From Polyangiaceae bacterium (GTDB taxonomy: Bacteria > Myxococcota_A > Polyangia > Polyangiales > Polyangiaceae): a stretch of DNA of 64,000 nt. The position numbers and the translations under genes were made by a program. The DNA lies in assembly GCA_025936045.1 (NCBI GenBank), contig JAICUB010000024.1, positions 41,382 through 105,381 on the forward strand, written 5' to 3'. Below the pieces are notes generated by a model that worked only from the letters and a program-made list of their open reading frames with translations, was not told where the DNA came from and did no database searches. Shown here piece by piece: positions 1-64,000 of the stretch. Positions within the stretch are counted from its first letter, which is position 1. The number at the start of each line of letters is the position of its first letter.

Positions 1-59
1 CTAGCAGGCAGCCTCGCAAGCGTGGCAACTCCGCACGCGGCGCTGCTACGCTCGCGGCG

Positions 60-1037
60 TTGACCGCGACCGCAGCCCTCACGATTTGGGTCGCCGCAAG
101 CCAGGTCGCCGCGCCGAGCACCGGCGCGCTGTCCGAAGCCGCTCGCGAAATGCTCGGCGGCGACGTCCGCGTGCAGACCGAAACATTTCCCGACGAGCAC
201 CCCGAGGCGGCAGCCGCGCCCGCAGCCGGCGAGGAGAGCGCGCTCTTGTCCTGGGATTCGCCACGGCACGAGCACGCTCGGCTGCGCATCTGTCGCACGG
301 CGGACGCTTGTCTCGAGCGCTGGGTCACGTTCGAGCCGAGCGACCCCGAGCTCGAGCGCGGGAGAACGCTCGGATTTCTCGTCGCGTCCGTCCTGCTGAA
401 TGAGGCTGCGGCCGCGCCACCCGAACCGCGGGCGCCACCGTCACCAGCGCCGCTCGCGTCCGCACCCGTGAAGCCGGTGGTCGCGCTGCCCGTGCCTCGG
501 CTCGAGCCCGCGCAGGTCATACGTCCTCCGCGCCGCTTCCCGCGCGGTGAGCTCACGGCCGCCGCCGTCGTATCCGGGCCGGGCGACTCGACGACGCTCG
601 GAGCGAATCTCGGCGCCGACTACGCAGCCTCCCCTCGCCTGCGTCTCGGCTTATCGGGAGAGCTTCGCTTCGGTGAGCTCGGCGCCGTGCAGGCGTCGTC
701 CGAGGTCGCATCGCTGCTCGCGCGTGCTTCGTACGTTCTTCTGCAACCGGCCGCGAGCACCTGGCTCGGCGTGAGCGGCGGCGCTGGCGTGTACTACCTC
801 GCAGCAAGTCACTTTTCGTCCGACGACCGCGTACCCGACCGGCAGGGTAGATTCCTGCTCGGCGGAACAGTCGGCGGGATTGGCGGGCTCGACTTCAACG
901 CAACCTCGACGCTCTATTGCGAGCTCGGAGCTGAAATCCTTTCCGGTAAGACGACGATTTTCGTGCACCGCGAGCCGCGCGCGACCTGGCCCGTCGCGGC
1001 GGCCCTGGCTCGCATCGGCCTACGCGCGGCCTTCTAG
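60..1037 (+). CDS. hypothetical secreted/outer-membrane protein (similar layout to the 14914-15996 gene)
   Basis: Long ORF; Pro-rich linker followed by beta-rich C-terminus; N-terminal region resembles the other window protein in having an early Cys-containing domain. Start uncertain. Confidence 0.6.
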   Translation: MTATAALTIWVAASQVAAPSTGALSEAAREMLGGDVRVQTETFPDEHPEAAAAPAAGEESALLSWDSPRHEHARLRICRTADACLERWVTFEPSDPELERGRTLGFLVASVLLNEAAAAPPEPRAPPSPAPLASAPVKPVVALPVPRLEPAQVIRPPRRFPRGELTAAAVVSGPGDSTTLGANLGADYAASPRLRLGLSGELRFGELGAVQASSEVASLLARASYVLLQPAASTWLGVSGGAGVYYLAASHFSSDDRVPDRQGRFLLGGTVGGIGGLDFNATSTLYCELGAEILSGKTTIFVHREPRATWPVAAALARIGLRAAF

Positions 1038-1090
1038 CCGGTCTCGGCCTGCTACACTCGGCCCGACGGCACCTTTTGAGTGCCCCCTCC

Positions 1091-1759
1091 ATGTCCCCTG
1101 CGCCTCTTCGACCTCTGCGTCTCGTCAAAGGCAAGCTCGGCGCGGGAAAGCCGCCCGCGTCCGAAACGGACGGGCATCTGCTCGCGGCGGTGCGCGCGGG
1201 TGAAACGGCCGCCGCGGCCATCTTTCACGATCGCGTCAAGCCCGTGGTCGAGCGCACCCTCGGTCGCTTGCTCGGCCCGCGCGATCCCGATCATGAGGAT
1301 TTGGCGCAGCAAGCGCTCATCGATCTCGTGCTGAGTCTCGAGCGCTTCCGCGGCGAATGCCCGCTCGACGCCTGGGCGAGCGTGATTGCCGCGCGCGCCG
1401 TGTACAAGCACATCCGTCGCCGCCGCATCGAGCGCCGCTTGTTCGTGCTGAGCGAGCATGAGGGCTTCGATCGTCCCGACCGCACGGCGGGCGGCACGGC
1501 CCTGCTCCGCAACTCGATCCGCCGCGTCGAAAAGCACCTAGCGGCGATGGAGAAGAACCGCGCCTGGACGTACGTGCTGCACGACGTTCACGGCTTCTCG
1601 CTCAAGGAGATCAGCGACATCACGAAGGTCAGCGTCGCTGCCGTACAAAGCCGTCTCGTGCGCGGCCGGCGCGAGATGCAACAGCGCATCATGGACGATC
1701 CCGACTTGGCGGGCTCGATGGACGATCTGCTGAGCTCGCACCGGGAGCTGCATGACTGA
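1091..1759 (+). CDS. ECF-like RNA polymerase sigma factor
   Basis: Sigma region 2 (DHEDLAQQALIDLVLSLERFRGECPLDAWASVIAARAVYKHIRRRRIERR) and region 4 (GFSLKEISDITKVSVAAVQSRLVRGRREM). Confidence 0.85.
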   Translation: MSPAPLRPLRLVKGKLGAGKPPASETDGHLLAAVRAGETAAAAIFHDRVKPVVERTLGRLLGPRDPDHEDLAQQALIDLVLSLERFRGECPLDAWASVIAARAVYKHIRRRRIERRLFVLSEHEGFDRPDRTAGGTALLRNSIRRVEKHLAAMEKNRAWTYVLHDVHGFSLKEISDITKVSVAAVQSRLVRGRREMQQRIMDDPDLAGSMDDLLSSHRELHD

Positions 1760-2798
1760 GCCGACACGTTATGCCGCCCTCGCCGCGCGCTTGCTGCGGG
1801 AGCGACCGCTTGCCAAGGACTCGCGCCTGAGTCGCGACGTCGGTATCAGCGTGGTCGCGCACGCGATGGATCTCGGCCGCAGGCGGCGTCGGAACGCGCG
1901 GCTCGCAATGGCAGCGTTCGGGCTGGGGCTCGCCGCGGCCGTCGCGTTCGGAGTCGGGTTGCCGCGCCGGGAGGAGGTCGCGTGTCACGGGCCGAGCTGC
2001 ACGGGCGCCTCCGCGCACGCGCACGAAGCGAGTCGGCGCGGACTCGACGCCGGGCAGAGCATCGTCGCGCCCGCGGGCGCGCCCACGTCGGTCGTGCTCG
2101 CCAGTGGAACGCAAATCGGGCTCGACGAACGGAGCGTGCTCGAGTGCCGCGACAACACGTCGACGCAACGCTTCGCGCTCTTGCGTGGCGGCGCGCGCCT
2201 GCACGTGGCCAAACTCCGCGAGGGCGAGCGCTTCGTCGTCGACACGCCGAACGCGGAAGTCGAAGTGCGAGGCACCGTGTTCGGTGTCCACATCGAGCCC
2301 GCGACGGCGGCGTGCAAGGCCCGCACCAGCGTGAGCGTCGACGAGGGGCGCGTCGAAGTGCGCGCCGGAGCGATGCGCACCGCTCTGTTCCCGGGCGAAC
2401 ACTGGACGAGCCCGTGCGAAACGCCGCCGGTCGAGGCGCACCGAGACGTGCCGCCGCCGCCGAACGTAGCGACGGCCTCCGCGCCACGTGCGTCGCGCCG
2501 CGCGCGCCCGGCGCAAGCCCCGCACGACGTCTCCGAGCTGAGCGAGCAGAACGACCTCTACGCGGCCGCCGAAGCTGCCCGGCGCGGGGGACGCCCCAAA
2601 GACGCGATCGCCGCTTATTCGCGCTTGCTCGCGCGTTTCCCGAACGGGCAGCTCGCCGAGAGCGCGCTCGTCGAGCGCGCGCGCCTGCTCGCTCTCGGAA
2701 ACCCGGCGAGCGCGCGCTCGGAAGCCGGCCGCTACCTCGCGCGCTACCCGACTGGCTTCGCGCGTGGCGAAATGGAAGCCCTCACGCGAGCGCCATGA
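1752..2798 (+). CDS. FecR-domain protein with TM segment and C-terminal TPR-like region
   Basis: FecR-like core (GTQIGLDERSVLE...VDTPNAEVEVRGTVFGVHIE...TSVSVDEGRVEVRAG); overlaps sigma gene stop. Confidence 0.8.
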   Translation: MTEPTRYAALAARLLRERPLAKDSRLSRDVGISVVAHAMDLGRRRRRNARLAMAAFGLGLAAAVAFGVGLPRREEVACHGPSCTGASAHAHEASRRGLDAGQSIVAPAGAPTSVVLASGTQIGLDERSVLECRDNTSTQRFALLRGGARLHVAKLREGERFVVDTPNAEVEVRGTVFGVHIEPATAACKARTSVSVDEGRVEVRAGAMRTALFPGEHWTSPCETPPVEAHRDVPPPPNVATASAPRASRRARPAQAPHDVSELSEQNDLYAAAEAARRGGRPKDAIAAYSRLLARFPNGQLAESALVERARLLALGNPASARSEAGRYLARYPTGFARGEMEALTRAP

Positions 2799-3511
2799 GC
2801 CGCGTTCGACTCGGCGCGCTCTTCGCGCTCTTTGCGCTCTTCGTGGGGAGCGCCTGCAACGGCGAGTTCCGCTTCGACCAGGCTTCGAGCGTGAACCCAG
2901 GCGGCTCCGGCGGGTCCGCCGGCTCCGGCGGCTCCGGCGGCAAGGGCTCGTCCCCGATCGGAATCGCCGGCTACGATGAAGATGAAGAAGGCCTGGGCGG
3001 CGTGCGGGACGCGAACGGCTGTGCTCACTGCAGAGAGCACGGGCTCAAATGCGCTGCCGAATGGCAGTCGTGCGTCGAGTGCGTCAACAACGACGACTGC
3101 TCGGCGGACCTGCCCTTTTGCGATCCGCAAATGCATCGCTGCCAGGCCTGTGACACCGCCGAGGGCTGCGACGCAGGCAGCGTGTGCGACGGCTGGAGCC
3201 ACGCGTGCATGCGCACCTGCGCGACCGAAAGCGACCCCGACCTCGATTGCGACGAGGGCTCGCGCATGTGCGACCCGCGGCGCAACGTCTGCGTCGCGTG
3301 CAAGAGCGACGCGGACTGCTCGAATCCCGCGAGCCCGCACTGCGCGCCGGGCGGCGCGCGCTGCGCCATGTGCGCCTACGATCGCGACTGCGGCGCGGGT
3401 TGGCACTGCGATCCGCTCGCGTTCGTCTGCGTGGAGTGCCGAGACTCACGGGACTGTACGATCGGCGTTCTCTGCGACCCGGCCGCGCACACCTGCGCCG
3501 CGAGCGAGTGA
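2795..3511 (+). CDS. Cys-rich repeat lipoprotein
   Basis: Signal peptide with lipobox (FVGSAC), Gly/Ser linker, repeated C-x-x-C...DC...C units; ATGA overlap with upstream FecR gene. Confidence 0.8.
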   Translation: MSRVRLGALFALFALFVGSACNGEFRFDQASSVNPGGSGGSAGSGGSGGKGSSPIGIAGYDEDEEGLGGVRDANGCAHCREHGLKCAAEWQSCVECVNNDDCSADLPFCDPQMHRCQACDTAEGCDAGSVCDGWSHACMRTCATESDPDLDCDEGSRMCDPRRNVCVACKSDADCSNPASPHCAPGGARCAMCAYDRDCGAGWHCDPLAFVCVECRDSRDCTIGVLCDPAAHTCAASE

Positions 3512-3539
3512 GTCGCGGCTCCGGGTAAAGCGCGAACGC

Positions 3540-4013
3540 TCAGGCTCCGCGCCGTCCGGCGGCCGCCGTGCGCCCGGCAGCGCCCGCGTGCCCAGCGGCG
3601 CCTGCATGGCCACCCGCTGAGCGACCGGCCGTGCCGGTGCTGGAGCGCCCGGCGCGCCCCCCGACACCGGGCGCCGCCCCGCGACCCGCTGTCCCGCCGG
3701 TGCCACCGAAGCCCGTCGCGGTGCCGCCCGTCGACACCGAGCCGCCCGTACCGCCGAAGCCCGTCGTCGTACCGCCGGTACTCGACGACGTGCCGCCGGT
3801 CGACGTCGTGCCGCCGCTGCCGCCCGTGCCGCCCACCGGCGTGTAACCGGCGCTGTTGTCGGCGAACGGCAGCTCCGTCGGTCCGCCTCCAGCGCTGCAA
3901 CTGGCCATGAGCCAGAGCCCCGCGATGGTAACGACGATTCCGACGCGTCGTGCGAAGAGACGCGGAGCACCGTCGTTACTGAGCGAAGTGGACGAGTCGG
4001 ATTGCATCTTCAA
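3540..4013 (-). CDS. Gly/Thr-rich linker-only lipoprotein
   Basis: N-terminal signal and lipobox (LMASC), remainder is GGTGG/GTGGS low complexity with no C-terminal domain. Confidence 0.6.
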   Translation of the reverse strand: MKMQSDSSTSLSNDGAPRLFARRVGIVVTIAGLWLMASCSAGGGPTELPFADNSAGYTPVGGTGGSGGTTSTGGTSSSTGGTTTGFGGTGGSVSTGGTATGFGGTGGTAGRGAAPGVGGRAGRSSTGTAGRSAGGHAGAAGHAGAAGRTAAAGRRGA

Positions 4014-4422
4014 GCTCGTTCGCCAAGCGCTCTCGGCCGCAAGCTTCAGCCGAGCGGCGCTCGGCGCCTCGGACAGACAAGCGCGTCGATGATCTTACAC
4101 CGGCGACCGCTCGCCTCGATCTGCCAATTTTCGCGACGTGCAGGGGAGCGGCCGCGAAATTCGCTTCTTTCGGGGACTCTCGTCGGCGGGTAATTCTTCT
4201 GTTCCGTCATCGGCGGCTGAGCTCCGGTGTAGTCACCGGTAGCGCCGATTCGAGGCGAGAAGAGGGCGAGAAAAAATGCGAACTTTCGCGCGGGCAAGAA
4301 GCCCGGGTGAACGTGCTCGCCGCGCTGCAATTCTTCGCCATCAAGAGACACGCGCCGATAGGTCGCGTCCGCTTCCGATCGAGAAAACTCGCTGCGTCAA
4401 GACTGGCCGGAGCGAACGTCCG

Positions 4423-5649
4423 ATGATACCCCAAGAGATGATGACTTTGGGCAAGGCGAGTCGCCGTTCGATCGGCTCCGTGATGTTCGCATCTTTGGCG
4501 CTAGCAGCGAGTGCGGCGTCGTGTTCGACGGCCGCGCCGACAGCGCCTCCGGACCCGCCTGGCTCCGGGGCAGGTGCGGCGACGGCCGGCTTCGGGAACA
4601 GCGGCGGGAGCGGCGGCATGCACGGCGGCACGAGCGGTGCGGGCGGCACGGGCGTCCAAGGTGGCTCTGCTGGTACTTCGAGTACGACGGGCGGAACCGG
4701 TACCGGAGGCAGCGGTACGGGTGGATCCGTGACCGCGGGCGGCGGCGCGGGCGTCGCGACGGGCGGCGCGTCTGGAACCGGTAACAGCACTGGCGGCATG
4801 AGCACGGGCGGGACGAGCGGCAGCGGCGGCACGGGCTTGGGCTTCGGCGGCAGAGTCGGCATGGGAGGCTCAGGCGGCATGAGCAACGCGGGCCGCGGCA
4901 GCGGCGGCGGCAGCGGCGGCAGCGGCGGTAGCGGCGGCGGCGTCGCGCCCCCGCCGGACATCTCTGGTGGCGCGAAGGGCTGGGCGTCGCGTTATTGGGA
5001 TTGCTGCAAACCGGCGTGCGGCTGGTCCTCCCACACGGGCGGCAGCAATCCGATGAAGTCCTGCGACAAGAGCAACAACACGCTGAGCGACAACGACGCG
5101 AAGAACGCCTGTGAGAGCGGCGGCAACGCGTTCATGTGCTGGGACGACGCGCCCTGGCAGGTCGGCGACAAGCTCGCCTACGGCTTCATCGCGGCTCCCA
5201 TGGACAAGTTCACGTGCGGTCGCTGCTATCATCTTCAGTTCGACGGCAGCTCGCACAACGGCGGGAATCAGGCCGGTACCCAGGCGCTCAACGGCAAGCA
5301 CATGATCGTGCAGATCATCAACAACGGCGGCGTTGCGACCGACCAGTTCGACCTGCTCATCCCCGGCGGCGGCGTGGGCGCGCTGAACGCCTGCACCAGC
5401 CTGGGCGACCAGCTCGGCAGCGCTGACATCGGCGCGAAGGAAGGCGGCATTCTCACCGAGTGCAACGGCGACCTCAACTGCACGAAGATGAAGTGCGACG
5501 CGGCCTTCGCCGGCAAGCAGGGTCTGCTCGACGGCTGCAATTGGTTTTTGGGCTGGTACGGTGGCGCCGACAATCCGAACTTCACGTATCAACAGATCGC
5601 CTGTCCGGCCGAAATCACGAACAAGTCCGGCCTCCACGATCCGGGCTGA
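4423..5649 (+). CDS. Glycoside hydrolase family 45-like endoglucanase on Gly-rich lipoprotein stalk
   Basis: SRYWDCCKPACGW motif, FDLLIPGGGVG motif, GWYGGADNPNFTYQQIACPAE as in Humicola EGV-type GH45; lipobox AASC; GGSGG linker. Confidence 0.88.
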   Translation: MIPQEMMTLGKASRRSIGSVMFASLALAASAASCSTAAPTAPPDPPGSGAGAATAGFGNSGGSGGMHGGTSGAGGTGVQGGSAGTSSTTGGTGTGGSGTGGSVTAGGGAGVATGGASGTGNSTGGMSTGGTSGSGGTGLGFGGRVGMGGSGGMSNAGRGSGGGSGGSGGSGGGVAPPPDISGGAKGWASRYWDCCKPACGWSSHTGGSNPMKSCDKSNNTLSDNDAKNACESGGNAFMCWDDAPWQVGDKLAYGFIAAPMDKFTCGRCYHLQFDGSSHNGGNQAGTQALNGKHMIVQIINNGGVATDQFDLLIPGGGVGALNACTSLGDQLGSADIGAKEGGILTECNGDLNCTKMKCDAAFAGKQGLLDGCNWFLGWYGGADNPNFTYQQIACPAEITNKSGLHDPG

Positions 5650-5658
5650 TCGACGCGC

Positions 5659-6879
5659 TCAAGGCCGCGCGCGGGACGCGAACGAGAGCAACGCGCCGCC
5701 GAGCAGGATGAGCGCGAGCCACGCATACTCGCGCGCTCGCCCCTGGGCCGCGAAGAGCACGCTCACGAGCAGAGCGGCCAAGCCGAGCCAGCGCGTGCGG
5801 CCGCGGCCGAGGCGAATCAGCGCCGCGGAGCTCGCGACGTACTGCCCGAGCACGGCGAGCGCCGCGAGCTCGACGAGCCTGCCGAAATCGAGCAGGCTCC
5901 CGACGAGCAGGGCACACGCGGCGCTCACGACGATCGCCGTCGCAGGCGTACCGTAGCGCGGATGCGCCCTCGCGAGTCGGGCCGGCAAGAGCCGCTCCTC
6001 CGCGAGCGCTTCGAGATAGCGCGGTGTGCAGAGCGCAGTGCCCGCGTTGAATCCGAGCATCGAGACGAGCCCGCCGAGGGCGAGCAACGTCGCGCCCCCA
6101 CGGCCGAGGAAGCGCTCGGCGGCGGCGGCGAGCGGCGCCGTGTCGTCCGTGGCCCCGACCCCGACGTAGACCAGCTGGACCAGCGTGTAGACGAGCGCGG
6201 GCAAGAGCAACGAGAGAAGTACGGCGCGTGGCACGGCGCGTCGCGGGTTGCGTGCCTCTCCGCTCGGCACGCCGACGACCTCGAACCCCTGATACGCGAA
6301 CAGCGTCATCAACGTCATCGCGGGCAGCGCGGCCAGTCCGTGCGGCGCGACCGGTTCGAAACGACGAGTGTCCAAGTGCCACGCGCCCACAGCCAAAAAG
6401 ATCAAAAGCGGCACGAGCTTCGCGATCGTGAGCACCACCATGACGCGCGCGCCGATTTTCACGCCGCGCACGTTGAGCCAAGCAAGCCCGACGACGACCG
6501 CGCTCGAAACGGCGAGCGCCGGCGTGTTTCCGGCTAGGAACGGCCAGAACGGCGCGGCGTTGGCGCTGACGGCGCGCGCGACGGCCGCCCACGAAATCAC
6601 CGACGTCGTCCACGCCGACCAGCCGACGACGAACGAAGCCCCGCGCCCGAACGCGCGCTCGGCGTAACGCAGCGGTCCACCCGTGCGCTCCTCTTCGCTT
6701 CCGAGCACGGCGAAGGCGAGCGCGAGCGGCAGGCAGAGCGCCCCAGTCGCGACCCACGCAAAAATCGAAGCGGGACCGAGCGCCTTGGTGAGCGTGCCGG
6801 GAAAAAGATAGATGCCGCTACCGACGACGGCGTTCAGTCCGAGGCAGACGGCGTCGAACGTCGTGAGCGCACGCCGCAT
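5659..6879 (-). CDS. APC-family amino acid permease
   Basis: GLNAVVGSGIYLFPG and multiple hydrophobic TM segments. Confidence 0.85.
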   Translation of the reverse strand: MRRALTTFDAVCLGLNAVVGSGIYLFPGTLTKALGPASIFAWVATGALCLPLALAFAVLGSEEERTGGPLRYAERAFGRGASFVVGWSAWTTSVISWAAVARAVSANAAPFWPFLAGNTPALAVSSAVVVGLAWLNVRGVKIGARVMVVLTIAKLVPLLIFLAVGAWHLDTRRFEPVAPHGLAALPAMTLMTLFAYQGFEVVGVPSGEARNPRRAVPRAVLLSLLLPALVYTLVQLVYVGVGATDDTAPLAAAAERFLGRGGATLLALGGLVSMLGFNAGTALCTPRYLEALAEERLLPARLARAHPRYGTPATAIVVSAACALLVGSLLDFGRLVELAALAVLGQYVASSAALIRLGRGRTRWLGLAALLVSVLFAAQGRAREYAWLALILLGGALLSFASRARP

Positions 6880-6894
6880 GCTGCTCGCGCCGCG

Positions 6895-8424
6895 TCAGGG
6901 TTCGTCGAGGCCGGGATAACCGTTCGACGCTGGACGAGGGTCGCCGTCGAGGTCGACCGTGGGATCGTCGCTGCCCCGGCTCGCCGTCTTCGGAATGGCG
7001 GATTTTCCGACGTTCGTGAGATGGAAATCACCTATCGCCGCGTTCTTGAACCAGGTGTCGTTGTACCAAGCGATCTCGGTACCGAAGCCGACCTGGTCGA
7101 CCGCGCTACCGGCGAACTGGATCGTGCTGCAGTTCGAGCCATCAGTCCCGCCGTAGACGGAGCCGCCGGCCGTGCTCGCAAAGATGCTGTTTCGAACGGT
7201 GCCGCCCACGGGTGGTACCGCGCTCAAGCAGTCAATCGCGTTCATGCTGCCGGCGATCGTGACGTAGCGGAAATCGATCGTCGTCGAAGCGCCGAGCTCC
7301 AAGCCTTCAACGGAGTCTCCGTTCGGGCCGAGCGCGGAGTTCTCCATGAACAGAGACCCCGCCGCTAAGTAAGAGCCGAGGGCGGAGGATGCGAGCCAGC
7401 TTCTCCGGACGTGAACCTCGCCGTTCGCCGAGAACGCTCGGTAATAGCCGGCGATGCGGACATCATCGAGGTACGCGAGGCCGGTCACGGACAGCCCGGA
7501 CGACACGCTCGTGCCGGACAGGGAGAGATCGGCGAGATAGGCGATGGCCGAATCCCCGGACGTCGTGACGACGAACGCGGCATTGCGCGCATCGCCCACG
7601 CTCGGCCCACCGCTAATCACCGTGCCCGTAACGCCGACGAACGCAACCTCGCCGCTGTTTGCGAGCGTCAGCGTGTCCGACAGCGTGTAGGTGCCGGCAC
7701 TCAGCCGAAACACGCGCTCCGTGCCGCTCGAAAGCCCCGTTACTCCCGAGACGAGCGCCGCCGCGTCAGCGACGTTCACGACCGTCGACACCGCGAAACA
7801 CGTTCCCTGTTTCGGGCCCGCCAAATGGCACGCACTCGCGGGGCAATCGGAGTGCTCGGTGCAGGGAGCGCAGCCGATACCGTCGACGCACGTGGGCTTC
7901 TTGCCACCGCACGCGGCCGTTTGCCACGCGCCGTGCGAGCACGTTTCGCTCGTCGCTCCGTCTTTGCAGCGCGGCGGATCCGCGCCCACGCACTCCGGCG
8001 CAGCGCCACCTTCGCCCGCTTGACCGCTCATGCCCGCGTCGCCGCCCGCCGCTTGCATGCCCGTACCCCCACTGCCGGTCCGACCCGCGGGACCACCCGC
8101 GCCGGTGGTCCCGCCCGACCCCGTCCCGGTGCCGCCGGTGTGACCCATGCTGCCGCCGTTTTGACCCGTGGCGCCAGCGGTTTCCGGCTCAGTGCCCCCT
8201 TGGCCCGCGTTCGGGAAATCGCCGTTGCCCGCTTGGTTCAGCGCCGCGTCACCCGACTTGCCGCCGCTCGCCGTTCCTCCTCGCGAAGCGCCGCCTCGCC
8301 CGCCCGCTTCGGCGCCCGCGGCGCCGTGAAACTGCCGTGGTCCGGAGTCGCAAGCGGCCACCACGACCGTGGTTGCGCCGCCGAGCCAAGCGAACACGGA
8401 CGTGACCCTGCGCGCTCGACCCAT
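6895..8424 (-). CDS. Gly-rich lipoprotein with Cys-rich region and beta-helix-like C-terminus
   Basis: Lipobox-like (VVVAACDSG), GGTGTGSGG linker, Cys-rich segment, repetitive Ser/Thr/Gly beta-helix-like region. Confidence 0.75.
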   Translation of the reverse strand: MGRARRVTSVFAWLGGATTVVVAACDSGPRQFHGAAGAEAGGRGGASRGGTASGGKSGDAALNQAGNGDFPNAGQGGTEPETAGATGQNGGSMGHTGGTGTGSGGTTGAGGPAGRTGSGGTGMQAAGGDAGMSGQAGEGGAAPECVGADPPRCKDGATSETCSHGAWQTAACGGKKPTCVDGIGCAPCTEHSDCPASACHLAGPKQGTCFAVSTVVNVADAAALVSGVTGLSSGTERVFRLSAGTYTLSDTLTLANSGEVAFVGVTGTVISGGPSVGDARNAAFVVTTSGDSAIAYLADLSLSGTSVSSGLSVTGLAYLDDVRIAGYYRAFSANGEVHVRRSWLASSALGSYLAAGSLFMENSALGPNGDSVEGLELGASTTIDFRYVTIAGSMNAIDCLSAVPPVGGTVRNSIFASTAGGSVYGGTDGSNCSTIQFAGSAVDQVGFGTEIAWYNDTWFKNAAIGDFHLTNVGKSAIPKTASRGSDDPTVDLDGDPRPASNGYPGLDEP

Positions 8425-8578
8425 CGTCGGGCCCTCTTAGCACGGCCGCTCACGAACGAAAGCTGCATGCGCCGCCGTGGCGAACGCGGGACCGGGCTCA
8501 CGCGCGAGCTCGTCCGAGAACGATGAAAACGCGCGTCGCATGCTATGCTGCGCGGGCTTTCTGGAAGGAGAAAATCCC

Positions 8579-8677
8579 ATGGCAAAAGGTCAAGTCCGGC
8601 CGAAAACCAACAATCAGCCGAAGCTCACCGTCAAGCAGAAGAAAGAGAAGAAGAAGGAAAAAGCCGCGACCAAGTGA
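8579..8677 (+). CDS. 32-aa lysine-rich microprotein (MAKGQVRPKTNNQPKLTVKQKKEKKKEKAATK)
   Basis: Strong ggaaggag Shine-Dalgarno 8-15 nt upstream of ATG, clean short ORF in a gap between genes. Confidence 0.65.
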   Translation: MAKGQVRPKTNNQPKLTVKQKKEKKKEKAATK

Positions 8678-8820
8678 GCGCGGCGTGTGAACGACGCGCC
8701 CGTCGCCCGCCCGTGGCCGCCCCTCCGGCGAGTCCGCGAAACGCGACGGGCGCGCTCACCGACGAACGCTCGCCCTCCCTCGCGCGCGTTCACGCTCGAC
8801 GACGAGCGACCATCAGCGAA

Positions 8821-9183
8821 TCACTCTTCGGGCAACGGCGCGGGCGCACCGCTCTTCGCGGCGGGCACGACATCGACGCCGCCGTCCGGCTCCGCAATCT
8901 TCGTGGCGCCCTTGCCTTCACCCGCCCTGCGCTTCGGATCGTAAGCCACGCCGTTCCGATCGATCTTCCAGCCGGGCGCCGGGTGCGCCGTGGTGCCCTG
9001 CTCCGCGAGCAAGTGTTGCGGCGACTTGTCGTCGGCGCCGACGACTCGGCCGTCGGAGGTTTGCGCGGGCGGGTGATGGTCGGTGCCCGGCGTCACCGCG
9101 CCGGTATCGCTCGGGCGCTCGCAGCTTGCGCCGACGAGCGCGCTGACGACGAGAACGACGCTGCGGAACACCAGTTTTTGCAT
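8821..9183 (-). CDS. hypothetical lipoprotein
   Basis: Signal peptide and lipobox (VGASC). Confidence 0.65.
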   Translation of the reverse strand: MQKLVFRSVVLVVSALVGASCERPSDTGAVTPGTDHHPPAQTSDGRVVGADDKSPQHLLAEQGTTAHPAPGWKIDRNGVAYDPKRRAGEGKGATKIAEPDGGVDVVPAAKSGAPAPLPEE

Positions 9184-9188
9184 GACGT

Positions 9189-9854
9189 TCACCAGGGCAA
9201 GCGTTCACCGTTCGCGTGCCAAAAGCCGCCGCTCGTGTCGAGCGTGAGCTCGTCGAGCCGCGCGAGCAGACCGCGCGCCGCATCGAGCGGCATCACTTGG
9301 CCGTGCGCGCCGGTCATCTCCGTCCGCACCATGCCGGGGTGGAGAACCGCGACCGCGACGCCCGCGGGCCTCAAGTCGACGGCGAGCGATTTGCCCGCCA
9401 TGTTGAGTGCGGCTTTGCTCATGCGGTAGCCGTACGCGCCGCCCGAGCCGTTGTCGTCGATCGAGCCCATGCGGCTCGTGATGAGCCCGACTTTGGAGCC
9501 CGGTGCGAGCCTTCCGCGGAGCGCGGCCGTGATGCGCAGCGGCGCGAGCGCGTTCACCTCGAACTGCCGCCGAATACTCGCTACGTCGAGCTCCGACAGC
9601 GACCCCGAGCGCTCGAGGATGCCGGCGTTGTTGATGAGCAGCCCGATCTCCCGCACGCCCACGGCGGCGACGAGCGTCTCGATGCTGCGCTCGTCCGTCA
9701 CGTCGATGCCGGCCTCGATTTCGACACCCAGCGCTTCGAGCGCGGGCGAGCTCTTGCGACAGGTCGCCAGCACCGAGAACTCCCGCTGCTTCAAGAGGTC
9801 GGCCAAGGCGAGGCCGATGCCGCGGTTTGCTCCGGTCACCACTGCGAGCGCCAT
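9189..9854 (-). CDS. SDR-family oxidoreductase
   Basis: VTGANRGIG Rossmann motif, NNAG, YGYRMSKAALN active-site YxxxK. Confidence 0.9.
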   Translation of the reverse strand: MALAVVTGANRGIGLALADLLKQREFSVLATCRKSSPALEALGVEIEAGIDVTDERSIETLVAAVGVREIGLLINNAGILERSGSLSELDVASIRRQFEVNALAPLRITAALRGRLAPGSKVGLITSRMGSIDDNGSGGAYGYRMSKAALNMAGKSLAVDLRPAGVAVAVLHPGMVRTEMTGAHGQVMPLDAARGLLARLDELTLDTSGGFWHANGERLPW

Positions 9855-10028
9855 GAACACTAGCCATGGGTTCGCGCACGGACGAGCGCAACCCCTCCTC
9901 GGCGTGGCAACTTGAGACGCTCGGAATTTTTGGGTCCGCCTTCACCCCCGGCCCTGCACCTGCTGCCAGCACCTTCACGTCCACCCGCCGCACCCCCTTG
10001 GAACGCCGACTTCGAGGCCGGGTCTTAG

Positions 10029-10040
10029 TATGTATACATA
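10029..10040. promoter_or_regulatory. palindrome TATGTATACATA upstream of GH16 gene
   Basis: perfect 12-bp palindrome in GC-rich intergenic region. Confidence 0.45.
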
Positions 10041-10121
10041 TATGGATCTTTCGCACAGAACCCGTGGCCGGGACCTCGGCGTGCTACCCTCGTCTTCCGT
10101 TCAGCGCGGAGAACTCGAAGC

Positions 10122-11393
10122 GTGAAGTTCGCGAGACGACCTGTGCGATGCGTGGCGATCTCGGTGTTGAGCGCAGGGGCGATCGCCGTCCTCGGCTGCG
10201 GCTCGCAAGCCGACGGGACGACGGCGGGCGCCGCCGGTCACGGCGCCACGGGCAACGCCGGTACCGCCGCCGGCTTCGGCACGGGCGGCGCTGCGACGAC
10301 AGGCATGGACACGGGCGGCCGCGCGAACGCAGGCGGCGGCACTGCGACGGCTAACGCCGGTTCCTCGACGTCGGCGGCGGGCGCGCGCGGCATGCCGAGC
10401 AGTGCGGGCGGGGCGAGCGGTGGCGCGCAAACCGGCAGCGGCGGAAGCGCGGCCGGCGGCGGAGTGAGCAACGACGGCGGACGCAACGCCGCAGGCGCCG
10501 CGACGGCCGGTCGCACGGGACGCGGCGGGCGCGCGGGCACGGCGGGCGGCGCCGGCGGCAACGGAGCGCTGGGCGGCGGCGGTACGAGCGGCACGCCGAA
10601 CAGCGGCGGTTCGGCGGGCGCCGCCGAGATCGACGTTCCGGACGGCTACAGCCTCGTGTGGCACGACGAGTTCGACGTCGACGGCCCGCCCGATCCCAAG
10701 AATTGGAAGTTCGAGTCCGGCTTCGTGCGCAACGAAGAAGACCAGTGGTACCAGACCGCCAACGCCAGCGTCGCGGACGGCTTACTCGTGATCGAAGCGC
10801 GCAAAGAGCGCGTCACGAATCCGAATTACGAGGCCGGCAGCAGCGACTGGAAGACGAGCCGTCAATACGCCGAATACACCTCGTCGAGCATGAACACGAG
10901 CGGCCTTCAAAGCTTTCAATACGGCCGCTTCGTAATGCGCGCGAAGATCCCCACGGTGAGCGGCATGTGGCCCGCGTGGTGGACGCTCGGCGTGAAGGGC
11001 GAATGGCCCTCGAACGGCGAAATCGACATCATGGAGTACTACCAAAACAAGGTGCTCGCGAACGTCGCCTGCGGCACGAGCACGGAGTGGCAAGCAAAGT
11101 GGGACTCCGCGAGCAAGTCATTGTCGTCGCTCGGAGCGAACTGGTCGGACGATTTTCACGTCTGGCAGATGGACTGGGACGATCAGAACATCGTGCTTTC
11201 GCTCGACGGGCAGAGCATGAACACGAGCGCCCTCTCGAGCATGCTGAACGCCGACGGCTCGAGTCCGTTCAAGCAAAAGGCGTACATGCTCGTCAACCTC
11301 GCGCTCGGCGGGCAAAACGGCGGGAGCCTCGACGGCACGTCGTTCCCGCAGCGTTACGAGGTCGACTACGTGCGCGTGTTCCAGAAGAACTGA
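10122..11393 (+). CDS. Glycoside hydrolase family 16 on Gly-rich lipoprotein stalk
   Basis: GEIDIMEYYQN catalytic motif (ExDxxE), DEFD...WYQTANASV, lipobox (VLGC), Gly/Ala/Thr-rich linker. Confidence 0.92.
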   Translation: MKFARRPVRCVAISVLSAGAIAVLGCGSQADGTTAGAAGHGATGNAGTAAGFGTGGAATTGMDTGGRANAGGGTATANAGSSTSAAGARGMPSSAGGASGGAQTGSGGSAAGGGVSNDGGRNAAGAATAGRTGRGGRAGTAGGAGGNGALGGGGTSGTPNSGGSAGAAEIDVPDGYSLVWHDEFDVDGPPDPKNWKFESGFVRNEEDQWYQTANASVADGLLVIEARKERVTNPNYEAGSSDWKTSRQYAEYTSSSMNTSGLQSFQYGRFVMRAKIPTVSGMWPAWWTLGVKGEWPSNGEIDIMEYYQNKVLANVACGTSTEWQAKWDSASKSLSSLGANWSDDFHVWQMDWDDQNIVLSLDGQSMNTSALSSMLNADGSSPFKQKAYMLVNLALGGQNGGSLDGTSFPQRYEVDYVRVFQKN

Positions 11394-11399
11394 CGCGCG

Positions 11400-12269
11400 T
11401 CAGGGGCCGGGCGCGCCCGCCGCAATCCAGTTCGTGATTGTCGCGGTGTCCGCCGCCGAGAAGCAGGGGTTTTGCGTGCAGCCGCGCGGCATGATGAACG
11501 TGCCGCACTGGTGCTGCTCGAGCTCGAGCAGCGCGCTGTTCGCTGCGTCGCTCTTCGTGACGAGGTGATCGTTGCCGCACTGCGAGACGCCCGTACCGGT
11601 GAGCGTGCTGTAGAGCGTCGACAGGTTCGAATTCGTGAGCTTCGGATTCTGTCGGCCCCCGTGGCAGGAGGAGCTGCCGCACTGCGTTTGGACGATCGCG
11701 GCCACGGCCGTGAACGCGCTCGCGCCGCCGCTGCCGGTCATGCCGCCCGCGCCTTTTCCGCCGATGCCGCCGGAACCACCGCGGCCCGCGCCGCCGAGCG
11801 TCATGCCCGTCCCGGCGCCGCCGCCGAAAGGCTTGGCGCCGCCCGTGCCCGAGCCCGTGCCTGCATTACCGCCGGTACCGAAGCTACCTCCGCGGCCTGC
11901 GCCGCCAAAGGTCGAGCTCGTCCCGCTGACTCCGCCCGTGCCGAAGCCCGCGCCCGCGCTGCCGGCCGCGTTCATGCTGCCGCCGCCACCGCCCGTGGCT
12001 GCGCTGCCACCAGTGGCTCCGGTACCGCCCGTCGTGCCGCCGCTGCCGCCCGTCGACTTAGTGCCGCCGCTGCCGCCGGGCGCGGCAGGGCTGCCCGCAC
12101 CCGGGTGACCTGCGATGATGGCGCTGCTACCGCTCGAGCCACCGGCGTCGGGGAAGTCGAAGTCGGTCAACGGCTGTGGACCGCACGCCGCGAAAATAGC
12201 CCCAGCACTACAGGCGACTAAAATGAGCGCTTTTGACCGAACGAGAGAATTGCGGCTCACTATGGGCAT
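11400..12269 (-). CDS. Gly-rich lipoprotein with cytochrome c-like C-terminal domain
   Basis: Lipobox-like segment, long GGTGG linker, C-terminal VQTQCGSSSCHGG...FIMPRGC...ITNWIAAGAPGP resembling Planctomycete-type cytochrome c domains. Confidence 0.75.
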   Translation of the reverse strand: MPIVSRNSLVRSKALILVACSAGAIFAACGPQPLTDFDFPDAGGSSGSSAIIAGHPGAGSPAAPGGSGGTKSTGGSGGTTGGTGATGGSAATGGGGGSMNAAGSAGAGFGTGGVSGTSSTFGGAGRGGSFGTGGNAGTGSGTGGAKPFGGGAGTGMTLGGAGRGGSGGIGGKGAGGMTGSGGASAFTAVAAIVQTQCGSSSCHGGRQNPKLTNSNLSTLYSTLTGTGVSQCGNDHLVTKSDAANSALLELEQHQCGTFIMPRGCTQNPCFSAADTATITNWIAAGAPGP

Positions 12270-12497
12270 AAGTGATCTTCGAGGCCAAGCATCAGGCAGG
12301 TGTCGGAGGGAGCGCTAAAAAAGTGCCTGAGCACCTCATAACTTTGCGCTCCCACGTGAATCCGAACGGCTCGCTCTCAAACCGTGCACTGACGCGTAAT
12401 TTTGCCGCTGCACCCCAAGACGCACGCTGGCCCCGAGTCCTCTGGCGAGAGACGCGCGAGAGCCGTAGAATCGCTAGTCTCTACCCCGTCACGGCCA

Positions 12498-13112
12498 ATG
12501 AGCGCCACAACGAGCGCCGGTCCTCGCCCGGACACGACTACAGGCGACGTCGACGCGCCGGCTGAAGCCCCGTCAGCGCCAGCGCAGCCGCTCGCGCTCC
12601 GTCAGCTCGTGGCAGATCACCTGGACTTCGTCTGGCGTTCGTTACGAAGGTTCGGCGTTCCACAAGCCGACGTCGACGACGCGGCGCAGCAGGTGTTCCT
12701 GATCGCGAACGACAAGCTTTCGCGCATTCACCCGGGTAGCGAACGCTCGTTTCTCGTCGGCGTCGCGACGCGCGTCGCGTCACACGTCCGGCGTTCGTAT
12801 CATCGGCGTGAGGCGGCCGAACAACGCTTATCGGTCAACCCGCACGACGCCACGCCGGATCCAGAGCAGCTCGCGCAGCGGCTCGAGGCGCGCACGCTCC
12901 TCGACAAGGTCCTCGACGGCATGCCGGAGGACCTCCGAGCGGTCTTCGTGCTGTTCGAGCTGGAGGAGCTGTCCATCGATCAGACTGCCAGCCTCTTGAT
13001 CCTACCTCGGGGTACAGTGGCGACGCGGCTCAGACGAGCACGTGAAGTCTTCCACGAGCAAGCAAAATTGGTGGGAGCGGGCATAGGTATGAAGAAGAAG
13101 TCGGAGCCATGA
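12498..13112 (+). CDS. ECF RNA polymerase sigma factor
   Basis: VWRSLRRFGVPQADVDDAAQQVFLIANDKL region 2; EELSIDQTASLLILPRGTVATRLRRAREVF region 4. Confidence 0.88.
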   Translation: MSATTSAGPRPDTTTGDVDAPAEAPSAPAQPLALRQLVADHLDFVWRSLRRFGVPQADVDDAAQQVFLIANDKLSRIHPGSERSFLVGVATRVASHVRRSYHRREAAEQRLSVNPHDATPDPEQLAQRLEARTLLDKVLDGMPEDLRAVFVLFELEELSIDQTASLLILPRGTVATRLRRAREVFHEQAKLVGAGIGMKKKSEP

Positions 13113-13840
13113 ACGATCCAGTGAGACTGCTCGAGGTCGGAGCCGACGAGTTCGAAGCCGAGTTGCTTCGGGCCGGGCGTTCCGACGTGATGCCGGCGCA
13201 TAGCCGCAAGCAGATCCTCGCTGGAATCGGCATCGGCGGGCTTCTCACCGCCAGCACGGTGGCCACCGGTGTCCGGGCAGCCGCCAAGGGTTGGCTCACC
13301 ACGGCAGGGGTCGGCACCGTCGGGGCGTTGGCTGTCTGGGCGGGCGTTCACACACTCAGTGCCGGCTCGAAACCGACGGCGGTCGCTCCGCATGTCGCCG
13401 TGCCGGCCGCCGTCCACCAGACTCCGGCCATGGAGCCGGTCGTCGCCCCGCCGGCGCCACCCGTCGCCGACACCATGAGCTCGGAGGCGGAATCCGTTCC
13501 TGCGACGAGCCCGGTGAGGTCCGCGCCGCGCGTCCCGGCCGGGACGGATCATTCGCTGGCCGCGGAGCTGTCGGTGATCGATCAGGCGCGCTCGGCACTC
13601 GCGAACCGCGACTACACGCAAACGTTGCGACTCCTGGACGACTATTCGCACCACTTCTCCAAGCATCGCCTCCGGAGTGAAGCGACGGTGCTCCGGATCG
13701 AAGCGCTGGCCGGGCGAGGCGATCGCGATGCTGCCACGCGCGTCGGTCGCGACTTCTTGCAGAGCCATTCGAACGGCCCGTACGCGCAGCGCGTCCGTTC
13801 CGTGATCGGGGACGCCGCGCCGAGCACGCGCGCGCAGTGA
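13109..13840 (+). CDS. membrane-anchored anti-sigma-like/TPR protein
   Basis: 4-bp overlap with sigma gene, single TM region, C-terminal TPR-like helices. Confidence 0.65.
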   Translation: MNDPVRLLEVGADEFEAELLRAGRSDVMPAHSRKQILAGIGIGGLLTASTVATGVRAAAKGWLTTAGVGTVGALAVWAGVHTLSAGSKPTAVAPHVAVPAAVHQTPAMEPVVAPPAPPVADTMSSEAESVPATSPVRSAPRVPAGTDHSLAAELSVIDQARSALANRDYTQTLRLLDDYSHHFSKHRLRSEATVLRIEALAGRGDRDAATRVGRDFLQSHSNGPYAQRVRSVIGDAAPSTRAQ

Positions 13841-14892
13841 CGCGGGAGCGCGTGGTGTCGTCTTCGCTACGACGCTCCCTCGTGCGCACGGTAGCGGTCG
13901 GCCTCGCTCTCGGCGCGCTCGCCTGCGAGGAGGATTTCCCGCTGGGCTCCTGGAACGCTGCGCCGTCGCAAGCCATGCCGTCGGCGACCTCGACGGCCAC
14001 CTCGACCGCAACGGGGACCACCACCGCGACGAACCCGCCGCCGCCACCCCCGCCGCCGATCGCGTGCGCGGAGACCGGCACGCCCGGCGCGCTGAACACG
14101 CCCGGCATGTCCGTCGGGACGACCACGCTCTCGACGGATTGGACCTGGCCGACACCCGTCGATTCCCTCGAGTGGGACCTCGTGATGGAGACCGATCCGG
14201 TGACGGACGGCTACTACTGGGCCCACCAGTTCTCCTTCGTCAACGGCCTCACCGCCTTCTTCGGTCTGCAGGCGCACGGCGGCTACATCGATCCCAACGC
14301 GACGGGACCGGGCTCACAGACCGTCGACTTCACGAAGATGGCCGTTTACTGGATCGCCGGTCCTCCGAGCGACGCCGAGCTCGGGGACATCAACCAGCCC
14401 GGCATGGCCCGCAAGGCGGTCGTCACGCAGGGCAACGTGCAGTGGATGACGATCCACGCGAAGTTCGAGTGGACGGCGTGCGACCTTTATCACCTGCGGA
14501 TCGGGAAGGATTCGACCGCCGACAACGGGGACGTCTGGTACGGCGCCTGGATCCTCGACCAGACGACCGACGTAGAGACGTTCATCGGCCGGATCCTCGT
14601 GCCGGCGGCCTGGGGACAAATCTCCGCCCTCAGCACGACCATGACGACGCGTATCGACGGCGCTCAGACCGCGCCGCCCCTGACGAACTGCGGCGACCCG
14701 GAGCCTGCATCCGGCATCTTCGGCACGCCGACGGCCAACGACGGTCAGGTGACGCCGCTCCGTCATACCGATCGGTTCGCCGTGCCCGCACGCTGCGGCA
14801 CCTCCCGCTTCACCGACCTCACGAACGCCGCGACCGGCCTCACGAGCGGCGTACGCCAGGAAATCGGCGTGCATCCCCTTTCGTCCCCGTAG
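13837..14892 (+). CDS. hypothetical secreted lipoprotein
   Basis: Lipobox (GALAC), Thr-rich linker, 4-bp overlap with previous gene; novel C-terminal domain. Confidence 0.65.
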   Translation: MTRERVVSSSLRRSLVRTVAVGLALGALACEEDFPLGSWNAAPSQAMPSATSTATSTATGTTTATNPPPPPPPPIACAETGTPGALNTPGMSVGTTTLSTDWTWPTPVDSLEWDLVMETDPVTDGYYWAHQFSFVNGLTAFFGLQAHGGYIDPNATGPGSQTVDFTKMAVYWIAGPPSDAELGDINQPGMARKAVVTQGNVQWMTIHAKFEWTACDLYHLRIGKDSTADNGDVWYGAWILDQTTDVETFIGRILVPAAWGQISALSTTMTTRIDGAQTAPPLTNCGDPEPASGIFGTPTANDGQVTPLRHTDRFAVPARCGTSRFTDLTNAATGLTSGVRQEIGVHPLSSP

Positions 14893-14913
14893 CGCTTGCC
14901 GTATTCGCGGCGT

Positions 14914-15996
14914 TCACCAGAGCCGCGCGCCGAGGCGGAGCGCGCCGTTCGCCGCGGCGCTCGGCACCTTGAAGATATCGGTGTCGGGCTCGCGAAACAC
15001 GTACGTCCAGCGCGTGATCGGCAAGACGGCGCTCACGTCGCCTTCGACGAACCAGGTCGTGCCGAGTGCTTGATGCAACCTGAGGCCGAGATCGAACGCG
15101 ACCCACGCGCGACTCCGCGTCGAGGAATGCGGGAGGCCCGCGCCCCAGCCCGTCACGGCGCCGAGCTCGGCGCCGACGCACGGCGCGATGCCGGAGACAT
15201 CCTGCCACGCGAGCACGACCGAGCAGAGCGTCGGCGCCGCATAGACCAGCTGAAACGACGCCGAGCCCCCGCCCGTCGCGGGCGGCGTGGCGCCGACCAC
15301 GTGCTTCGGCGAGCGCAAGAAGGTGAGCTCGACATCGATCGCCGAAATCGGATCGTCGGCGTGCGCGGCGCGCCATCCGAAGCTCGCCGAACCGCCGTAC
15401 GCGATGCCCGGCGTGACGCCGCCCTCCAATGTCGGACCGAGCGACGCCGTCCAGGGGGCACGCGCCTCGAGACTGCTCGGCTCGGATGGCTCCGGCTGGG
15501 GCGCCACGTCGGCAGGCGGCTCGGGCGGTTTGGGCGGCTTGGGCGGCTCCGTTGATTTGTCGCCGGGCGCCGGCTCGGGAGTGGGAGCGAGCGACGCTTC
15601 CGGATCGATGGCGAGCGCGGTCGCGAGCGCGAGCACGGTCGCGACCTCGCCGCAGTCGGGACCCGCGACTTCGCGTGACTCGGTCGTGCCGTCGGCTTGC
15701 CGCACGACGAGGCTGCCTACGAGCGAGCCGCCGTGCCGCGCGATGGTAACGACGAACGTGCGCGCGAAGTCACCGCTCGTCGCGAGGCGCGCGCTCGTGG
15801 TGCGACGAAAGACCTGCGTGTTGAAGTCGTCCGCGCTCGGACACCCCGCTTCGGCGTGGTACTCGATGCGGATCGGCTCAGTCGCGCCTGCCGCGAGCGC
15901 AGCGCGCGCGACGCACGCGACGCCGCCCACGGCGAGCGCAGCGTGCGCGCGCGAAGCGAATCGTTTGCGCGGGCTTTGCTTCTCGTTCAACGCCAC
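14914..15996 (-). CDS. hypothetical secreted/outer-membrane protein
   Basis: Signal peptide-like start, Pro/Glu-rich linker, beta-rich C-terminus; start inferred (GTG 15996). Confidence 0.6.
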   Translation of the reverse strand: MALNEKQSPRKRFASRAHAALAVGGVACVARAALAAGATEPIRIEYHAEAGCPSADDFNTQVFRRTTSARLATSGDFARTFVVTIARHGGSLVGSLVVRQADGTTESREVAGPDCGEVATVLALATALAIDPEASLAPTPEPAPGDKSTEPPKPPKPPEPPADVAPQPEPSEPSSLEARAPWTASLGPTLEGGVTPGIAYGGSASFGWRAAHADDPISAIDVELTFLRSPKHVVGATPPATGGGSASFQLVYAAPTLCSVVLAWQDVSGIAPCVGAELGAVTGWGAGLPHSSTRSRAWVAFDLGLRLHQALGTTWFVEGDVSAVLPITRWTYVFREPDTDIFKVPSAAANGALRLGARLW

Positions 15997-16208
15997 CACG
16001 ACACGAGCCGCGCGCGATCGGGCGCAGCGAATGGACCCGCTGCCCGCGACGATACTATCCTTGAGACGAGTTCGGCGGGATTGGAAGCCGCAAGCGCGGC
16101 GGGACCGTTCATGCAAGAATTTTCCGGTTATACGTCGATTTGCGCGGAGCCGACCTTTGCCCCAAGTAATTCCCCGAGCCCCCGCGTTCATGTCGACCGA
16201 GACCCCCA

Positions 16209-17312
16209 ATGAGCACGAACCCACCGCCGCATCAGCTCGATCGCGCCCTCCAGCGTGACCGCTTCCGGCGCGTGCTCACGGGCAGCGCGGTCGTCGTCGT
16301 CATCATGCTGCTCGACGCGGTCGCGCGGTTCCTGGTGGTGCCGACGGGCGCACGCACGGCATCCTACGTGTTTCTCTGGGGGCTCGAGGTCCCCGTCACG
16401 CTCGGCCTGTTGAGCGTGGGGTATCGCTTCACGCAGCGCCGCCGTTTCGGCGCCTCCGGGACGCTGCTCACGACGGTCGCCGTCGCGGGCGTGAGCGGCG
16501 TGCTCTTCGGAGTCGCGCTGTCGCTTTTGGCTCGGCACTACCCCGCGTTCCGGCACCCCGAACGGGCGCCGTCCGTGCTCCGCGGCATCGCGTTCGGCCT
16601 GATGTTCGGCCAGCTCCATGCCGGACTCTGGGCGATGGCGTTCGTGTACCCGTTCGCCGCGGAAGACGCGCGGCTCCGCGCCATCGAGGCCGAGCGCCTG
16701 CGCTCTGCCGTGGAGGCGGCGCAGCTCCGGGCACACCTCGAGCCGCACTTCCTCTTGAACACGTTGAACGCGATCGCGGGGCTCGTCACGGAGGATCCGC
16801 GCGAGGCGCGCCGCCTCATCGGCTGTCTCGGTGACCTCTTGCGTGACGCCGCGCGACCAGGCAACGAGCTCCAGACCGTGGACAAGGAGCTCGAGTGGCT
16901 CGACCGCTACGTCGCGATCCTGCACGCGCGGCACCGCGACGCCCTGCGGTTCCGCTGGGAAATCTCGCCGGAAGCCCGCGCCGCTCTGTTACCGCGGCTC
17001 CTGCTTCAGCCGCTCGTGGAGAACGCGGTAAAACACGGAGCGCTCAAGCGCGCCGAGGGCGGCGAGGTCGTCGTGCGCATCGAGCTCGTGCGCGGCGCCG
17101 CAGGCGACTCGCGCATCGTGTGCACGGTGGAAGACAACGGACCCGGGCTCGGCGAGCCGCGCTCCGGCGCGATCGGCCTCCACGTCGTGCGCCGCCGGCT
17201 CGAGCTCAATCACCCGGGCGCGGCGCTCCGCCTGGAGTCTTCGGAACACGGCACGCGCTCGATCGTCGACCTGCCGCTCCTCCGCGCCGCGCCGCTCGAG
17301 GCCACGCGGTGA
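16209..17312 (+). CDS. LytS-type sensor histidine kinase (His_kinase family)
   Basis: LRAHLEPHFLLNTLNAIAGL H-box; LLLQPLVENAVKHG; VEDNGPGLG; HGTRSIVDLPL. Confidence 0.9.
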   Translation: MSTNPPPHQLDRALQRDRFRRVLTGSAVVVVIMLLDAVARFLVVPTGARTASYVFLWGLEVPVTLGLLSVGYRFTQRRRFGASGTLLTTVAVAGVSGVLFGVALSLLARHYPAFRHPERAPSVLRGIAFGLMFGQLHAGLWAMAFVYPFAAEDARLRAIEAERLRSAVEAAQLRAHLEPHFLLNTLNAIAGLVTEDPREARRLIGCLGDLLRDAARPGNELQTVDKELEWLDRYVAILHARHRDALRFRWEISPEARAALLPRLLLQPLVENAVKHGALKRAEGGEVVVRIELVRGAAGDSRIVCTVEDNGPGLGEPRSGAIGLHVVRRRLELNHPGAALRLESSEHGTRSIVDLPLLRAAPLEATR

Positions 17313-18109
17313 ACACGACCGCCGCCGAAGCCCCGCGCCTGCGAGCGCTCGTCGTCGAGGACGAGTGGCCGGCGCGAAACTACCTGGTCGAGCTGCTCGA
17401 GGGCACGGGCGCGGCGCAGGTGGTCGGCGCCGTGGGCCACGCCGACGAAGCGCGCCGCATCCTGAGCGAAGGCCGGGAACGTCTCGCCGTCGATGTCGCG
17501 TTCGTCGACATCGAGCTCGCGGAAAAGAGCGCGCGGGCCGGGCTCGAGCTCGCTCGCGAGCTCGTCGGCACGCCGCGTGCGCCGCTCTTCGTGTTCGCGA
17601 CGGCCTACGAGCAGCACGCGCTCGAAGCGTTCGAGCTCGGCGCGGCCGACTACCTTCTGAAGCCGTTCACCGAAGAGCGCGTCGGCCAATGCACGGATCG
17701 CTTGCTCGCGCGCTTCCCGGGACGCAATTCGGCGCAGGCGAGCTCGACGGCACGCATCGTCGCGCGCAAGGGCAACGGGCTCGTCTTCCTCGACCGCGAC
17801 GAAGTGTGGGCCTTCGAAGCGTCGGAGCGCTTGACCTTCGTGCACACACCGCACGGCACCTTCGATCTCGAGCTCTCGCTCTCGGCCATCGAGTCGAGCT
17901 TCGGCGACGCCCTCAAGCGCGTGCATCGGAGTTGGCTCGTGCACGCCGCGCAGGTGCGTGAGCTCGTGCGCGACGGCAGCGAAACACGCATCTTCGTCGG
18001 CGCCGGCCTCGGGGGTGAACGGCGCGGCGTGTGGGTTCCGGTGGCACGGGAACGCTCGGCGCAGGTGCGTGCCTGGCTGCTGGCGGACACGCGCGGCCTC
18101 AAGCGATAG
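17309..18109 (+). CDS. LytTR-family response regulator
   Basis: Receiver domain (ALVVEDEWPAR...VDIELAEKSARAG), LytTR domain (FVHTPHGTFDLELSLSAIESSF...RVHRSWLVHAAQV); GTGA overlap with kinase. Confidence 0.9.
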   Translation: MNTTAAEAPRLRALVVEDEWPARNYLVELLEGTGAAQVVGAVGHADEARRILSEGRERLAVDVAFVDIELAEKSARAGLELARELVGTPRAPLFVFATAYEQHALEAFELGAADYLLKPFTEERVGQCTDRLLARFPGRNSAQASSTARIVARKGNGLVFLDRDEVWAFEASERLTFVHTPHGTFDLELSLSAIESSFGDALKRVHRSWLVHAAQVRELVRDGSETRIFVGAGLGGERRGVWVPVARERSAQVRAWLLADTRGLKR

Positions 18110-18232
18110 TGTCCGAGCGCTCGCGCGGTTCGTCGCTCGGCGGCGGCGGCTCGTGACGAGGCAAGCACGCTTCGTCGGATTTGGCGCAAAATGCGGGACT
18201 TTACACCTACAGGCTTACGTTGGCAGTGTCGG

Positions 18233-19660
18233 ATGAAACCAGGCCGCCGCCCCTCCGTGGCCGTGTTCGCCGCCGTGCTCTCGGGACGCTTCGCGTTCGC
18301 ACAAGCTCCCGCTCCCGCGCAGCCGAACGCGGCGCCGGCCGCCGAAGAGATGCCTCCGACCCCCGCGGTGGAGGATCCGATGCTCTTGCCGGTCCCGCCC
18401 CCGCACCGCTTCATCGCGTCGTGGGACGAAGCGGAGCGGCTCCTGCGCGCTCGCTCGCTCGACCTACGGAGCGCCTACGACGACATCCGGCGCGCCGAGG
18501 CGGATTCGCGGACGGCGCTCGCGGCCGTGCTGCCGACGTTGAGTGCGTCGGGCACGGCGACGCACACGATCTTGGATCTACCGAAGCGGTCGAGCGTCGC
18601 GGTCGTCGACCAAACGGGCAACCTCACGACCACGAGCGGCGGCTCGAACACGTATTCGGCGAGCGTGCGCGCGTCGATTTCGCTGATCAACTTCCAGGCG
18701 TGGCACCAGATCGGCAGCGCCCGCGCGGGCGAAGACGTCGCGCGTCTGTCGTACGAGGACCTCGAGCGCACGACGGCCGCCGGGCTCGCGACCGCGATCG
18801 CGCAGAACGTGACGGCCGAGCGTGTCTCCGAACTCGGCCGCGTGGGCTTGCGTAACGCGCTCGAGCGACTCGCGCTCACGGAAGCCAAGGAGCGCACCGG
18901 CACCGCGACCGGCCTCGACATCGTGCGCGCACGACAAGACGTGGCGAGCGCGCGGAGCTCACTCGTCAATAGCGACGAGGCGCTCAGAAAATCCCGTGAG
19001 AGTCTCGGGCTCGCGGTCGGCTACACCGATCCAATCGGCGTCTTGCCCTCGACCGACCTCTCGAGCATCGAGCGGAGCGCGCTCAAATCCTGCCGACCCA
19101 TCCCCGATCTCGAGCACCGTCCGGACGTGCTCGCGACGAGCAAGAACGTCGAAATCGCGAAGCGCCGCGCGACCGAAGTGGATCTCGGGTTTCTCCCGAC
19201 GCTCTCGGCGGGCAGCACGCTCGGTACGAGCTTCACGGACGCGAGCAACAGCGAAGCCCACACCACCTGGAACATCCAAGCCATCCTGACGGTACCGCTC
19301 TGGGACGGCGGCGCGCGCTACGGAGCGCGGCGCAGCGCGGCGGCTGCGGCGGATCAGAGCGCGGCTTCGCTCGAAGCCTTGCGGCGCAACAGCACCGTCG
19401 GGCTCGTGCAGGCGCGCCGCTCGGTCGACGTCGCCGAGGAGTCGCGGCACGTCGCGCAAGAAAGCCGCGATCTCGCCTACGAAGTGGATCGGCTGACACG
19501 CCTCGCCTACCAGACCGGCAAAGGCACGAGCCTCGATCTCGTGACCAGTGCCGCCGCGCTGCGGCAAGCCGAGGTAAACCTGGCCGTCGCCGAGCTCGGA
19601 CTCGTGCAAGCGCGCCTCGACAACCTGCTCACCCTCGCCAATTGCTCGGTCGCTCGATGA
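18233..19660 (+). CDS. TolC-family outer membrane efflux protein
   Basis: Two OEP repeats, SLDLVTSAAALRQAEVNLAVAE. Confidence 0.88.
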   Translation: MKPGRRPSVAVFAAVLSGRFAFAQAPAPAQPNAAPAAEEMPPTPAVEDPMLLPVPPPHRFIASWDEAERLLRARSLDLRSAYDDIRRAEADSRTALAAVLPTLSASGTATHTILDLPKRSSVAVVDQTGNLTTTSGGSNTYSASVRASISLINFQAWHQIGSARAGEDVARLSYEDLERTTAAGLATAIAQNVTAERVSELGRVGLRNALERLALTEAKERTGTATGLDIVRARQDVASARSSLVNSDEALRKSRESLGLAVGYTDPIGVLPSTDLSSIERSALKSCRPIPDLEHRPDVLATSKNVEIAKRRATEVDLGFLPTLSAGSTLGTSFTDASNSEAHTTWNIQAILTVPLWDGGARYGARRSAAAAADQSAASLEALRRNSTVGLVQARRSVDVAEESRHVAQESRDLAYEVDRLTRLAYQTGKGTSLDLVTSAAALRQAEVNLAVAELGLVQARLDNLLTLANCSVAR

Positions 19661-21126
19661 AAAAGTGGCTGTTTCCCTTGCTCGTGCTCGTCGCCGTCTC
19701 GGGCGGTGTCGGGTACTACTTCTACCAGCGCGCCCATCGCCCGCCGGAGGTCCTGTACAAGACAGCGCCGCTCGAGCGGCGCAGCATCAGCTCGCGCGTG
19801 ACGGCCTCCGGCACGTTGCAGGCGCGCGTGACGGTCCAGGTCGGCAGCCAGGTCTCGGGGCGCGTGCTCGCGTTGATGGCGGACTTCAATTCGAAGGTGA
19901 AAAAAGGCGAGATCGTCGCGAAGCTCGATCCGCAGCTCTTCGAGGCGGCGCTCCAGCAGGACCGCGCGAACCTGGCGGCGGCCGAGGCGAACGTCGCCAA
20001 GGCGATGGCCACCCAGACGGACGCGGATCGCCAATACGAGCGCGCCAAGACGCAGAAAGCCGAAGGTCTCGCGGCGCAGGTCGACGTCGACAGCGCACAG
20101 ACGGCGGCCGCGGTCGCGCACGCCACCGTCACGCAGGTGAAGTCACAAGTGGAGCAGGTCCGCGCGCAGGTGCACCAGGACCAGGTGAACATCTCGCTCA
20201 CCGTGATCAAGTCGCCGATCGACGGCGTCGTCATTTCGCGCAACGTGGACGTGGGTCAGACCGTCGCCGCGTCGCTGCAGGCTCCCGTGCTCTTCACGAT
20301 CGCTGAGGACCTCACGAAGATGCACATCGAGGCGAGCGTGCCGGAAAGCGACGTAGGCAAGCTCGCGGTCGACATGCCCGTGCAGTTCACGGTGGATGCG
20401 TTTCCCGGGCAGCGCTTTCGCGGCCGTATCGAACAGGTACGTAACGCCGCGGTCACCGTGCAGAACGTCGTCACGTACTTGGCCATCGTGGCGGTCGACA
20501 ATCCCGAGCTCAAGCTGCGCCCGGGCATGACCGCCACCGTCACGATCGTCACCGCGCGCAAAGACGACGTCGTCGCCATCCCGAACGCCGCGCTGCGCTT
20601 CAAGCTGCCGAACGCACCCCCGCCCGGCGGACACGGGCGTGCGTCCGGCAGCGCGCATCCGGGCGGCAGCGCGCATCCCGGCGGCAGCGCGCGTCCGGGC
20701 GGCAGCGCCGCAGCCGCGGGCAGCGGGCACGGCGGTTGGCGGCATCGTCACGAGGAGGGTCCGGCGGCCAGCGCGAGCGCGGCGGCGTCGGGCGGCTCGC
20801 CGGCGGCGTCCGGCTCCGGCAGCGCCGCGGCGCCCCCGCGGAGCGGCGCACCGAGCGCGTCCGCGTCGGCGGACACCCCCTGGGCGGCAGCGAGCGACGA
20901 CAGCAGCCAGAAGACGGCATACCTGCTCAAGAACAACGCCCCCGTCGCCGTCAAAATCCGGGTCGGTATCACCGACGGCAGCTTCACCGAGGTGCTCGAC
21001 GACTCGCTCAAGGAAGGCGACGAGGTCATCGTGGAAGGCCCGCCGCCCGGGGGCGGCTCGAGCTCGCCCGCACCGCAAGGTCAAGGCCAACGCAGCGGAG
21101 CGCCGCGCATGCACGGGCCGTTCTAG
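19657..21126 (+). CDS. MacA-like efflux periplasmic adaptor subunit with low-complexity insertion
   Basis: GTLQARVTVQVGSQVSGRV, GVVISRNVDVGQTVAASLQAPVLFTIAEDL; Gly/Ser/His/Pro-rich insert. Confidence 0.9.
   Translation: MKKWLFPLLVLVAVSGGVGYYFYQRAHRPPEVLYKTAPLERRSISSRVTASGTLQARVTVQVGSQVSGRVLALMADFNSKVKKGEIVAKLDPQLFEAALQQDRANLAAAEANVAKAMATQTDADRQYERAKTQKAEGLAAQVDVDSAQTAAAVAHATVTQVKSQVEQVRAQVHQDQVNISLTVIKSPIDGVVISRNVDVGQTVAASLQAPVLFTIAEDLTKMHIEASVPESDVGKLAVDMPVQFTVDAFPGQRFRGRIEQVRNAAVTVQNVVTYLAIVAVDNPELKLRPGMTATVTIVTARKDDVVAIPNAALRFKLPNAPPPGGHGRASGSAHPGGSAHPGGSARPGGSAAAAGSGHGGWRHRHEEGPAASASAAASGGSPAASGSGSAAAPPRSGAPSASASADTPWAAASDDSSQKTAYLLKNNAPVAVKIRVGITDGSFTEVLDDSLKEGDEVIVEGPPPGGGSSSPAPQGQGQRSGAPRMHGPF
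20640..20710 (+). repeat. 18-bp tandem repeat in MacA-like gene (GGSAHP units)
   Basis: ggcagcgcgcatcc(c/g)ggc repeated 3-4 times. Confidence 0.85.
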
Positions 21127-21153
21127 CTCGAGTAAACCAGCCTGGAAGTCAAA

Positions 21154-21878
<725 letters not shown>

Positions 21879-21882
<4 letters not shown>

Positions 21883-23108
21883 GCCTCTTCGTCACGCTTC
21901 GCATCGCGCTCCGGGCGCTCTCGCGCAATCGGCTCCGCAGCTTCCTCACGACGCTCGGCGTGATCATCGGCGTCGCCGCGGTCATCACGATGACGGCCCT
22001 CGGCGAGGGCGCCAAGGCCCGCATTCAAGCCGCGTTCGCGTCGATGGGCACCAACATGCTGGTCGTCTCCCCCGGCTCCACCTCCCTCGGCGGCGTGCGC
22101 GGCGGGCTCGGGACGATGCCGTCGCTCACCTGGGAGGATCTCAAGGCGATTCAACGCGATGTGCCGTCGGTACGCGCCGCCGCGGCCGTCTTGCGCTCGA
22201 CGCAATCCGTCGTGAGCGAGACGAACAACTGGTCCACGAGCATCCAAGGGACGTCGCCCGAATATTTCGACGTGCGCAACTGGCCGATGGCGAGCGGGTC
22301 GAACATCACGCAGGGCGACGTCGACACCGGCGCCAAAGTGATCGTGCTCGGTCAGACCGTCGTGGATCAGCTGTTCGGCCCGAACTCGGACCCCGTGGGT
22401 CAAGTCGTGCGCATCAAACAAGTGCCGTTCAACGTCGTCGGCGTCGCGGCGAAAAAGGGACAATCTCCCATGGGGCAGGACTACGACGACACGGCGTTCG
22501 TGCCTCAATCGACCTTCGCGCAAAAGATCCAAGGCGGCCTCGGCAAGTACCTGCAGGGCACCATCTTCGTGTCCGCGACCTCCGACGCCGACACGGCACG
22601 TGCGGAAGAATCGATCGAGTCGCTCCTGCGCGATCGGCACCAGCTCCGTCAGAACGAGGACGACGACTTTCAGATCCGAAACCTCGCGGAGATCGCGAGC
22701 GCGCAGGAAGAGGGCACGAAGACGATGACGACGCTGCTCGCGAGCGTCGCGGCCGTGTCGCTCCTCGTCGGCGGCATCGGCATCATGAACATCATGTTGG
22801 TCTCCGTCACCGAGCGCACGCGCGAGATCGGCGTGCGCATGGCGCTCGGCGCGAAACCGCGGCACGTGCTCGCCCAATTCTTGATCGAAGCGCTCGTGCT
22901 CTCCATCGCGGGCGGCATCCTGGGCATCGCCCTCGGAGTCGGACTCGGCATCGCGCTCGGACGCCGTTTCGATTGGCCCGTGCTGTTCCAGCCGCAGGTG
23001 ATCCTGGTCGCGGCGGGCTTCAGCGGCCTGGTCGGCATCGTCTTCGGCCTCTATCCCGCGAAGAAAGCCTCGGAGCTCGACCCCATCGATGCGCTCCGGC
23101 ACGAATAA
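21879..23108 (+). CDS. MacB-like ABC transporter permease
   Basis: RSFLTTLGVIIGVAAVITMTALGEGA; TERTREIGVRMALGA; FGLYPAKKASELDPIDALRHE. Confidence 0.95.
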
Positions 23109-23128
23109 GCTACGGTTCGCGGCTCGAA

Positions 23129-24316
23129 ATGCCGACGGACGTGGCGCCAGAGCCAGTAGAACCCCGCGCCGTGTGTACGCGCTGCGGGCGCCCCGTGAAG
23201 GTGTGTTTGTGCGCGGAGCTCGTGCCGGTTCATACCCGCACGCGCGTGCTCATCCTGCAGCATCCGCGTGAGAGCGACGTGCCGATCGGGACGGCGCGCA
23301 TCGCCGAGCTGATGCTGCCGAACTCGGAGCGGCACGTCGGCGTCGAGCTCGAGGACAAGCCGCGCGTGCAGGAGCTCTTGAGCGATCCGGCGCGACCCGC
23401 CGTACTGCTCTATCCCGGCGCCGGCGCGGAAGACATCGTCGCTCGTACGCCAGAGGGGCCGGTGACGCTCGTCGTGATCGACGGCACTTGGTGGCAAGCG
23501 CAGAAGCTCTTCAAGAAGAACCCGGGACTTTCGCGGCTGCCGCGCTACGCGCTCGAGCCCGCGAGCCCGAGCCGCTACCGCATCCGGCGCGAGCCCGCGG
23601 CGCATTGCGTCTCCACGATCGAAGCCATCGCGCTCGCGCTCGGCGCGCTCGAAGGAAACGACGACGCCCGCGCGCTGCTCAGACCGTTCGATGCCATGGT
23701 CGAGCACCAGCTCCGCTTCGCGACGGAGCAAGGCGCGAAGCGCCACCACGCGAAGACTCGGGCCCCGCGCAGGCGGCGCTTTCCGGCGGCGTTCAGCGAG
23801 CGCGCGGCCGATCTGGTCGTCGGCTACGGTGAGACGAACGCGTGGCCGCGCGACACACCGCTCGGCCGCGAGGCGGAAGTCTTGCATCTCGTGCTCGAGC
23901 GCGTCGCGAGCGGCGAGCGCTTCGAGGCGTTCATCGCGCCGCGGCGGCCGCTCTCACCGTCCTTCGCGCACCATACGGGTATCGCGAGCGAGCGGGTGCT
24001 CGGCGCCGCGCCGTTTGCGGAGTTTCTCGCGCGCTTTCATGCGTTCGTCCGGCCGAGCGACGTGCTCGCCGGCTGGGGCTACTTCTGGGCCGAGGCGCTC
24101 GCGCGCGAGGGCGTGACGCTGCCCGAGCAGATCGATTTGCGCTTGGTGGCGCGCGAACACTTGCGCGAGCGCACCGGCGACGTGCTCGACTGCGCGCAGA
24201 AGCTCGGCATGCCGCCCGTCGCGCCCTGGGCGTCCGGACGCACCGGACGGCGCGCGGCCGGCGCACTCGCCGTGGCCCGCGCCCTCGTGCAAGCGGCGAC
24301 GCTCGAAGGCGCCTGA
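23129..24316 (+). CDS. DTW-domain protein (tRNA-uridine aminocarboxypropyltransferase-like) fused to degenerate DEDDh exonuclease-like domain
   Basis: CxRCGRPVKVCLCAEL; VIDGTWWQAQKLFKKNP (DTW); C-terminal ~165 aa aligns by eye to DnaQ/RNase T fold. Confidence 0.8.
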   Translation: MPTDVAPEPVEPRAVCTRCGRPVKVCLCAELVPVHTRTRVLILQHPRESDVPIGTARIAELMLPNSERHVGVELEDKPRVQELLSDPARPAVLLYPGAGAEDIVARTPEGPVTLVVIDGTWWQAQKLFKKNPGLSRLPRYALEPASPSRYRIRREPAAHCVSTIEAIALALGALEGNDDARALLRPFDAMVEHQLRFATEQGAKRHHAKTRAPRRRRFPAAFSERAADLVVGYGETNAWPRDTPLGREAEVLHLVLERVASGERFEAFIAPRRPLSPSFAHHTGIASERVLGAAPFAEFLARFHAFVRPSDVLAGWGYFWAEALAREGVTLPEQIDLRLVAREHLRERTGDVLDCAQKLGMPPVAPWASGRTGRRAAGALAVARALVQAATLEGA

Positions 24317-24352
24317 GCGGACGGGGCTGGCGCCGGCTCGGCGCCGCCATCG

Positions 24353-24811
24353 TCAGTGTGACGGCTGCGCCCGGTCGAAGCCGCGCGCGAGCTTCTGCCG
24401 TGCTTCGGCGTCGCCGTCGCGGGCGGCGCGTTCGAGCGTCTGATGCACGAACTCCTGCGTCTTTGCCGTTTCGGCGCGCAGCCCGCCGAGCGCCTTGTCG
24501 AGCGTCGCGGCATCGAAGGGCTCCTGCTCGAGGCTGGTCACGACGGCCTTGCGCGCCTCCGCCGTCGCGCGCCTGTGCTCGAGCAGCTCCTCGCGGTGAC
24601 CCGCCAGGATCCCGCCGAACGGTCCCGGCCCGCGCCGCCGCTCCGCACGCTGGCGCCCGTCACGCATTCCGTGCGTCGCCTCGTCACGTGCGTTCATCGC
24701 GCGCGCTCGCGAGCGGTGAATGAAGCCGCCGACGAAGATACCGGCGCAGAGTAAATTGAGCGCGCCCGAAATCGCGAGCGCGATGATGAGGCGTCTGGAG
24801 AGCGGGGTCAT
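24353..24811 (-). CDS. periplasmic heavy-metal-sensor/CpxP-like protein
   Basis: N-terminal TM, helical Arg/Glu/Ala-rich region with FGGILAGHREELLEHRRATAEAR typical of Metal_resist-type proteins. Confidence 0.65.
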   Translation of the reverse strand: MTPLSRRLIIALAISGALNLLCAGIFVGGFIHRSRARAMNARDEATHGMRDGRQRAERRRGPGPFGGILAGHREELLEHRRATAEARKAVVTSLEQEPFDAATLDKALGGLRAETAKTQEFVHQTLERAARDGDAEARQKLARGFDRAQPSH

Positions 24812-24813
24812 GG

Positions 24814-25287
24814 TCACTCCTCTAAATCGACGAGCGTGCCGCGCGCGAGCGCAGCCAGGTCGTCCTCTGCAATGGCCGCGCCGTCGGACGCCGCCGAAGT
24901 CGCCGTGAGAGCGCTCGTCGTCGCGAGCTCGCCGTCCTCGAACGGAGTCCCCACGATGCCCCAGCCCACGCCGAGCGCCGCGGCAAACGCCCAGCCCACG
25001 GCCGGGATCCACGCGCGCCGGAACGGCCACCATACGCTTCTTTGGGGCACCCTGAGCGGGATCTCGTTCAGGCGCCGCAGGAGCGCCGCACTCGGCTCCG
25101 GCGCCGCGCTCGGCTCCGTGAACATGGTGTCGAGCTCCGTCTCGGCGGCCAAGAGCGCGCGCGCTCGTTCCGAGCTCTCGAGCAACGCCTCCGCCGCGCT
25201 CCGCTCGCCGTCCGGCCAGAGCTCGAGCCGTCCGCCGTAAGCCGCGACGAGCTCGCCGAAGCGTTCGAACGAGAGCGGCCGAATCAC
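24814..25287 (-). CDS. anti-sigma-factor-like membrane protein
   Basis: N-terminal ASD-like helices, one TM, 4-bp overlap with ECF sigma gene. Confidence 0.65.
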   Translation of the reverse strand: MIRPLSFERFGELVAAYGGRLELWPDGERSAAEALLESSERARALLAAETELDTMFTEPSAAPEPSAALLRRLNEIPLRVPQRSVWWPFRRAWIPAVGWAFAAALGVGWGIVGTPFEDGELATTSALTATSAASDGAAIAEDDLAALARGTLVDLEE

Positions 25288-25859
25288 GACGCACCTCGTG
25301 CGGCGCGCTCCGGCGCGAGCTCCGCCTTCAGGGTGCGACGCGCACGAGCGAGCAGCGACTCGATCGCCTCGGCGCCGACCCCGAGCACTTCGGCCGCTTC
25401 CTTGCCCGACAGGCCGTGCAAATGCACGAGCGTGACCGCCGCAGCCTGCCGCTCCGGGAGCGCGGCGATCGCGTCGTTCAAGGCGAGGACGCGGCGCTTC
25501 TCGTCGAGCAAGCTGAGCTGGCGGGCTGAAATGGGCATATCGTCTTCGTCGGGCAACGGCTTCAGACGGCCTCGAGCGCGCAAGCGATCGACGGCCAAAT
25601 TGTGGGTGATGCGATGCAACCAGGTAGTCACGCGCGCGTCCGGCACGTAGTCACGGGCGCGCTGCCAAAGCCGGAGAAACGTCTCCTGCACCACGTCCTC
25701 CGCCTCGCTCGCGTCACGGAGCAGTCGCTCCGCGAAGCGCGAGAGCTTCGGCGCGTACCGCCGCACGAGCTCGCGGTACGCGCCAACGTCGCCTTCGCCC
25801 ACCCGCAGCACGAGTGCCGCATCGTCGTCGGACACCATCTGTTGCTGCGAGTGGGTCAC
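25284..25859 (-). CDS. ECF RNA polymerase sigma factor
   Basis: DASEAEDVVQETFLRLWQRARDY, TWLHRITHNLAVDRLR, LSGKEAAEVLGVGAEAIESLLARARRTLK. Confidence 0.95.
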   Translation of the reverse strand: MTHSQQQMVSDDDAALVLRVGEGDVGAYRELVRRYAPKLSRFAERLLRDASEAEDVVQETFLRLWQRARDYVPDARVTTWLHRITHNLAVDRLRARGRLKPLPDEDDMPISARQLSLLDEKRRVLALNDAIAALPERQAAAVTLVHLHGLSGKEAAEVLGVGAEAIESLLARARRTLKAELAPERAARGAS

Positions 25860-25920
25860 GGGCGCGGGCTAGCATGGGTCATCTACGAGTGATCGGGAAG
25901 GCTCCTGTCTCCCGATGCGC

Positions 25921-26325
25921 TCAGCTCTTCTTGTCGTGGTCGCAGTGTCCACCGTGACCGCCGCCTGCAGCGGCGAGCTCGTCCTGCGTGATCACCTTGT
26001 CGTTGTTCTTGTCGAAGCGACCGAACCACGTCTGCGTCTGTGCCTGGAGCTCGGCGAGCGTGAGCTTGCCGTCGTTGTTCGTGTCGGCGTGCTTCATCAT
26101 CCGGCGCGGGCCGTCACCGAGCTCGTCTTGCGAGATGACGCCGTCCTTGTTCTTGTCGAGCTTGGTGAAGCGGGCCTGCGCACCAGCCTGGGCCTCGGCG
26201 AGCGTCACCTTGCCGTCGTTGTTGGTGTCGAGGTGCGCGAACATGCGACCACCGCCGTGCGCCAAAGCCGCACCGCTCAGAGCCGTCACCGCCGCCAAAA
26301 CCGAGAACATGTGAAATTTCTTCAT
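25921..26325 (-). CDS. secreted four-EF-hand protein
   Basis: Signal peptide; loops DTNNDGKVTLAE, DKNKDGVISQDE, DTNNDGKLTLAE, DKNNDKVITQDE. Confidence 0.9.
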   Translation of the reverse strand: MKKFHMFSVLAAVTALSGAALAHGGGRMFAHLDTNNDGKVTLAEAQAGAQARFTKLDKNKDGVISQDELGDGPRRMMKHADTNNDGKLTLAELQAQTQTWFGRFDKNNDKVITQDELAAAGGGHGGHCDHDKKS

Positions 26326-26398
26326 TGTGGTCTCCTTGCCGGTTCCGACCGGCTTCACGAGGTTCAACGAGGCGGAGCGCGGGATCCGTCGCAAGAAA

Positions 26399-26423
26399 AA
26401 ATATCCAAAAATAACGGATATTT
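26399..26423. promoter_or_regulatory. inverted repeat AAATATCC-N9-GGATATTT
   Basis: perfect 8-bp arms in AT-rich intergenic region upstream of EF-hand gene. Confidence 0.5.
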
Positions 26424-26493
26424 AGCGTTTGATCGGGAAAGAGCACTTACAGCTCCGGCAAAATCACCGGCTCGGAGCTAGAGTCGCCAAGGA

Positions 26494-27852
26494 ATGAGCG
26501 AGAAAGAGGACGAGGTCGACGATGCCTGGGGAGACGAGCCTGCTGCCCCCCTCGCGAGCACCACGCCACCCGCGCGCCCGAGCACGACGCCACGAGACCG
26601 GTCGAGCAATGTGCCACTCGCGCGCCCGAGCACGACACCACGAGAGCCCGCCAGCAATGCGCCGTCGCCGTCGGCGCAAACGGGCGCCGCCAAACCACCG
26701 AGCACACCCCCGAGCAAGGCGGTGAGCACGCCACCGCGGCCCGCATCGAGCTCGAGCCCGCCTCGGCCGCCCTCGTCCAATCCACCACGACCCTCGAGCC
26801 CGCTGCGCTCGGCGCCGAGCTCTTTGGCACCGCGACCCGTGGCTTCGTCGCCGCCGCGTCCGCTCACGTCGAGTCCGCCCGGCGCTTCGAGCATGGCGCC
26901 GCGCTCGCAGTCGAACAAAACGACGCTCATCGGCATCCCCGCGCCTTCCGTCGCGCCCGCGGCCGGCGGTGACGCTCCGAAGGTGCACCCCGTATCCATG
27001 CCGCCCGTCGCGGCACCGGCTCCCACTACTTCCACGGCCGCATCCGCGGTCGTCACGCCCGCGCCGAGTTCGACGGCAGCGGTGTCGACGTCGACAGCGC
27101 CCGTGGCGACCTCCTCACCGCCACGTGTGGAGACCCAATCGTCCAACGCGAAACCGGAGGCGTCCGAAGCGAAAAGCACGAACGGAAAGGCCGCGCCGGA
27201 GCGCGCTGACGAAACGTCGTCGCCCGACAAAGAAGCCGAGGAAGAGCGAGCGCGCCGGCCGTTCTCGAACACGCGCGCCGATTCGCCGCAGGCCAAGGGC
27301 GATCGCTCGCGCTCTCAGGTGCGTGGGTCGGTGCCCCCAGGAGACGGCGGCGGTTCCACGTCGCGCTGGCTCGTGCTCAGTCTGGTTATCGCCGGCGTGA
27401 TCATGGCCGGGCGTCTCTATTTCCAGAATCGGCAAGCGGGCACGACCGCACCGGCGGCCGAGCCGCCCGCCACCACGGCCGCGGGCGAAGCGACTCCCGC
27501 GCAGACCGCGGCGCCCGCGCAGACGGCCACCGGAGCGACACCCGAAGCGAGCGCGGCATCGAGCCCCGTCGCGAGCGCCGAGGCGGCACCAGCGGCCGCT
27601 GCCCCTGCGAGCGCGGAGCCGAGCGCGAGTGCGGCGCCGGACGGCTCACGCGTCGTGATCGTGAAGATCAGTCCGCCGGGCGCGCGCCTCTTCTACAAGG
27701 GCAAACCCGTGGGTTCCTCGCCGGTCACCGTCGAGCTTGCTCCCGGCGAAAAGAAGCGCTCGTTCGAGGTCGGCATGCCGGGCTGGGTCACGCGCCGATT
27801 GGTCGTCGACGGCTCCAAGCCCGAGGTGTTCATCGGGCTCAAGCCGGAGTAG
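26494..27852 (+). CDS. Pro/Ser-rich PEGA-domain membrane protein
   Basis: Disordered N-terminus, TM (WLVLSLVIAGVIMAG), C-terminal PEGA (VIVKISPPGARLFYKGKPVGSSPVTVELAPGEK). Confidence 0.8.
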   Translation: MSEKEDEVDDAWGDEPAAPLASTTPPARPSTTPRDRSSNVPLARPSTTPREPASNAPSPSAQTGAAKPPSTPPSKAVSTPPRPASSSSPPRPPSSNPPRPSSPLRSAPSSLAPRPVASSPPRPLTSSPPGASSMAPRSQSNKTTLIGIPAPSVAPAAGGDAPKVHPVSMPPVAAPAPTTSTAASAVVTPAPSSTAAVSTSTAPVATSSPPRVETQSSNAKPEASEAKSTNGKAAPERADETSSPDKEAEEERARRPFSNTRADSPQAKGDRSRSQVRGSVPPGDGGGSTSRWLVLSLVIAGVIMAGRLYFQNRQAGTTAPAAEPPATTAAGEATPAQTAAPAQTATGATPEASAASSPVASAEAAPAAAAPASAEPSASAAPDGSRVVIVKISPPGARLFYKGKPVGSSPVTVELAPGEKKRSFEVGMPGWVTRRLVVDGSKPEVFIGLKPE

Positions 27853-27975
27853 CGAGCGGGCGTCTCGTCGAGCCTGGGGCGCTGGCGGCCGAGTGGTGAA
27901 CAGCCGTCCGGCAGGGCGCAGGCGGCCATTTCTACGCGGGTTTCGCGCGGCATGGCGCCTGCACTCTCGCCGCCC

Positions 27976-29004
27976 ATGAGCGAAGAAAAGCGAACCAAGT
28001 CCGAAAACCTGCGCGACGCCGTGGCGTCGATTCACAAGGCCTATGGCCAAGGGGCGATCATGCGCTGTGGGGACGGCGCGAACGAATCGGTCCAAGTCGT
28101 ATCGACGGGCTCACTCGCGCTCGACGAAGCGCTCGGTGTCGGCGGCTACCCGCGCGGCCGCATCGTCGAAGTGTACGGTCCGGAATCGAGCGGCAAGACG
28201 ACGCTCACACTGCATGCGATCGCGGAAACTCAGGGCGCCGGGGGCGTCGCGGCGTTCATCGACGCCGAGCACGCCTTCGATCTGCGTTACGCGCGCGCCG
28301 TCGGCGTCGACCCGACACGGCTGCTCGTCTCGCAGCCGGACTGCGGTGAACAAGCGCTGGAGATCACGGAGATGCTCGCGCGTTCGGGCGCCGTCGACCT
28401 CGTCGTGATCGACTCCGTGGCGGCCCTGGTCCCGAAAGCCGAAATCGAAGGGGACATGGGCGACGCGCACATGGGCCTTCAGGCGCGCCTCATGAGCCAG
28501 GCCCTGCGCAAGCTCACGGCCGTCGCACACCGCACCAACACGTGTCTGATCTTCATCAACCAGTTGCGACAGAAAATCGGCGTGGTCTTCGGCAATCCCG
28601 AGACGACGCCGGGCGGTCAAGCGCTCAAGTTCTATTCCAGCGTGCGCCTCGACGTGCGGCGCATCGGCAAGGTCACGCTCGGGGAAAGCGTGGTCGGCAA
28701 CCGCACGCGCGTGAAAGTGGTGAAGAACAAGTGCGCGCCGCCATTTACCGAAGCCGAGTTCGACATCCGCTGGGGTGTCGGCATCGACGGAGGCGCCGAT
28801 CTCGTGGAGACGGCGATCGGCGCGGGTGTGCTCGAAAAGAGCGGCTCGCACGTCATGTTCGCGGGCAAGAGCGTGGGAGCAGGACGCGACAAGGCGCGCG
28901 ACGCACTGCTCACGGACGCGAAGCTGCTCGAAGCCGTGCGCCAAGCGACGCTCGAAGCCTTGCCGTCGCAGGCGCACCGCGCCGGCGCGCAGAAGGCGGC
29001 CTGA
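27976..29004 (+). CDS. recA: recombinase RecA
   Basis: [17 protein letters not shown] Walker [66 protein letters not shown]. Confidence 0.97.
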
Positions 29005-29390
29005 GGCCGCTCGGCAAGTGCGGCCGCCAGCACGCGGATCGCGAAGAGGCGGCGGCGCGGACCTGAAGCAACCCGGCAGGCGGCCGCCGAGCTTGCTCAC
29101 CGTCAGGAGTGAGCGTGCGTGTCAGGGACGCCTTCGCGAGAACGCGCGCGCGGCGAAATAGCGAGCCCGAGACTCGATGTCTCGACTCGAATTCGTCCGC
29201 GTTGCGCGTAGGTCTGACCCGTCGAGACAAAGCGCCTCGAAAACGTGGGTGAGCCGGGTCACCTGCAACTCATGGAAAATATTGCAATTCGTGGGGCGAG
29301 CGCGTGGCGGCACGGCTCTTGAAGTGGTTCGGGCCAAGGCTTACCGCTCGGCGGTGCGCCCTTGAACACAAGACAAGGAGTCGATAAGTC

Positions 29391-29888
29391 ATGAGAGCAT
29401 TCATCGCCAAGCTGGCGTTCGTGGGCGCCACCGTCTTCGTTTTCGGCGCGACGGGCTGTTCGGCGGACGTGCACGACAACACCCTCGACGTGCACGACAA
29501 CAACGCCAACATCGACGACGCCAAGGTGGACATCAGCACCACGACCGACACCAGCAACGTCCAGGCAGGCTCGAGCGTGCACGTCGACGTGAAGGCAGAA
29601 GACGTGTTTTTGTGTGACCCGAGCACGACCCCCCCGCCCGATCGCACGAAGGTGGCCGGACATCTCGAGTTCTTCCTCGACGATACCTCGAGCACCTCGC
29701 TGCTCGTCACCGCCGAGGAGTCGGTGGACGTGATGATTCCGGCGTCGACGCCCCCCGGCGATCACAAGCTGCTCTGTCGCATCGACAAGCACGACGGCAC
29801 GCCCACCAAGGCGACGTCGGAGTTCGACATCACCGTCAAGGCGTCCGTGAGCGTCTCGGCTTCCGGTTCGACGTCGACATCGAACTAA
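29391..29888 (+). CDS. hypothetical lipoprotein with DVHDN repeats
   Basis: Signal peptide and lipobox (FGATGC), DVHDNTLDVHDNNANIDD. Confidence 0.65.
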   Translation: MRAFIAKLAFVGATVFVFGATGCSADVHDNTLDVHDNNANIDDAKVDISTTTDTSNVQAGSSVHVDVKAEDVFLCDPSTTPPPDRTKVAGHLEFFLDDTSSTSLLVTAEESVDVMIPASTPPGDHKLLCRIDKHDGTPTKATSEFDITVKASVSVSASGSTSTSN

Positions 29889-29969
29889 GGTCGAGGAGCG
29901 CGAAACGTCGCGGTTCTCAAGCGGAAATGGGCGGCGCGCTCGCGCGTCGCCCGCCGCGCTTCGAGTCGC

Positions 29970-30194
29970 TCACGCCGTGCGCCGAACGACGGCTTCGAAG
30001 TAGCCGTCGCGACTGGCGGAGCGCACGAGGGCGTGGCCGGTCTTTTTGCACCAAGCTTCGATATCGGGAAGAAAGGCTCGATCGTCCGCCTTGATGACGA
30101 GCTCTTGGCCGACGGCGATTTGGCGTACGGCCTTCGCGGTGAGCACGATGGGTAGCGGACAGGATTTACCGCGGGCATCGACGTCGTTGTTCAT
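29970..30194 (-). CDS. tusA: TusA-family sulfurtransferase
   Basis: VDARGKSCPLPIVLTAKAVRQIAVGQELVIKADD. Confidence 0.88.
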   Translation of the reverse strand: MNNDVDARGKSCPLPIVLTAKAVRQIAVGQELVIKADDRAFLPDIEAWCKKTGHALVRSASRDGYFEAVVRRTA

Positions 30195-30207
30195 GGCTTA
30201 TCGAGGG

Positions 30208-30828
30208 TCAAACGAAGAGAGTGATCTTGCCTGGGGCGGCCGTCTCTAGAAATTTCGCTACGCCGCAGTAGGAGAGGCCCGGGTAGTCGAGCATCTCTGC
30301 TTCCTTCATGCCGAGCAGCTCCATGCTCATGGAACAGACGTGGATGACCACGCCGAGCTCGGCGGCGAGCTCCACCATCTCCTCGACCGACGCGACGCCC
30401 TTCTGCTTCATGATGTAGCGGATCATGAGCGGCCCTCCGCCGCCCATGTTCATCTGCGAGAGCGGCAGCCGGCGCGAGCCTTTAGGCAGCATCCAGCCGA
30501 ACATGCGCTCGAGCCAGGATTTCTGAAGGTTCGGCGCGTCACGCCTGAGCGCGGCGGTGCCCCAGAACGTGAAGAACATGGACACCTGCATGCCCATCGC
30601 GGCCGCACCGGTCGCGAGGACGAACGCCGCGATCAGCCGGTCGAGGCTGCCGCTGAAGACGATCAAGCTGAGCTTGTCTTCTTGGCCGGCGCCCGTAGAA
30701 AGGGCGAGTCCTTGCGCCGCCGGCAGCGCGCCGACCTGTTCGAGCTTCGCGCGCAGGAGCGCGAGCTCGGCTTCGATGCTGCGGAGCCGAGCATCACCGT
30801 CGCCCTCGGGCGCGATGTTACCGTCCAT
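30208..30828 (-). CDS. DsrE2-like (DsrE/DsrF/DrsH family) protein
   Basis: IVFSGSLDRLIAAFVLATGAAAMGMQVSMFFTFWG...HVCSMSMELLGM. Confidence 0.85.
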   Translation of the reverse strand: MDGNIAPEGDGDARLRSIEAELALLRAKLEQVGALPAAQGLALSTGAGQEDKLSLIVFSGSLDRLIAAFVLATGAAAMGMQVSMFFTFWGTAALRRDAPNLQKSWLERMFGWMLPKGSRRLPLSQMNMGGGGPLMIRYIMKQKGVASVEEMVELAAELGVVIHVCSMSMELLGMKEAEMLDYPGLSYCGVAKFLETAAPGKITLFV

Positions 30829-31009
30829 CGAACTCCTCGAGGACCTCGGCAAGCTCCAGCATGAGGTTCGGCAGCTCCTGCTCCTCGACGAAGAGACGCA
30901 GTCCAATCATGCAATCCTCGGTAATGGCGTGAAGGTCCGTGCCCGGCCGGGAGCGCAACGCGCGTTCGAGCACGGAATCCACGAGGATGTTGCTGATGTA
31001 GCGCTGCAT
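30818..31009 (-). CDS. 63-aa hypothetical protein, overlaps dsrE2 start
   Basis: Short ORF MQRYISNILVDSVLERALRSRP... with 11-bp overlap with dsrE2. Confidence 0.5.
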   Translation of the reverse strand: MQRYISNILVDSVLERALRSRPGTDLHAITEDCMIGLRLFVEEQELPNLMLELAEVLEEFDGR

Positions 31010-31209
31010 CACACCTCGGAGTCGACTGATGCCGGTCGGGTGCGTGCCACTCGTGCGCGTTCCGGGTTGGCGCGCCGACGCCGGATCCGCCCCTGCTGTA
31101 CGTGCAGGTCGGGCTGGTTCTCGGGCCATGCCACAGACTGAACGGCACCCTTCGGCACGAGCCTAAGGGACCTCCGACTCGTGCCCGAGAATCCCTGCGG
31201 CGCCCGCGC

Positions 31210-32343
31210 TCAATTCGACGGAGGCGTCCCGTCGGGCATCGCGTCCGGGGCTGATGGGTCGCCGGCGACACTCTGGGAGTCCGGCATTGCCGCGTTGGCA
31301 TCGAGTGGCGGAAGCTCGGCAGTTGCAAACGCGGCGCAAGCGGATTCGTCTCCACGCGTTGCGACCACCTGACAACGGTCGCCGCCGATACCGTCGACGG
31401 GACAGTCGCGCACGACACGGAAGCCGGACGCGAGCGCCGCGTCCCAACATTCGCTGACGACGAAGCCGTGGCCGTCCGCTATGTCACCACCGGTGACGAA
31501 CATGTCCGCACGCCCGCCGACAGAGCGCTCGTGACGGACCCGCGCGAGCACGAGCTCCTTCGCCTCCGTCGCCGTCTCGGGCAAGTTCCCGTAAAACGCG
31601 AGGCGGACGCGATTGATGCCCTGCGCGAGGTGAACACGCTCCGCGAGCGCGTCAATCGGCTCTTCGAGCGCAGAGTCGGGCGTGAAGTTCTCGAGCCGGT
31701 AACCGATGACGCTGCCGCCGGCGACGTGCGCGAAGCCGGCGAGAAGCTTGCCGCGCGCGCTCGAGGTGGGATCGAGGGCGCCGAGCGCGTCGAGATCGAG
31801 CCCGATCGAGCCGTGACCGCGCCGCGGGGCGTAACCGATCGTGATCCCGCCCGCGGCGACCGTCGTAAAAGCGTCGGTCGCACCGGCCGGGCGGGCCTCG
31901 AGCAGCCAGCCGTAATGACGCGCGGTCCCGTGGCGCAAGACGAACTCGAACTCGGTCGCGCCGCGCGTCACGGGACCCCAGGTGCGCACGTCGCCGTCGA
32001 CCGAAGCGGGCGGATTGTTACGCACGAGCGCCACTATTGGCTGCATGAAACGGCGGAGCGCCTCGTTCAGGGCCTTGATCGCGCCACGGCTCCGCTCGAG
32101 CTCGGACGCGACGTCCATCGCCGCGCTCGCGGCATCCATCGCATCGTCGACTTCGTCCGCAGGGTCGACGGAGTCGTCGCCGGTCGCCGTCCCTTCGCTG
32201 CCGGGATCATCGGTCACTCCCAGTTGGAAGGCGGCTTGTTCGGGCACGGCGTCGAGCGCATCGTCCTTGCTATTCGAAGAGCAGGCGACGAGCGCCGAAG
32301 CGGCGAAAAGAGCCATCGACGACGTTTTTAGGGCGAGTTTCAT
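31210..32343 (-). CDS. hypothetical lipoprotein
   Basis: MKLALKTSSMALFAASALVACSS signal/lipobox; long ORF. Confidence 0.75.
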   Translation of the reverse strand: MKLALKTSSMALFAASALVACSSNSKDDALDAVPEQAAFQLGVTDDPGSEGTATGDDSVDPADEVDDAMDAASAAMDVASELERSRGAIKALNEALRRFMQPIVALVRNNPPASVDGDVRTWGPVTRGATEFEFVLRHGTARHYGWLLEARPAGATDAFTTVAAGGITIGYAPRRGHGSIGLDLDALGALDPTSSARGKLLAGFAHVAGGSVIGYRLENFTPDSALEEPIDALAERVHLAQGINRVRLAFYGNLPETATEAKELVLARVRHERSVGGRADMFVTGGDIADGHGFVVSECWDAALASGFRVVRDCPVDGIGGDRCQVVATRGDESACAAFATAELPPLDANAAMPDSQSVAGDPSAPDAMPDGTPPSN

Positions 32344-32470
32344 GTGGGGTTCCTTGGGTTGGGCGACGAGAGAGAATCGAAATCAGGGCGAGGCTCCGCC
32401 GCTCCGAGCGCGGAAACGGAGGGCGAACGAAAGAGCTTTTGCGGTTCGGTGCGCGGGTGCGCGGGGAGTT

Positions 32471-33319
32471 TCAGTCGGCGTCGTCGGAACCGTCGCCGAC
32501 GATCACGTTGCGATCTTCTAGGTCGAGCTCGTGGTTCTCGTTGAGGTCACGAAAGAGCGTGCTCTTACCGGCGAGACGCCGGCGAATTGCGGCGAGGAGC
32601 AGCGGGTGCCTGTCCGCGTCGATGACGACGGCGAGGCGCCCGTCGTCCCACGGCGTCGTGCTCGCAGCGTCGAGGTCCGCGCGCGAGAGCCAGCGACGCG
32701 GGCGAAACGCCCAGAGCACCGCGGGCGTGTCGCTCGCGCTCCAGATGACGCGGGCATGGCGCCGCACGCGCAGGGTCGCTTCGTCGTCGGCATAGACGAG
32801 GAAGAACGTGCCATCTGCGCGGACGCCGTCGAAGAAAAGCGAGCGGCCCGCCAGATCCGCCGGCCCATCGACGACCGCGAGCGGTGCGTCGAAGCCGCAA
32901 AAGCCGCCTTTTGGCTCTGCCACGGGTGGGATTTCGGGGCTCGTCGTGTGGTTGACGAGATCGACGACGAAGGGACCGCGTACGACCGTCTCGTCGAGCC
33001 CGCTGTCACACGGCAGCCAGCTCAAGGAGCCGAGCGCGAGTTTGGCGTGCTTCACGCTCATGCGCGGGAGGTCGTCGTCGAGCGCGACCTCGCCGTCGTT
33101 CGCGCCCGCCGCGCCCGCCGCGCCCGCCGCGCCACTCGCGCCTTCGCAAGTGCCCGGGGCGCCACCGTTGTCCGGGGTGAGCTCGAGCTCGTCGTCCGTG
33201 ACGATGGAGAGCGAAATCACGCCGGGGTTACCGACGCCGGTCGAGCTCGCGCCCCCGGGCGCGCTACAGGCCGCCGCCGAACCCGCAGCCATCAAAAGCA
33301 AGAAGCTCAGTTTCTTCAC
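32471..33319 (-). CDS. hypothetical lipoprotein (STGVGNPG N-terminal motif)
   Basis: VKKLSFLLLMAAGSAAACSAPGG; 4-bp overlap with TIGR02147-type gene. Confidence 0.75.
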   Translation of the reverse strand: MKKLSFLLLMAAGSAAACSAPGGASSTGVGNPGVISLSIVTDDELELTPDNGGAPGTCEGASGAAGAAGAAGANDGEVALDDDLPRMSVKHAKLALGSLSWLPCDSGLDETVVRGPFVVDLVNHTTSPEIPPVAEPKGGFCGFDAPLAVVDGPADLAGRSLFFDGVRADGTFFLVYADDEATLRVRRHARVIWSASDTPAVLWAFRPRRWLSRADLDAASTTPWDDGRLAVVIDADRHPLLLAAIRRRLAGKSTLFRDLNENHELDLEDRNVIVGDGSDDAD

Positions 33320-34218
33320 GAGCCGTCTTCCTCCACGGACGAAAGCGGAAACCACTGCACGTTCAGCTGATAGACCACGCTGCCCTCCGCGTCCGAGTCG
33401 CAAATCTCGGCGAGCGTCTCGCGAAACTGATGAATGCGCTGTTTTACGAGCGCGGCCGTCCTCGGACTCACGCACACGGTGAGCGCCGCGAGATCGCGCA
33501 CCTCACGGGAAAAGAGCTCGATCGAGCCGCCCGCGCGCTCGAGCATTTGCCGGTGAAAGGCCGCGGCCCCGAGCGCGCTCACCTCGTGCTCGGTGGTGAG
33601 CGTGGGCTCGCCGCGCTCGACGCGCCCGGTTTTGGCGTCGCGCACGAGTAGCCCGAGCGAGAGCAGTAACTTGAGCGCCGCGGCGGCTTCGCTCGGAGTG
33701 ATCGCGGGTCGCAGCGCGGCGGCGATCCAGCGCGGCTCCTCGCTGAAATCCGCCCGCGCCGCGAGCTCACGAACGGCGGGGTTGTACCAGTGCGACAGGT
33801 ACGCGAAGAGCTCACCGTCGATACGCCGCGCCTGGCGAAACCGACGTGACGCGGCGATGCGCTCGAACGCGCGATTCTTTTCGCTCATCGTGGGCGCCTG
33901 GTTGAACGCGACGAGGTCGGCGAAAAATTCGCTGTCGACCGCGTCGAGCCCGAGCGCCTCCGCGAAGCGCACGACGGAATCGGCTCCGAGGTTTCGTTGT
34001 CCCTCCATCACGAGCTTCAAGAAATTCGGAGAGCGGAGCCCGGCTAGCTTCGAGAACAGCCGGAAGGAGAAGCTCGGCCGCACGCGCTTGGCGCTCTCGT
34101 AGTAGGCCCGCAGGTACGCGCGGTAATCGAGAAAGTCATAGACGGCGACACCCACGTCCCTCTGTCTGCTCGTTCGCCGCGCCGCCATCTCCGCCCAGTC
34201 TGCTAGGCGCGGCCTCAC
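33316..34218 (-). CDS. TIGR02147-family protein (putative HTH regulator)
   Basis: VYDFLDYRAYLRAYYESAKRVRPSFSFRLFSKLAGLRSPNFLKLVMEGQRNLG...; C-terminal TVCVSPRTAALVKQRIHQFRETL. Confidence 0.85.
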   Translation of the reverse strand: MRPRLADWAEMAARRTSRQRDVGVAVYDFLDYRAYLRAYYESAKRVRPSFSFRLFSKLAGLRSPNFLKLVMEGQRNLGADSVVRFAEALGLDAVDSEFFADLVAFNQAPTMSEKNRAFERIAASRRFRQARRIDGELFAYLSHWYNPAVRELAARADFSEEPRWIAAALRPAITPSEAAAALKLLLSLGLLVRDAKTGRVERGEPTLTTEHEVSALGAAAFHRQMLERAGGSIELFSREVRDLAALTVCVSPRTAALVKQRIHQFRETLAEICDSDAEGSVVYQLNVQWFPLSSVEEDGS

Positions 34219-34243
34219 CGATCAAGACCGGTTGGAGGTTTTT

Positions 34244-34268
34244 AGTATACGTGCTGTATACAACAGCA
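34244..34268. promoter_or_regulatory. GTATAC-containing operator-like cluster between TIGR02147 gene and extensin-like gene
   Basis: agtatacgTGCTGTatacaACAGCA; two GTATAC 11 bp apart, 6-bp inverted repeat. Confidence 0.5.
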
Positions 34269-34399
34269 GCCATTTACAGCCGCACGCTGCGCAATTTGCG
34301 AGCACTCGGGCGCTTATCTGAATACGAAACCGGCCGACGAGCCAAGCTCGATGCGTCAAAAACTTGTTCGAGCGCGCGCAACGGAGAGGCTCATACGGC

Positions 34400-35165
34400 G
34401 TGCCCCGCCTGCGTTTGCTTTCCCTCGGAGTCGCCGCCGCTTGTCTGGTCGGCGGAACGGTGAGCGCTCGACCCGCGCAGTCCACCAAACTTCCGAAGCC
34501 GCGTGACAATCCGTACCTCGAGGTGCCCGGCCGCGCGTTCGCCGAACGCACGCTCGCGTACCGTTATGCAAACCTTTCGGACGACGAAGCGCTGCTCGAG
34601 CTCGAACGGCGAAAGATCGCTTGGGCGCACGCGACGCCGCCCTTTTCCGGTGTCCGCACGCCGATCCGACTGGCGGCGCCGCTCCATGGCGTCGCGATTC
34701 ACGCGAGCATCCCCGAAGCGGGAACGCGAGACGAGCACGCTCGAAATCCTCGACGCCCGGCTGGCGCTCGCGCTCGACGACTTCTGCGCGCTGCTCGCGC
34801 GTCACGCGATCGTCGAGCTCGTGCATTACGACATGTACCGGCCGCCCGGCGACGGTGCGCGCGACGAGCAAGAGCGCATTCGCCACCCCGGAGGTCTCGC
34901 CATCGACGTGGGCACATTTCGCAAGCGGGACGGGACGCGGCTCGACGTGAAGCGCGACTGGCCGAGCAACATCGGCGCCAAAACCTGCGGCGACGGCGCC
35001 CTCGAACACTGGTCGCGAGAAGCTCGCGAGCTCGTGAGCATCGTCTGCGAAGCGGCGGACGAGCGGCTTTTTCACTTCGAGCTCACGCCGGATTGCGACG
35101 CCGCGCACGCCGATCACGTTCACCTCGAGCTCAGGCCGGGCGCGCACTCGTTCATCTTCAACTGA
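34400..35165 (+). pseudogene. extensin-like C-domain (D-Ala-D-Ala carboxypeptidase-like) secreted protein, apparently frameshifted
   Basis: N-terminal part in one frame (VPRLRLLSLG...GVAIHASIPEAG), remainder in +1 frame (RETSTLEILDARLALALDDFCALL...HPGGLAIDVGTFRKRDG...HFELTPDCDAAHADHVHLEL). Confidence 0.65.
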
Positions 35166-35289
35166 AAAGCAGCGAGGCCATTTGGCTCGGTGGAACGGCA
35201 GTGAAACCGGCGACGCGACCGGAGCCCCCGGAGCGGTTGACACGGACGCGCTCTCCGAGAGAGCCTAAACCGCGTATTTTCGCGAACTC

Positions 35290-38200
35290 ATGCCGCTCCT
35301 CAGCTCGAGCATCGTCAAGCACCAGCTCGCATCCATGGAGCAGGTCGAGGAAGCGCTCGCGCGCCAAACCGCCTACGGCGGCGACCTGCTGACGAACCTC
35401 CTCGAGCTGCAATCGCTGAGTGAGGAGCGCGTGTCGGCCGCGCTCGCGGAATCCTTCGGAATGGACGCGGCGCCCGTCGGCGAGCTGCCGCGGGCAGCGG
35501 AACGCGTGCGACGCCTCGTACCCGCGGACGTGGCGCAGCGCTTCGCCTGTTACCCGCTCGAGGAGCGCGCGGGCGTGCTCGCACTGGCCGTCAGTGAACC
35601 CTTGCCGGCGGAGGTCGAGAGCGACCTCGGCTTCGGACTCGGCGTGAGCATCGTCCAGCACGTCGCGCCGCTCGTTCGCGTCCGCCAAGCCGTCGCGCGC
35701 GATTACGGACAGCCGCTCGACGAACGCACGGCTCGGGCGCTCGCACGGCTCGAAGGCCGCGGTGAGCCGAGTCCGAGCTTTTATCCGGAACAGGGCGGGC
35801 CCGCGCAGCAAGAGCGGCCGGCGACGGTCGCGCCGCCGACGGCCGCTCTCGCCGCGAAACCCTCGCCAGAAGCGCCGCCGCAGAACCGCTCGCAGCTCGA
35901 TCCGAAGGCGATGATGCGCGCCGTCCTGCGCGAGGAGCCGCGCCCGCGGCGTCTCGGGCCGTACACGGCGGCGATGGCCGAGCGGGACCTCTTGAACGCT
36001 ACCTCGCGCGACGACGTGCTCGAGTCGTTCTTCGACTTCGTTCAGCAATACTTCGAGTACTCGGCGCTCTTCGCGCTGCATGCGGACCTCGCCGAAGGCC
36101 GCGACGCTCATGGCCCGGGTGCGCCCCGCGCCAAGGTGCAGTCCATCGGGGTCTCGCTGGATCTGCCAAGCTCGCTCGCTGCCGTGCGCGACGCGTCGAG
36201 TCACCTGCTCACGCGCCTCGGCGGCGGGCTCGACGCCTCGCTCGCGAAGGACCTCGAGCGCCGGCCCGGGCCGCAGGTGCTGCTCTTGCCGATTCGCGTG
36301 CGAGGCCGCGCGATCCTCGTGCTCTACGGCGATCACGGCGACGCCGACGTCGACCTCACGACGATCGGCGACGTGATCTCGTTCGCGCCGCTGGTCGCCG
36401 CCGCGCTCGAGCGGCTCATCGTGCAGAAAAAGCGTGGGCGCGCCGACGCTGCCGTAATCGGCTCGCTCGCCCCGAAAGCGCCGAAGCGCGCCGCCGTGCC
36501 GGGGCCGGAAGAGCGCGCGCAAACGCTGGCCTCGGCCCTTTCATCGCACCGTGCCGCGGCACCCGTGAGCGCGCTCGAGGTCAGTACGTCGCCGGCGCCG
36601 GCCGGCTCGCTCCAGGTGACGTCGCCCGCACCGGCCGCGGTTGCTTCCGCGACCGTCACCGCACCGGCGCCGCCCGTCGTGTTGCCCGCCGTCACCACGC
36701 CGGCTCCCCCGGGCGCGCTTCCCGGCATGACCGAGCCGCCCGTCACGGTTCCGTCGGACGCAAGCCTTCATGACGCGAACGACGAGCCCGCGACGCTGCC
36801 GGCCGGAGGCGCGAGCGCGCCGAGCGTCCCGCCGCCGAGCGTCCCGCCGCCGAGCGTCCCGCCGCGTAGCATTCCACCGCGCAGCGTACCGCGGTGGAGC
36901 GAACACCCGGCGCCGGAGCCCACGACGCAGAATCGCGCGCGCCCGCTCGCACCCGTTCTCGGAGTGCCAGCCGCCACCGGCAGCAGTCCACCGCGCTCGA
37001 TCGCCGAAGCGCTGGCCCGACCGGTCATTGCGGTCGGGCGCAACTCGGAACGCCCGACGGATCCCGCGGCGCCGCCAGTCTCGCGCCGCCCGGTCACCGT
37101 CCCGCCCCAAATCGTCGACGCGGGTTGGGAGGAGCTTTCCGGCGGACGCTCGCCGTTCGGGCGGAGTGAGCGCGGCACGCGCCCCGGCGTCGGGAGCTCG
37201 CCGCCGAAAGCTCGAGGCACGACGGGCGATGAATCGCCGGACATCTCCGTCGGCACGGAGACCGACGCTGTCGGCACGGAAGCCAGCGATCCCGAGCTGG
37301 TCGAGCTTGCGGGCGTCGGCACCTGGCACGAGACGGATTCGCCCGGCGTCCCGCTCGCGTCCGTGAGCCGCGCGGCCGCGCACAGCGCGCGACCGCTGCC
37401 CGCGTCACGAACCGGTAAGAGCGACCAAAATCTACCGAGCGTCATCCTCGACGTCGCGGAGGACTGCAAAGCGCTGCTCGAACAACTCTTGCTCGGCGAC
37501 GCGAGTGCCGGTGATCGCCTGGTCGCGGCGGGAGCGCCCGGCATCGCCGTGCTCGTGGCGGCGTTTCCGGGACCGCTCGAAATGCCGTCGTCGCGACGCC
37601 CGAACGGGGGCTTGGCGCGCGCGTCCGATTGCGGCCCGGTGCTCCGGACGCTCGCGCGCATCGGCGAGCGCGCGGTGCCGTTCCTCGTCGTGCGAACGAA
37701 TGACGCCGACGCGGAGGTGCGTGGGTATGCGACGAGGCTGCTCGGCGAAATTCCGACTCCCGACAGCGCCCACGCCGTCGCCCGCCGCTTCTTCGACGGC
37801 GACGTCGAGGTTCGACGAGCGGCGCTCACCGCCGCCCGCTTGCTCACGAACTCACCCGACGGGATCGCAACGCTCGTGGCCGAGCTCGGGACGACCGCTT
37901 CGGATCGCATGCGTCCGACGACGGTGCGCTTGACGGCGATGGAGACGCTCGCCGAGCTCAGGCAGCCGCAAGCGGTGCCGTATCTGATCGCCGCGCTCGA
38001 AGACAATCCGCGCGACATCGTACAGAGCGCGCGCCGCGCGCTCGTCGTGCTCGCACGGCAGGACTTCGCCACGGACGCGCCGGCTTGGAGCGGCTGGTGG
38101 CGAGCCGCTTCGGCACGCCACCGCATCGAATGGCTGATCGACGCGCTCACGCACGAGACGACCGAGATCCGCCGCGCGGCAGGCGAGGAGCTGAAAGCGC

Positions 38201-38316
38201 TGACGCGCGAATATTTCGGTTATTACGACGACCTGCCGCCGGGCGAGCGCGGCGCCGCGCAACGACAATACCGGCAATGGTGGGAGACCCGCGGCAAAGC
38301 ACGCTTTCGCAACTGA
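35290..38316 (+). CDS. MshEN/GspE N-domain + GAF-like + disordered linker + HEAT-repeat protein
   Basis: N-terminal GspE-N-like region, LLLPIRVRGRAILVLYGDHGD GAF-like region, Pro-rich middle, C-terminal HEAT-like repeats (EVRGYATRLLGEIP...). Confidence 0.75.
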   Translation: MPLLSSSIVKHQLASMEQVEEALARQTAYGGDLLTNLLELQSLSEERVSAALAESFGMDAAPVGELPRAAERVRRLVPADVAQRFACYPLEERAGVLALAVSEPLPAEVESDLGFGLGVSIVQHVAPLVRVRQAVARDYGQPLDERTARALARLEGRGEPSPSFYPEQGGPAQQERPATVAPPTAALAAKPSPEAPPQNRSQLDPKAMMRAVLREEPRPRRLGPYTAAMAERDLLNATSRDDVLESFFDFVQQYFEYSALFALHADLAEGRDAHGPGAPRAKVQSIGVSLDLPSSLAAVRDASSHLLTRLGGGLDASLAKDLERRPGPQVLLLPIRVRGRAILVLYGDHGDADVDLTTIGDVISFAPLVAAALERLIVQKKRGRADAAVIGSLAPKAPKRAAVPGPEERAQTLASALSSHRAAAPVSALEVSTSPAPAGSLQVTSPAPAAVASATVTAPAPPVVLPAVTTPAPPGALPGMTEPPVTVPSDASLHDANDEPATLPAGGASAPSVPPPSVPPPSVPPRSIPPRSVPRWSEHPAPEPTTQNRARPLAPVLGVPAATGSSPPRSIAEALARPVIAVGRNSERPTDPAAPPVSRRPVTVPPQIVDAGWEELSGGRSPFGRSERGTRPGVGSSPPKARGTTGDESPDISVGTETDAVGTEASDPELVELAGVGTWHETDSPGVPLASVSRAAAHSARPLPASRTGKSDQNLPSVILDVAEDCKALLEQLLLGDASAGDRLVAAGAPGIAVLVAAFPGPLEMPSSRRPNGGLARASDCGPVLRTLARIGERAVPFLVVRTNDADAEVRGYATRLLGEIPTPDSAHAVARRFFDGDVEVRRAALTAARLLTNSPDGIATLVAELGTTASDRMRPTTVRLTAMETLAELRQPQAVPYLIAALEDNPRDIVQSARRALVVLARQDFATDAPAWSGWWRAASARHRIEWLIDALTHETTEIRRAAGEELKALTREYFGYYDDLPPGERGAAQRQYRQWWETRGKARFRN

Positions 38317-38441
38317 GCGCGAGGATTCACGTTTGCGCGGCCGGCGCCCCGCAAAACCACGCGACGGCCACTGAACGGGAGTGACTGCTCGCACGACGCG
38401 GCTGGACAGAACCCGCGTCCGCGTGGCAAAAGCGCGGGTCC

Positions 38442-38651
38442 GTGACGACGATTACATCGGAGCTCGACGGTGAGAACGCGGCGCTGAAGGCCGCGAACCT
38501 GGCGTTCGGTCGTAAGCAACGCAGCGTGACGCGCCTTGCGTCGATCGAGCTCAAATCGACCGATCCCCGCTCCTCGGCGTGGGAAGCGGTCGCGATGGCG
38601 TCGGTCGGGCTGCTCGCGGTGCTGGTCGTCCTCGGCGTCTGGCTGCTCTGA
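38442..38651 (+). CDS. small single-TM hypothetical protein
   Basis: GTG start, C-terminal TM AVAMASVGLLAVLVVLGVWLL. Confidence 0.45.
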   Translation: MTTITSELDGENAALKAANLAFGRKQRSVTRLASIELKSTDPRSSAWEAVAMASVGLLAVLVVLGVWLL

Positions 38652-38682
38652 TTCACGTCGCCGCTCGTATGCGGCGTCCGCG

Positions 38683-39204
38683 TCACTCGCCCTTGTCGCC
38701 GTCCTTCGGACCGGAGTGCTTCTGCTTCGCGCCGCTGAGGTCGATCTGCCAGACGAGAGTGTGCTCGTCACCCTTGTAAGCCGGGACGATCACGCTGCCC
38801 ATCGCGCGGAGGACGCAGGCGCCGACCGCCTTCTCGGCGTACACGTCGTCGATCTTCGAATCCTTCACCTTGCCGTCGTTCGCGAAGAGCAGCGTGACGG
38901 TGGCCATGCCCTTCGGCGCCTTCTCCGTGACGGAATCCGGGCACGTCTCGGCGGAACGAGCCGCTCGCTTCATCTCGAGCGTGGCTTGCTTGTCGTCCCA
39001 ATCACGTCGCTTCTCGTCCTCGGTCTCGGCGGGGGCGTCCGCGCCGCTCCTCTGCGTCTTCTGCTGAGCGACCTGCTTTGCGCCTTCGGCGTCTTCCTCG
39101 GCGATGATCTGATCCGGCGACTTGACGTGATCCGGTTCGCCCGTGGTTCCACAGGCGGAGACAACGAGCGCAAGCGACGAAACGGCCAGCAGCGAACGCA
39201 TCAT
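38683..39204 (-). CDS. hypothetical lipoprotein (AgmX/TonB-C-like ending)
   Basis: MMRSLLAVSSLALVVSACGTTG; MATVTLLFANDGKVKDSKIDDVYA. Confidence 0.75.
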   Translation of the reverse strand: MMRSLLAVSSLALVVSACGTTGEPDHVKSPDQIIAEEDAEGAKQVAQQKTQRSGADAPAETEDEKRRDWDDKQATLEMKRAARSAETCPDSVTEKAPKGMATVTLLFANDGKVKDSKIDDVYAEKAVGACVLRAMGSVIVPAYKGDEHTLVWQIDLSGAKQKHSGPKDGDKGE

Positions 39205-39281
39205 GCCGGCGAGGTTACACCGAAGCCCGTGCGTATCGATCGTGAATTTTGGAGCCCGAGCGCCCCGCCGTGACGCGCCTG

Positions 39282-39743
39282 CTAGATCGAGTAGCGCAGG
39301 GGCGGTAGCTCGCGCGAGAGGAACAGACTCGCGTTCTTGGCCACGTCGGCGAGAGTCGTGCGCTCGAGCACCTCGACGCTCGCCGCGTAGGCCTCGCGAA
39401 GCACGAGGCGCACCGAGCAGGTTGCCTCGTCCGCGCACCCGTCGCAACGGCGATAGGCCGTGCGGCTGAGACACGGCACGGGTGCAATCGGTCCGTCGAG
39501 GACACGCAGAATTGCCGCGAGAGTGATCGTTTCCGGTCCCTTTGACAGGAGATAGCCACCACCTCGCCCCTTGCGACTATGCACGACGCCGTGCTGCTTG
39601 AGCTCGGCGAGGATGGCCTCGAGGAACTTCTTCGGGATCGCTTCGGCCTCCGCGATGTCCGCGATCAGTACCGGCTCGCCCTCGGGTGCGAGGGCCAGGC
39701 GCGCGAGCGCCTTGATTGCGTACTTCGCCTTCATCGTGATCAT
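39282..39743 (-). CDS. Rrf2-family transcriptional regulator
   Basis: MITMKAKYAIKALARLAL...IPKKFLEAILAELKQHGVVHSRKGRGGGYLL; Cys cluster CLSRTAYRRCDGCADEATC. Confidence 0.92.
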   Translation of the reverse strand: MITMKAKYAIKALARLALAPEGEPVLIADIAEAEAIPKKFLEAILAELKQHGVVHSRKGRGGGYLLSKGPETITLAAILRVLDGPIAPVPCLSRTAYRRCDGCADEATCSVRLVLREAYAASVEVLERTTLADVAKNASLFLSRELPPLRYSI

Positions 39744-39838
39744 CGGAAGCTAGGTTCTCCTCGCCTTAGCCTAATAGATGTTGGGGCGGCGGCGAGCCTC
39801 ACGTCGTTCCGGGCTGAAATTTCGCTGATCGTGAACCA

Positions 39839-39860
39839 CGCGTCCACTATAATGGACGCG
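39839..39860. promoter_or_regulatory. inverted repeat CGCGTCCA-CTATAA-TGGACGCG between def and rrf2-type gene
   Basis: perfect 8-bp arms; centre contains TATAAT. Confidence 0.5.
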
Positions 39861-39927
39861 ACGGGGTGGCGCGAGGCGAGGCGGAGCGGCAACCGGGACC
39901 GGCGACGGCGTCCGAGGACGGCCCGCT

Positions 39928-40524
39928 TCAAATTCGATTCAGCTCGGCCCCGCCGTCGACCACGCGGCTCGCCACGGGCACGTGGCGTTCGTACTCGCGC
40001 ACGAACGTCAGCGTCCGCGGTTCGGCGCGATCGACGAACAGCGTGCCCCAGAGATGATCCGTTTCGTGCTGCACGACGACCGCACGGAAGCCCTCCCAGG
40101 TGAAGTCTAGCGGCGCGCCGTGCCGATCGAGCGCACGCACGTGCACGCGCCGCGGCCGCCGCACGCGCCCGCGGATCCCGGGCACCGAAAGGCAGCCCTC
40201 GTACACGCTGAACGCGTCGGCGTCGGCGAGCTCCCCGGGGAGGCTCGGCACGGCCGGCGTGAGCACGGGATTGACGAGCACGGTGAGCGGAATGGGCTCG
40301 ACGCTCGGATAGCGCGGATTCTCGCGTACCTCGATGACGGCGAGTTGGACCGACGTATAGACCTGCGGCGCGGCGATGCCCGCGCCGTCGGCGTCGCGCA
40401 TCGTCTCGATCATGTCCTCGATCAAGCTCTGAAGCGTGGGGCTCCGGAGCTCTTCGAGCGAGAGCTCACGGGCCTTTTGCCTGAGTACCGGCTCACCGAG
40501 CTGTGCGATGCGACGCAGGGCCAT
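39928..40524 (-). CDS. def: peptide deformylase
   Basis: EGCLSVPG and QHETDHLWGTLF motifs. Confidence 0.95.
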   Translation of the reverse strand: MALRRIAQLGEPVLRQKARELSLEELRSPTLQSLIEDMIETMRDADGAGIAAPQVYTSVQLAVIEVRENPRYPSVEPIPLTVLVNPVLTPAVPSLPGELADADAFSVYEGCLSVPGIRGRVRRPRRVHVRALDRHGAPLDFTWEGFRAVVVQHETDHLWGTLFVDRAEPRTLTFVREYERHVPVASRVVDGGAELNRI

Positions 40525-40587
40525 GCAGCGGAGTCTAGCGCGAGCGCGGAGGGCGGCGCCCCCCGCCGGACCCGACGCGCGCCGACT

Positions 40588-41262
40588 TCAGCGAGTGTAG
40601 TGGATTACGTTGATACAGCGCGTTTCACGCGTGCTTCGGTTCTCGTAAAAGTGCGGAACGTCCGCGCGGAAGTACACCGAGTCACCCGCCGACAGCTCGA
40701 ACGCCTCCGACCCCGCGCCGAGACGGAGCACGCCCGTCAGCACGACGAGCGTCTCGCGCGTGCCTTGCGCGTGCGGATCACTCTTGTGCACGGCCTTCGG
40801 TACCAACCGAAGCTCGTAGATTTCCGTTTCGCTGCCCGAGCCGCCGGGCGAAAGCAGACGGCTCTCCGTGCGGCCGTCGGTGCTGCGCAGCGGCAGCGCG
40901 TCCCCCGCGCGCAAGACCCGTACGGACTGCTCCGAGGAGCTGCCGAGCAGATCGTGAAAGGGTACCTCGAGCCCGACCGCGATCTTCCAAAGCACGGCCA
41001 GGGTCGGATTCGTTCGTCCACCCTCGATCTGCGAAAGCGCCGCGCGGCTCACGCCGCTGCGCGCGGAGAGATCGTCGAGCGAAAGGTGCCGATCACGGCG
41101 GAAGACCCGCAGCGCTTCCGCCACCCGTCGCGCGAGCTCGGCGGCCCCGAGCTCGTCACCGGAAGAGGCCCTCGCGCGCACCCGGCCGGACTTACGCTCC
41201 TTCGTCTCGGACGGTGCGGCCCTTTTCCCTGGCTGCGGCATCGTATCCGAACTTGTTATCAC
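40588..41262 (-). CDS. XRE-family regulator with C-terminal cupin domain
   Basis: HTH (LSLDDLSARSGVSRAALSQIEGGRTNPTLAVLWKIAVGLEVPF) and cupin (ETLVVLTGVLRLGAGSEAFELSAGDSVYFRADVPHFYEN). Confidence 0.92.
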   Translation of the reverse strand: MITSSDTMPQPGKRAAPSETKERKSGRVRARASSGDELGAAELARRVAEALRVFRRDRHLSLDDLSARSGVSRAALSQIEGGRTNPTLAVLWKIAVGLEVPFHDLLGSSSEQSVRVLRAGDALPLRSTDGRTESRLLSPGGSGSETEIYELRLVPKAVHKSDPHAQGTRETLVVLTGVLRLGAGSEAFELSAGDSVYFRADVPHFYENRSTRETRCINVIHYTR

Positions 41263-41278
41263 GGAGCCGAGGCCGAGG

Positions 41279-41740
41279 TCAGCCCTGCAAAGCCTCGTTA
41301 TCCCGAGGGCATGCCGGCTCCGGATGGCTCTCCCACACCCCTACTGCGAAGTTACCGAGCAGCATACTGCCGACGAACACGAGCACGCCCGCGCCACCGG
41401 ACCCCACCGATACGAGACTCGGCCCGGGGCAATATCCGGAGAGCCCCCAGCCGACGCCGAAGAGCGCCGCACCCACGAGCAGCAAACGATCGACACGGGG
41501 CGCCGGCGGAGCGGAAAATAACGGTGCGGCAAGCGGTGCGCGCGCTCGCGGGCGCGCGGCGACGGCGTAGACGCCGACGGCCCCCGCCATGACGAAGGCG
41601 AGCGACGGGTCCCACGCACCGAGCGGATCGAGAAACGCAATCACCTTCGCCGGGCGCGTCATCCCGCTCACGAGCAACCCGATTCCGAAGAGGAGACCGC
41701 TCGCGAAGGCGACCAGCACGCGGCTGACTCGGCGGCTCAT
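41279..41740 (-). CDS. YeeE/YedE-family sulfur transport half-protein
   Basis: ALFGVGWGLSGYCPGPSLVSVGSG motif, 4 TM. Confidence 0.88.
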   Translation of the reverse strand: MSRRVSRVLVAFASGLLFGIGLLVSGMTRPAKVIAFLDPLGAWDPSLAFVMAGAVGVYAVAARPRARAPLAAPLFSAPPAPRVDRLLLVGAALFGVGWGLSGYCPGPSLVSVGSGGAGVLVFVGSMLLGNFAVGVWESHPEPACPRDNEALQG

Positions 41741-42165
41741 CGCAAGCCGCCCCAGAGCCGCCCCACCGTCACGGTGAGCATGCCGGCGGCGACGAACGTG
41801 AGGGTCGCGACGAGCGACCGGCGCGAGCCGCGTCCGAGCCCGCACACGCCGTGACCGCTCGTGCAGCCCCCGCCGACGCGCGTCCCGGCGCCCACGAGTA
41901 AGCCGGCGACCGCGAGCACCGCGAGCGGCCGCGGCGACGGCGCGAGCAGCTCGGGCCGCTCGAAGAGCGCGCTCATGCCCGCGAGCACGAGTCCACCGAC
42001 GAACGCGGAGCGCCACGCGACGTCGCCGCGCACGGGCCGCACGATGCCCCCGACGATGCCGCTCACGCCCGCGGTGCGGCCGTTGCCGAGCCAAAGCAGC
42101 GAAGCAGCGAGTCCAATCAAGAGTCCGCCCGCGAGCGCGGAGAGCGGAGTGAACTCGGTCGACAT
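41737..42165 (-). CDS. YeeE/YedE-family sulfur transport half-protein
   Basis: VGAGTRVGGGCTSGHGVCGLGRGSRRSLVATLTF motif; 4-bp overlap with partner. Confidence 0.88.
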   Translation of the reverse strand: MSTEFTPLSALAGGLLIGLAASLLWLGNGRTAGVSGIVGGIVRPVRGDVAWRSAFVGGLVLAGMSALFERPELLAPSPRPLAVLAVAGLLVGAGTRVGGGCTSGHGVCGLGRGSRRSLVATLTFVAAGMLTVTVGRLWGGLR

Positions 42166-42497
42166 GCGACCTCGAGTACCGCGCGTGATTACTTTGTCAA
42201 ACGCCCGATCGAGCCTCAGTCGAGCGGCGACGAGGCGAGCAGGATCAACCCCGAGGGTGATGCCGTCGGTCCCGCCCGAGCGCCGGCGCGCGCGGGCCCC
42301 ACCCGGTAGCGAAGCGCGAAGCCAATCGCCACACCGCGGAGCAAAGTCGCCACGGCGAACCCGCACGAAGCCATGCAAAATACGAACACCCCGCAGGCCG
42401 CCACGCGGCGGTCTCCAGGGTCCAAGTAAATGGACAAATTTCTGCTAATCCAGAAATCTAGAGCCGGCGGGGCCCTGCGGGGCCCTGCGGGAACGGC

Positions 42498-43859
42498 TCA
42501 AAGATCGGTGATTTGATAATCTTTGATCTTGTAGAGCAGCGCGCGGTGGCTAATTTCGAGGATTTCCGCGGCGCGCGTGCGGTTGCCCTTCGTCTTCTGC
42601 AGAGCGCGCCGGATCAGGATCTCCTCGATGATGCGCATGGTCTTTTTCACGCTGAGCTCGCCGCTCGCCAGCTGCATCTGCACGGGGTCGCGCGCTTCAC
42701 GCACGCGCTCCGGCAGATCCGCCGCGGTGATGGTGTCGCCCTCCGTCAGCACCATCGCCCGCTCGATCGTGTTTTCGAGCTCGCGCACGTTGCCGGGCCA
42801 CCCGTACTCGTAGAGCAGGCGGCGCGCCTCGGTGTCGAGCCCGCGGATGCCGGTGCCGAGCCGCACGTTGTTGCGCGAGAGGAAGTGATCGATGAGGAGC
42901 GGAATGTCCTCGCGGCGATCACGCAACGGCGGGCAGTGGATGAGCAGCACGTTCAGGCGATAGAAAAGATCCTCGCGAAAGCGCCCTGCCTTCGTCTCCG
43001 CGGTGAGATCGCGGTGCGTCGCGGTGATGATGCGCACGTCCACCTGCAGATCGCGTGTCTCGCCGAGCCGGCGGATTTTCTCGTCCTCGAGCACGCGGAG
43101 CAGCTTCACCTGCAGCGCCAGCGGCAGCTCGCCGATTTCGTCGAGGAAGAGCGAGCCGCCGTTGGCCTCCTCGAAGAGCCCGCGCCGGTCCTGGAGCGCG
43201 TCGGTAAACGCGCCTTTTTTGTGGCCGAAGAGCTCGCTCTCGAGCAGGTTTTCGGGGATCGCGCCGCAGTTGACGGCGACGAACGGCCCGCTGCGCTTGC
43301 TGCGGCGGTGGATCGCTCGGGCAACGAGCTCTTTGCCAGCACCGCTCTCCCCCGTCACGAGCACGGTCGTCTTGTACTCCGAGATCTTCGCGATCGTCCG
43401 GAAGATGTCCTGCATCTTGCCGCTCTTCGCGAGGATGTCCTCGAACTTGTGCTCTTTTCTGATCTCGTCGCGGAGCGCGCGGTTCTCACGCCGGAGCGAT
43501 TCGCGCTCCTCGGCTTTACGCAGGGCGAGCACGACCTCGTCCGGCTTGAACGGCTTCTGCACGTAGTCGTACGCGCCCGCCTTCATCGCCTCGACCGCGA
43601 GATCCATGTTGCCGTAGGCGCTCATCACGATGACGGTCGCTTCGTTGCCCTTGGCCTTCAGCGTCGCGAGCAGGTCGAGCCCGCCCATCTTCGGCATCCG
43701 CACGTCGGTGAGCACCACGTCCGGCCCGAAAGAATCGACCAGCGCGAGCGCCTCCTCGCCCGTCGGCGCGGTCTCCACCTCGTAGCCGTGCCGCCGGAGC
43801 AGCGTGCGGAGCACGAGCCTGAGATTCTCTTCGTCGTCGACGACCAGGACGCGGCGCAC
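42498..43859 (-). CDS. NtrC-family sigma-54-dependent response regulator
   Basis: Receiver, AAA+ (GESGAGKELVARAIH, GAFTDA, LDEIGELPL), Fis-type HTH. Confidence 0.95.
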   Translation of the reverse strand: MRRVLVVDDEENLRLVLRTLLRRHGYEVETAPTGEEALALVDSFGPDVVLTDVRMPKMGGLDLLATLKAKGNEATVIVMSAYGNMDLAVEAMKAGAYDYVQKPFKPDEVVLALRKAEERESLRRENRALRDEIRKEHKFEDILAKSGKMQDIFRTIAKISEYKTTVLVTGESGAGKELVARAIHRRSKRSGPFVAVNCGAIPENLLESELFGHKKGAFTDALQDRRGLFEEANGGSLFLDEIGELPLALQVKLLRVLEDEKIRRLGETRDLQVDVRIITATHRDLTAETKAGRFREDLFYRLNVLLIHCPPLRDRREDIPLLIDHFLSRNNVRLGTGIRGLDTEARRLLYEYGWPGNVRELENTIERAMVLTEGDTITAADLPERVREARDPVQMQLASGELSVKKTMRIIEEILIRRALQKTKGNRTRAAEILEISHRALLYKIKDYQITDL

Positions 43860-43953
43860 TGTGAAAAAAATGCTACCCGTCGCCGTCGATCCCCGCAATC
43901 ATTTCTACGCGTTCTCGTGATTTCCGTGGGTTACACGTGCTACCGAGGAACAA

Positions 43954-45180
43954 ATGCTTTGCGGAGTCGATCAGCTGCTCGCCGGACCGCTTTCGACACT
44001 CCGGCGCCGGATCCGGAGCGCACGCGTCGGATTACTCACGCACGCCGCGGGGATCGACCGGCGCGGCCGACACACCCGCGACGTGCTGGAGGAGCTCGGG
44101 GTTTCGGTGCGCGTCCTGTTCGCGCCGGAGCATGGGCTCGAAGCGGACGCCCAGGCGGAGGTAGCGGTCGCAACGCAGGAGCGCACCGAGGGTGACGCGC
44201 CGGCTCCCGCCGTCGTGAGCCTCTACGGCAAAACACGCGAAGAGCTCGCTCCGCGCGCCGAGCACCTCGCGGAGCTCGATCTGCTCGTGATCGATTTGGC
44301 GGACGTAGGCTCGCGTTACTACACGTACGTGTGGACCGCGCTGCTCGCGGCTCGGGCCGCCCGGGAAGCGAACGTGCACACCGTCGTGCTCGATCGGCCG
44401 AACCCGATTTCGGGCGACCCGGGCACGCTCGAAGGCGCGCCGCAGGAAGCCGGCTTCTTGTCGTTCGTCGGGCTCGAGCCGCTGCCCATCCGCCACGCGC
44501 TCACGCTCGGTGAAATCCTCGCGCTGTTCTTCGAGCGTGACGGCCACGCGCTCGGAGCGGACGGCGCGCTCTCGGTCGCGCCGGTGCTCGGCTGGGAGCG
44601 GCATCGCACGGCGCAGGCTTGGGGCCGGCCGTTCGTGATGCCGAGTCCGAACATGCCGTCGCTCGAGACGGCGCTCGTGTACCCGGGCGGCTGCCTCGTC
44701 GAAGGCACGAACTTGTCGGAAGGTCGCGGGACGACCGCTCCGTTCCAGATCGTCGGCGCGCCGGTCCTCGACGGCCCGGCGCTCGCGAAGAGCCTCACCG
44801 CGGTGGGCGTGCCCGGCGCGCTCGTGCGACCCGTCACGTTTCGCCCGATGTTCGAGAAGCACGCGGGGGAGCGCTGCCACGGCGTCATGCTGCACGTCGC
44901 GAATCCCGACCTCTTCCGCCCCGTCGCGACCTACCTCTCGCTCATCGCGCTCGCGCGCGCCCAAGCTCCGGATCGCTTCGAGTTTCGCACCTCGCCCTAC
45001 GAGTTCGAGACGACCATCCCCGCGTTCGACCTGCTCACGGGTTCGGCGCGCGCGCGCGAAGCCCTCGTGAGCGGCGCCCGCCCTCAGGATCTCGCGGAGC
45101 TCGTCGCGCCCGTGGATCCTTCGTGGCGGGACACGGTCGCAGAAGCGGAAGCGCGACTCTTGCGCGCGGCGAGCCCGTGA
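43954..45180 (+). CDS. DUF1343/NamZ-like exo-N-acetylmuramidase family protein
   Basis: VGLLTHAAGIDRRGRHTRDVL, LFAPEHGLEADAQAE, DLADVGSRYYTYVWT, LDRPNPISG, PSPNMPSLETALVYPGGCLVEGTNLSEGRGTT. Confidence 0.93.
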   Translation: MLCGVDQLLAGPLSTLRRRIRSARVGLLTHAAGIDRRGRHTRDVLEELGVSVRVLFAPEHGLEADAQAEVAVATQERTEGDAPAPAVVSLYGKTREELAPRAEHLAELDLLVIDLADVGSRYYTYVWTALLAARAAREANVHTVVLDRPNPISGDPGTLEGAPQEAGFLSFVGLEPLPIRHALTLGEILALFFERDGHALGADGALSVAPVLGWERHRTAQAWGRPFVMPSPNMPSLETALVYPGGCLVEGTNLSEGRGTTAPFQIVGAPVLDGPALAKSLTAVGVPGALVRPVTFRPMFEKHAGERCHGVMLHVANPDLFRPVATYLSLIALARAQAPDRFEFRTSPYEFETTIPAFDLLTGSARAREALVSGARPQDLAELVAPVDPSWRDTVAEAEARLLRAASP

Positions 45181-45193
45181 CGCGTCGAGGCGC

Positions 45194-46567
45194 TCAGCCC
45201 CGAACCGCCGCCTCTACGTCGTCCGGCGTCTTCGGGATGCTCGCGGTGAGCACTTCGGCGCCCGTGGCGGTGACGAGCACGTCGTCCTCGATGCGGATGC
45301 CGCGCACGTCGGCGAGCTCGGCGAGTACCTTGCGATCGAGCGAGGCCTCGAGCTCCCCCACTTCTTCGGGTCGCTCGAGCAGATACGGGATCCGGTAGTA
45401 GCCGGGTTCGATCGTGACGACCATGCCTGCCGCGAGGTCGCGATCGAGCCGCAAATAGCGATCGCCGAAGTTACGACTTCGCTCGCGACCGGGCGCGTAG
45501 CCGGCGCGATCCCCGAGGTCCTCCATGTCGTGCACGTCGAGACCGAGCAAGTGCCCGATGCCGTGCGGAAAAAACAGCGCCGCCGCGCCGCGCGCGTAGA
45601 GCTCCTCGACGTCGCCTTTGAACAGGCCGAGCGCCACGAGCCCGGCGAGCAGCTCCTTGCCGGCGATGCGATGTACGTCGCGGTAGCGCGCTGCCGGGCG
45701 CACCGCGGCGATCGCGGCGCGTTGCGCCGCCAGCACGACTTCGTACAGAGCGCGCTGACTACCCGAATATTTGCCGTTCACGGGCCACGTGCGGGTCACG
45801 TCGCTGGCCCAGCCGCCCGGCGTTTCCGCGCCCACGTCTGCGAGCAGCAAGTCGCCCGTGACGAGCGTGCGATGATGCCGCTCGTCGTGCAATACTTCAC
45901 CCTCGCGGGTGACGATCGGTAAGTACGCGTGGACGCAGCCGGCGGCGACGATCTCCGCGTCCATGGCCGCCACGACGGCGGCTTCGCGTAGGCCCGGTCG
46001 CGTCGCGCGCATGCCCGCGCGGTGGGCGCGCTCCGTCACGGCCGCAGCGGCGCGCATTTCCACGAGCGCGGCCGCGTCGTGAATCAACCTGAGCTCGATG
46101 ACGGCGTCGGCGAGCGCGCGATCGATGCCGTCGAGCTCGGGCCCCGAAGCCGCGATGATGTCGCGACCGACGAGCTCGCTCTGAACGAACGCGGTCTCCA
46201 CGTCTGCGGAGGGCAACGTCGCCGTCGGTTCGTCGAGGCGAAGCTCCGCCATCGGCCGCACCTCGAGGCCGAGCTCGCGCGAGAGCTCCTCGAGCGTCGG
46301 TTGCGGGCCAGTCCACAAGGCCTCTTCCGGATCGGGCGGCTCGGCGTACAGCAGCGAGCCGTCCGGCCGAACGACGAGCGCGGCGCCTTCGAGCGGGCGC
46401 CCGACGAAGTAGAGAAAATGGCTCTCGGCACGAAACGGAAACCGATTCGCGGCGTAGTTGCGCGGGCGAGCCAACCCGCTCATGAAAAGCGCAGGCCCTC
46501 CGAACTTTTTCGCCAAACGCGCGCGTCGTTCCGCGAGTGCAGCCTGCGGGATCGATTCCGGCCACAT
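45194..46567 (-). CDS. aminopeptidase P-family (Xaa-Pro) peptidase
   Basis: LLADVGAETPGGWASDVTRTWPVNGKYS, HGIGHLLGLDVHDM, GMVVTIEPGYY. Confidence 0.93.
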   Translation of the reverse strand: MWPESIPQAALAERRARLAKKFGGPALFMSGLARPRNYAANRFPFRAESHFLYFVGRPLEGAALVVRPDGSLLYAEPPDPEEALWTGPQPTLEELSRELGLEVRPMAELRLDEPTATLPSADVETAFVQSELVGRDIIAASGPELDGIDRALADAVIELRLIHDAAALVEMRAAAAVTERAHRAGMRATRPGLREAAVVAAMDAEIVAAGCVHAYLPIVTREGEVLHDERHHRTLVTGDLLLADVGAETPGGWASDVTRTWPVNGKYSGSQRALYEVVLAAQRAAIAAVRPAARYRDVHRIAGKELLAGLVALGLFKGDVEELYARGAAALFFPHGIGHLLGLDVHDMEDLGDRAGYAPGRERSRNFGDRYLRLDRDLAAGMVVTIEPGYYRIPYLLERPEEVGELEASLDRKVLAELADVRGIRIEDDVLVTATGAEVLTASIPKTPDDVEAAVRG

Positions 46568-46700
46568 GAAAAATCCTGATTCCGCGATCCAGGGGGCGCT
46601 CGACGACGTAACGCTCGAAGCTGGCCGCGACGAGAGCCTAGCAGATAGACTCCGCCGCCGAGCCCGCCTGAAACCGCAGGGGACCGGGCGGCATACGAAC

Positions 46701-46730
46701 GGAACTTCGCGTTGCGGAAGGCATCACGAA
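46701..46730 (+). promoter_or_regulatory. candidate ECF-type promoter (GGAACTT-N16-TCACGA)
   Basis: GGAACTT -35-like heptamer 16 nt from a weak -10-like element, about 45 nt upstream of precursor ATG. Confidence 0.3.
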
Positions 46731-46772
46731 CCGCTCGCGACGACTCAATTCGAACAAAGGACAAAAGAACAC

Positions 46773-47096
46773 ATGGCTTTCAATTTCTCGAAGACGCTCT
46801 CGACCGCTGCGGCCGCTGGCCTCCTGCTCGGCGCCGTCACCGCATGCGGCGGCAGCACCCCTCCCGCGGAGTCGCCCGCTCCGGCGGCGGATTCGGCGGC
46901 TCCGGCTCCGGCCGATTCGGCCGCGCCCGCTCCCGCGTCGGACAGCGGCGGCGCGGCGGCTCCCGAAGCCAAGTCGTGCTGCAAAGGCAAGAACGACTGC
47001 AAGAACAAGGGCGGCTGTAAGGGCGACGACAACAGCTGCAACAACAAGAACGACTGCAAGAACAAGGGCGGCTGCAACGCCAACTGCCCGAAGTGA
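46773..47096 (+). CDS. Cys/Lys/Gly-rich lipoprotein, putative bufferin-like RiPP precursor
   Basis: Lipobox VTAC, Ala/Pro linker, KSCCKGKNDCKNKGGCKGDDNSCNNKNDCKNKGGCNANCPK; directly upstream of DUF692 gene. Confidence 0.85.
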   Translation: MAFNFSKTLSTAAAAGLLLGAVTACGGSTPPAESPAPAADSAAPAPADSAAPAPASDSGGAAAPEAKSCCKGKNDCKNKGGCKGDDNSCNNKNDCKNKGGCNANCPK

Positions 47097-47161
47097 TGCC
47101 GGTGCCTCGCCAGTCCAGGCAACAGCCGATCACGGCTGGTGAAGCAGCGCTCACGATCCGA

Positions 47162-47194
47162 CGGCCGCGACGTTCCGCTGGGACGTCGCGGCCG
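47162..47194 (+). terminator. strong intergenic hairpin (attenuator/partial terminator or processing element)
   Basis: CGGCCGCGACGT-TCCGCTGGG-ACGTCGCGGCCG perfect 12-bp stem, 9-nt loop, weak T-tract. Confidence 0.65.
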
Positions 47195-47220
47195 CGCTCG
47201 TTTCAGCCGGAGCAGAGAAG

Positions 47221-48219
47221 ATGACCGAAGCACGCCGTGGTTCGCCCGAGCTCGGAGTCGGCGTCGGCCTGCGCGTACCGCATTACGGGCGTATCTTCGC
47301 GGAGAAGCCGCGCATCGATTTCGTCGAGGTCATCAGTGAAAACTTCATGGGGGCGGGCGGGCGACCGCGCCACCACCTCGAGCGCGCACTCGAGCTTTAT
47401 CCGCTGGTGCAGCACGGCGTATCGCTCGGCATCGGCGGGCCCGAGGAGCCGAGCCGGGCCTACCTCGAGAGTCTGCGGGAGCTCGTACGGCGAACGAAGA
47501 CGCCGTGGGTGAGCGACCATTTTTGTTGGTGTGGCGCTGGGGGCGCGCACCTGCACGATCTGTTGCCGCTGCCGTTCACGCCGGCGCTCGTGCGCACCGT
47601 TGCCGACCGCGCGCGCAAAATTCAGGATTTTTTGGGGGTTCCCTTCGCGCTCGAGAACACGTCGAGCTACCTCACGTACAAGGCGAGCACGCTGCCGGAG
47701 TGGGAATTCATCGCGGAGGTCGCGGAGCGCGCCGACATCGGTTTGTTGTTCGACGTGAACAACGTGTTCGTGACGGCCTATAATCACGGGCTCGATCCGC
47801 TTCGGTTCGTCGAAGCCGTACCGGTCGAGCGCATCGTCCAGATCCACCTCGCCGGACACACGAACCTCGGCACGCACATCATCGACACGCACGACGGGCA
47901 CGTCGTCGATGCCGTGTGGGATCTCTATCGCCTCACGATCGAGCGGGCGGGCGCCGTCTCCACGCTGATCGAGTGGGACGACGCGATCCCGGAGCTCGAG
48001 GTGCTGCTCGCCGAAGTCGAGCGCGCGCGGAGCGAACGCGACCGAGCGCTCGACGCGCGCCGCCGCGGAGGCTCGACGCTCGACGCCGCCGTGCGCGCCG
48101 CCGTGCGCGCCGCGGCGCGCGCGAACCCCGGGGCGAACGCGGTCGAGCGCCGCGGCTTTCCGCAAGGCGGCCCGCGCGAAAGCGCCGGCGCCGAACGCCC
48201 GAACGAGGCGGCCGAGTGA
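47221..48219 (+). CDS. DUF692-family multinuclear non-heme iron oxidase (MNIO, MbnB/BufB-like)
   Basis: GVGLRVPHY, DFVEVISENFMG, HGVSLGIGG, SDHFCWCG, HDLLPLPFTP, LENTSSYLTY, LLFDVNNVFV, IHLAGHTNLGTHIIDTHDG, LIEWDDAIPEL. Confidence 0.95.
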   Translation: MTEARRGSPELGVGVGLRVPHYGRIFAEKPRIDFVEVISENFMGAGGRPRHHLERALELYPLVQHGVSLGIGGPEEPSRAYLESLRELVRRTKTPWVSDHFCWCGAGGAHLHDLLPLPFTPALVRTVADRARKIQDFLGVPFALENTSSYLTYKASTLPEWEFIAEVAERADIGLLFDVNNVFVTAYNHGLDPLRFVEAVPVERIVQIHLAGHTNLGTHIIDTHDGHVVDAVWDLYRLTIERAGAVSTLIEWDDAIPELEVLLAEVERARSERDRALDARRRGGSTLDAAVRAAVRAAARANPGANAVERRGFPQGGPRESAGAERPNEAAE

Positions 48220-49052
48220 CGGACGCCGCCGCGCTCCAGGCTCGAATCACGACCTTTCTGCGCCGGCGCAAGGACCTTACCCACGACGAGGAAGCGCGCC
48301 GTTTCGCCGAGGAACACCTGGGCGCGAGCGAGCGGCTGTCGGCCGTCGAACAGCTCGAAATCTACCGCGAGCAGTTTTACCTGCGGCACACGGCGTCCCT
48401 CGTCGAGGATTTCCCGGGCGTCGGCGGCATCCTCGGGCAGAGCGACTGGGATCGGCTGGTGTGGGACTACCTCGCGAGCGTGACACCGACGAGCTTCGAC
48501 CTCGGTGACCTCGGCGCGGGGTTCGCGGCGTTTGCGGAGACGTGCGACTGGCTCGGCGAACGGCGCGAGCTCGTGGTCGATATGGCACGCCTCGAATACG
48601 CGCACACGGAAGTGTTCGACGCACCGAATGCGACGCCGCTCGATCCGGGGAAGCTCGGCGCCGTGCCGGACGACGCGTGGGAGCAGGCGTGCCTCGTGAC
48701 GGACCCGGGGCTACGCTTGCTCGGCTTGCGTTACCCGGTCCTCGCGCTCCGACGCGCGATCCTCGAGCGCGCCGAGCGAGCCGACACGAGCGCGCTCGCG
48801 CTGCCGGCGCCGAAAGCCGGATGTTTCGCCGTGCACCGGCGAAACCTCGCGATCTTCCACGACGAGCTCGCGCCAAACGCGTTCGCGCTCCTCTCGGCCC
48901 TCGGCCGCGGCGAGCCGCTCGGTCGCGCCTGCGAGAGCGCGGCGCGCGACGGAGGGGTCAGCGTGGAGTCGCTCGGCGCGGAGCTCGAACACTGGTTCGC
49001 GACCTGGGCGGCGCACGGATACGTGGTGGACGTCGTGATCAGCCCGAAATAG
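48216..49052 (+). CDS. DUF2063-like putative DNA-binding/MNIO partner protein (BufC-like)
   Basis: LSAVEQLEIYREQFYLRHTASLVEDFPGVGGILG; GTGA overlap with MNIO gene. Confidence 0.88.
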   Translation: MTDAAALQARITTFLRRRKDLTHDEEARRFAEEHLGASERLSAVEQLEIYREQFYLRHTASLVEDFPGVGGILGQSDWDRLVWDYLASVTPTSFDLGDLGAGFAAFAETCDWLGERRELVVDMARLEYAHTEVFDAPNATPLDPGKLGAVPDDAWEQACLVTDPGLRLLGLRYPVLALRRAILERAERADTSALALPAPKAGCFAVHRRNLAIFHDELAPNAFALLSALGRGEPLGRACESAARDGGVSVESLGAELEHWFATWAAHGYVVDVVISPK

Positions 49053-50472
49053 GGCTCGAGCGCGGGTCGGCGCCGAGCCACGACGTCATCGCGCCCGCGA
49101 CGACGAGCCAGATCAACGCTTCGACCTGGTGGCGGTAGCGCGCCGTTTCGCCGAACGTGAAGAGCGCGCTCGTCACGACCACGAACGCGATTTGAAGCAG
49201 CGCGAACGCGAGCGCGGCTGCGCGGGCTCGCCGTAGCGGCTTTTGCGAACGCGCGCCGCGCGCGACCTTGCGGCAAGCCCAGACGCAGGGAAACGGCAGG
49301 AGCGCATACACCCCCAACCCCCCATGCACGAGCGAATTGTACGCGTTTTCGTACTTGCCGAGCACCTTGGCGTGCTCGTAGTGGGGGGAGCCCGGTTTCC
49401 CCGTACGTGGATGCCAGCGCGTCGCCGGACCGAACAGCGCACGGACGTTGTGAAGCGCCGTCGCGACGTAATCGAGCGGACGTTCACGCAGATACTCGAG
49501 CGCATCTTTGCGGCGCGCGCGCATGACCGGAAGCATCACCCAGTGGTTGAAATTCGAGGAGTGGAACGTGGGGCGCTCGAGCTCGTCGAGGATCGGCGAG
49601 CGCCCGTCGGTGTGCGGCGGGAAGAACGGCGTGTAAGTGGCCGGACCCGAAAACACGCTGAGCTCGGCGAACGGCGAGAGCTCGTGCTCGGCGACCCAGC
49701 GCGCCTTCACGTCCCGCTCGAGCTGGTCGACCGTCACGCGCGCGAGGTTCGCGCCGACGGCCGAGCTCGTGCCGAACACGCCGAAGAGCGCGGCGTTCTT
49801 CACGTAGAGCCCGAACAAGAGCGCGAACGGCAACGCTGCCGCGCCGAGCACGCGCCGGTAATCGCGGACGCCCCAGAAGAACAGCGCGAGCGCGAGCACC
49901 GCCAGGAACCAAACGAGATGAAAGGTGCTGCGAAACCAGCCGATCGCGCTGCAGAGACCGAAGCAAGCCGCGAGCCCACCGGTGCTCTTCCGCTCGACGG
50001 CGCGAGCAAAGCACGCGCATGCCGCCGTGAGGCAGGCCGCAACCACGTGCTCCCACAAAAAAAGATGCTCGAAGTAGAGCGTCTGCGGAATCACCGAAAA
50101 GACGAGCGCGACGCCGAAGCACGCCGCTCGCCTCACGCCGAGCGCGCGGAGCAAATAGAAGAGCGCGTTCACGAGCAGCAGGCCGAGCGCCCAGAACACG
50201 ACGAGCGCCGCCGTGGCGCCGCCGAGCTTCAAGAGCACGCTCGCGAGCAGGTTCATGCCCGGCGGATAAGCGTGAAAATAGTAAAAGCAGTCGAACGCGC
50301 GGGCCCGGAGCTCGCTCGGGTCGCACAGGAACATCCAGTCGAGCTCGAAGTTGAAACGGAAGCCGAGCGCGTGCAGCATCAGCCGCGTCGCGAGGAAGAC
50401 TCCGGAGAGCCAGGCGTGCTCGCGCACGAGCGAGGTGCCGGCGGTAAGGCTCGAGCCCGAGCTCTCCGTCAC
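49039..50472 (-). CDS. polytopic membrane protein, glycosyltransferase-39-like
   Basis: Many TM segments; DCFYYFHAYPPGMNLLASVLLKLGG, RERPLDYVATALHNVRALFGPATRW. Confidence 0.65.
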   Translation of the reverse strand: MTESSGSSLTAGTSLVREHAWLSGVFLATRLMLHALGFRFNFELDWMFLCDPSELRARAFDCFYYFHAYPPGMNLLASVLLKLGGATAALVVFWALGLLLVNALFYLLRALGVRRAACFGVALVFSVIPQTLYFEHLFLWEHVVAACLTAACACFARAVERKSTGGLAACFGLCSAIGWFRSTFHLVWFLAVLALALFFWGVRDYRRVLGAAALPFALLFGLYVKNAALFGVFGTSSAVGANLARVTVDQLERDVKARWVAEHELSPFAELSVFSGPATYTPFFPPHTDGRSPILDELERPTFHSSNFNHWVMLPVMRARRKDALEYLRERPLDYVATALHNVRALFGPATRWHPRTGKPGSPHYEHAKVLGKYENAYNSLVHGGLGVYALLPFPCVWACRKVARGARSQKPLRRARAAALAFALLQIAFVVVTSALFTFGETARYRHQVEALIWLVVAGAMTSWLGADPRSSPISG

Positions 50473-52130
50473 CGCTCGCCGCGCTGCTCCAACTGCTTCA
50501 AATAGCCGATGAGCGCCGTGCCCGCGTGCTGCGGGTTGTCGATGCGCACGTCGAGGTCCGTCGGCGTGTTCGGGAAGCCGCCGCGCATCATGCCGGAATT
50601 GACCATGACCTCGGCGGGACCGGGGTTCAGCTGGAAGCGCAGCATGAACCCGAGCGCGGCGACGATGCCCTGCTCGAGCGCCGCGATTTCACGCTGGGAG
50701 ACGCCCGCTTTGCGCGCGACTCGCAGCGTCGAAACGGCGGCTTCCATCCGCGTCGAGGTGCCGATGATCGCCGGCGGTACGAACGGGCCCACGCTCGTCG
50801 CACCGTCGTATTCCGGCGACGCCTCGCGTCCGTGGATCGCCGTGTTCCGCACCATTTCTTGCCATTCGAGGCAGAAGCGCAGCGCTTTCCGGTTCGGCGC
50901 GCGCTCCCACAGCTCGTCGAGCGCGTGGCACGTCCAATGCTCGGCACCGTAGTAGTAGTGCGCGGCGGCGTAATAGAACGGCGTCGTCACGAGGTGGTCG
51001 AGCGCGCGGCTCGCCGCTTCGACGTCTTTCGGATCGCGCGTGAGGCGAGCGGCACGGCCGAGCGCGAAGGCCGCCTCCCCCGTGTAGTAGAGCACCTGCA
51101 CGTCCTCGGGCGCGTTCTTCCGCCGATCGTAGAAGTGCATGAACTCGCCGTCAGGTCGCTGCTGGCTGCGGATGAACGCGGTGAGGTCGCGAATCGCCGG
51201 CATGAGCTCCGGCATGAGCCCGCCTCCGACGATTTCAGACAGCGCGAGCAAGCCGAGCGCCGAGGATCCGAGATCGGCGCGATCGCCGTCGGCGACGCAG
51301 CGATGCGAGCCGCAGTCCACGAGCGCACCTTCGGCCAGGCGCCGCGCTGCGCGCTCGGCGGCGTCGATCATCAGCGGTTCCTTCGCGTAAATCGCGCTTT
51401 CGGACAGGAACCACGTCGCGCCCGCGTGCCTCGGCCAATTGTAACCCGGGTGCTCTTGGTTATCGACGGCGTTGACCTCGTAGCGATACGTGCCGTCGGG
51501 CTTCACGGCGTGCGCGAGGTAGCGGCCCGCGCTCAGCGCCGCGTCGCGCAGCGTCGCGCGCGTGACCTCCGGCGCCGGCTCGGGCGGCACGCGGCGCCGA
51601 AGCGCGATCCGCTCGAACTCGCCCTCGTCGACGAGCTCCTGCTTGGACACGTGGAGCTCCCGCGCGAGCACTTCCCAGACCGCGTCCGGATCCACGCCGA
51701 GCTGCAGGCGGATCGGACCGATGACGAGCGGATGGTCGTACGCCTTGCAAGCGAGCAGGTCGTCGACCGTCGCGTAGGCGACGCGCTTGCCGAGCGTGAC
51801 CTTCACGCCGTCACGCCCGGGCACGAAGGACGCGCCGAAGATCAGCGGGTTCGTCGAGAGTACCGGGCTCGTATCGACGATGTCTTCGACCGCGCGCATG
51901 CCGCGCCATCTGCGGAGCTCGTCCGTGAGCGGCGCGTCCGGGCCCGACACCGGCTTCGACGCCGAAACGACGGCGCGCGCGCGCCGCTTACCTCCCGTCC
52001 ACAGACTGACGACGCTCTCGGAGGGCGGCTTTTTGCGATTGACCCGGAGCGCAGCGACGAGGACCGCGCTCGTCACGACGAGTAGGGCGAGGTAAGCGCC
52101 GAGGATGCGGCCGAGCGCGCGAAGCGTCAC
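50469..52130 (-). CDS. membrane-anchored alpha/alpha-barrel-like protein
   Basis: N-terminal TM, YLAHAVKPDGTYRYEVNAVDNQ...NWPRHAGATWFLSE repeats; 4-bp overlaps on both sides; start GTG 52130 inferred. Confidence 0.7.
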   Translation of the reverse strand: MTLRALGRILGAYLALLVVTSAVLVAALRVNRKKPPSESVVSLWTGGKRRARAVVSASKPVSGPDAPLTDELRRWRGMRAVEDIVDTSPVLSTNPLIFGASFVPGRDGVKVTLGKRVAYATVDDLLACKAYDHPLVIGPIRLQLGVDPDAVWEVLARELHVSKQELVDEGEFERIALRRRVPPEPAPEVTRATLRDAALSAGRYLAHAVKPDGTYRYEVNAVDNQEHPGYNWPRHAGATWFLSESAIYAKEPLMIDAAERAARRLAEGALVDCGSHRCVADGDRADLGSSALGLLALSEIVGGGLMPELMPAIRDLTAFIRSQQRPDGEFMHFYDRRKNAPEDVQVLYYTGEAAFALGRAARLTRDPKDVEAASRALDHLVTTPFYYAAAHYYYGAEHWTCHALDELWERAPNRKALRFCLEWQEMVRNTAIHGREASPEYDGATSVGPFVPPAIIGTSTRMEAAVSTLRVARKAGVSQREIAALEQGIVAALGFMLRFQLNPGPAEVMVNSGMMRGGFPNTPTDLDVRIDNPQHAGTALIGYLKQLEQRGER

Positions 52131-52600
52131 GCGGGCGCTCCGCCGTCGTCGCGCGGCCGAGCGGCGGCGGCAGGCGCGGCCGCGACCGGTCGCGCTGCGG
52201 GGCCGAGCAAGCGCAGCTCCACCAGCGGATAGACGACCGTGTAGGGCAGCACCAAAAACGTCACGAGCAGCATGAGAGCCATGCCGCCCTGCCCGAAATC
52301 CCCGTGGATGCCGGCAAGAAACGCAAGGCTCAACGCCGCGGCCGCGATCAGCACGAGTCCGATGCCGAGCAGCACACTCGCCCCTACCCGGAGCGCCATG
52401 CGAGTCGAGGCGGGGCGCGCGAACACGAACGCGGTCGTCACGAGCACGCCGAGAACGGCGCCGCCGACCAAGACGTCGGCGGGCCACCAGCGCGTCGGCA
52501 GCTCGAAAAGCCCGACGCCTAGTACGAGCGCCGGGACCAGGTTGCCGAGCGCAAACCCAATCTCGAAACGCCGAGTACCCGGGTGCGACACGCGGCGCAT
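52127..52600 (-). CDS. hypothetical membrane protein
   Basis: Four TM segments, overlaps next gene start. Confidence 0.65.
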   Translation of the reverse strand: MRRVSHPGTRRFEIGFALGNLVPALVLGVGLFELPTRWWPADVLVGGAVLGVLVTTAFVFARPASTRMALRVGASVLLGIGLVLIAAAALSLAFLAGIHGDFGQGGMALMLLVTFLVLPYTVVYPLVELRLLGPAARPVAAAPAAAARPRDDGGAPA

Positions 52601-52673
52601 GGTGCAGCGGGGTCGGTCCCGTGGCAAGCGGCCGAAACTTGCGTGGTTCCGCGGGGTTTGCTAACGTCGCCCG

Positions 52674-53546
52674 GTGGGCGTTCCGTTTGAGTGGCTCGAT
52701 CGTTTCTGTACCGAGCGCGGTGCAGCACTGATGGGCGTGCTCAACGTGACGCCGGACTCGTTCTACGACGGTGGTCGTTATCTCGGGCCCGACGCTGCGC
52801 GCGCCCAGGTCGAGCAGCTGCTCGCCGAGGGCGCGTCGATCATCGACGTCGGAGCGGAGTCGTCGCGACCGGGCGCGGAGAGCGTGCCCGCGGCCGATCA
52901 GCTCGAACGATTGGACGCGGGGCTCCGTCACGCCGTAGCGCGCGGCGCGCTCGTTTCGATCGACACGACGAGCCCGGAAGTCGCGGAGCGCGCGCTCGCG
53001 CTCGGTGCGCGCATCGTCAACGACGTCTCGTGTCTCGCCGATCCGGACCTGGCGCGCGTGACGGCGCGGGCAAACGCGACGCTCGTGCTCATGCACGCGC
53101 GCGGCCCGATGAGCGCCCAGCGGGGTTTCTCCGCGTATCCGGACGCGGGCTACGCCGACGTCGTGTTCGACGTGCTCGCCGAGTGGCGAAGCGCGCGCGA
53201 CCGGGCCGTCGAAGCGGGGCTCGCGCCAGGCGACGTCTGGCTCGATCCGGGCTTGGGCTTCGCGAAGAACGCGCGTCATTCGTTCGAGCTTTTGGCGCGC
53301 CTCGCCGAGCTCGGCCACGAAGGCGTGCCGGTCGTGGTCGGGCCGAGCCGCAAGTCGTTCATCGCGTCGGTGGACGGCGCGCCGCCCGCCGAGCGTTTGG
53401 GCGGGACGGTCGCGGCGTGCCTGGCCGCCGTCGAGCGCGGGGCGCGCGTGCTGCGCGTGCACGACGTGCGGGCCGTGGGTCAGGCGCTCGCCGTGGCTCG
53501 CCTCGCGCAGCGTCCGCCCGCGCAGGTGGAGGCGCCGCATGCCTGA
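52674..53546 (+). CDS. folP: dihydropteroate synthase
   Basis: MGVLNVTPDSFYDGGRY, IIDVGAESSRPGAE, VLMHARGPM, LDPGLGFAKNARHSFELL, GPSRKSFI. Confidence 0.95.
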   Translation: MGVPFEWLDRFCTERGAALMGVLNVTPDSFYDGGRYLGPDAARAQVEQLLAEGASIIDVGAESSRPGAESVPAADQLERLDAGLRHAVARGALVSIDTTSPEVAERALALGARIVNDVSCLADPDLARVTARANATLVLMHARGPMSAQRGFSAYPDAGYADVVFDVLAEWRSARDRAVEAGLAPGDVWLDPGLGFAKNARHSFELLARLAELGHEGVPVVVGPSRKSFIASVDGAPPAERLGGTVAACLAAVERGARVLRVHDVRAVGQALAVARLAQRPPAQVEAPHA

Positions 53547-54633
53547 GCTCCTGCGCGCCTACCTCTCGAGCCGCGCGCCCGTGCACTACCTGCGCGACGC
53601 GCTCGACATCTTCATCGTCTACTACGTCGTCTACCGCGCCTTGCTCGTGTTGCGCGGGACGCGCGCCATGCAGGTCGGCGTGGGGCTCGGCGTGCTCTTC
53701 GCGCTCTATCTCGTCGCGCAAGCGCTCGAGCTCGTCACCGTGCTCACGATCATGGGGGCGCTCATTTCGAGCATGATCCTCATCATCGTCGTCGTCTTCC
53801 AAAACGACATCCGGCGCGGCCTGCAGCGCGTCGGCAGCCGCGCCTGGTTCGGCACCTTCTCGCGCACGCAAGAGGGCAAGGTCATCGACGAAGTGGTGGA
53901 GGCGGCGACCGAGCTTGCGCGCCATCGCATCGGCGCGCTCATCACCTTCGAGCAGGACGCGAACCTCGACGAGTTCGTGGGCGTGCACAAGGGTCAAGTC
54001 ATCGATGCGCAGGTGACGAGCGAGCTTTTGGTGTCGCTCTTCGTGCCCGAGGGCGTGAACAAGCTCCACGACGGCTCGGTCGTGATCCGAAACCTGCGCA
54101 TCGCCAAGGCGGGAGTGTTCTTCCCGATGCCCGAAGGACGCGTGATGGATCAGAGCTTCGGCTCGCGCCACCGCGCCGCGCTCGGCATCACGGAGGAGAC
54201 CGACGCGGTCGTCGTCATCGTGAGCGAGGAGCGCGGCACCATCAGCTTCTGCTTCAACGGCAACATCGCGACGAACCTCGACGGGCCGAAGCTCCACGCC
54301 ATGCTCGAGGCGATGTTCAGCCCGAAGGTGCGCAAGGCGCGCAAGCCGAAGCCCGGGCGCGAGAAGGAAGAAGTGCCCCTCAGCGTGCGCCGCGATCCGG
54401 AAAAGACGCCGCTCGGCGAGGAGCCGCTACGCATCACCCTCGTGGGGGAAGAACCCGGGTCTCGCCGCTTGCGCCCACCGAGCGAGCCGCCGCCGCCCTT
54501 GCGCGTCGCGCAGAGCACGCCGCCGCCGCCCGTCAACCCGCGCTCGGAGCCGTCCGAGCCGTCCGAGCCGTCCGCCGCCGACGCGCTCGCGACGGACGAG
54601 CCGGAGAATGACCTACCGCGGAGCGATGGATGA
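53539..54633 (+). CDS. cdaA: diadenylate cyclase, CdaA type
   Basis: Three N-terminal TM; KLHDGSVVI; FGSRHRAALGITEETDAVVVIVSEE. Confidence 0.93.
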   Translation: MPELLRAYLSSRAPVHYLRDALDIFIVYYVVYRALLVLRGTRAMQVGVGLGVLFALYLVAQALELVTVLTIMGALISSMILIIVVVFQNDIRRGLQRVGSRAWFGTFSRTQEGKVIDEVVEAATELARHRIGALITFEQDANLDEFVGVHKGQVIDAQVTSELLVSLFVPEGVNKLHDGSVVIRNLRIAKAGVFFPMPEGRVMDQSFGSRHRAALGITEETDAVVVIVSEERGTISFCFNGNIATNLDGPKLHAMLEAMFSPKVRKARKPKPGREKEEVPLSVRRDPEKTPLGEEPLRITLVGEEPGSRRLRPPSEPPPPLRVAQSTPPPPVNPRSEPSEPSEPSAADALATDEPENDLPRSDG

Positions 54634-55598
54634 CGGTCGCCGAGCGCGTGACCGCGACCGGCGTCTTCTTACGTGAAGCCTTTACCGAAAACCTCGGGCT
54701 GAAGTCGCTCTCGCTCGCGTTCGCGATCGGGCTCTTCTTGTTCCTCTACGGGCAGCGCGACGAGCAGCAGCGCACCGTCGCCGTCGGCATCACCTCGCGC
54801 CCGCCGTCGGAGGATTCGGCGCGCGAGCTCATGACCCAACTGCCGGCTTCGATCCACGTGACGTTGCGCGGACCGGCGCACGTCATCGATCGCCTGGTCC
54901 AGGCCGGCATTCCCCCCATCACGGTCGATCTCAGGAACGGCGAGCGCGAAAGCATCGTCTTCAACGAGCGCATGTTCTCGCTGCCGCCGGACACGCACGT
55001 GACGGCGGCCGATCCGCCGAGCATCGAGCTCGAGTGGGAAGACGTGATTGCCCGCCAAATCCCGGTGCAGGCTTCGATCACGGGGCAGCCGGCCGAGGGC
55101 TACGTCGTGAAGGGCGAGCCCGAGGTCGAGCCGAAGCTCATCGCGGCGCGCGGCCCGTCGAGCCTGGTGGAAGTGCTCCAGTTCGCGCGCCTCGCCGCGT
55201 TCGACGTGTCCGGGTTGAGCGAAGGCGTGCACCGGCGTCGCCTGGCGCTCGACGCGCCGCCCACGCGCGTGCGCTACCTCGGGCCGTCGGCGGCCACGGT
55301 CGCGGTGACGATCGCTCGGCGCGTGACGGAGGCGAGCTTCGCCGCGCGGCCGGTCGAGGTGCTCGGGCCCTCGATCATCGGCGTGTCGCCGCGCGCGGTG
55401 GACGTGACCGTGGTCGGGCCGCCGGAAGTCGTGCAAGCGTTGCGTGCCGAGCAGGTCGTGCCGCGCGCGAACCTGATGAAGGCGCCGGGCCTCGACCTCA
55501 AGGACTTGCGGCACGGCTCGGCCGAGCTGCCCGTCACGGTCGAGCTTTCCGGCGCGGAAGCCAAAGTGCAACCGCCGACCGTCACCGTGAAGTGGTGA
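54630..55598 (+). CDS. YbbR/CdaR-like protein
   Basis: N-terminal TM (LGLKSLSLAFAIGLFLFLYG), YbbR repeats; directly follows cdaA. Confidence 0.9.
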   Translation: MTVAERVTATGVFLREAFTENLGLKSLSLAFAIGLFLFLYGQRDEQQRTVAVGITSRPPSEDSARELMTQLPASIHVTLRGPAHVIDRLVQAGIPPITVDLRNGERESIVFNERMFSLPPDTHVTAADPPSIELEWEDVIARQIPVQASITGQPAEGYVVKGEPEVEPKLIAARGPSSLVEVLQFARLAAFDVSGLSEGVHRRRLALDAPPTRVRYLGPSAATVAVTIARRVTEASFAARPVEVLGPSIIGVSPRAVDVTVVGPPEVVQALRAEQVVPRANLMKAPGLDLKDLRHGSAELPVTVELSGAEAKVQPPTVTVKW

Positions 55599-55611
55599 CC
55601 GCACCCGAGCG

Positions 55612-56571
55612 TCACCGTGGCGTGGTGACGGCGGCCCGTTCGGGATCGAGCGCCTCGACGTAGTCGCTGTCGGGTTCGACGAAGATGCGCTTCATCGCGG
55701 GGATTTCGGCGCGAATGCGCGCCTCCAGCGTGTCGATGGCGGCTTCCAGCTCGGGCACCGTGAGCTCGCGGCGGAAGCGCACCTTGAGCGCGAGCAGGAT
55801 CGAATCCGGCCCGAGGTGCATGCTGAGGAGCTGCGTCACGGCGTCGACGCCGGGTGTCCCCTGCGCGAGCGCGAGCGCCTGCGCGCGGAGCTCGGGGCTC
55901 GCGCTTTCGCCGATCAAGAGGCCGTGCGTGTCGTAAGCGAGCGCGAAGCCGACGCCGCAGAGCAAGAGGCCGATGACGATCGAGCCGATACCGTCGGGGA
56001 GCGAGCTGCCCGTCACGAGCGAGACCACGAGCGCGATCATGGCGACGAGCAGCCCGATCACCGCGCCCGTGTCCTCGAGCAGCACGACCGGGATCGTCGG
56101 ATCCTTGCCGGAGAAGAGCGCCTCGAAGAACGGCCGGCCGCGGCGTTCTCGCTGGAACTCGCGCATCGCGACGGTGAAGCTCGATGCCTCGAGCACGAGC
56201 GAGATCCCGAGCACGACGAGCGGCCACAGAAACGACGTGGGCGGCCCCTCGTGCCCCGCGCGCAGCTTGTGAACGCCCTCGAAAATCGCGAACACGCCGC
56301 CCAACAAAAAGAGCGTGAGCGACACGACGAACGCCCAGAAGTAGCGCTCGCTCTCGCGCCCGAGCGGGTAGCGCGTCGGGTTCGTGCGCGCGGCGAGCGT
56401 CATCCCGACGAGCAGCAGCGCCTGATTGGCCGTGTCGGCGACGGAGTGCACCGCCTCGGCCAGCATGGTGGCGCTGCCTGAGAACGCCGCCACGACGAGC
56501 TTCACGACCGCGATGCCACCGTTCGCCGCGAGCGCGGCGAGCACCACCTTCTTTCCGGAATGAGACGACAC
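55612..56571 (-). CDS. cation diffusion facilitator family transporter
   Basis: AALAANGGIAVVKLVVAAFSGSATMLAEAVHSVADTANQALLLVG. Confidence 0.93.
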   Translation of the reverse strand: MSSHSGKKVVLAALAANGGIAVVKLVVAAFSGSATMLAEAVHSVADTANQALLLVGMTLAARTNPTRYPLGRESERYFWAFVVSLTLFLLGGVFAIFEGVHKLRAGHEGPPTSFLWPLVVLGISLVLEASSFTVAMREFQRERRGRPFFEALFSGKDPTIPVVLLEDTGAVIGLLVAMIALVVSLVTGSSLPDGIGSIVIGLLLCGVGFALAYDTHGLLIGESASPELRAQALALAQGTPGVDAVTQLLSMHLGPDSILLALKVRFRRELTVPELEAAIDTLEARIRAEIPAMKRIFVEPDSDYVEALDPERAAVTTPR

Positions 56572-56598
56572 CGCGGGGAAGTCTACTACGCCGTTGCC

Positions 56599-59500
56599 TT
56601 AGGTCGGCGGCAGGCCGGCCACGCGCAGTCGCTTTTGAGCCTCCCGATTGGCGGGATCGAGCAGCGTGGCTTCGCGCCACTCACCCACGGCGGCGCTCTT
56701 TTCCCCCGATTTCGCGAGCGCGTCACCGAGCGCCAGATGCGCCCCGGAGTTCCGCGGCGCGAGCTCGACCGCGTGTTCGGCCCAAACGACGCCCGCCGCC
56801 ACGTCGCCGAGCTCGATGAGGGAGTAGGAGAGCCCGCTCGCGGCGGAGCTCGACTTCGGCTCGAGCACGAGCCCGCGCCGAAACGCGCGCTCCGCAGTCA
56901 CGAAGTCGCCGTGCCGAAGCGCGTTGTCCCCCTGTTTCATCGCGCGCGTGACGAGCGCGCGCACGCCGGCGTTGTCGGAGGGCTCGATATGCGCGGCGGC
57001 GAGGAACGCCTTGCGCGCTTCCGTCTCGGATCCGAGGCGCGCGAGCGCGTCCCCGAGCGCATCGCGAGCGGCCGCGCTGTTCGGATCGAGCTCGACGGCG
57101 CGGCGCGCCCAGGTCGCGGCTTCGGGGCCGTCACGTTGGAGCAGCAACACGAACGCGAGCTCGTGCGCGATTTCCGAGCTTGCGGTGTTCCACGCCGCCG
57201 CGCGACACAGCGACGTTTGAGCCGCCTTCAAATCCCCTTGCACGATGGCCGTGCGCGCGAGTCGCACCTGTTTCAATGCAGCGCCGGGATAATGGCCTTG
57301 GTGCGGCTCGTCGGTGCCGAGCAGCGCCTTGCAATCCGGCACGTCACGTCCCGACCCGTCCCCGGGCGAGCCCGCTGCGCGCGCCACGACAGGACCAGCC
57401 GGGGCAGCGCTCGGCGGCGCGGGCGGCGGTTCGGGCGGCGCGGGCGGCGCGGGCGGCGCGGGCGGCGGCACCGCACGCTCGGACGCGAGCTCGCGCGCGG
57501 CGTTCGCGTGCTCGACGGCGGCGTGCGGCCGCGAGAGCCAGCGCGCCCCCGCATAGAGCATCACGATCAAAAGCCCCTGCAACGCGCCGAGAGCGACGAG
57601 CACCGCCGCCATACCGAACGAGATGCGCTTACCGTGCAGCTTCGCGTCCTGCTGCGCGAACCAAAGCGAAAACGCCTGCAAACGCGCTTGCCAAGGGTTC
57701 GGCGGGCGCGCGGGCGGGCTCGCCTTCGCGGGCGCGAGCACGTCGAGCTCCGCCGAGACGGTCATCGCCGGTGGATTACGCTCGTGCGGCGCCGTCGTCG
57801 CGAGGGGTGCGGGCATCGACGTGGGGGGAACCGACGCGACCGGCATGCCGGAAAGGGTCGGCACCGTGTGCGCAATCACGGTGGCCGCAAGGGCGGGCGC
57901 GGCATGCGCGGGCGCAGTCACGGACGGTGCGGCCGGCGGCGCGCGCACCGGCGGCTCGGGGGGCGTGACTGCGACGCGCGGCACGGAGCTCGGGGGCGCG
58001 GGCTTTGCACCTGGGCGCGGCGGAGCTGCGAGCGACACGGCAGCGGCGGCCGGCACGGCAGCGGCGACCGGCACGGCAGCGGCGACCGGCACGGCCGGCG
58101 ACGAGGCGGCGCTGACGATCTTTGCGGTCGCGGCGGCCGCGACGGCGACGACGGGCGCCGGTCGAATGGACCCGAGCGTCGCGCTCCCAGGCGAAGAGAC
58201 CGGCGCCGGCCGCCGTACCGAGACGGGCGGCGCGGGAGACTCCGCAGGTCCGGGCGGATGCAGCGAAACGGTGCCGGTCGCAGGAATCGACGGCGAAATC
58301 GGAGGTGTTTCCGCCTCGGCCATCGTGAGCGCGGCTTCGACCGGCGTCATCACGTTCGCGCTGGCGGGCTGATCCACGGGCTCCACGCGCACGCGTCCCG
58401 AGCCGAGCACGAGCAGCGCCGACAGCGCGTTCACGCCCGAGAGCGCCCTCGGCTCGAGCTCGAGCGTGCGCCCTTCGGCGCCGACGACGAGTCCGTCGGA
58501 CAGATCCAGCGTGAGCTCGACGCGCGGATTTTCGACGCGCACCCTGAGCGGCCGTGACGACCGCTCGAGCACGCGCAGGCAGCGCGCCGGCCCCGTCGTT
58601 TCCAAACGGGTGTCGAACGCGGAGCGCGCTTCGGCCCGCGCGAACAACGCCCGCTCCGGTTCGACCAGACCCGCGAGCGTCGACTCGAGCCGCTTGAGCG
58701 ACGGCGCCCCGCCCTCCTCCGACCAAATCTCGCCCCAGCGCACGACGAGCAGCGACGCCCAGCGCAAGCGCGAGTCGCGGCGCAACCTCCGCAGGAGGTC
58801 GTAGCCGCCGCCGTGCGCGTGCTCTTCCCCGATCACGAAGACGGTCGGATCGGCCTGTCGCAGCGTCTGAAAGCGCGTCGGGCTCGGGTCGAGATCCGTC
58901 ACCACCACGGTCACGCCACGTTTTCTGAGCTCCTGCGCGACCGCATCCGCGCGCGGCGTGTCGTCGTCGGCAAGGACGATACGCAAGCCTGCCATGGCCG
59001 GAGCCGAAAACGCGGGGCTCGTGCGCGGCGGACCGAGCCCGTCGGCCGGCTGAGCTCCGCCGAGCTCGTAGCGGAGCGGTTCGGCGCGCACCACGTGACG
59101 CCGCACGCGTCTCACGAACGTGTCCAAGAATTCCGTGAGCGGCCGCCCGCGGCCGAGGGTGAGCTTGAGCTCCTGCGGGTCGCCTCCCGCGGAAAGCGAG
59201 CTCACGAGTCCGGCGCGGAGCTCCTTCGAGAGCACGCTGATGAACTCGTCGAGGGTGGCGTCACCGACCGAGCCTTGGGAATCGGTACCCTGCTCGGGGA
59301 TCTCGCGAGCCAGCTGGGCCACGCGTTCGGCCGTCGCGTCGACGCTCGCCGAGCGCGGCAGCACCGCGGTCGCCCCGTGGCGAAATGCGCTGAGCTTTTC
59401 ATCGAGCTCGGCGTCGTCACTGAGCACGACGACGGGAACCATGAAGTTTTGCGAGAGTCCCCCGAGCTTTTGCAACACGGCCGCCCCGCCGTCCTTGGCC

Positions 59501-59685
59501 GCTTCGCCCATGAGCAACACCAGATCCGGTGCCGTCACGATCACCGCGTCGACGACGGCGTGAAGCTCCGCCGTCTCTACCTGAACCTGGTGGCGGGAGA
59601 GCGCGGCCTGGAAGGCCGGCGTAAATCGCTCCCCTGCTCCGACGAGGAGCACGGTGGGCTCGACGCCATCGCGAGACGGCCCCAT
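56599..59685 (-). CDS. receiver-like + PilZ-like region + Pro/Ala-rich linker + TM + TPR protein
   Basis: N-terminal receiver-like fold, low-complexity VPVAAAVPVAA linker, TM, C-terminal TPRs (AATWARRAVELDPNSAAARDALGDALARLG). Confidence 0.75.
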   Translation of the reverse strand: MGPSRDGVEPTVLLVGAGERFTPAFQAALSRHQVQVETAELHAVVDAVIVTAPDLVLLMGEAAKDGGAAVLQKLGGLSQNFMVPVVVLSDDAELDEKLSAFRHGATAVLPRSASVDATAERVAQLAREIPEQGTDSQGSVGDATLDEFISVLSKELRAGLVSSLSAGGDPQELKLTLGRGRPLTEFLDTFVRRVRRHVVRAEPLRYELGGAQPADGLGPPRTSPAFSAPAMAGLRIVLADDDTPRADAVAQELRKRGVTVVVTDLDPSPTRFQTLRQADPTVFVIGEEHAHGGGYDLLRRLRRDSRLRWASLLVVRWGEIWSEEGGAPSLKRLESTLAGLVEPERALFARAEARSAFDTRLETTGPARCLRVLERSSRPLRVRVENPRVELTLDLSDGLVVGAEGRTLELEPRALSGVNALSALLVLGSGRVRVEPVDQPASANVMTPVEAALTMAEAETPPISPSIPATGTVSLHPPGPAESPAPPVSVRRPAPVSSPGSATLGSIRPAPVVAVAAAATAKIVSAASSPAVPVAAAVPVAAAVPAAAAVSLAAPPRPGAKPAPPSSVPRVAVTPPEPPVRAPPAAPSVTAPAHAAPALAATVIAHTVPTLSGMPVASVPPTSMPAPLATTAPHERNPPAMTVSAELDVLAPAKASPPARPPNPWQARLQAFSLWFAQQDAKLHGKRISFGMAAVLVALGALQGLLIVMLYAGARWLSRPHAAVEHANAARELASERAVPPPAPPAPPAPPEPPPAPPSAAPAGPVVARAAGSPGDGSGRDVPDCKALLGTDEPHQGHYPGAALKQVRLARTAIVQGDLKAAQTSLCRAAAWNTASSEIAHELAFVLLLQRDGPEAATWARRAVELDPNSAAARDALGDALARLGSETEARKAFLAAAHIEPSDNAGVRALVTRAMKQGDNALRHGDFVTAERAFRRGLVLEPKSSSAASGLSYSLIELGDVAAGVVWAEHAVELAPRNSGAHLALGDALAKSGEKSAAVGEWREATLLDPANREAQKRLRVAGLPPT
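58034..58096 (+). repeat. 18-bp in-frame tandem repeat (AAVPVA units)
   Basis: ggcacggcagcggcgacc repeated about 3 times. Confidence 0.85.
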
Positions 59686-59843
59686 GTCACTCGAAGCATC
59701 GCGCAGTTCACGCGTGCGGTCGAGCGTCACGGGTCGTGTTCGCACGCCGAAAAACCCCGCGCAGGGTGCGACCTTTCCGCATATCGACGCTTCGCAACGT
59801 ACAAAACCGCGCGCGGCGCGGCGTCACGAAGACACCCGAGCCT

Positions 59844-60596
59844 TCACGAGCGCTGCGCGGGCTCTTCGGTGTAGACGATTCTGAGCCGCGAGCGCGCGTT
59901 TTGATAATACGCGGCGAGCGCCGCCTGCAGCCGAGTCGACACGTACCAGCGGCGCAAACCCGGGAGCACGGTCTCGAACGGCGCGTCGCGATAGGGCGTC
60001 TTTTCGTTGCGAAACAGCGCGCGCAGCTCGGCGTCGCTCGGTGAGAGCATCGGCGCGACCATGCGATCGAGATACAAGCTCGCGCGCGCCTGGCGCTGGA
60101 AGAGCACGACGAGCTCCCGCTGCCCGACGCCCTCCGCGGCGGCCGCCGCCCGCACCGCCTCGGCGCCGCCCGCGCGCTCTTCGGTCAAGCGGCGAGCGGC
60201 CTCCGTCTGCGCGCGGAGCTCGTCACCCGTCGGCTCCGGTTCGATGCGCAAGCTCGCGAGCAACGTCTCCGCCACGTGACGCTCGAGCGCGGCGGACACG
60301 TGCCGCTCGCGGTACGCGGCCCCCGTGCGATCGGGGTCGGCCAGCGCTTCGATGCGGGCCTCGAAGGCGAGCAAGCGCGCGCTGACGAAGCGCGGGGAAC
60401 GGGCGCCGCCGAGCTCGGGGGCCTCGAAGCGCACGACCGTGCGATCGACCAGCAACGGTTCGGCGCGCGCGACCCCGCCACCGAACCCCGCGAGCGCGAG
60501 CGTTACGGCGAGACCCGCGACAACGGAACGCCGCCGCGAGCCGAAACGCTTTCGTTCACCCGAGCGCCCGACGCAGACGGCGAGCGCATCCACCAT
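59844..60596 (-). CDS. hypothetical periplasmic SurA-N-like helical protein
   Basis: Signal peptide (VAGLAVTLALAGFGGGVARA), helical core. Confidence 0.6.
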   Translation of the reverse strand: MVDALAVCVGRSGERKRFGSRRRSVVAGLAVTLALAGFGGGVARAEPLLVDRTVVRFEAPELGGARSPRFVSARLLAFEARIEALADPDRTGAAYRERHVSAALERHVAETLLASLRIEPEPTGDELRAQTEAARRLTEERAGGAEAVRAAAAAEGVGQRELVVLFQRQARASLYLDRMVAPMLSPSDAELRALFRNEKTPYRDAPFETVLPGLRRWYVSTRLQAALAAYYQNARSRLRIVYTEEPAQRS

Positions 60597-60619
60597 CCCA
60601 AAGCTCACGCTGCCGGGGC

Positions 60620-61384
60620 TCAGCGCGCCGCGGTGCGCTGCTTGGAGGACGGCGGCTCGTAGTCGGCCGTGCCCGTCTGGCTCGGCTTTTCGGCCTCCTC
60701 GTGCGCGGGCGACGACTCGCGAGGGGCGCTCGAACGTGCCGCGCGGCGCGCCTTCACGAACTCCGCGAAGGTGAGCACCTTTTCGAGGTCGCGCGCGCCG
60801 AGGCCGTCGAGCACCTCTTCGAGCTGCTTGTGAAGCGCGTCCGTGGAGCGCCCGCGGCGGCCGCCGAGCGCCTCTTGCGTGATGTGGGTTCCCGGAGCGA
60901 GCGGCTCCGCGTTTTCTGCGGCCCAGGTCGGACGCGCGACGGGGTGCATCGCGTTCGCGGCGAGCCACGCTTCCATGAACACGCGCAGGCGTTCGCTCCG
61001 GAATGCAAACCAGCGCTCGCGCTCCGTGGTGAACGCGATGAGCACGTCCTTGAAGCGACGGAATGCGCCCTTGCCGTCGATGGCTTGCGAGAGCTGGCCG
61101 CGGAGCGTCGGCTCTTCCACCATCGGGATGAAGCGCTCCATCCAGCGGTATTGCTCGCGTGAGCTCACGGGCTCGATCCGCAAGTACGCGGGATCCGAAG
61201 CAATCCGCGCGTGCATTTCCGGATCGGCAATGCCGTCCACCACGCGGAGCACTTCACCCGACACGACGTGCAGATAGCTGTGCACCTCGGGCGCGTTATT
61301 TTCGAACGCGTCCTCGAGCGCCTCCCAATCGACTGGGACGTCGCGCATCGGCTGGCCCGGACCGCGGCTCAGGTCATCTGCCAT
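60620..61384 (-). CDS. UPF0158-family protein
   Basis: VDWEALEDAFENNAPEVHSYLHVVSGEVLRVVDG...FRRFKDVL. Confidence 0.85.
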   Translation of the reverse strand: MADDLSRGPGQPMRDVPVDWEALEDAFENNAPEVHSYLHVVSGEVLRVVDGIADPEMHARIASDPAYLRIEPVSSREQYRWMERFIPMVEEPTLRGQLSQAIDGKGAFRRFKDVLIAFTTERERWFAFRSERLRVFMEAWLAANAMHPVARPTWAAENAEPLAPGTHITQEALGGRRGRSTDALHKQLEEVLDGLGARDLEKVLTFAEFVKARRAARSSAPRESSPAHEEAEKPSQTGTADYEPPSSKQRTAAR

Positions 61385-61400
61385 GTCGGGAAACAAGAGC

Positions 61401-62909
61401 TTACCCTGTTTTACTGGAACGCGCTCGGCTCACGGCTTCTTCCCAATCTGAGCGAAAATCCTCACGTTCTTCAGAGGAAAGGCGCGGCGAGAAGGTTCGC
61501 TCGAGCTTTCCCATGCCGGCAGCTTCGGCGGGCGTCGGAAAAAGTCCCACGCCCACCCCCGCAAGCATGGCCGCCCCGCGCGCGGTGGACTCGAGCTCCG
61601 TCGGCCGCTCGACCGAGACGCCCGAAAAGTCGCTCTGGAGCTGCATCAGAAGGTCGTTCGCCGCGGCGCCGCCGTCCACGCGCAGTCGCGCGACGGGTTC
61701 GCCGCGGTCGGCTTGCATCGCGCGGAGCACGTCGTCCACCTCGAGCGCGACCGCCTCGAGCGTGGCACGCGCGAGGTGCGCGCGCGTCGTTCCGCGCGTG
61801 ATGCCGGTGATGATGCCGCGCGCATCCGCGTCCCAATAAGGTGCGCCGAGCCCGGCGAGCGCCGGCACGAACCTGACTCCGCCGCTCGAGTCGACGCTCC
61901 GCGCGAGCCCTTCGATCTCCGCCGCGGAGCCGATGATGCCGAGCCCGTCGCGTAGCCACTGCACGGCCGCGCCCGCCACGAACACGCTGCCTTCGAGGGC
62001 GTAGGCGACCTCGTCTCCCACCTGCCAAGCCATGGTGGAGAGCAAGCCCGAGCGACTCGTGACCCGGCGTGACCCGGTGTTGACCAGCAAGAACGCGCCG
62101 GTCCCGTAGGTGCACTTCGCGTCACCCACCGTGAAGCACGCTTGCCCGAAGAGTGCGGCGTGTTGATCGCCGGCGAGCCCCGCGACTGGAATACCGTCCG
62201 GCAGCCCCGGCACTCCGTGCGTGACGGCGACTTGGCCCGCGCTCGGCACGATGCGGGGCAAGATCGCCTGCGGGACGCGCAGGAGCCGGCACATCTCCTC
62301 GTCCCACGCGCGCCGTTCGAGATCCATGAGGAGCGTGCGCGAGGCGTTCGTCACGTCCGTCACGTGCGGCGCGCGGGCCGCGGCGCCGCCCGCGAGCCGG
62401 AATACCAGGTAGGAATCCACGGTGCCGAAGCAGAGCTCCCCCGCCTCGGCGCGTGCGCGCGCGCCGGCGACGTGGTCGAGCAGCCATTCGACCTTGGTGC
62501 CTGAAAAATACGGGTCGAGGACGAGCCCCGTCGTGCGCGTGACGGCGGCGCGCTTGCCGGCCGCTTCGAGCTCGGCGCAGCGGCGGCTCGTGCGCCGATC
62601 CTGCCAGACGATCGCGGGGTGGATTGCCCGGCCGGTCGTGCGTTCCCAGATCAACGTCGTCTCGCGCTGATTCGTGATGCCGACGGCGGCAATGTCGGTG
62701 CCGGGCACACTCGCACTCCGGAGCGTCTCCTTCACGGCCCCGACGACGCTGTCCCAGATTTCTTCGGGCTCGTGCTCGACCCAGCCGGGCTCGGGAAAAT
62801 GCTGGGGGAACTCGAGCGTCGCGCGCCCGAGCGTGCGCCCGTCGAGGGCCATCACGAGCGCCGTCGACCCCGTCGTGCCTTGGTCGATCGAAAGGAGGTA
62901 CTTCGCCAT
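61401..62909 (-). CDS. glpK: glycerol kinase
   Basis: YLLSIDQGTTGSTALVM, ITNQRETTLIWERTTGRAIHPAIVWQDRRT, DPYFSGTKVEWLLD, LRVDGGAAANDLLMQLQSDF. Confidence 0.97.
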   Translation of the reverse strand: MAKYLLSIDQGTTGSTALVMALDGRTLGRATLEFPQHFPEPGWVEHEPEEIWDSVVGAVKETLRSASVPGTDIAAVGITNQRETTLIWERTTGRAIHPAIVWQDRRTSRRCAELEAAGKRAAVTRTTGLVLDPYFSGTKVEWLLDHVAGARARAEAGELCFGTVDSYLVFRLAGGAAARAPHVTDVTNASRTLLMDLERRAWDEEMCRLLRVPQAILPRIVPSAGQVAVTHGVPGLPDGIPVAGLAGDQHAALFGQACFTVGDAKCTYGTGAFLLVNTGSRRVTSRSGLLSTMAWQVGDEVAYALEGSVFVAGAAVQWLRDGLGIIGSAAEIEGLARSVDSSGGVRFVPALAGLGAPYWDADARGIITGITRGTTRAHLARATLEAVALEVDDVLRAMQADRGEPVARLRVDGGAAANDLLMQLQSDFSGVSVERPTELESTARGAAMLAGVGVGLFPTPAEAAGMGKLERTFSPRLSSEEREDFRSDWEEAVSRARSSKTG

Positions 62910-63022
62910 GTCCCGTGTGTTCCCCCGCACCACGACCGACAAAATCGTGCCCGCGGTGAACCGAGCGTAACGCTTACTTCCTCTTGTACCAAGCCTTGGG
63001 CAAAGCTAGCCTCAGGCGGCCC

Positions 63023-64000
63023 ATGGCGCGCATCTTGCTCGTGTCACCGGACGGACAGCAAGTGGTGGAGCTGCGCGACTTCAACTCGCTCGGTCGCCAT
63101 CCGTCGAACACGATCCAGCTTCTCGACAAGATTGTGTCGAAGGAGCACTGCATCATCGAGCGCCGCGGGCCGGCGCTCGTGCTCCGCGATCTCGGGAGCT
63201 TGAACGGCACCTACGTGAACGGCGAGCGCGTCAACGGCGAGCGCGAGCTCAAGCACGGTGACGACATCGCGCTCGGCGGTACGCGCGCGCTACGACGACG
63301 GCTCGGGTCGGCCCATGCCGACCGCTCAGGTGCACCCGCAGCAATACACGCAACCCGTCCAACAGATGGGGCAGGCCGGATGGACGCCGCAGAACGCGCC
63401 GCCGCCGAGCCAATACGGCGCTCCGTCCATGCCCGCGACGACACCCGGCTTCTCGCCGGTGAACGCGCCGGGGGCCGCGCCGTTCCAGCCCGGGCAGCAG
63501 CCGGCTCAGGCCGGCATTCTCCCGGTCACCGGCACGCGCGTCGACGTGAACGACAAGGCACGCGCGATCGGTACGCAGATCGCCGCGATCCAAAAGGGCT
63601 TTCTCCCGGTCGAGCAGCTCAAGCAAAATCCGCAGCAGCTCGCCGACGATTACGAGCGCCTGCGCCTCTCGCACGAGCTCTCGCGCGAGATCGCGCTCGA
63701 GCGCGAATTGCCGAAGCTTCTCACCAAAATCCTGCTCACGATCTTCAAGTTCGTGCGCGCCGACCGCGGCGTGATCTTCCTGATGGACGAGCGGGGCGAG
63801 CTCGTACCGAGCGCGAGCCAGCGCCGCGACGGGACGGAGTCACCCATCCAAGTCTCCTCCACGATCATGAATCACGTGATCAAGGAGCGCGCGACGGTGC
63901 TGACGCACGACGCCGCGATGGATTTCGCCGCGTCGAAGGGCAAGAGCATGATCCTGAACCGGATCGGCTCGGCCATCGTGGCGCCGCTCCTGCACAACAA
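63023..64000 (+). CDS. FHA-domain + GAF-domain protein (partial at window end, apparent frameshift near 63288)
   Basis: FHA (NSLGRHPSNTIQLLDKIVSKEHCIIERRG...LRDLGSLNGTYVNGERV) in one frame, GAF (ELPKLLTKILLTIFKFVRADRGVIFLMDERGELVPSAS) in the +1 frame. Confidence 0.75.
   Translation, partial: MARILLVSPDGQQVVELRDFNSLGRHPSNTIQLLDKIVSKEHCIIERRGPALVLRDLGSLNGTYVNGERVNGERELKHGDDIALGGTRALRRRLGSAHADRSGAPAAIHATRPTDGAGRMDAAERAAAEPIRRSVHARDDTRLLAGERAGGRAVPARAAAGSGRHSPGHRHARRRERQGTRDRYADRRDPKGLSPGRAAQAKSAAARRRLRAPAPLARALARDRARARIAEASHQNPAHDLQVRARRPRRDLPDGRAGRARTEREPAPRRDGVTHPSLLHDHESRDQGARDGADARRRDGFRRVEGQEHDPEPDRLGHRGAAPAQQ

Follow-up and report, generated by a model that had tools for sequence, protein, structure and literature searches.

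What does a cluster made up of a Cys-rich prolipoprotein gene, an MNIO gene and a partner gene produce, where does the product reside and what switches the genes on? The cluster examined here lies in a stretch of 64,000 nucleotides (the window), part of a 6.37-Mb draft genome that has Polyangiaceae and other Myxococcales MAGs as its closest named relatives. The answer that we consider probable is a bufferin/captophorin-type MNIO operon whose product would be lipid-anchored, controlled by an ECF/NrsF system and used to chelate a soft metal. Judged from the sequence, the operon, the lipobox, the families of the enzyme and its partner and the conserved promoter are all in place.

The operon and its conservation

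The bufABC-type operon occupies 46773-49052 on the + strand of the window and runs from the precursor through the MNIO to the partner:

46773-47096, + strand: bufA-like precursor, a 107-aa Cys-rich prolipoprotein (ORF with ATG start; BufA2 NF050166 E=8e-4, below cut-off; orthologues in relatives)
47221-48219, + strand: bufB-like MNIO maturase (PF05114 E=6e-101, 337.5 bits; NCBIfam BufB NF050167 323.5 bits, above the equivalog cut-off of 310; metal-site residues conserved)
48216-49052, + strand: bufC-like partner, DUF2063 plus RRE-type domain (PF09836 51.7 bits, cut-off 27.2; AlphaFold2 model matches TglI and NGO1945)

The original prediction was an MNIO RiPP operon of the bufferin type with a prolipoprotein precursor, and ORFs, profile searches and synteny showed that all of its parts are present. 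It did not include the 8-Cys core, the Cys-Lys specificity residue of the enzyme or the conserved ECF-type promoter described below. Both the PF05114 and the NCBI BufB profiles agreed with the proposed DUF692 identity of the enzyme, the PF09836 score and the model agreed with a DUF2063-like partner, and the GTG start of the partner gene does overlap the MNIO stop as GTGA. The operon had been drawn from 46690; the operon stood but that start did not, since the precursor ORF begins at 46773 and 46690 lies in the promoter. As also proposed, no DoxX gene adjoins the operon in the window, nor is one conserved beside the orthologues. Neither a transporter nor a copper gene was conserved beside the operon in the orthologue neighbourhoods.

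Synteny extends to Polyangiaceae relatives, in which the three genes and a divergent M24 peptidase gene are kept together, arguing that the operon is not a chance arrangement. The order precursor-MNIO-partner is retained in nearly all loci of the clade. At the 14 Polyangiaceae-clade loci examined the M24 peptidase adjoins the operon, frequent neighbours being NamZ, FolP and a sigma-54 response regulator; the neighbourhood reads as vertical inheritance at a stable site. The peptidase was considered as a RiPP protease and set aside, because NamZ and FolP stay nearby too, which reflects stable synteny rather than function. A plasmid origin was also dropped, as the precursor had no plasmid match. 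One related locus (L131), with an MNIO 52% identical to that of the window, is on a contig labelled as a Klebsiella pneumoniae MAG; the label is probably a binning error.

A promoter motif shared with other genes

46669-46695, + strand: predicted ECF-type promoter of bufA, with -35 TGAAACC (46669-46675), a 16-nt spacer and -10 CATA (46692-46695)

The motif GAAACC-N15/16-C(G/A)TA was found post hoc by aligning upstream regions. In a scripted count it preceded bufA at 13 of 14 loci in the group, that of the window among them, and was also present in L068, a deeper relative; mononucleotide shuffles produced it at a rate of 0-0.5% per locus. The only conserved promoter motif of the operon is this one before bufA. 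The strict motif had 4 matches in the whole genome of the window and the reversed control had 0, while in eight genomes of the genus there were 43 matches compared to 19 for the reversed control, a modest background. The motif was present on the sense strand upstream of 10 of the 17 MNIO genes in the genus and missing upstream of the other 7; there was no match antisense or with the reversed control. Of the ten MNIO genes that have it, five are paralogues outside the window-type operon.

Directly behind the motif are also msrA (2 genomes), genes for YceI-like lipoproteins (4 genomes), a 163-aa secreted family (4 genomes) and a GYRDM-repeat secreted family (3 genomes). At L133 (814-1491) the start codon of a lipoprotein-type MsrA lies 9 nt past the -10 of the motif, and L150 has the same arrangement. 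The 163-aa family is found at L135 (1549-2040), L154, L171 and L177 and the GYRDM-repeat family at L138, L147 and L149; the members scanned, those of L135 and L138, had no match in Pfam. L197 and L199, from two genomes of the genus, are other MNIO operons with a DoxX gene behind the motif and NrsF-like genes nearby.

A candidate ECF sigma/NrsF regulator

On contig C57 of the window's genome (G000), an ECF gene stands ahead of genes for an NrsF-type protein (29.5 bits, cut-off 26.8) and a thioredoxin-like protein (L195 1279-3119; G000:C57:98500-102500), and the motif lies 35 nt before the annotated ECF start. ECF orthologues in five other genomes of the genus (69-89% identity) all have the motif. 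It was found 35-83 nt upstream in 6/6 orthologues of the one ECF-NrsF pair and in 0/6 paralogous ECF-NrsF loci (36-43% identity). Another ECF gene of the window's genome, between two NrsF-like genes at L196 (G000:C66:114500-120500), has no motif. The simplest reading is that the operon would be controlled in trans by the C57 ECF-NrsF pair.

This arrangement resembles the Caulobacter SigF-NrsF regulon in having an ECF sigma factor with NrsF, a -35/-10 layout with an N16 spacer and MNIO operons as targets. In Caulobacter, SigF acts at GTAACC-N16-CGAA before two DUF2282-DUF692-DUF2063 operons, that is, at Buf1 (DUF2282) targets, and the system responds to chromate and cadmium (PMC3511200). In contrast, the motif here is GAAACC-N15/16-C(G/A)TA, the target is a Buf2-like lipoprotein operon and msrA also has the motif. 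The ECF16 consensus is (T/C)GTAAC-N17-CGAA, and ECF16 systems respond to HOCl in Brucella (PMC8315932). The window motif has the same spacing and the AAC/C core, with GAAAC and C(G/A)TA where ECF16 has GTAAC and CGAA. The Myxococcus copper sigma factor CorE was also considered as the regulator; it is the SigF/ECF16 type that fits by layout. Antoine et al. reported sigma and NrsF genes for Buf1 clusters but none for Buf2 clusters (PMC12452194). The novelty lies in the ECF/NrsF control and the shared regulon, both of them predicted.

The genes that share the motif (msrA, YceI-like and thioredoxin-like) are as compatible with oxidant stress as with metal stress. The system might then mainly defend against reactive chlorine or other thiol oxidants, or against another metal, instead of buffering copper, and we give this alternative considerable weight while judging it the less probable. 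It would account for the motif before msrA, the YceI-like lipoproteins and the operon with a thioredoxin-like protein, and it agrees with the inducers of ECF16 systems in Brucella and Caulobacter. However, the 5TO peptides examined to date bind copper, and metal and oxidant roles can coexist.

The gap between bufA and bufB

47162-47194, + strand: hairpin between the precursor and enzyme genes, with a 15-bp stem and no T run after it

The gap between bufA and bufB is 124 nt, and in many of the orthologues, though not in all, the intergenic region is likewise folded. If the hairpin were a terminator, bufA would not be co-transcribed with bufBC. The length of the stem and of the gap would suit a terminator, as would the hairpins followed by T runs of several orthologues, but the hairpin of the window lacks such a run, gaps in orthologues are as short as ~40 nt and the sole conserved promoter motif sits before bufA. 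A hairpin that reduces read-through, giving more precursor than enzyme, fits equally well, and we consider separate transcription unlikely. The hairpin may set the excess of precursor over enzyme, or it may terminate transcription.

The enzyme and its partner

Residues H65, H100, E145, D178, H209, D222, H224, E251 and D253 of the MNIO are at or near 100% conserved among 82 sequences, and, after known MNIO structures, we take these His, Asp and Glu residues to be the metal-binding set together with the catalytic Asp. The enzyme reads LIEWDD at D253-D254, where an Asp follows the proposed base Asp253. MNIOs that act on Cys-Lys precursors have Asp for Phe250 of FonB, beside the proposed base Asp249 (PMC13097082), and Asp is at this position in 55 of the 82 related sequences. 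An Asp at the specificity position would fit the NDCK motifs of the precursor, which is suggestive, not decisive. In an MNIO tree from a quick search without bootstrap, the window's enzyme falls inside a supported clade of 8-Cys lipobox operons (SH-aLRT 98-99).

The partner scored 31.5 bits against the HvfC equivalog, below the cut-off of 142. Its AlphaFold2 model (pLDDT 92.5, 18 homologues) matched TglI in TglHI and Neisseria NGO1945 (3DEE) in a fold search, the match to the RRE protein TbiB1 being far weaker. A PDB sequence search with BufC gave nothing useful.

A precursor with a lipobox

46773-46844, + strand: Sec/lipoprotein signal peptide, residues 1-24 (conforms to the PS51257-type rule; conserved in orthologues)
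46845-46847, + strand: lipobox Cys25 codon, predicted lipid attachment site (invariant in 12/12 aligned orthologues)
46848-46976, + strand: Ala/Pro/Asp-rich linker, residues 26-68 (length varies from 19 to 46 residues in the group)
46977-47093, + strand: 8-Cys core with Cys-Lys motifs, residues 69-107 (CCKGKNDCKNKGGC...CNNKNDCKNKGGCNANCPK; eight Cys invariant; profile match to canonical Buf2)

The N-terminus of the precursor reads MAFNFSKTLSTAAAAGLLLGAVTA-C25-GG, with Lys7, then a hydrophobic stretch, then AVTAC; after Cys25, the Cys residues are at 69, 70, 76, 82, 89, 95, 101 and 105. A signal peptide and lipobox (AVTAC) on a 107-aa Cys-rich peptide had been predicted, and this was borne out. 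By the PROSITE PS51257-type prolipoprotein rule, for which the charge window was relaxed slightly, Cys25 qualifies as a lipobox Cys. Cys25, Gly27 and the eight Cys of the core do not vary among 12 aligned orthologues, whereas the linker does. The rule picked out 28 of the 68 related precursors located upstream of MNIO genes, among them every precursor in the 8-Cys clade of the window. Lgt and LspA are both encoded in the window's genome.

The anchored topology had been called unusual, a view that did not hold up. Lipoprotein signals are predicted for ~16% of Buf2 bufferins (PMC12452194), and the MNIO-modified RiPP-lipoproteins DybA and NedA have been produced in E. coli, NedA being tri-acylated and 12 Da lighter (-12 Da) (PMC12636315); the topology is therefore not new. 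Like DybA (chryseobasin-like) and NedA (oxazolin), the system pairs an MNIO with a lipobox precursor, but lipidation by the general lipoprotein pathway is demonstrated for those two and predicted here, and the core motifs (CPACGMG in DybA, EGKCG repeats in NedA) and the hosts are different. It is improbable that signal peptidase I cleaves the precursor and leaves the product free in the periplasm like the characterised bufferins: V-T-A ahead of Cys25 is readable as a type I site and many related precursors have no lipobox, yet Cys25 and Gly27 are kept where the linker is not and the whole 8-Cys clade conforms to the lipobox rule.

Related loci show other forms of the precursor. L063, in the same MNIO clade, has lost the adjacent precursor, and the corresponding genome has a homologue elsewhere. 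A sister group (L067, L070, L075 and L078) has 7-Cys lipobox precursors that end TSCPKG, without the promoter motif, and at several of these loci a TrmB-like regulator gene is kept close by. A second MNIO locus in the window's genome also has a lipobox precursor, ending AGCGPGTCG and of the CxxxxC family, a family with only two core Cys and from a different MNIO clade. At this locus (L184 2131-7240; G000:C47:46000-56000) a YceI-like lipoprotein gene is followed by the precursor, the MNIO and a DUF2063/NGO1945_C partner. A Ser/Thr kinase-FGE-sulfatase protein is encoded after the partner, and in five relatives, too, the next gene after the partner is that of the kinase-FGE protein. A partner-kinase-FGE fusion was not supported, as a stop separates partner and kinase in 4/5 relatives and the two are in different frames in the fifth.

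Relation to the Buf2 bufferins

The precursor scored 19.5 bits against BufA2 NF050166 and missed the equivalog cut-off of 60, and the model was matched by 11/12 orthologues (best E=2.8e-11). Comparison by hhalign with eleven canonical 6-Cys Buf2 precursors gave a probability of 98.4 (E=9e-15), with an alignment through GKNECKGKG; beyond it, the window family has GGCNxxCPK and canonical Buf2 has GWVxxxxxECxxKGG. The core, which carries NDCK motifs, has eight invariant Cys where BufA2 calls for 6 or 12 conserved core Cys. By these sequence comparisons the precursor is a Buf2 relative with an 8-Cys core, no plain member. The operon is real and conserved, and encodes an 8-Cys variant of the Buf2/Cys-Lys captophorins that is predicted to be lipidated.

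The features shared with Buf2 bufferins (BufA2/Buf_6/12Cys; Cys-Lys captophorins) are the signal peptide, the Cys-Lys motifs, the order bufABC, a BufB-type MNIO with Asp at the specificity position and a DUF2063 partner. Unlike them, the window's operon has an N-terminal Cys pair and the GGCNxxCPK end in its core, a precursor under the NF050166 cut-off, no adjoining DoxX gene and an ECF-type promoter.

The shortfall against BufA2 also bears on whether the peptide is modified at all. An unmodified metallothionein-like lipoprotein could hold metal through the free thiols of its eight invariant Cys, the adjoining MNIO having another substrate. We think this very doubtful, since the three-gene order persists through nearly all of the clade, the specificity residue of the MNIO suits the Cys-Lys motifs and the layout is common to related 5TO precursors. 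Copper binding and 5-thiooxazole have been demonstrated for relatives, and by analogy both would be expected of the window's peptide.

A model for the operon

Modification, lipidation, the metal and control by the sigma factor are the parts of the model that we infer. A SigF (ECF16-like) ECF sigma factor, restrained by an NrsF-type anti-sigma whose gene lies elsewhere in the genome, would transcribe the operon when triggered by metal or oxidant stress in the envelope. BufC would present the precursor and BufB would turn some core Cys, probably those in Cys-Lys motifs, into 5-thiooxazoles in the cytoplasm. The product would be exported by Sec, lipidated at Cys25 and cut by LspA. The flexible Ala/Pro linker would keep the Cys-rich head in the periplasm, where it would chelate Cu(I) or another soft metal.

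A broader proposal, about as apt to fail as to hold and perhaps slightly more so, is that one ECF sigma/NrsF pair in the Polyangiaceae runs a dedicated envelope-surface defence made up of several lipid-anchored MNIO-modified peptides (8-Cys Buf2-like and CxxxxC), a lipoprotein methionine sulfoxide reductase, YceI-like lipoproteins and unknown secreted proteins. If this is true, lipidated RiPPs would form one coordinated branch of the response to metal or oxidant stress. The operon offers a defined example, open to testing, of a bufferin-type peptide that has an unusual 8-Cys core and is predicted to be tethered to the membrane rather than free. It would also connect Buf2-like operons with a SigF/NrsF-type regulator, as has been reported for Buf1 clusters but not for those of Buf2. 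Through the shared promoter, further genes become candidates for a stress role, among them those of two secreted families that lack known domains. The promoter also predicts inducers for a class in which few physiological triggers are known beyond the Proteobacteria.
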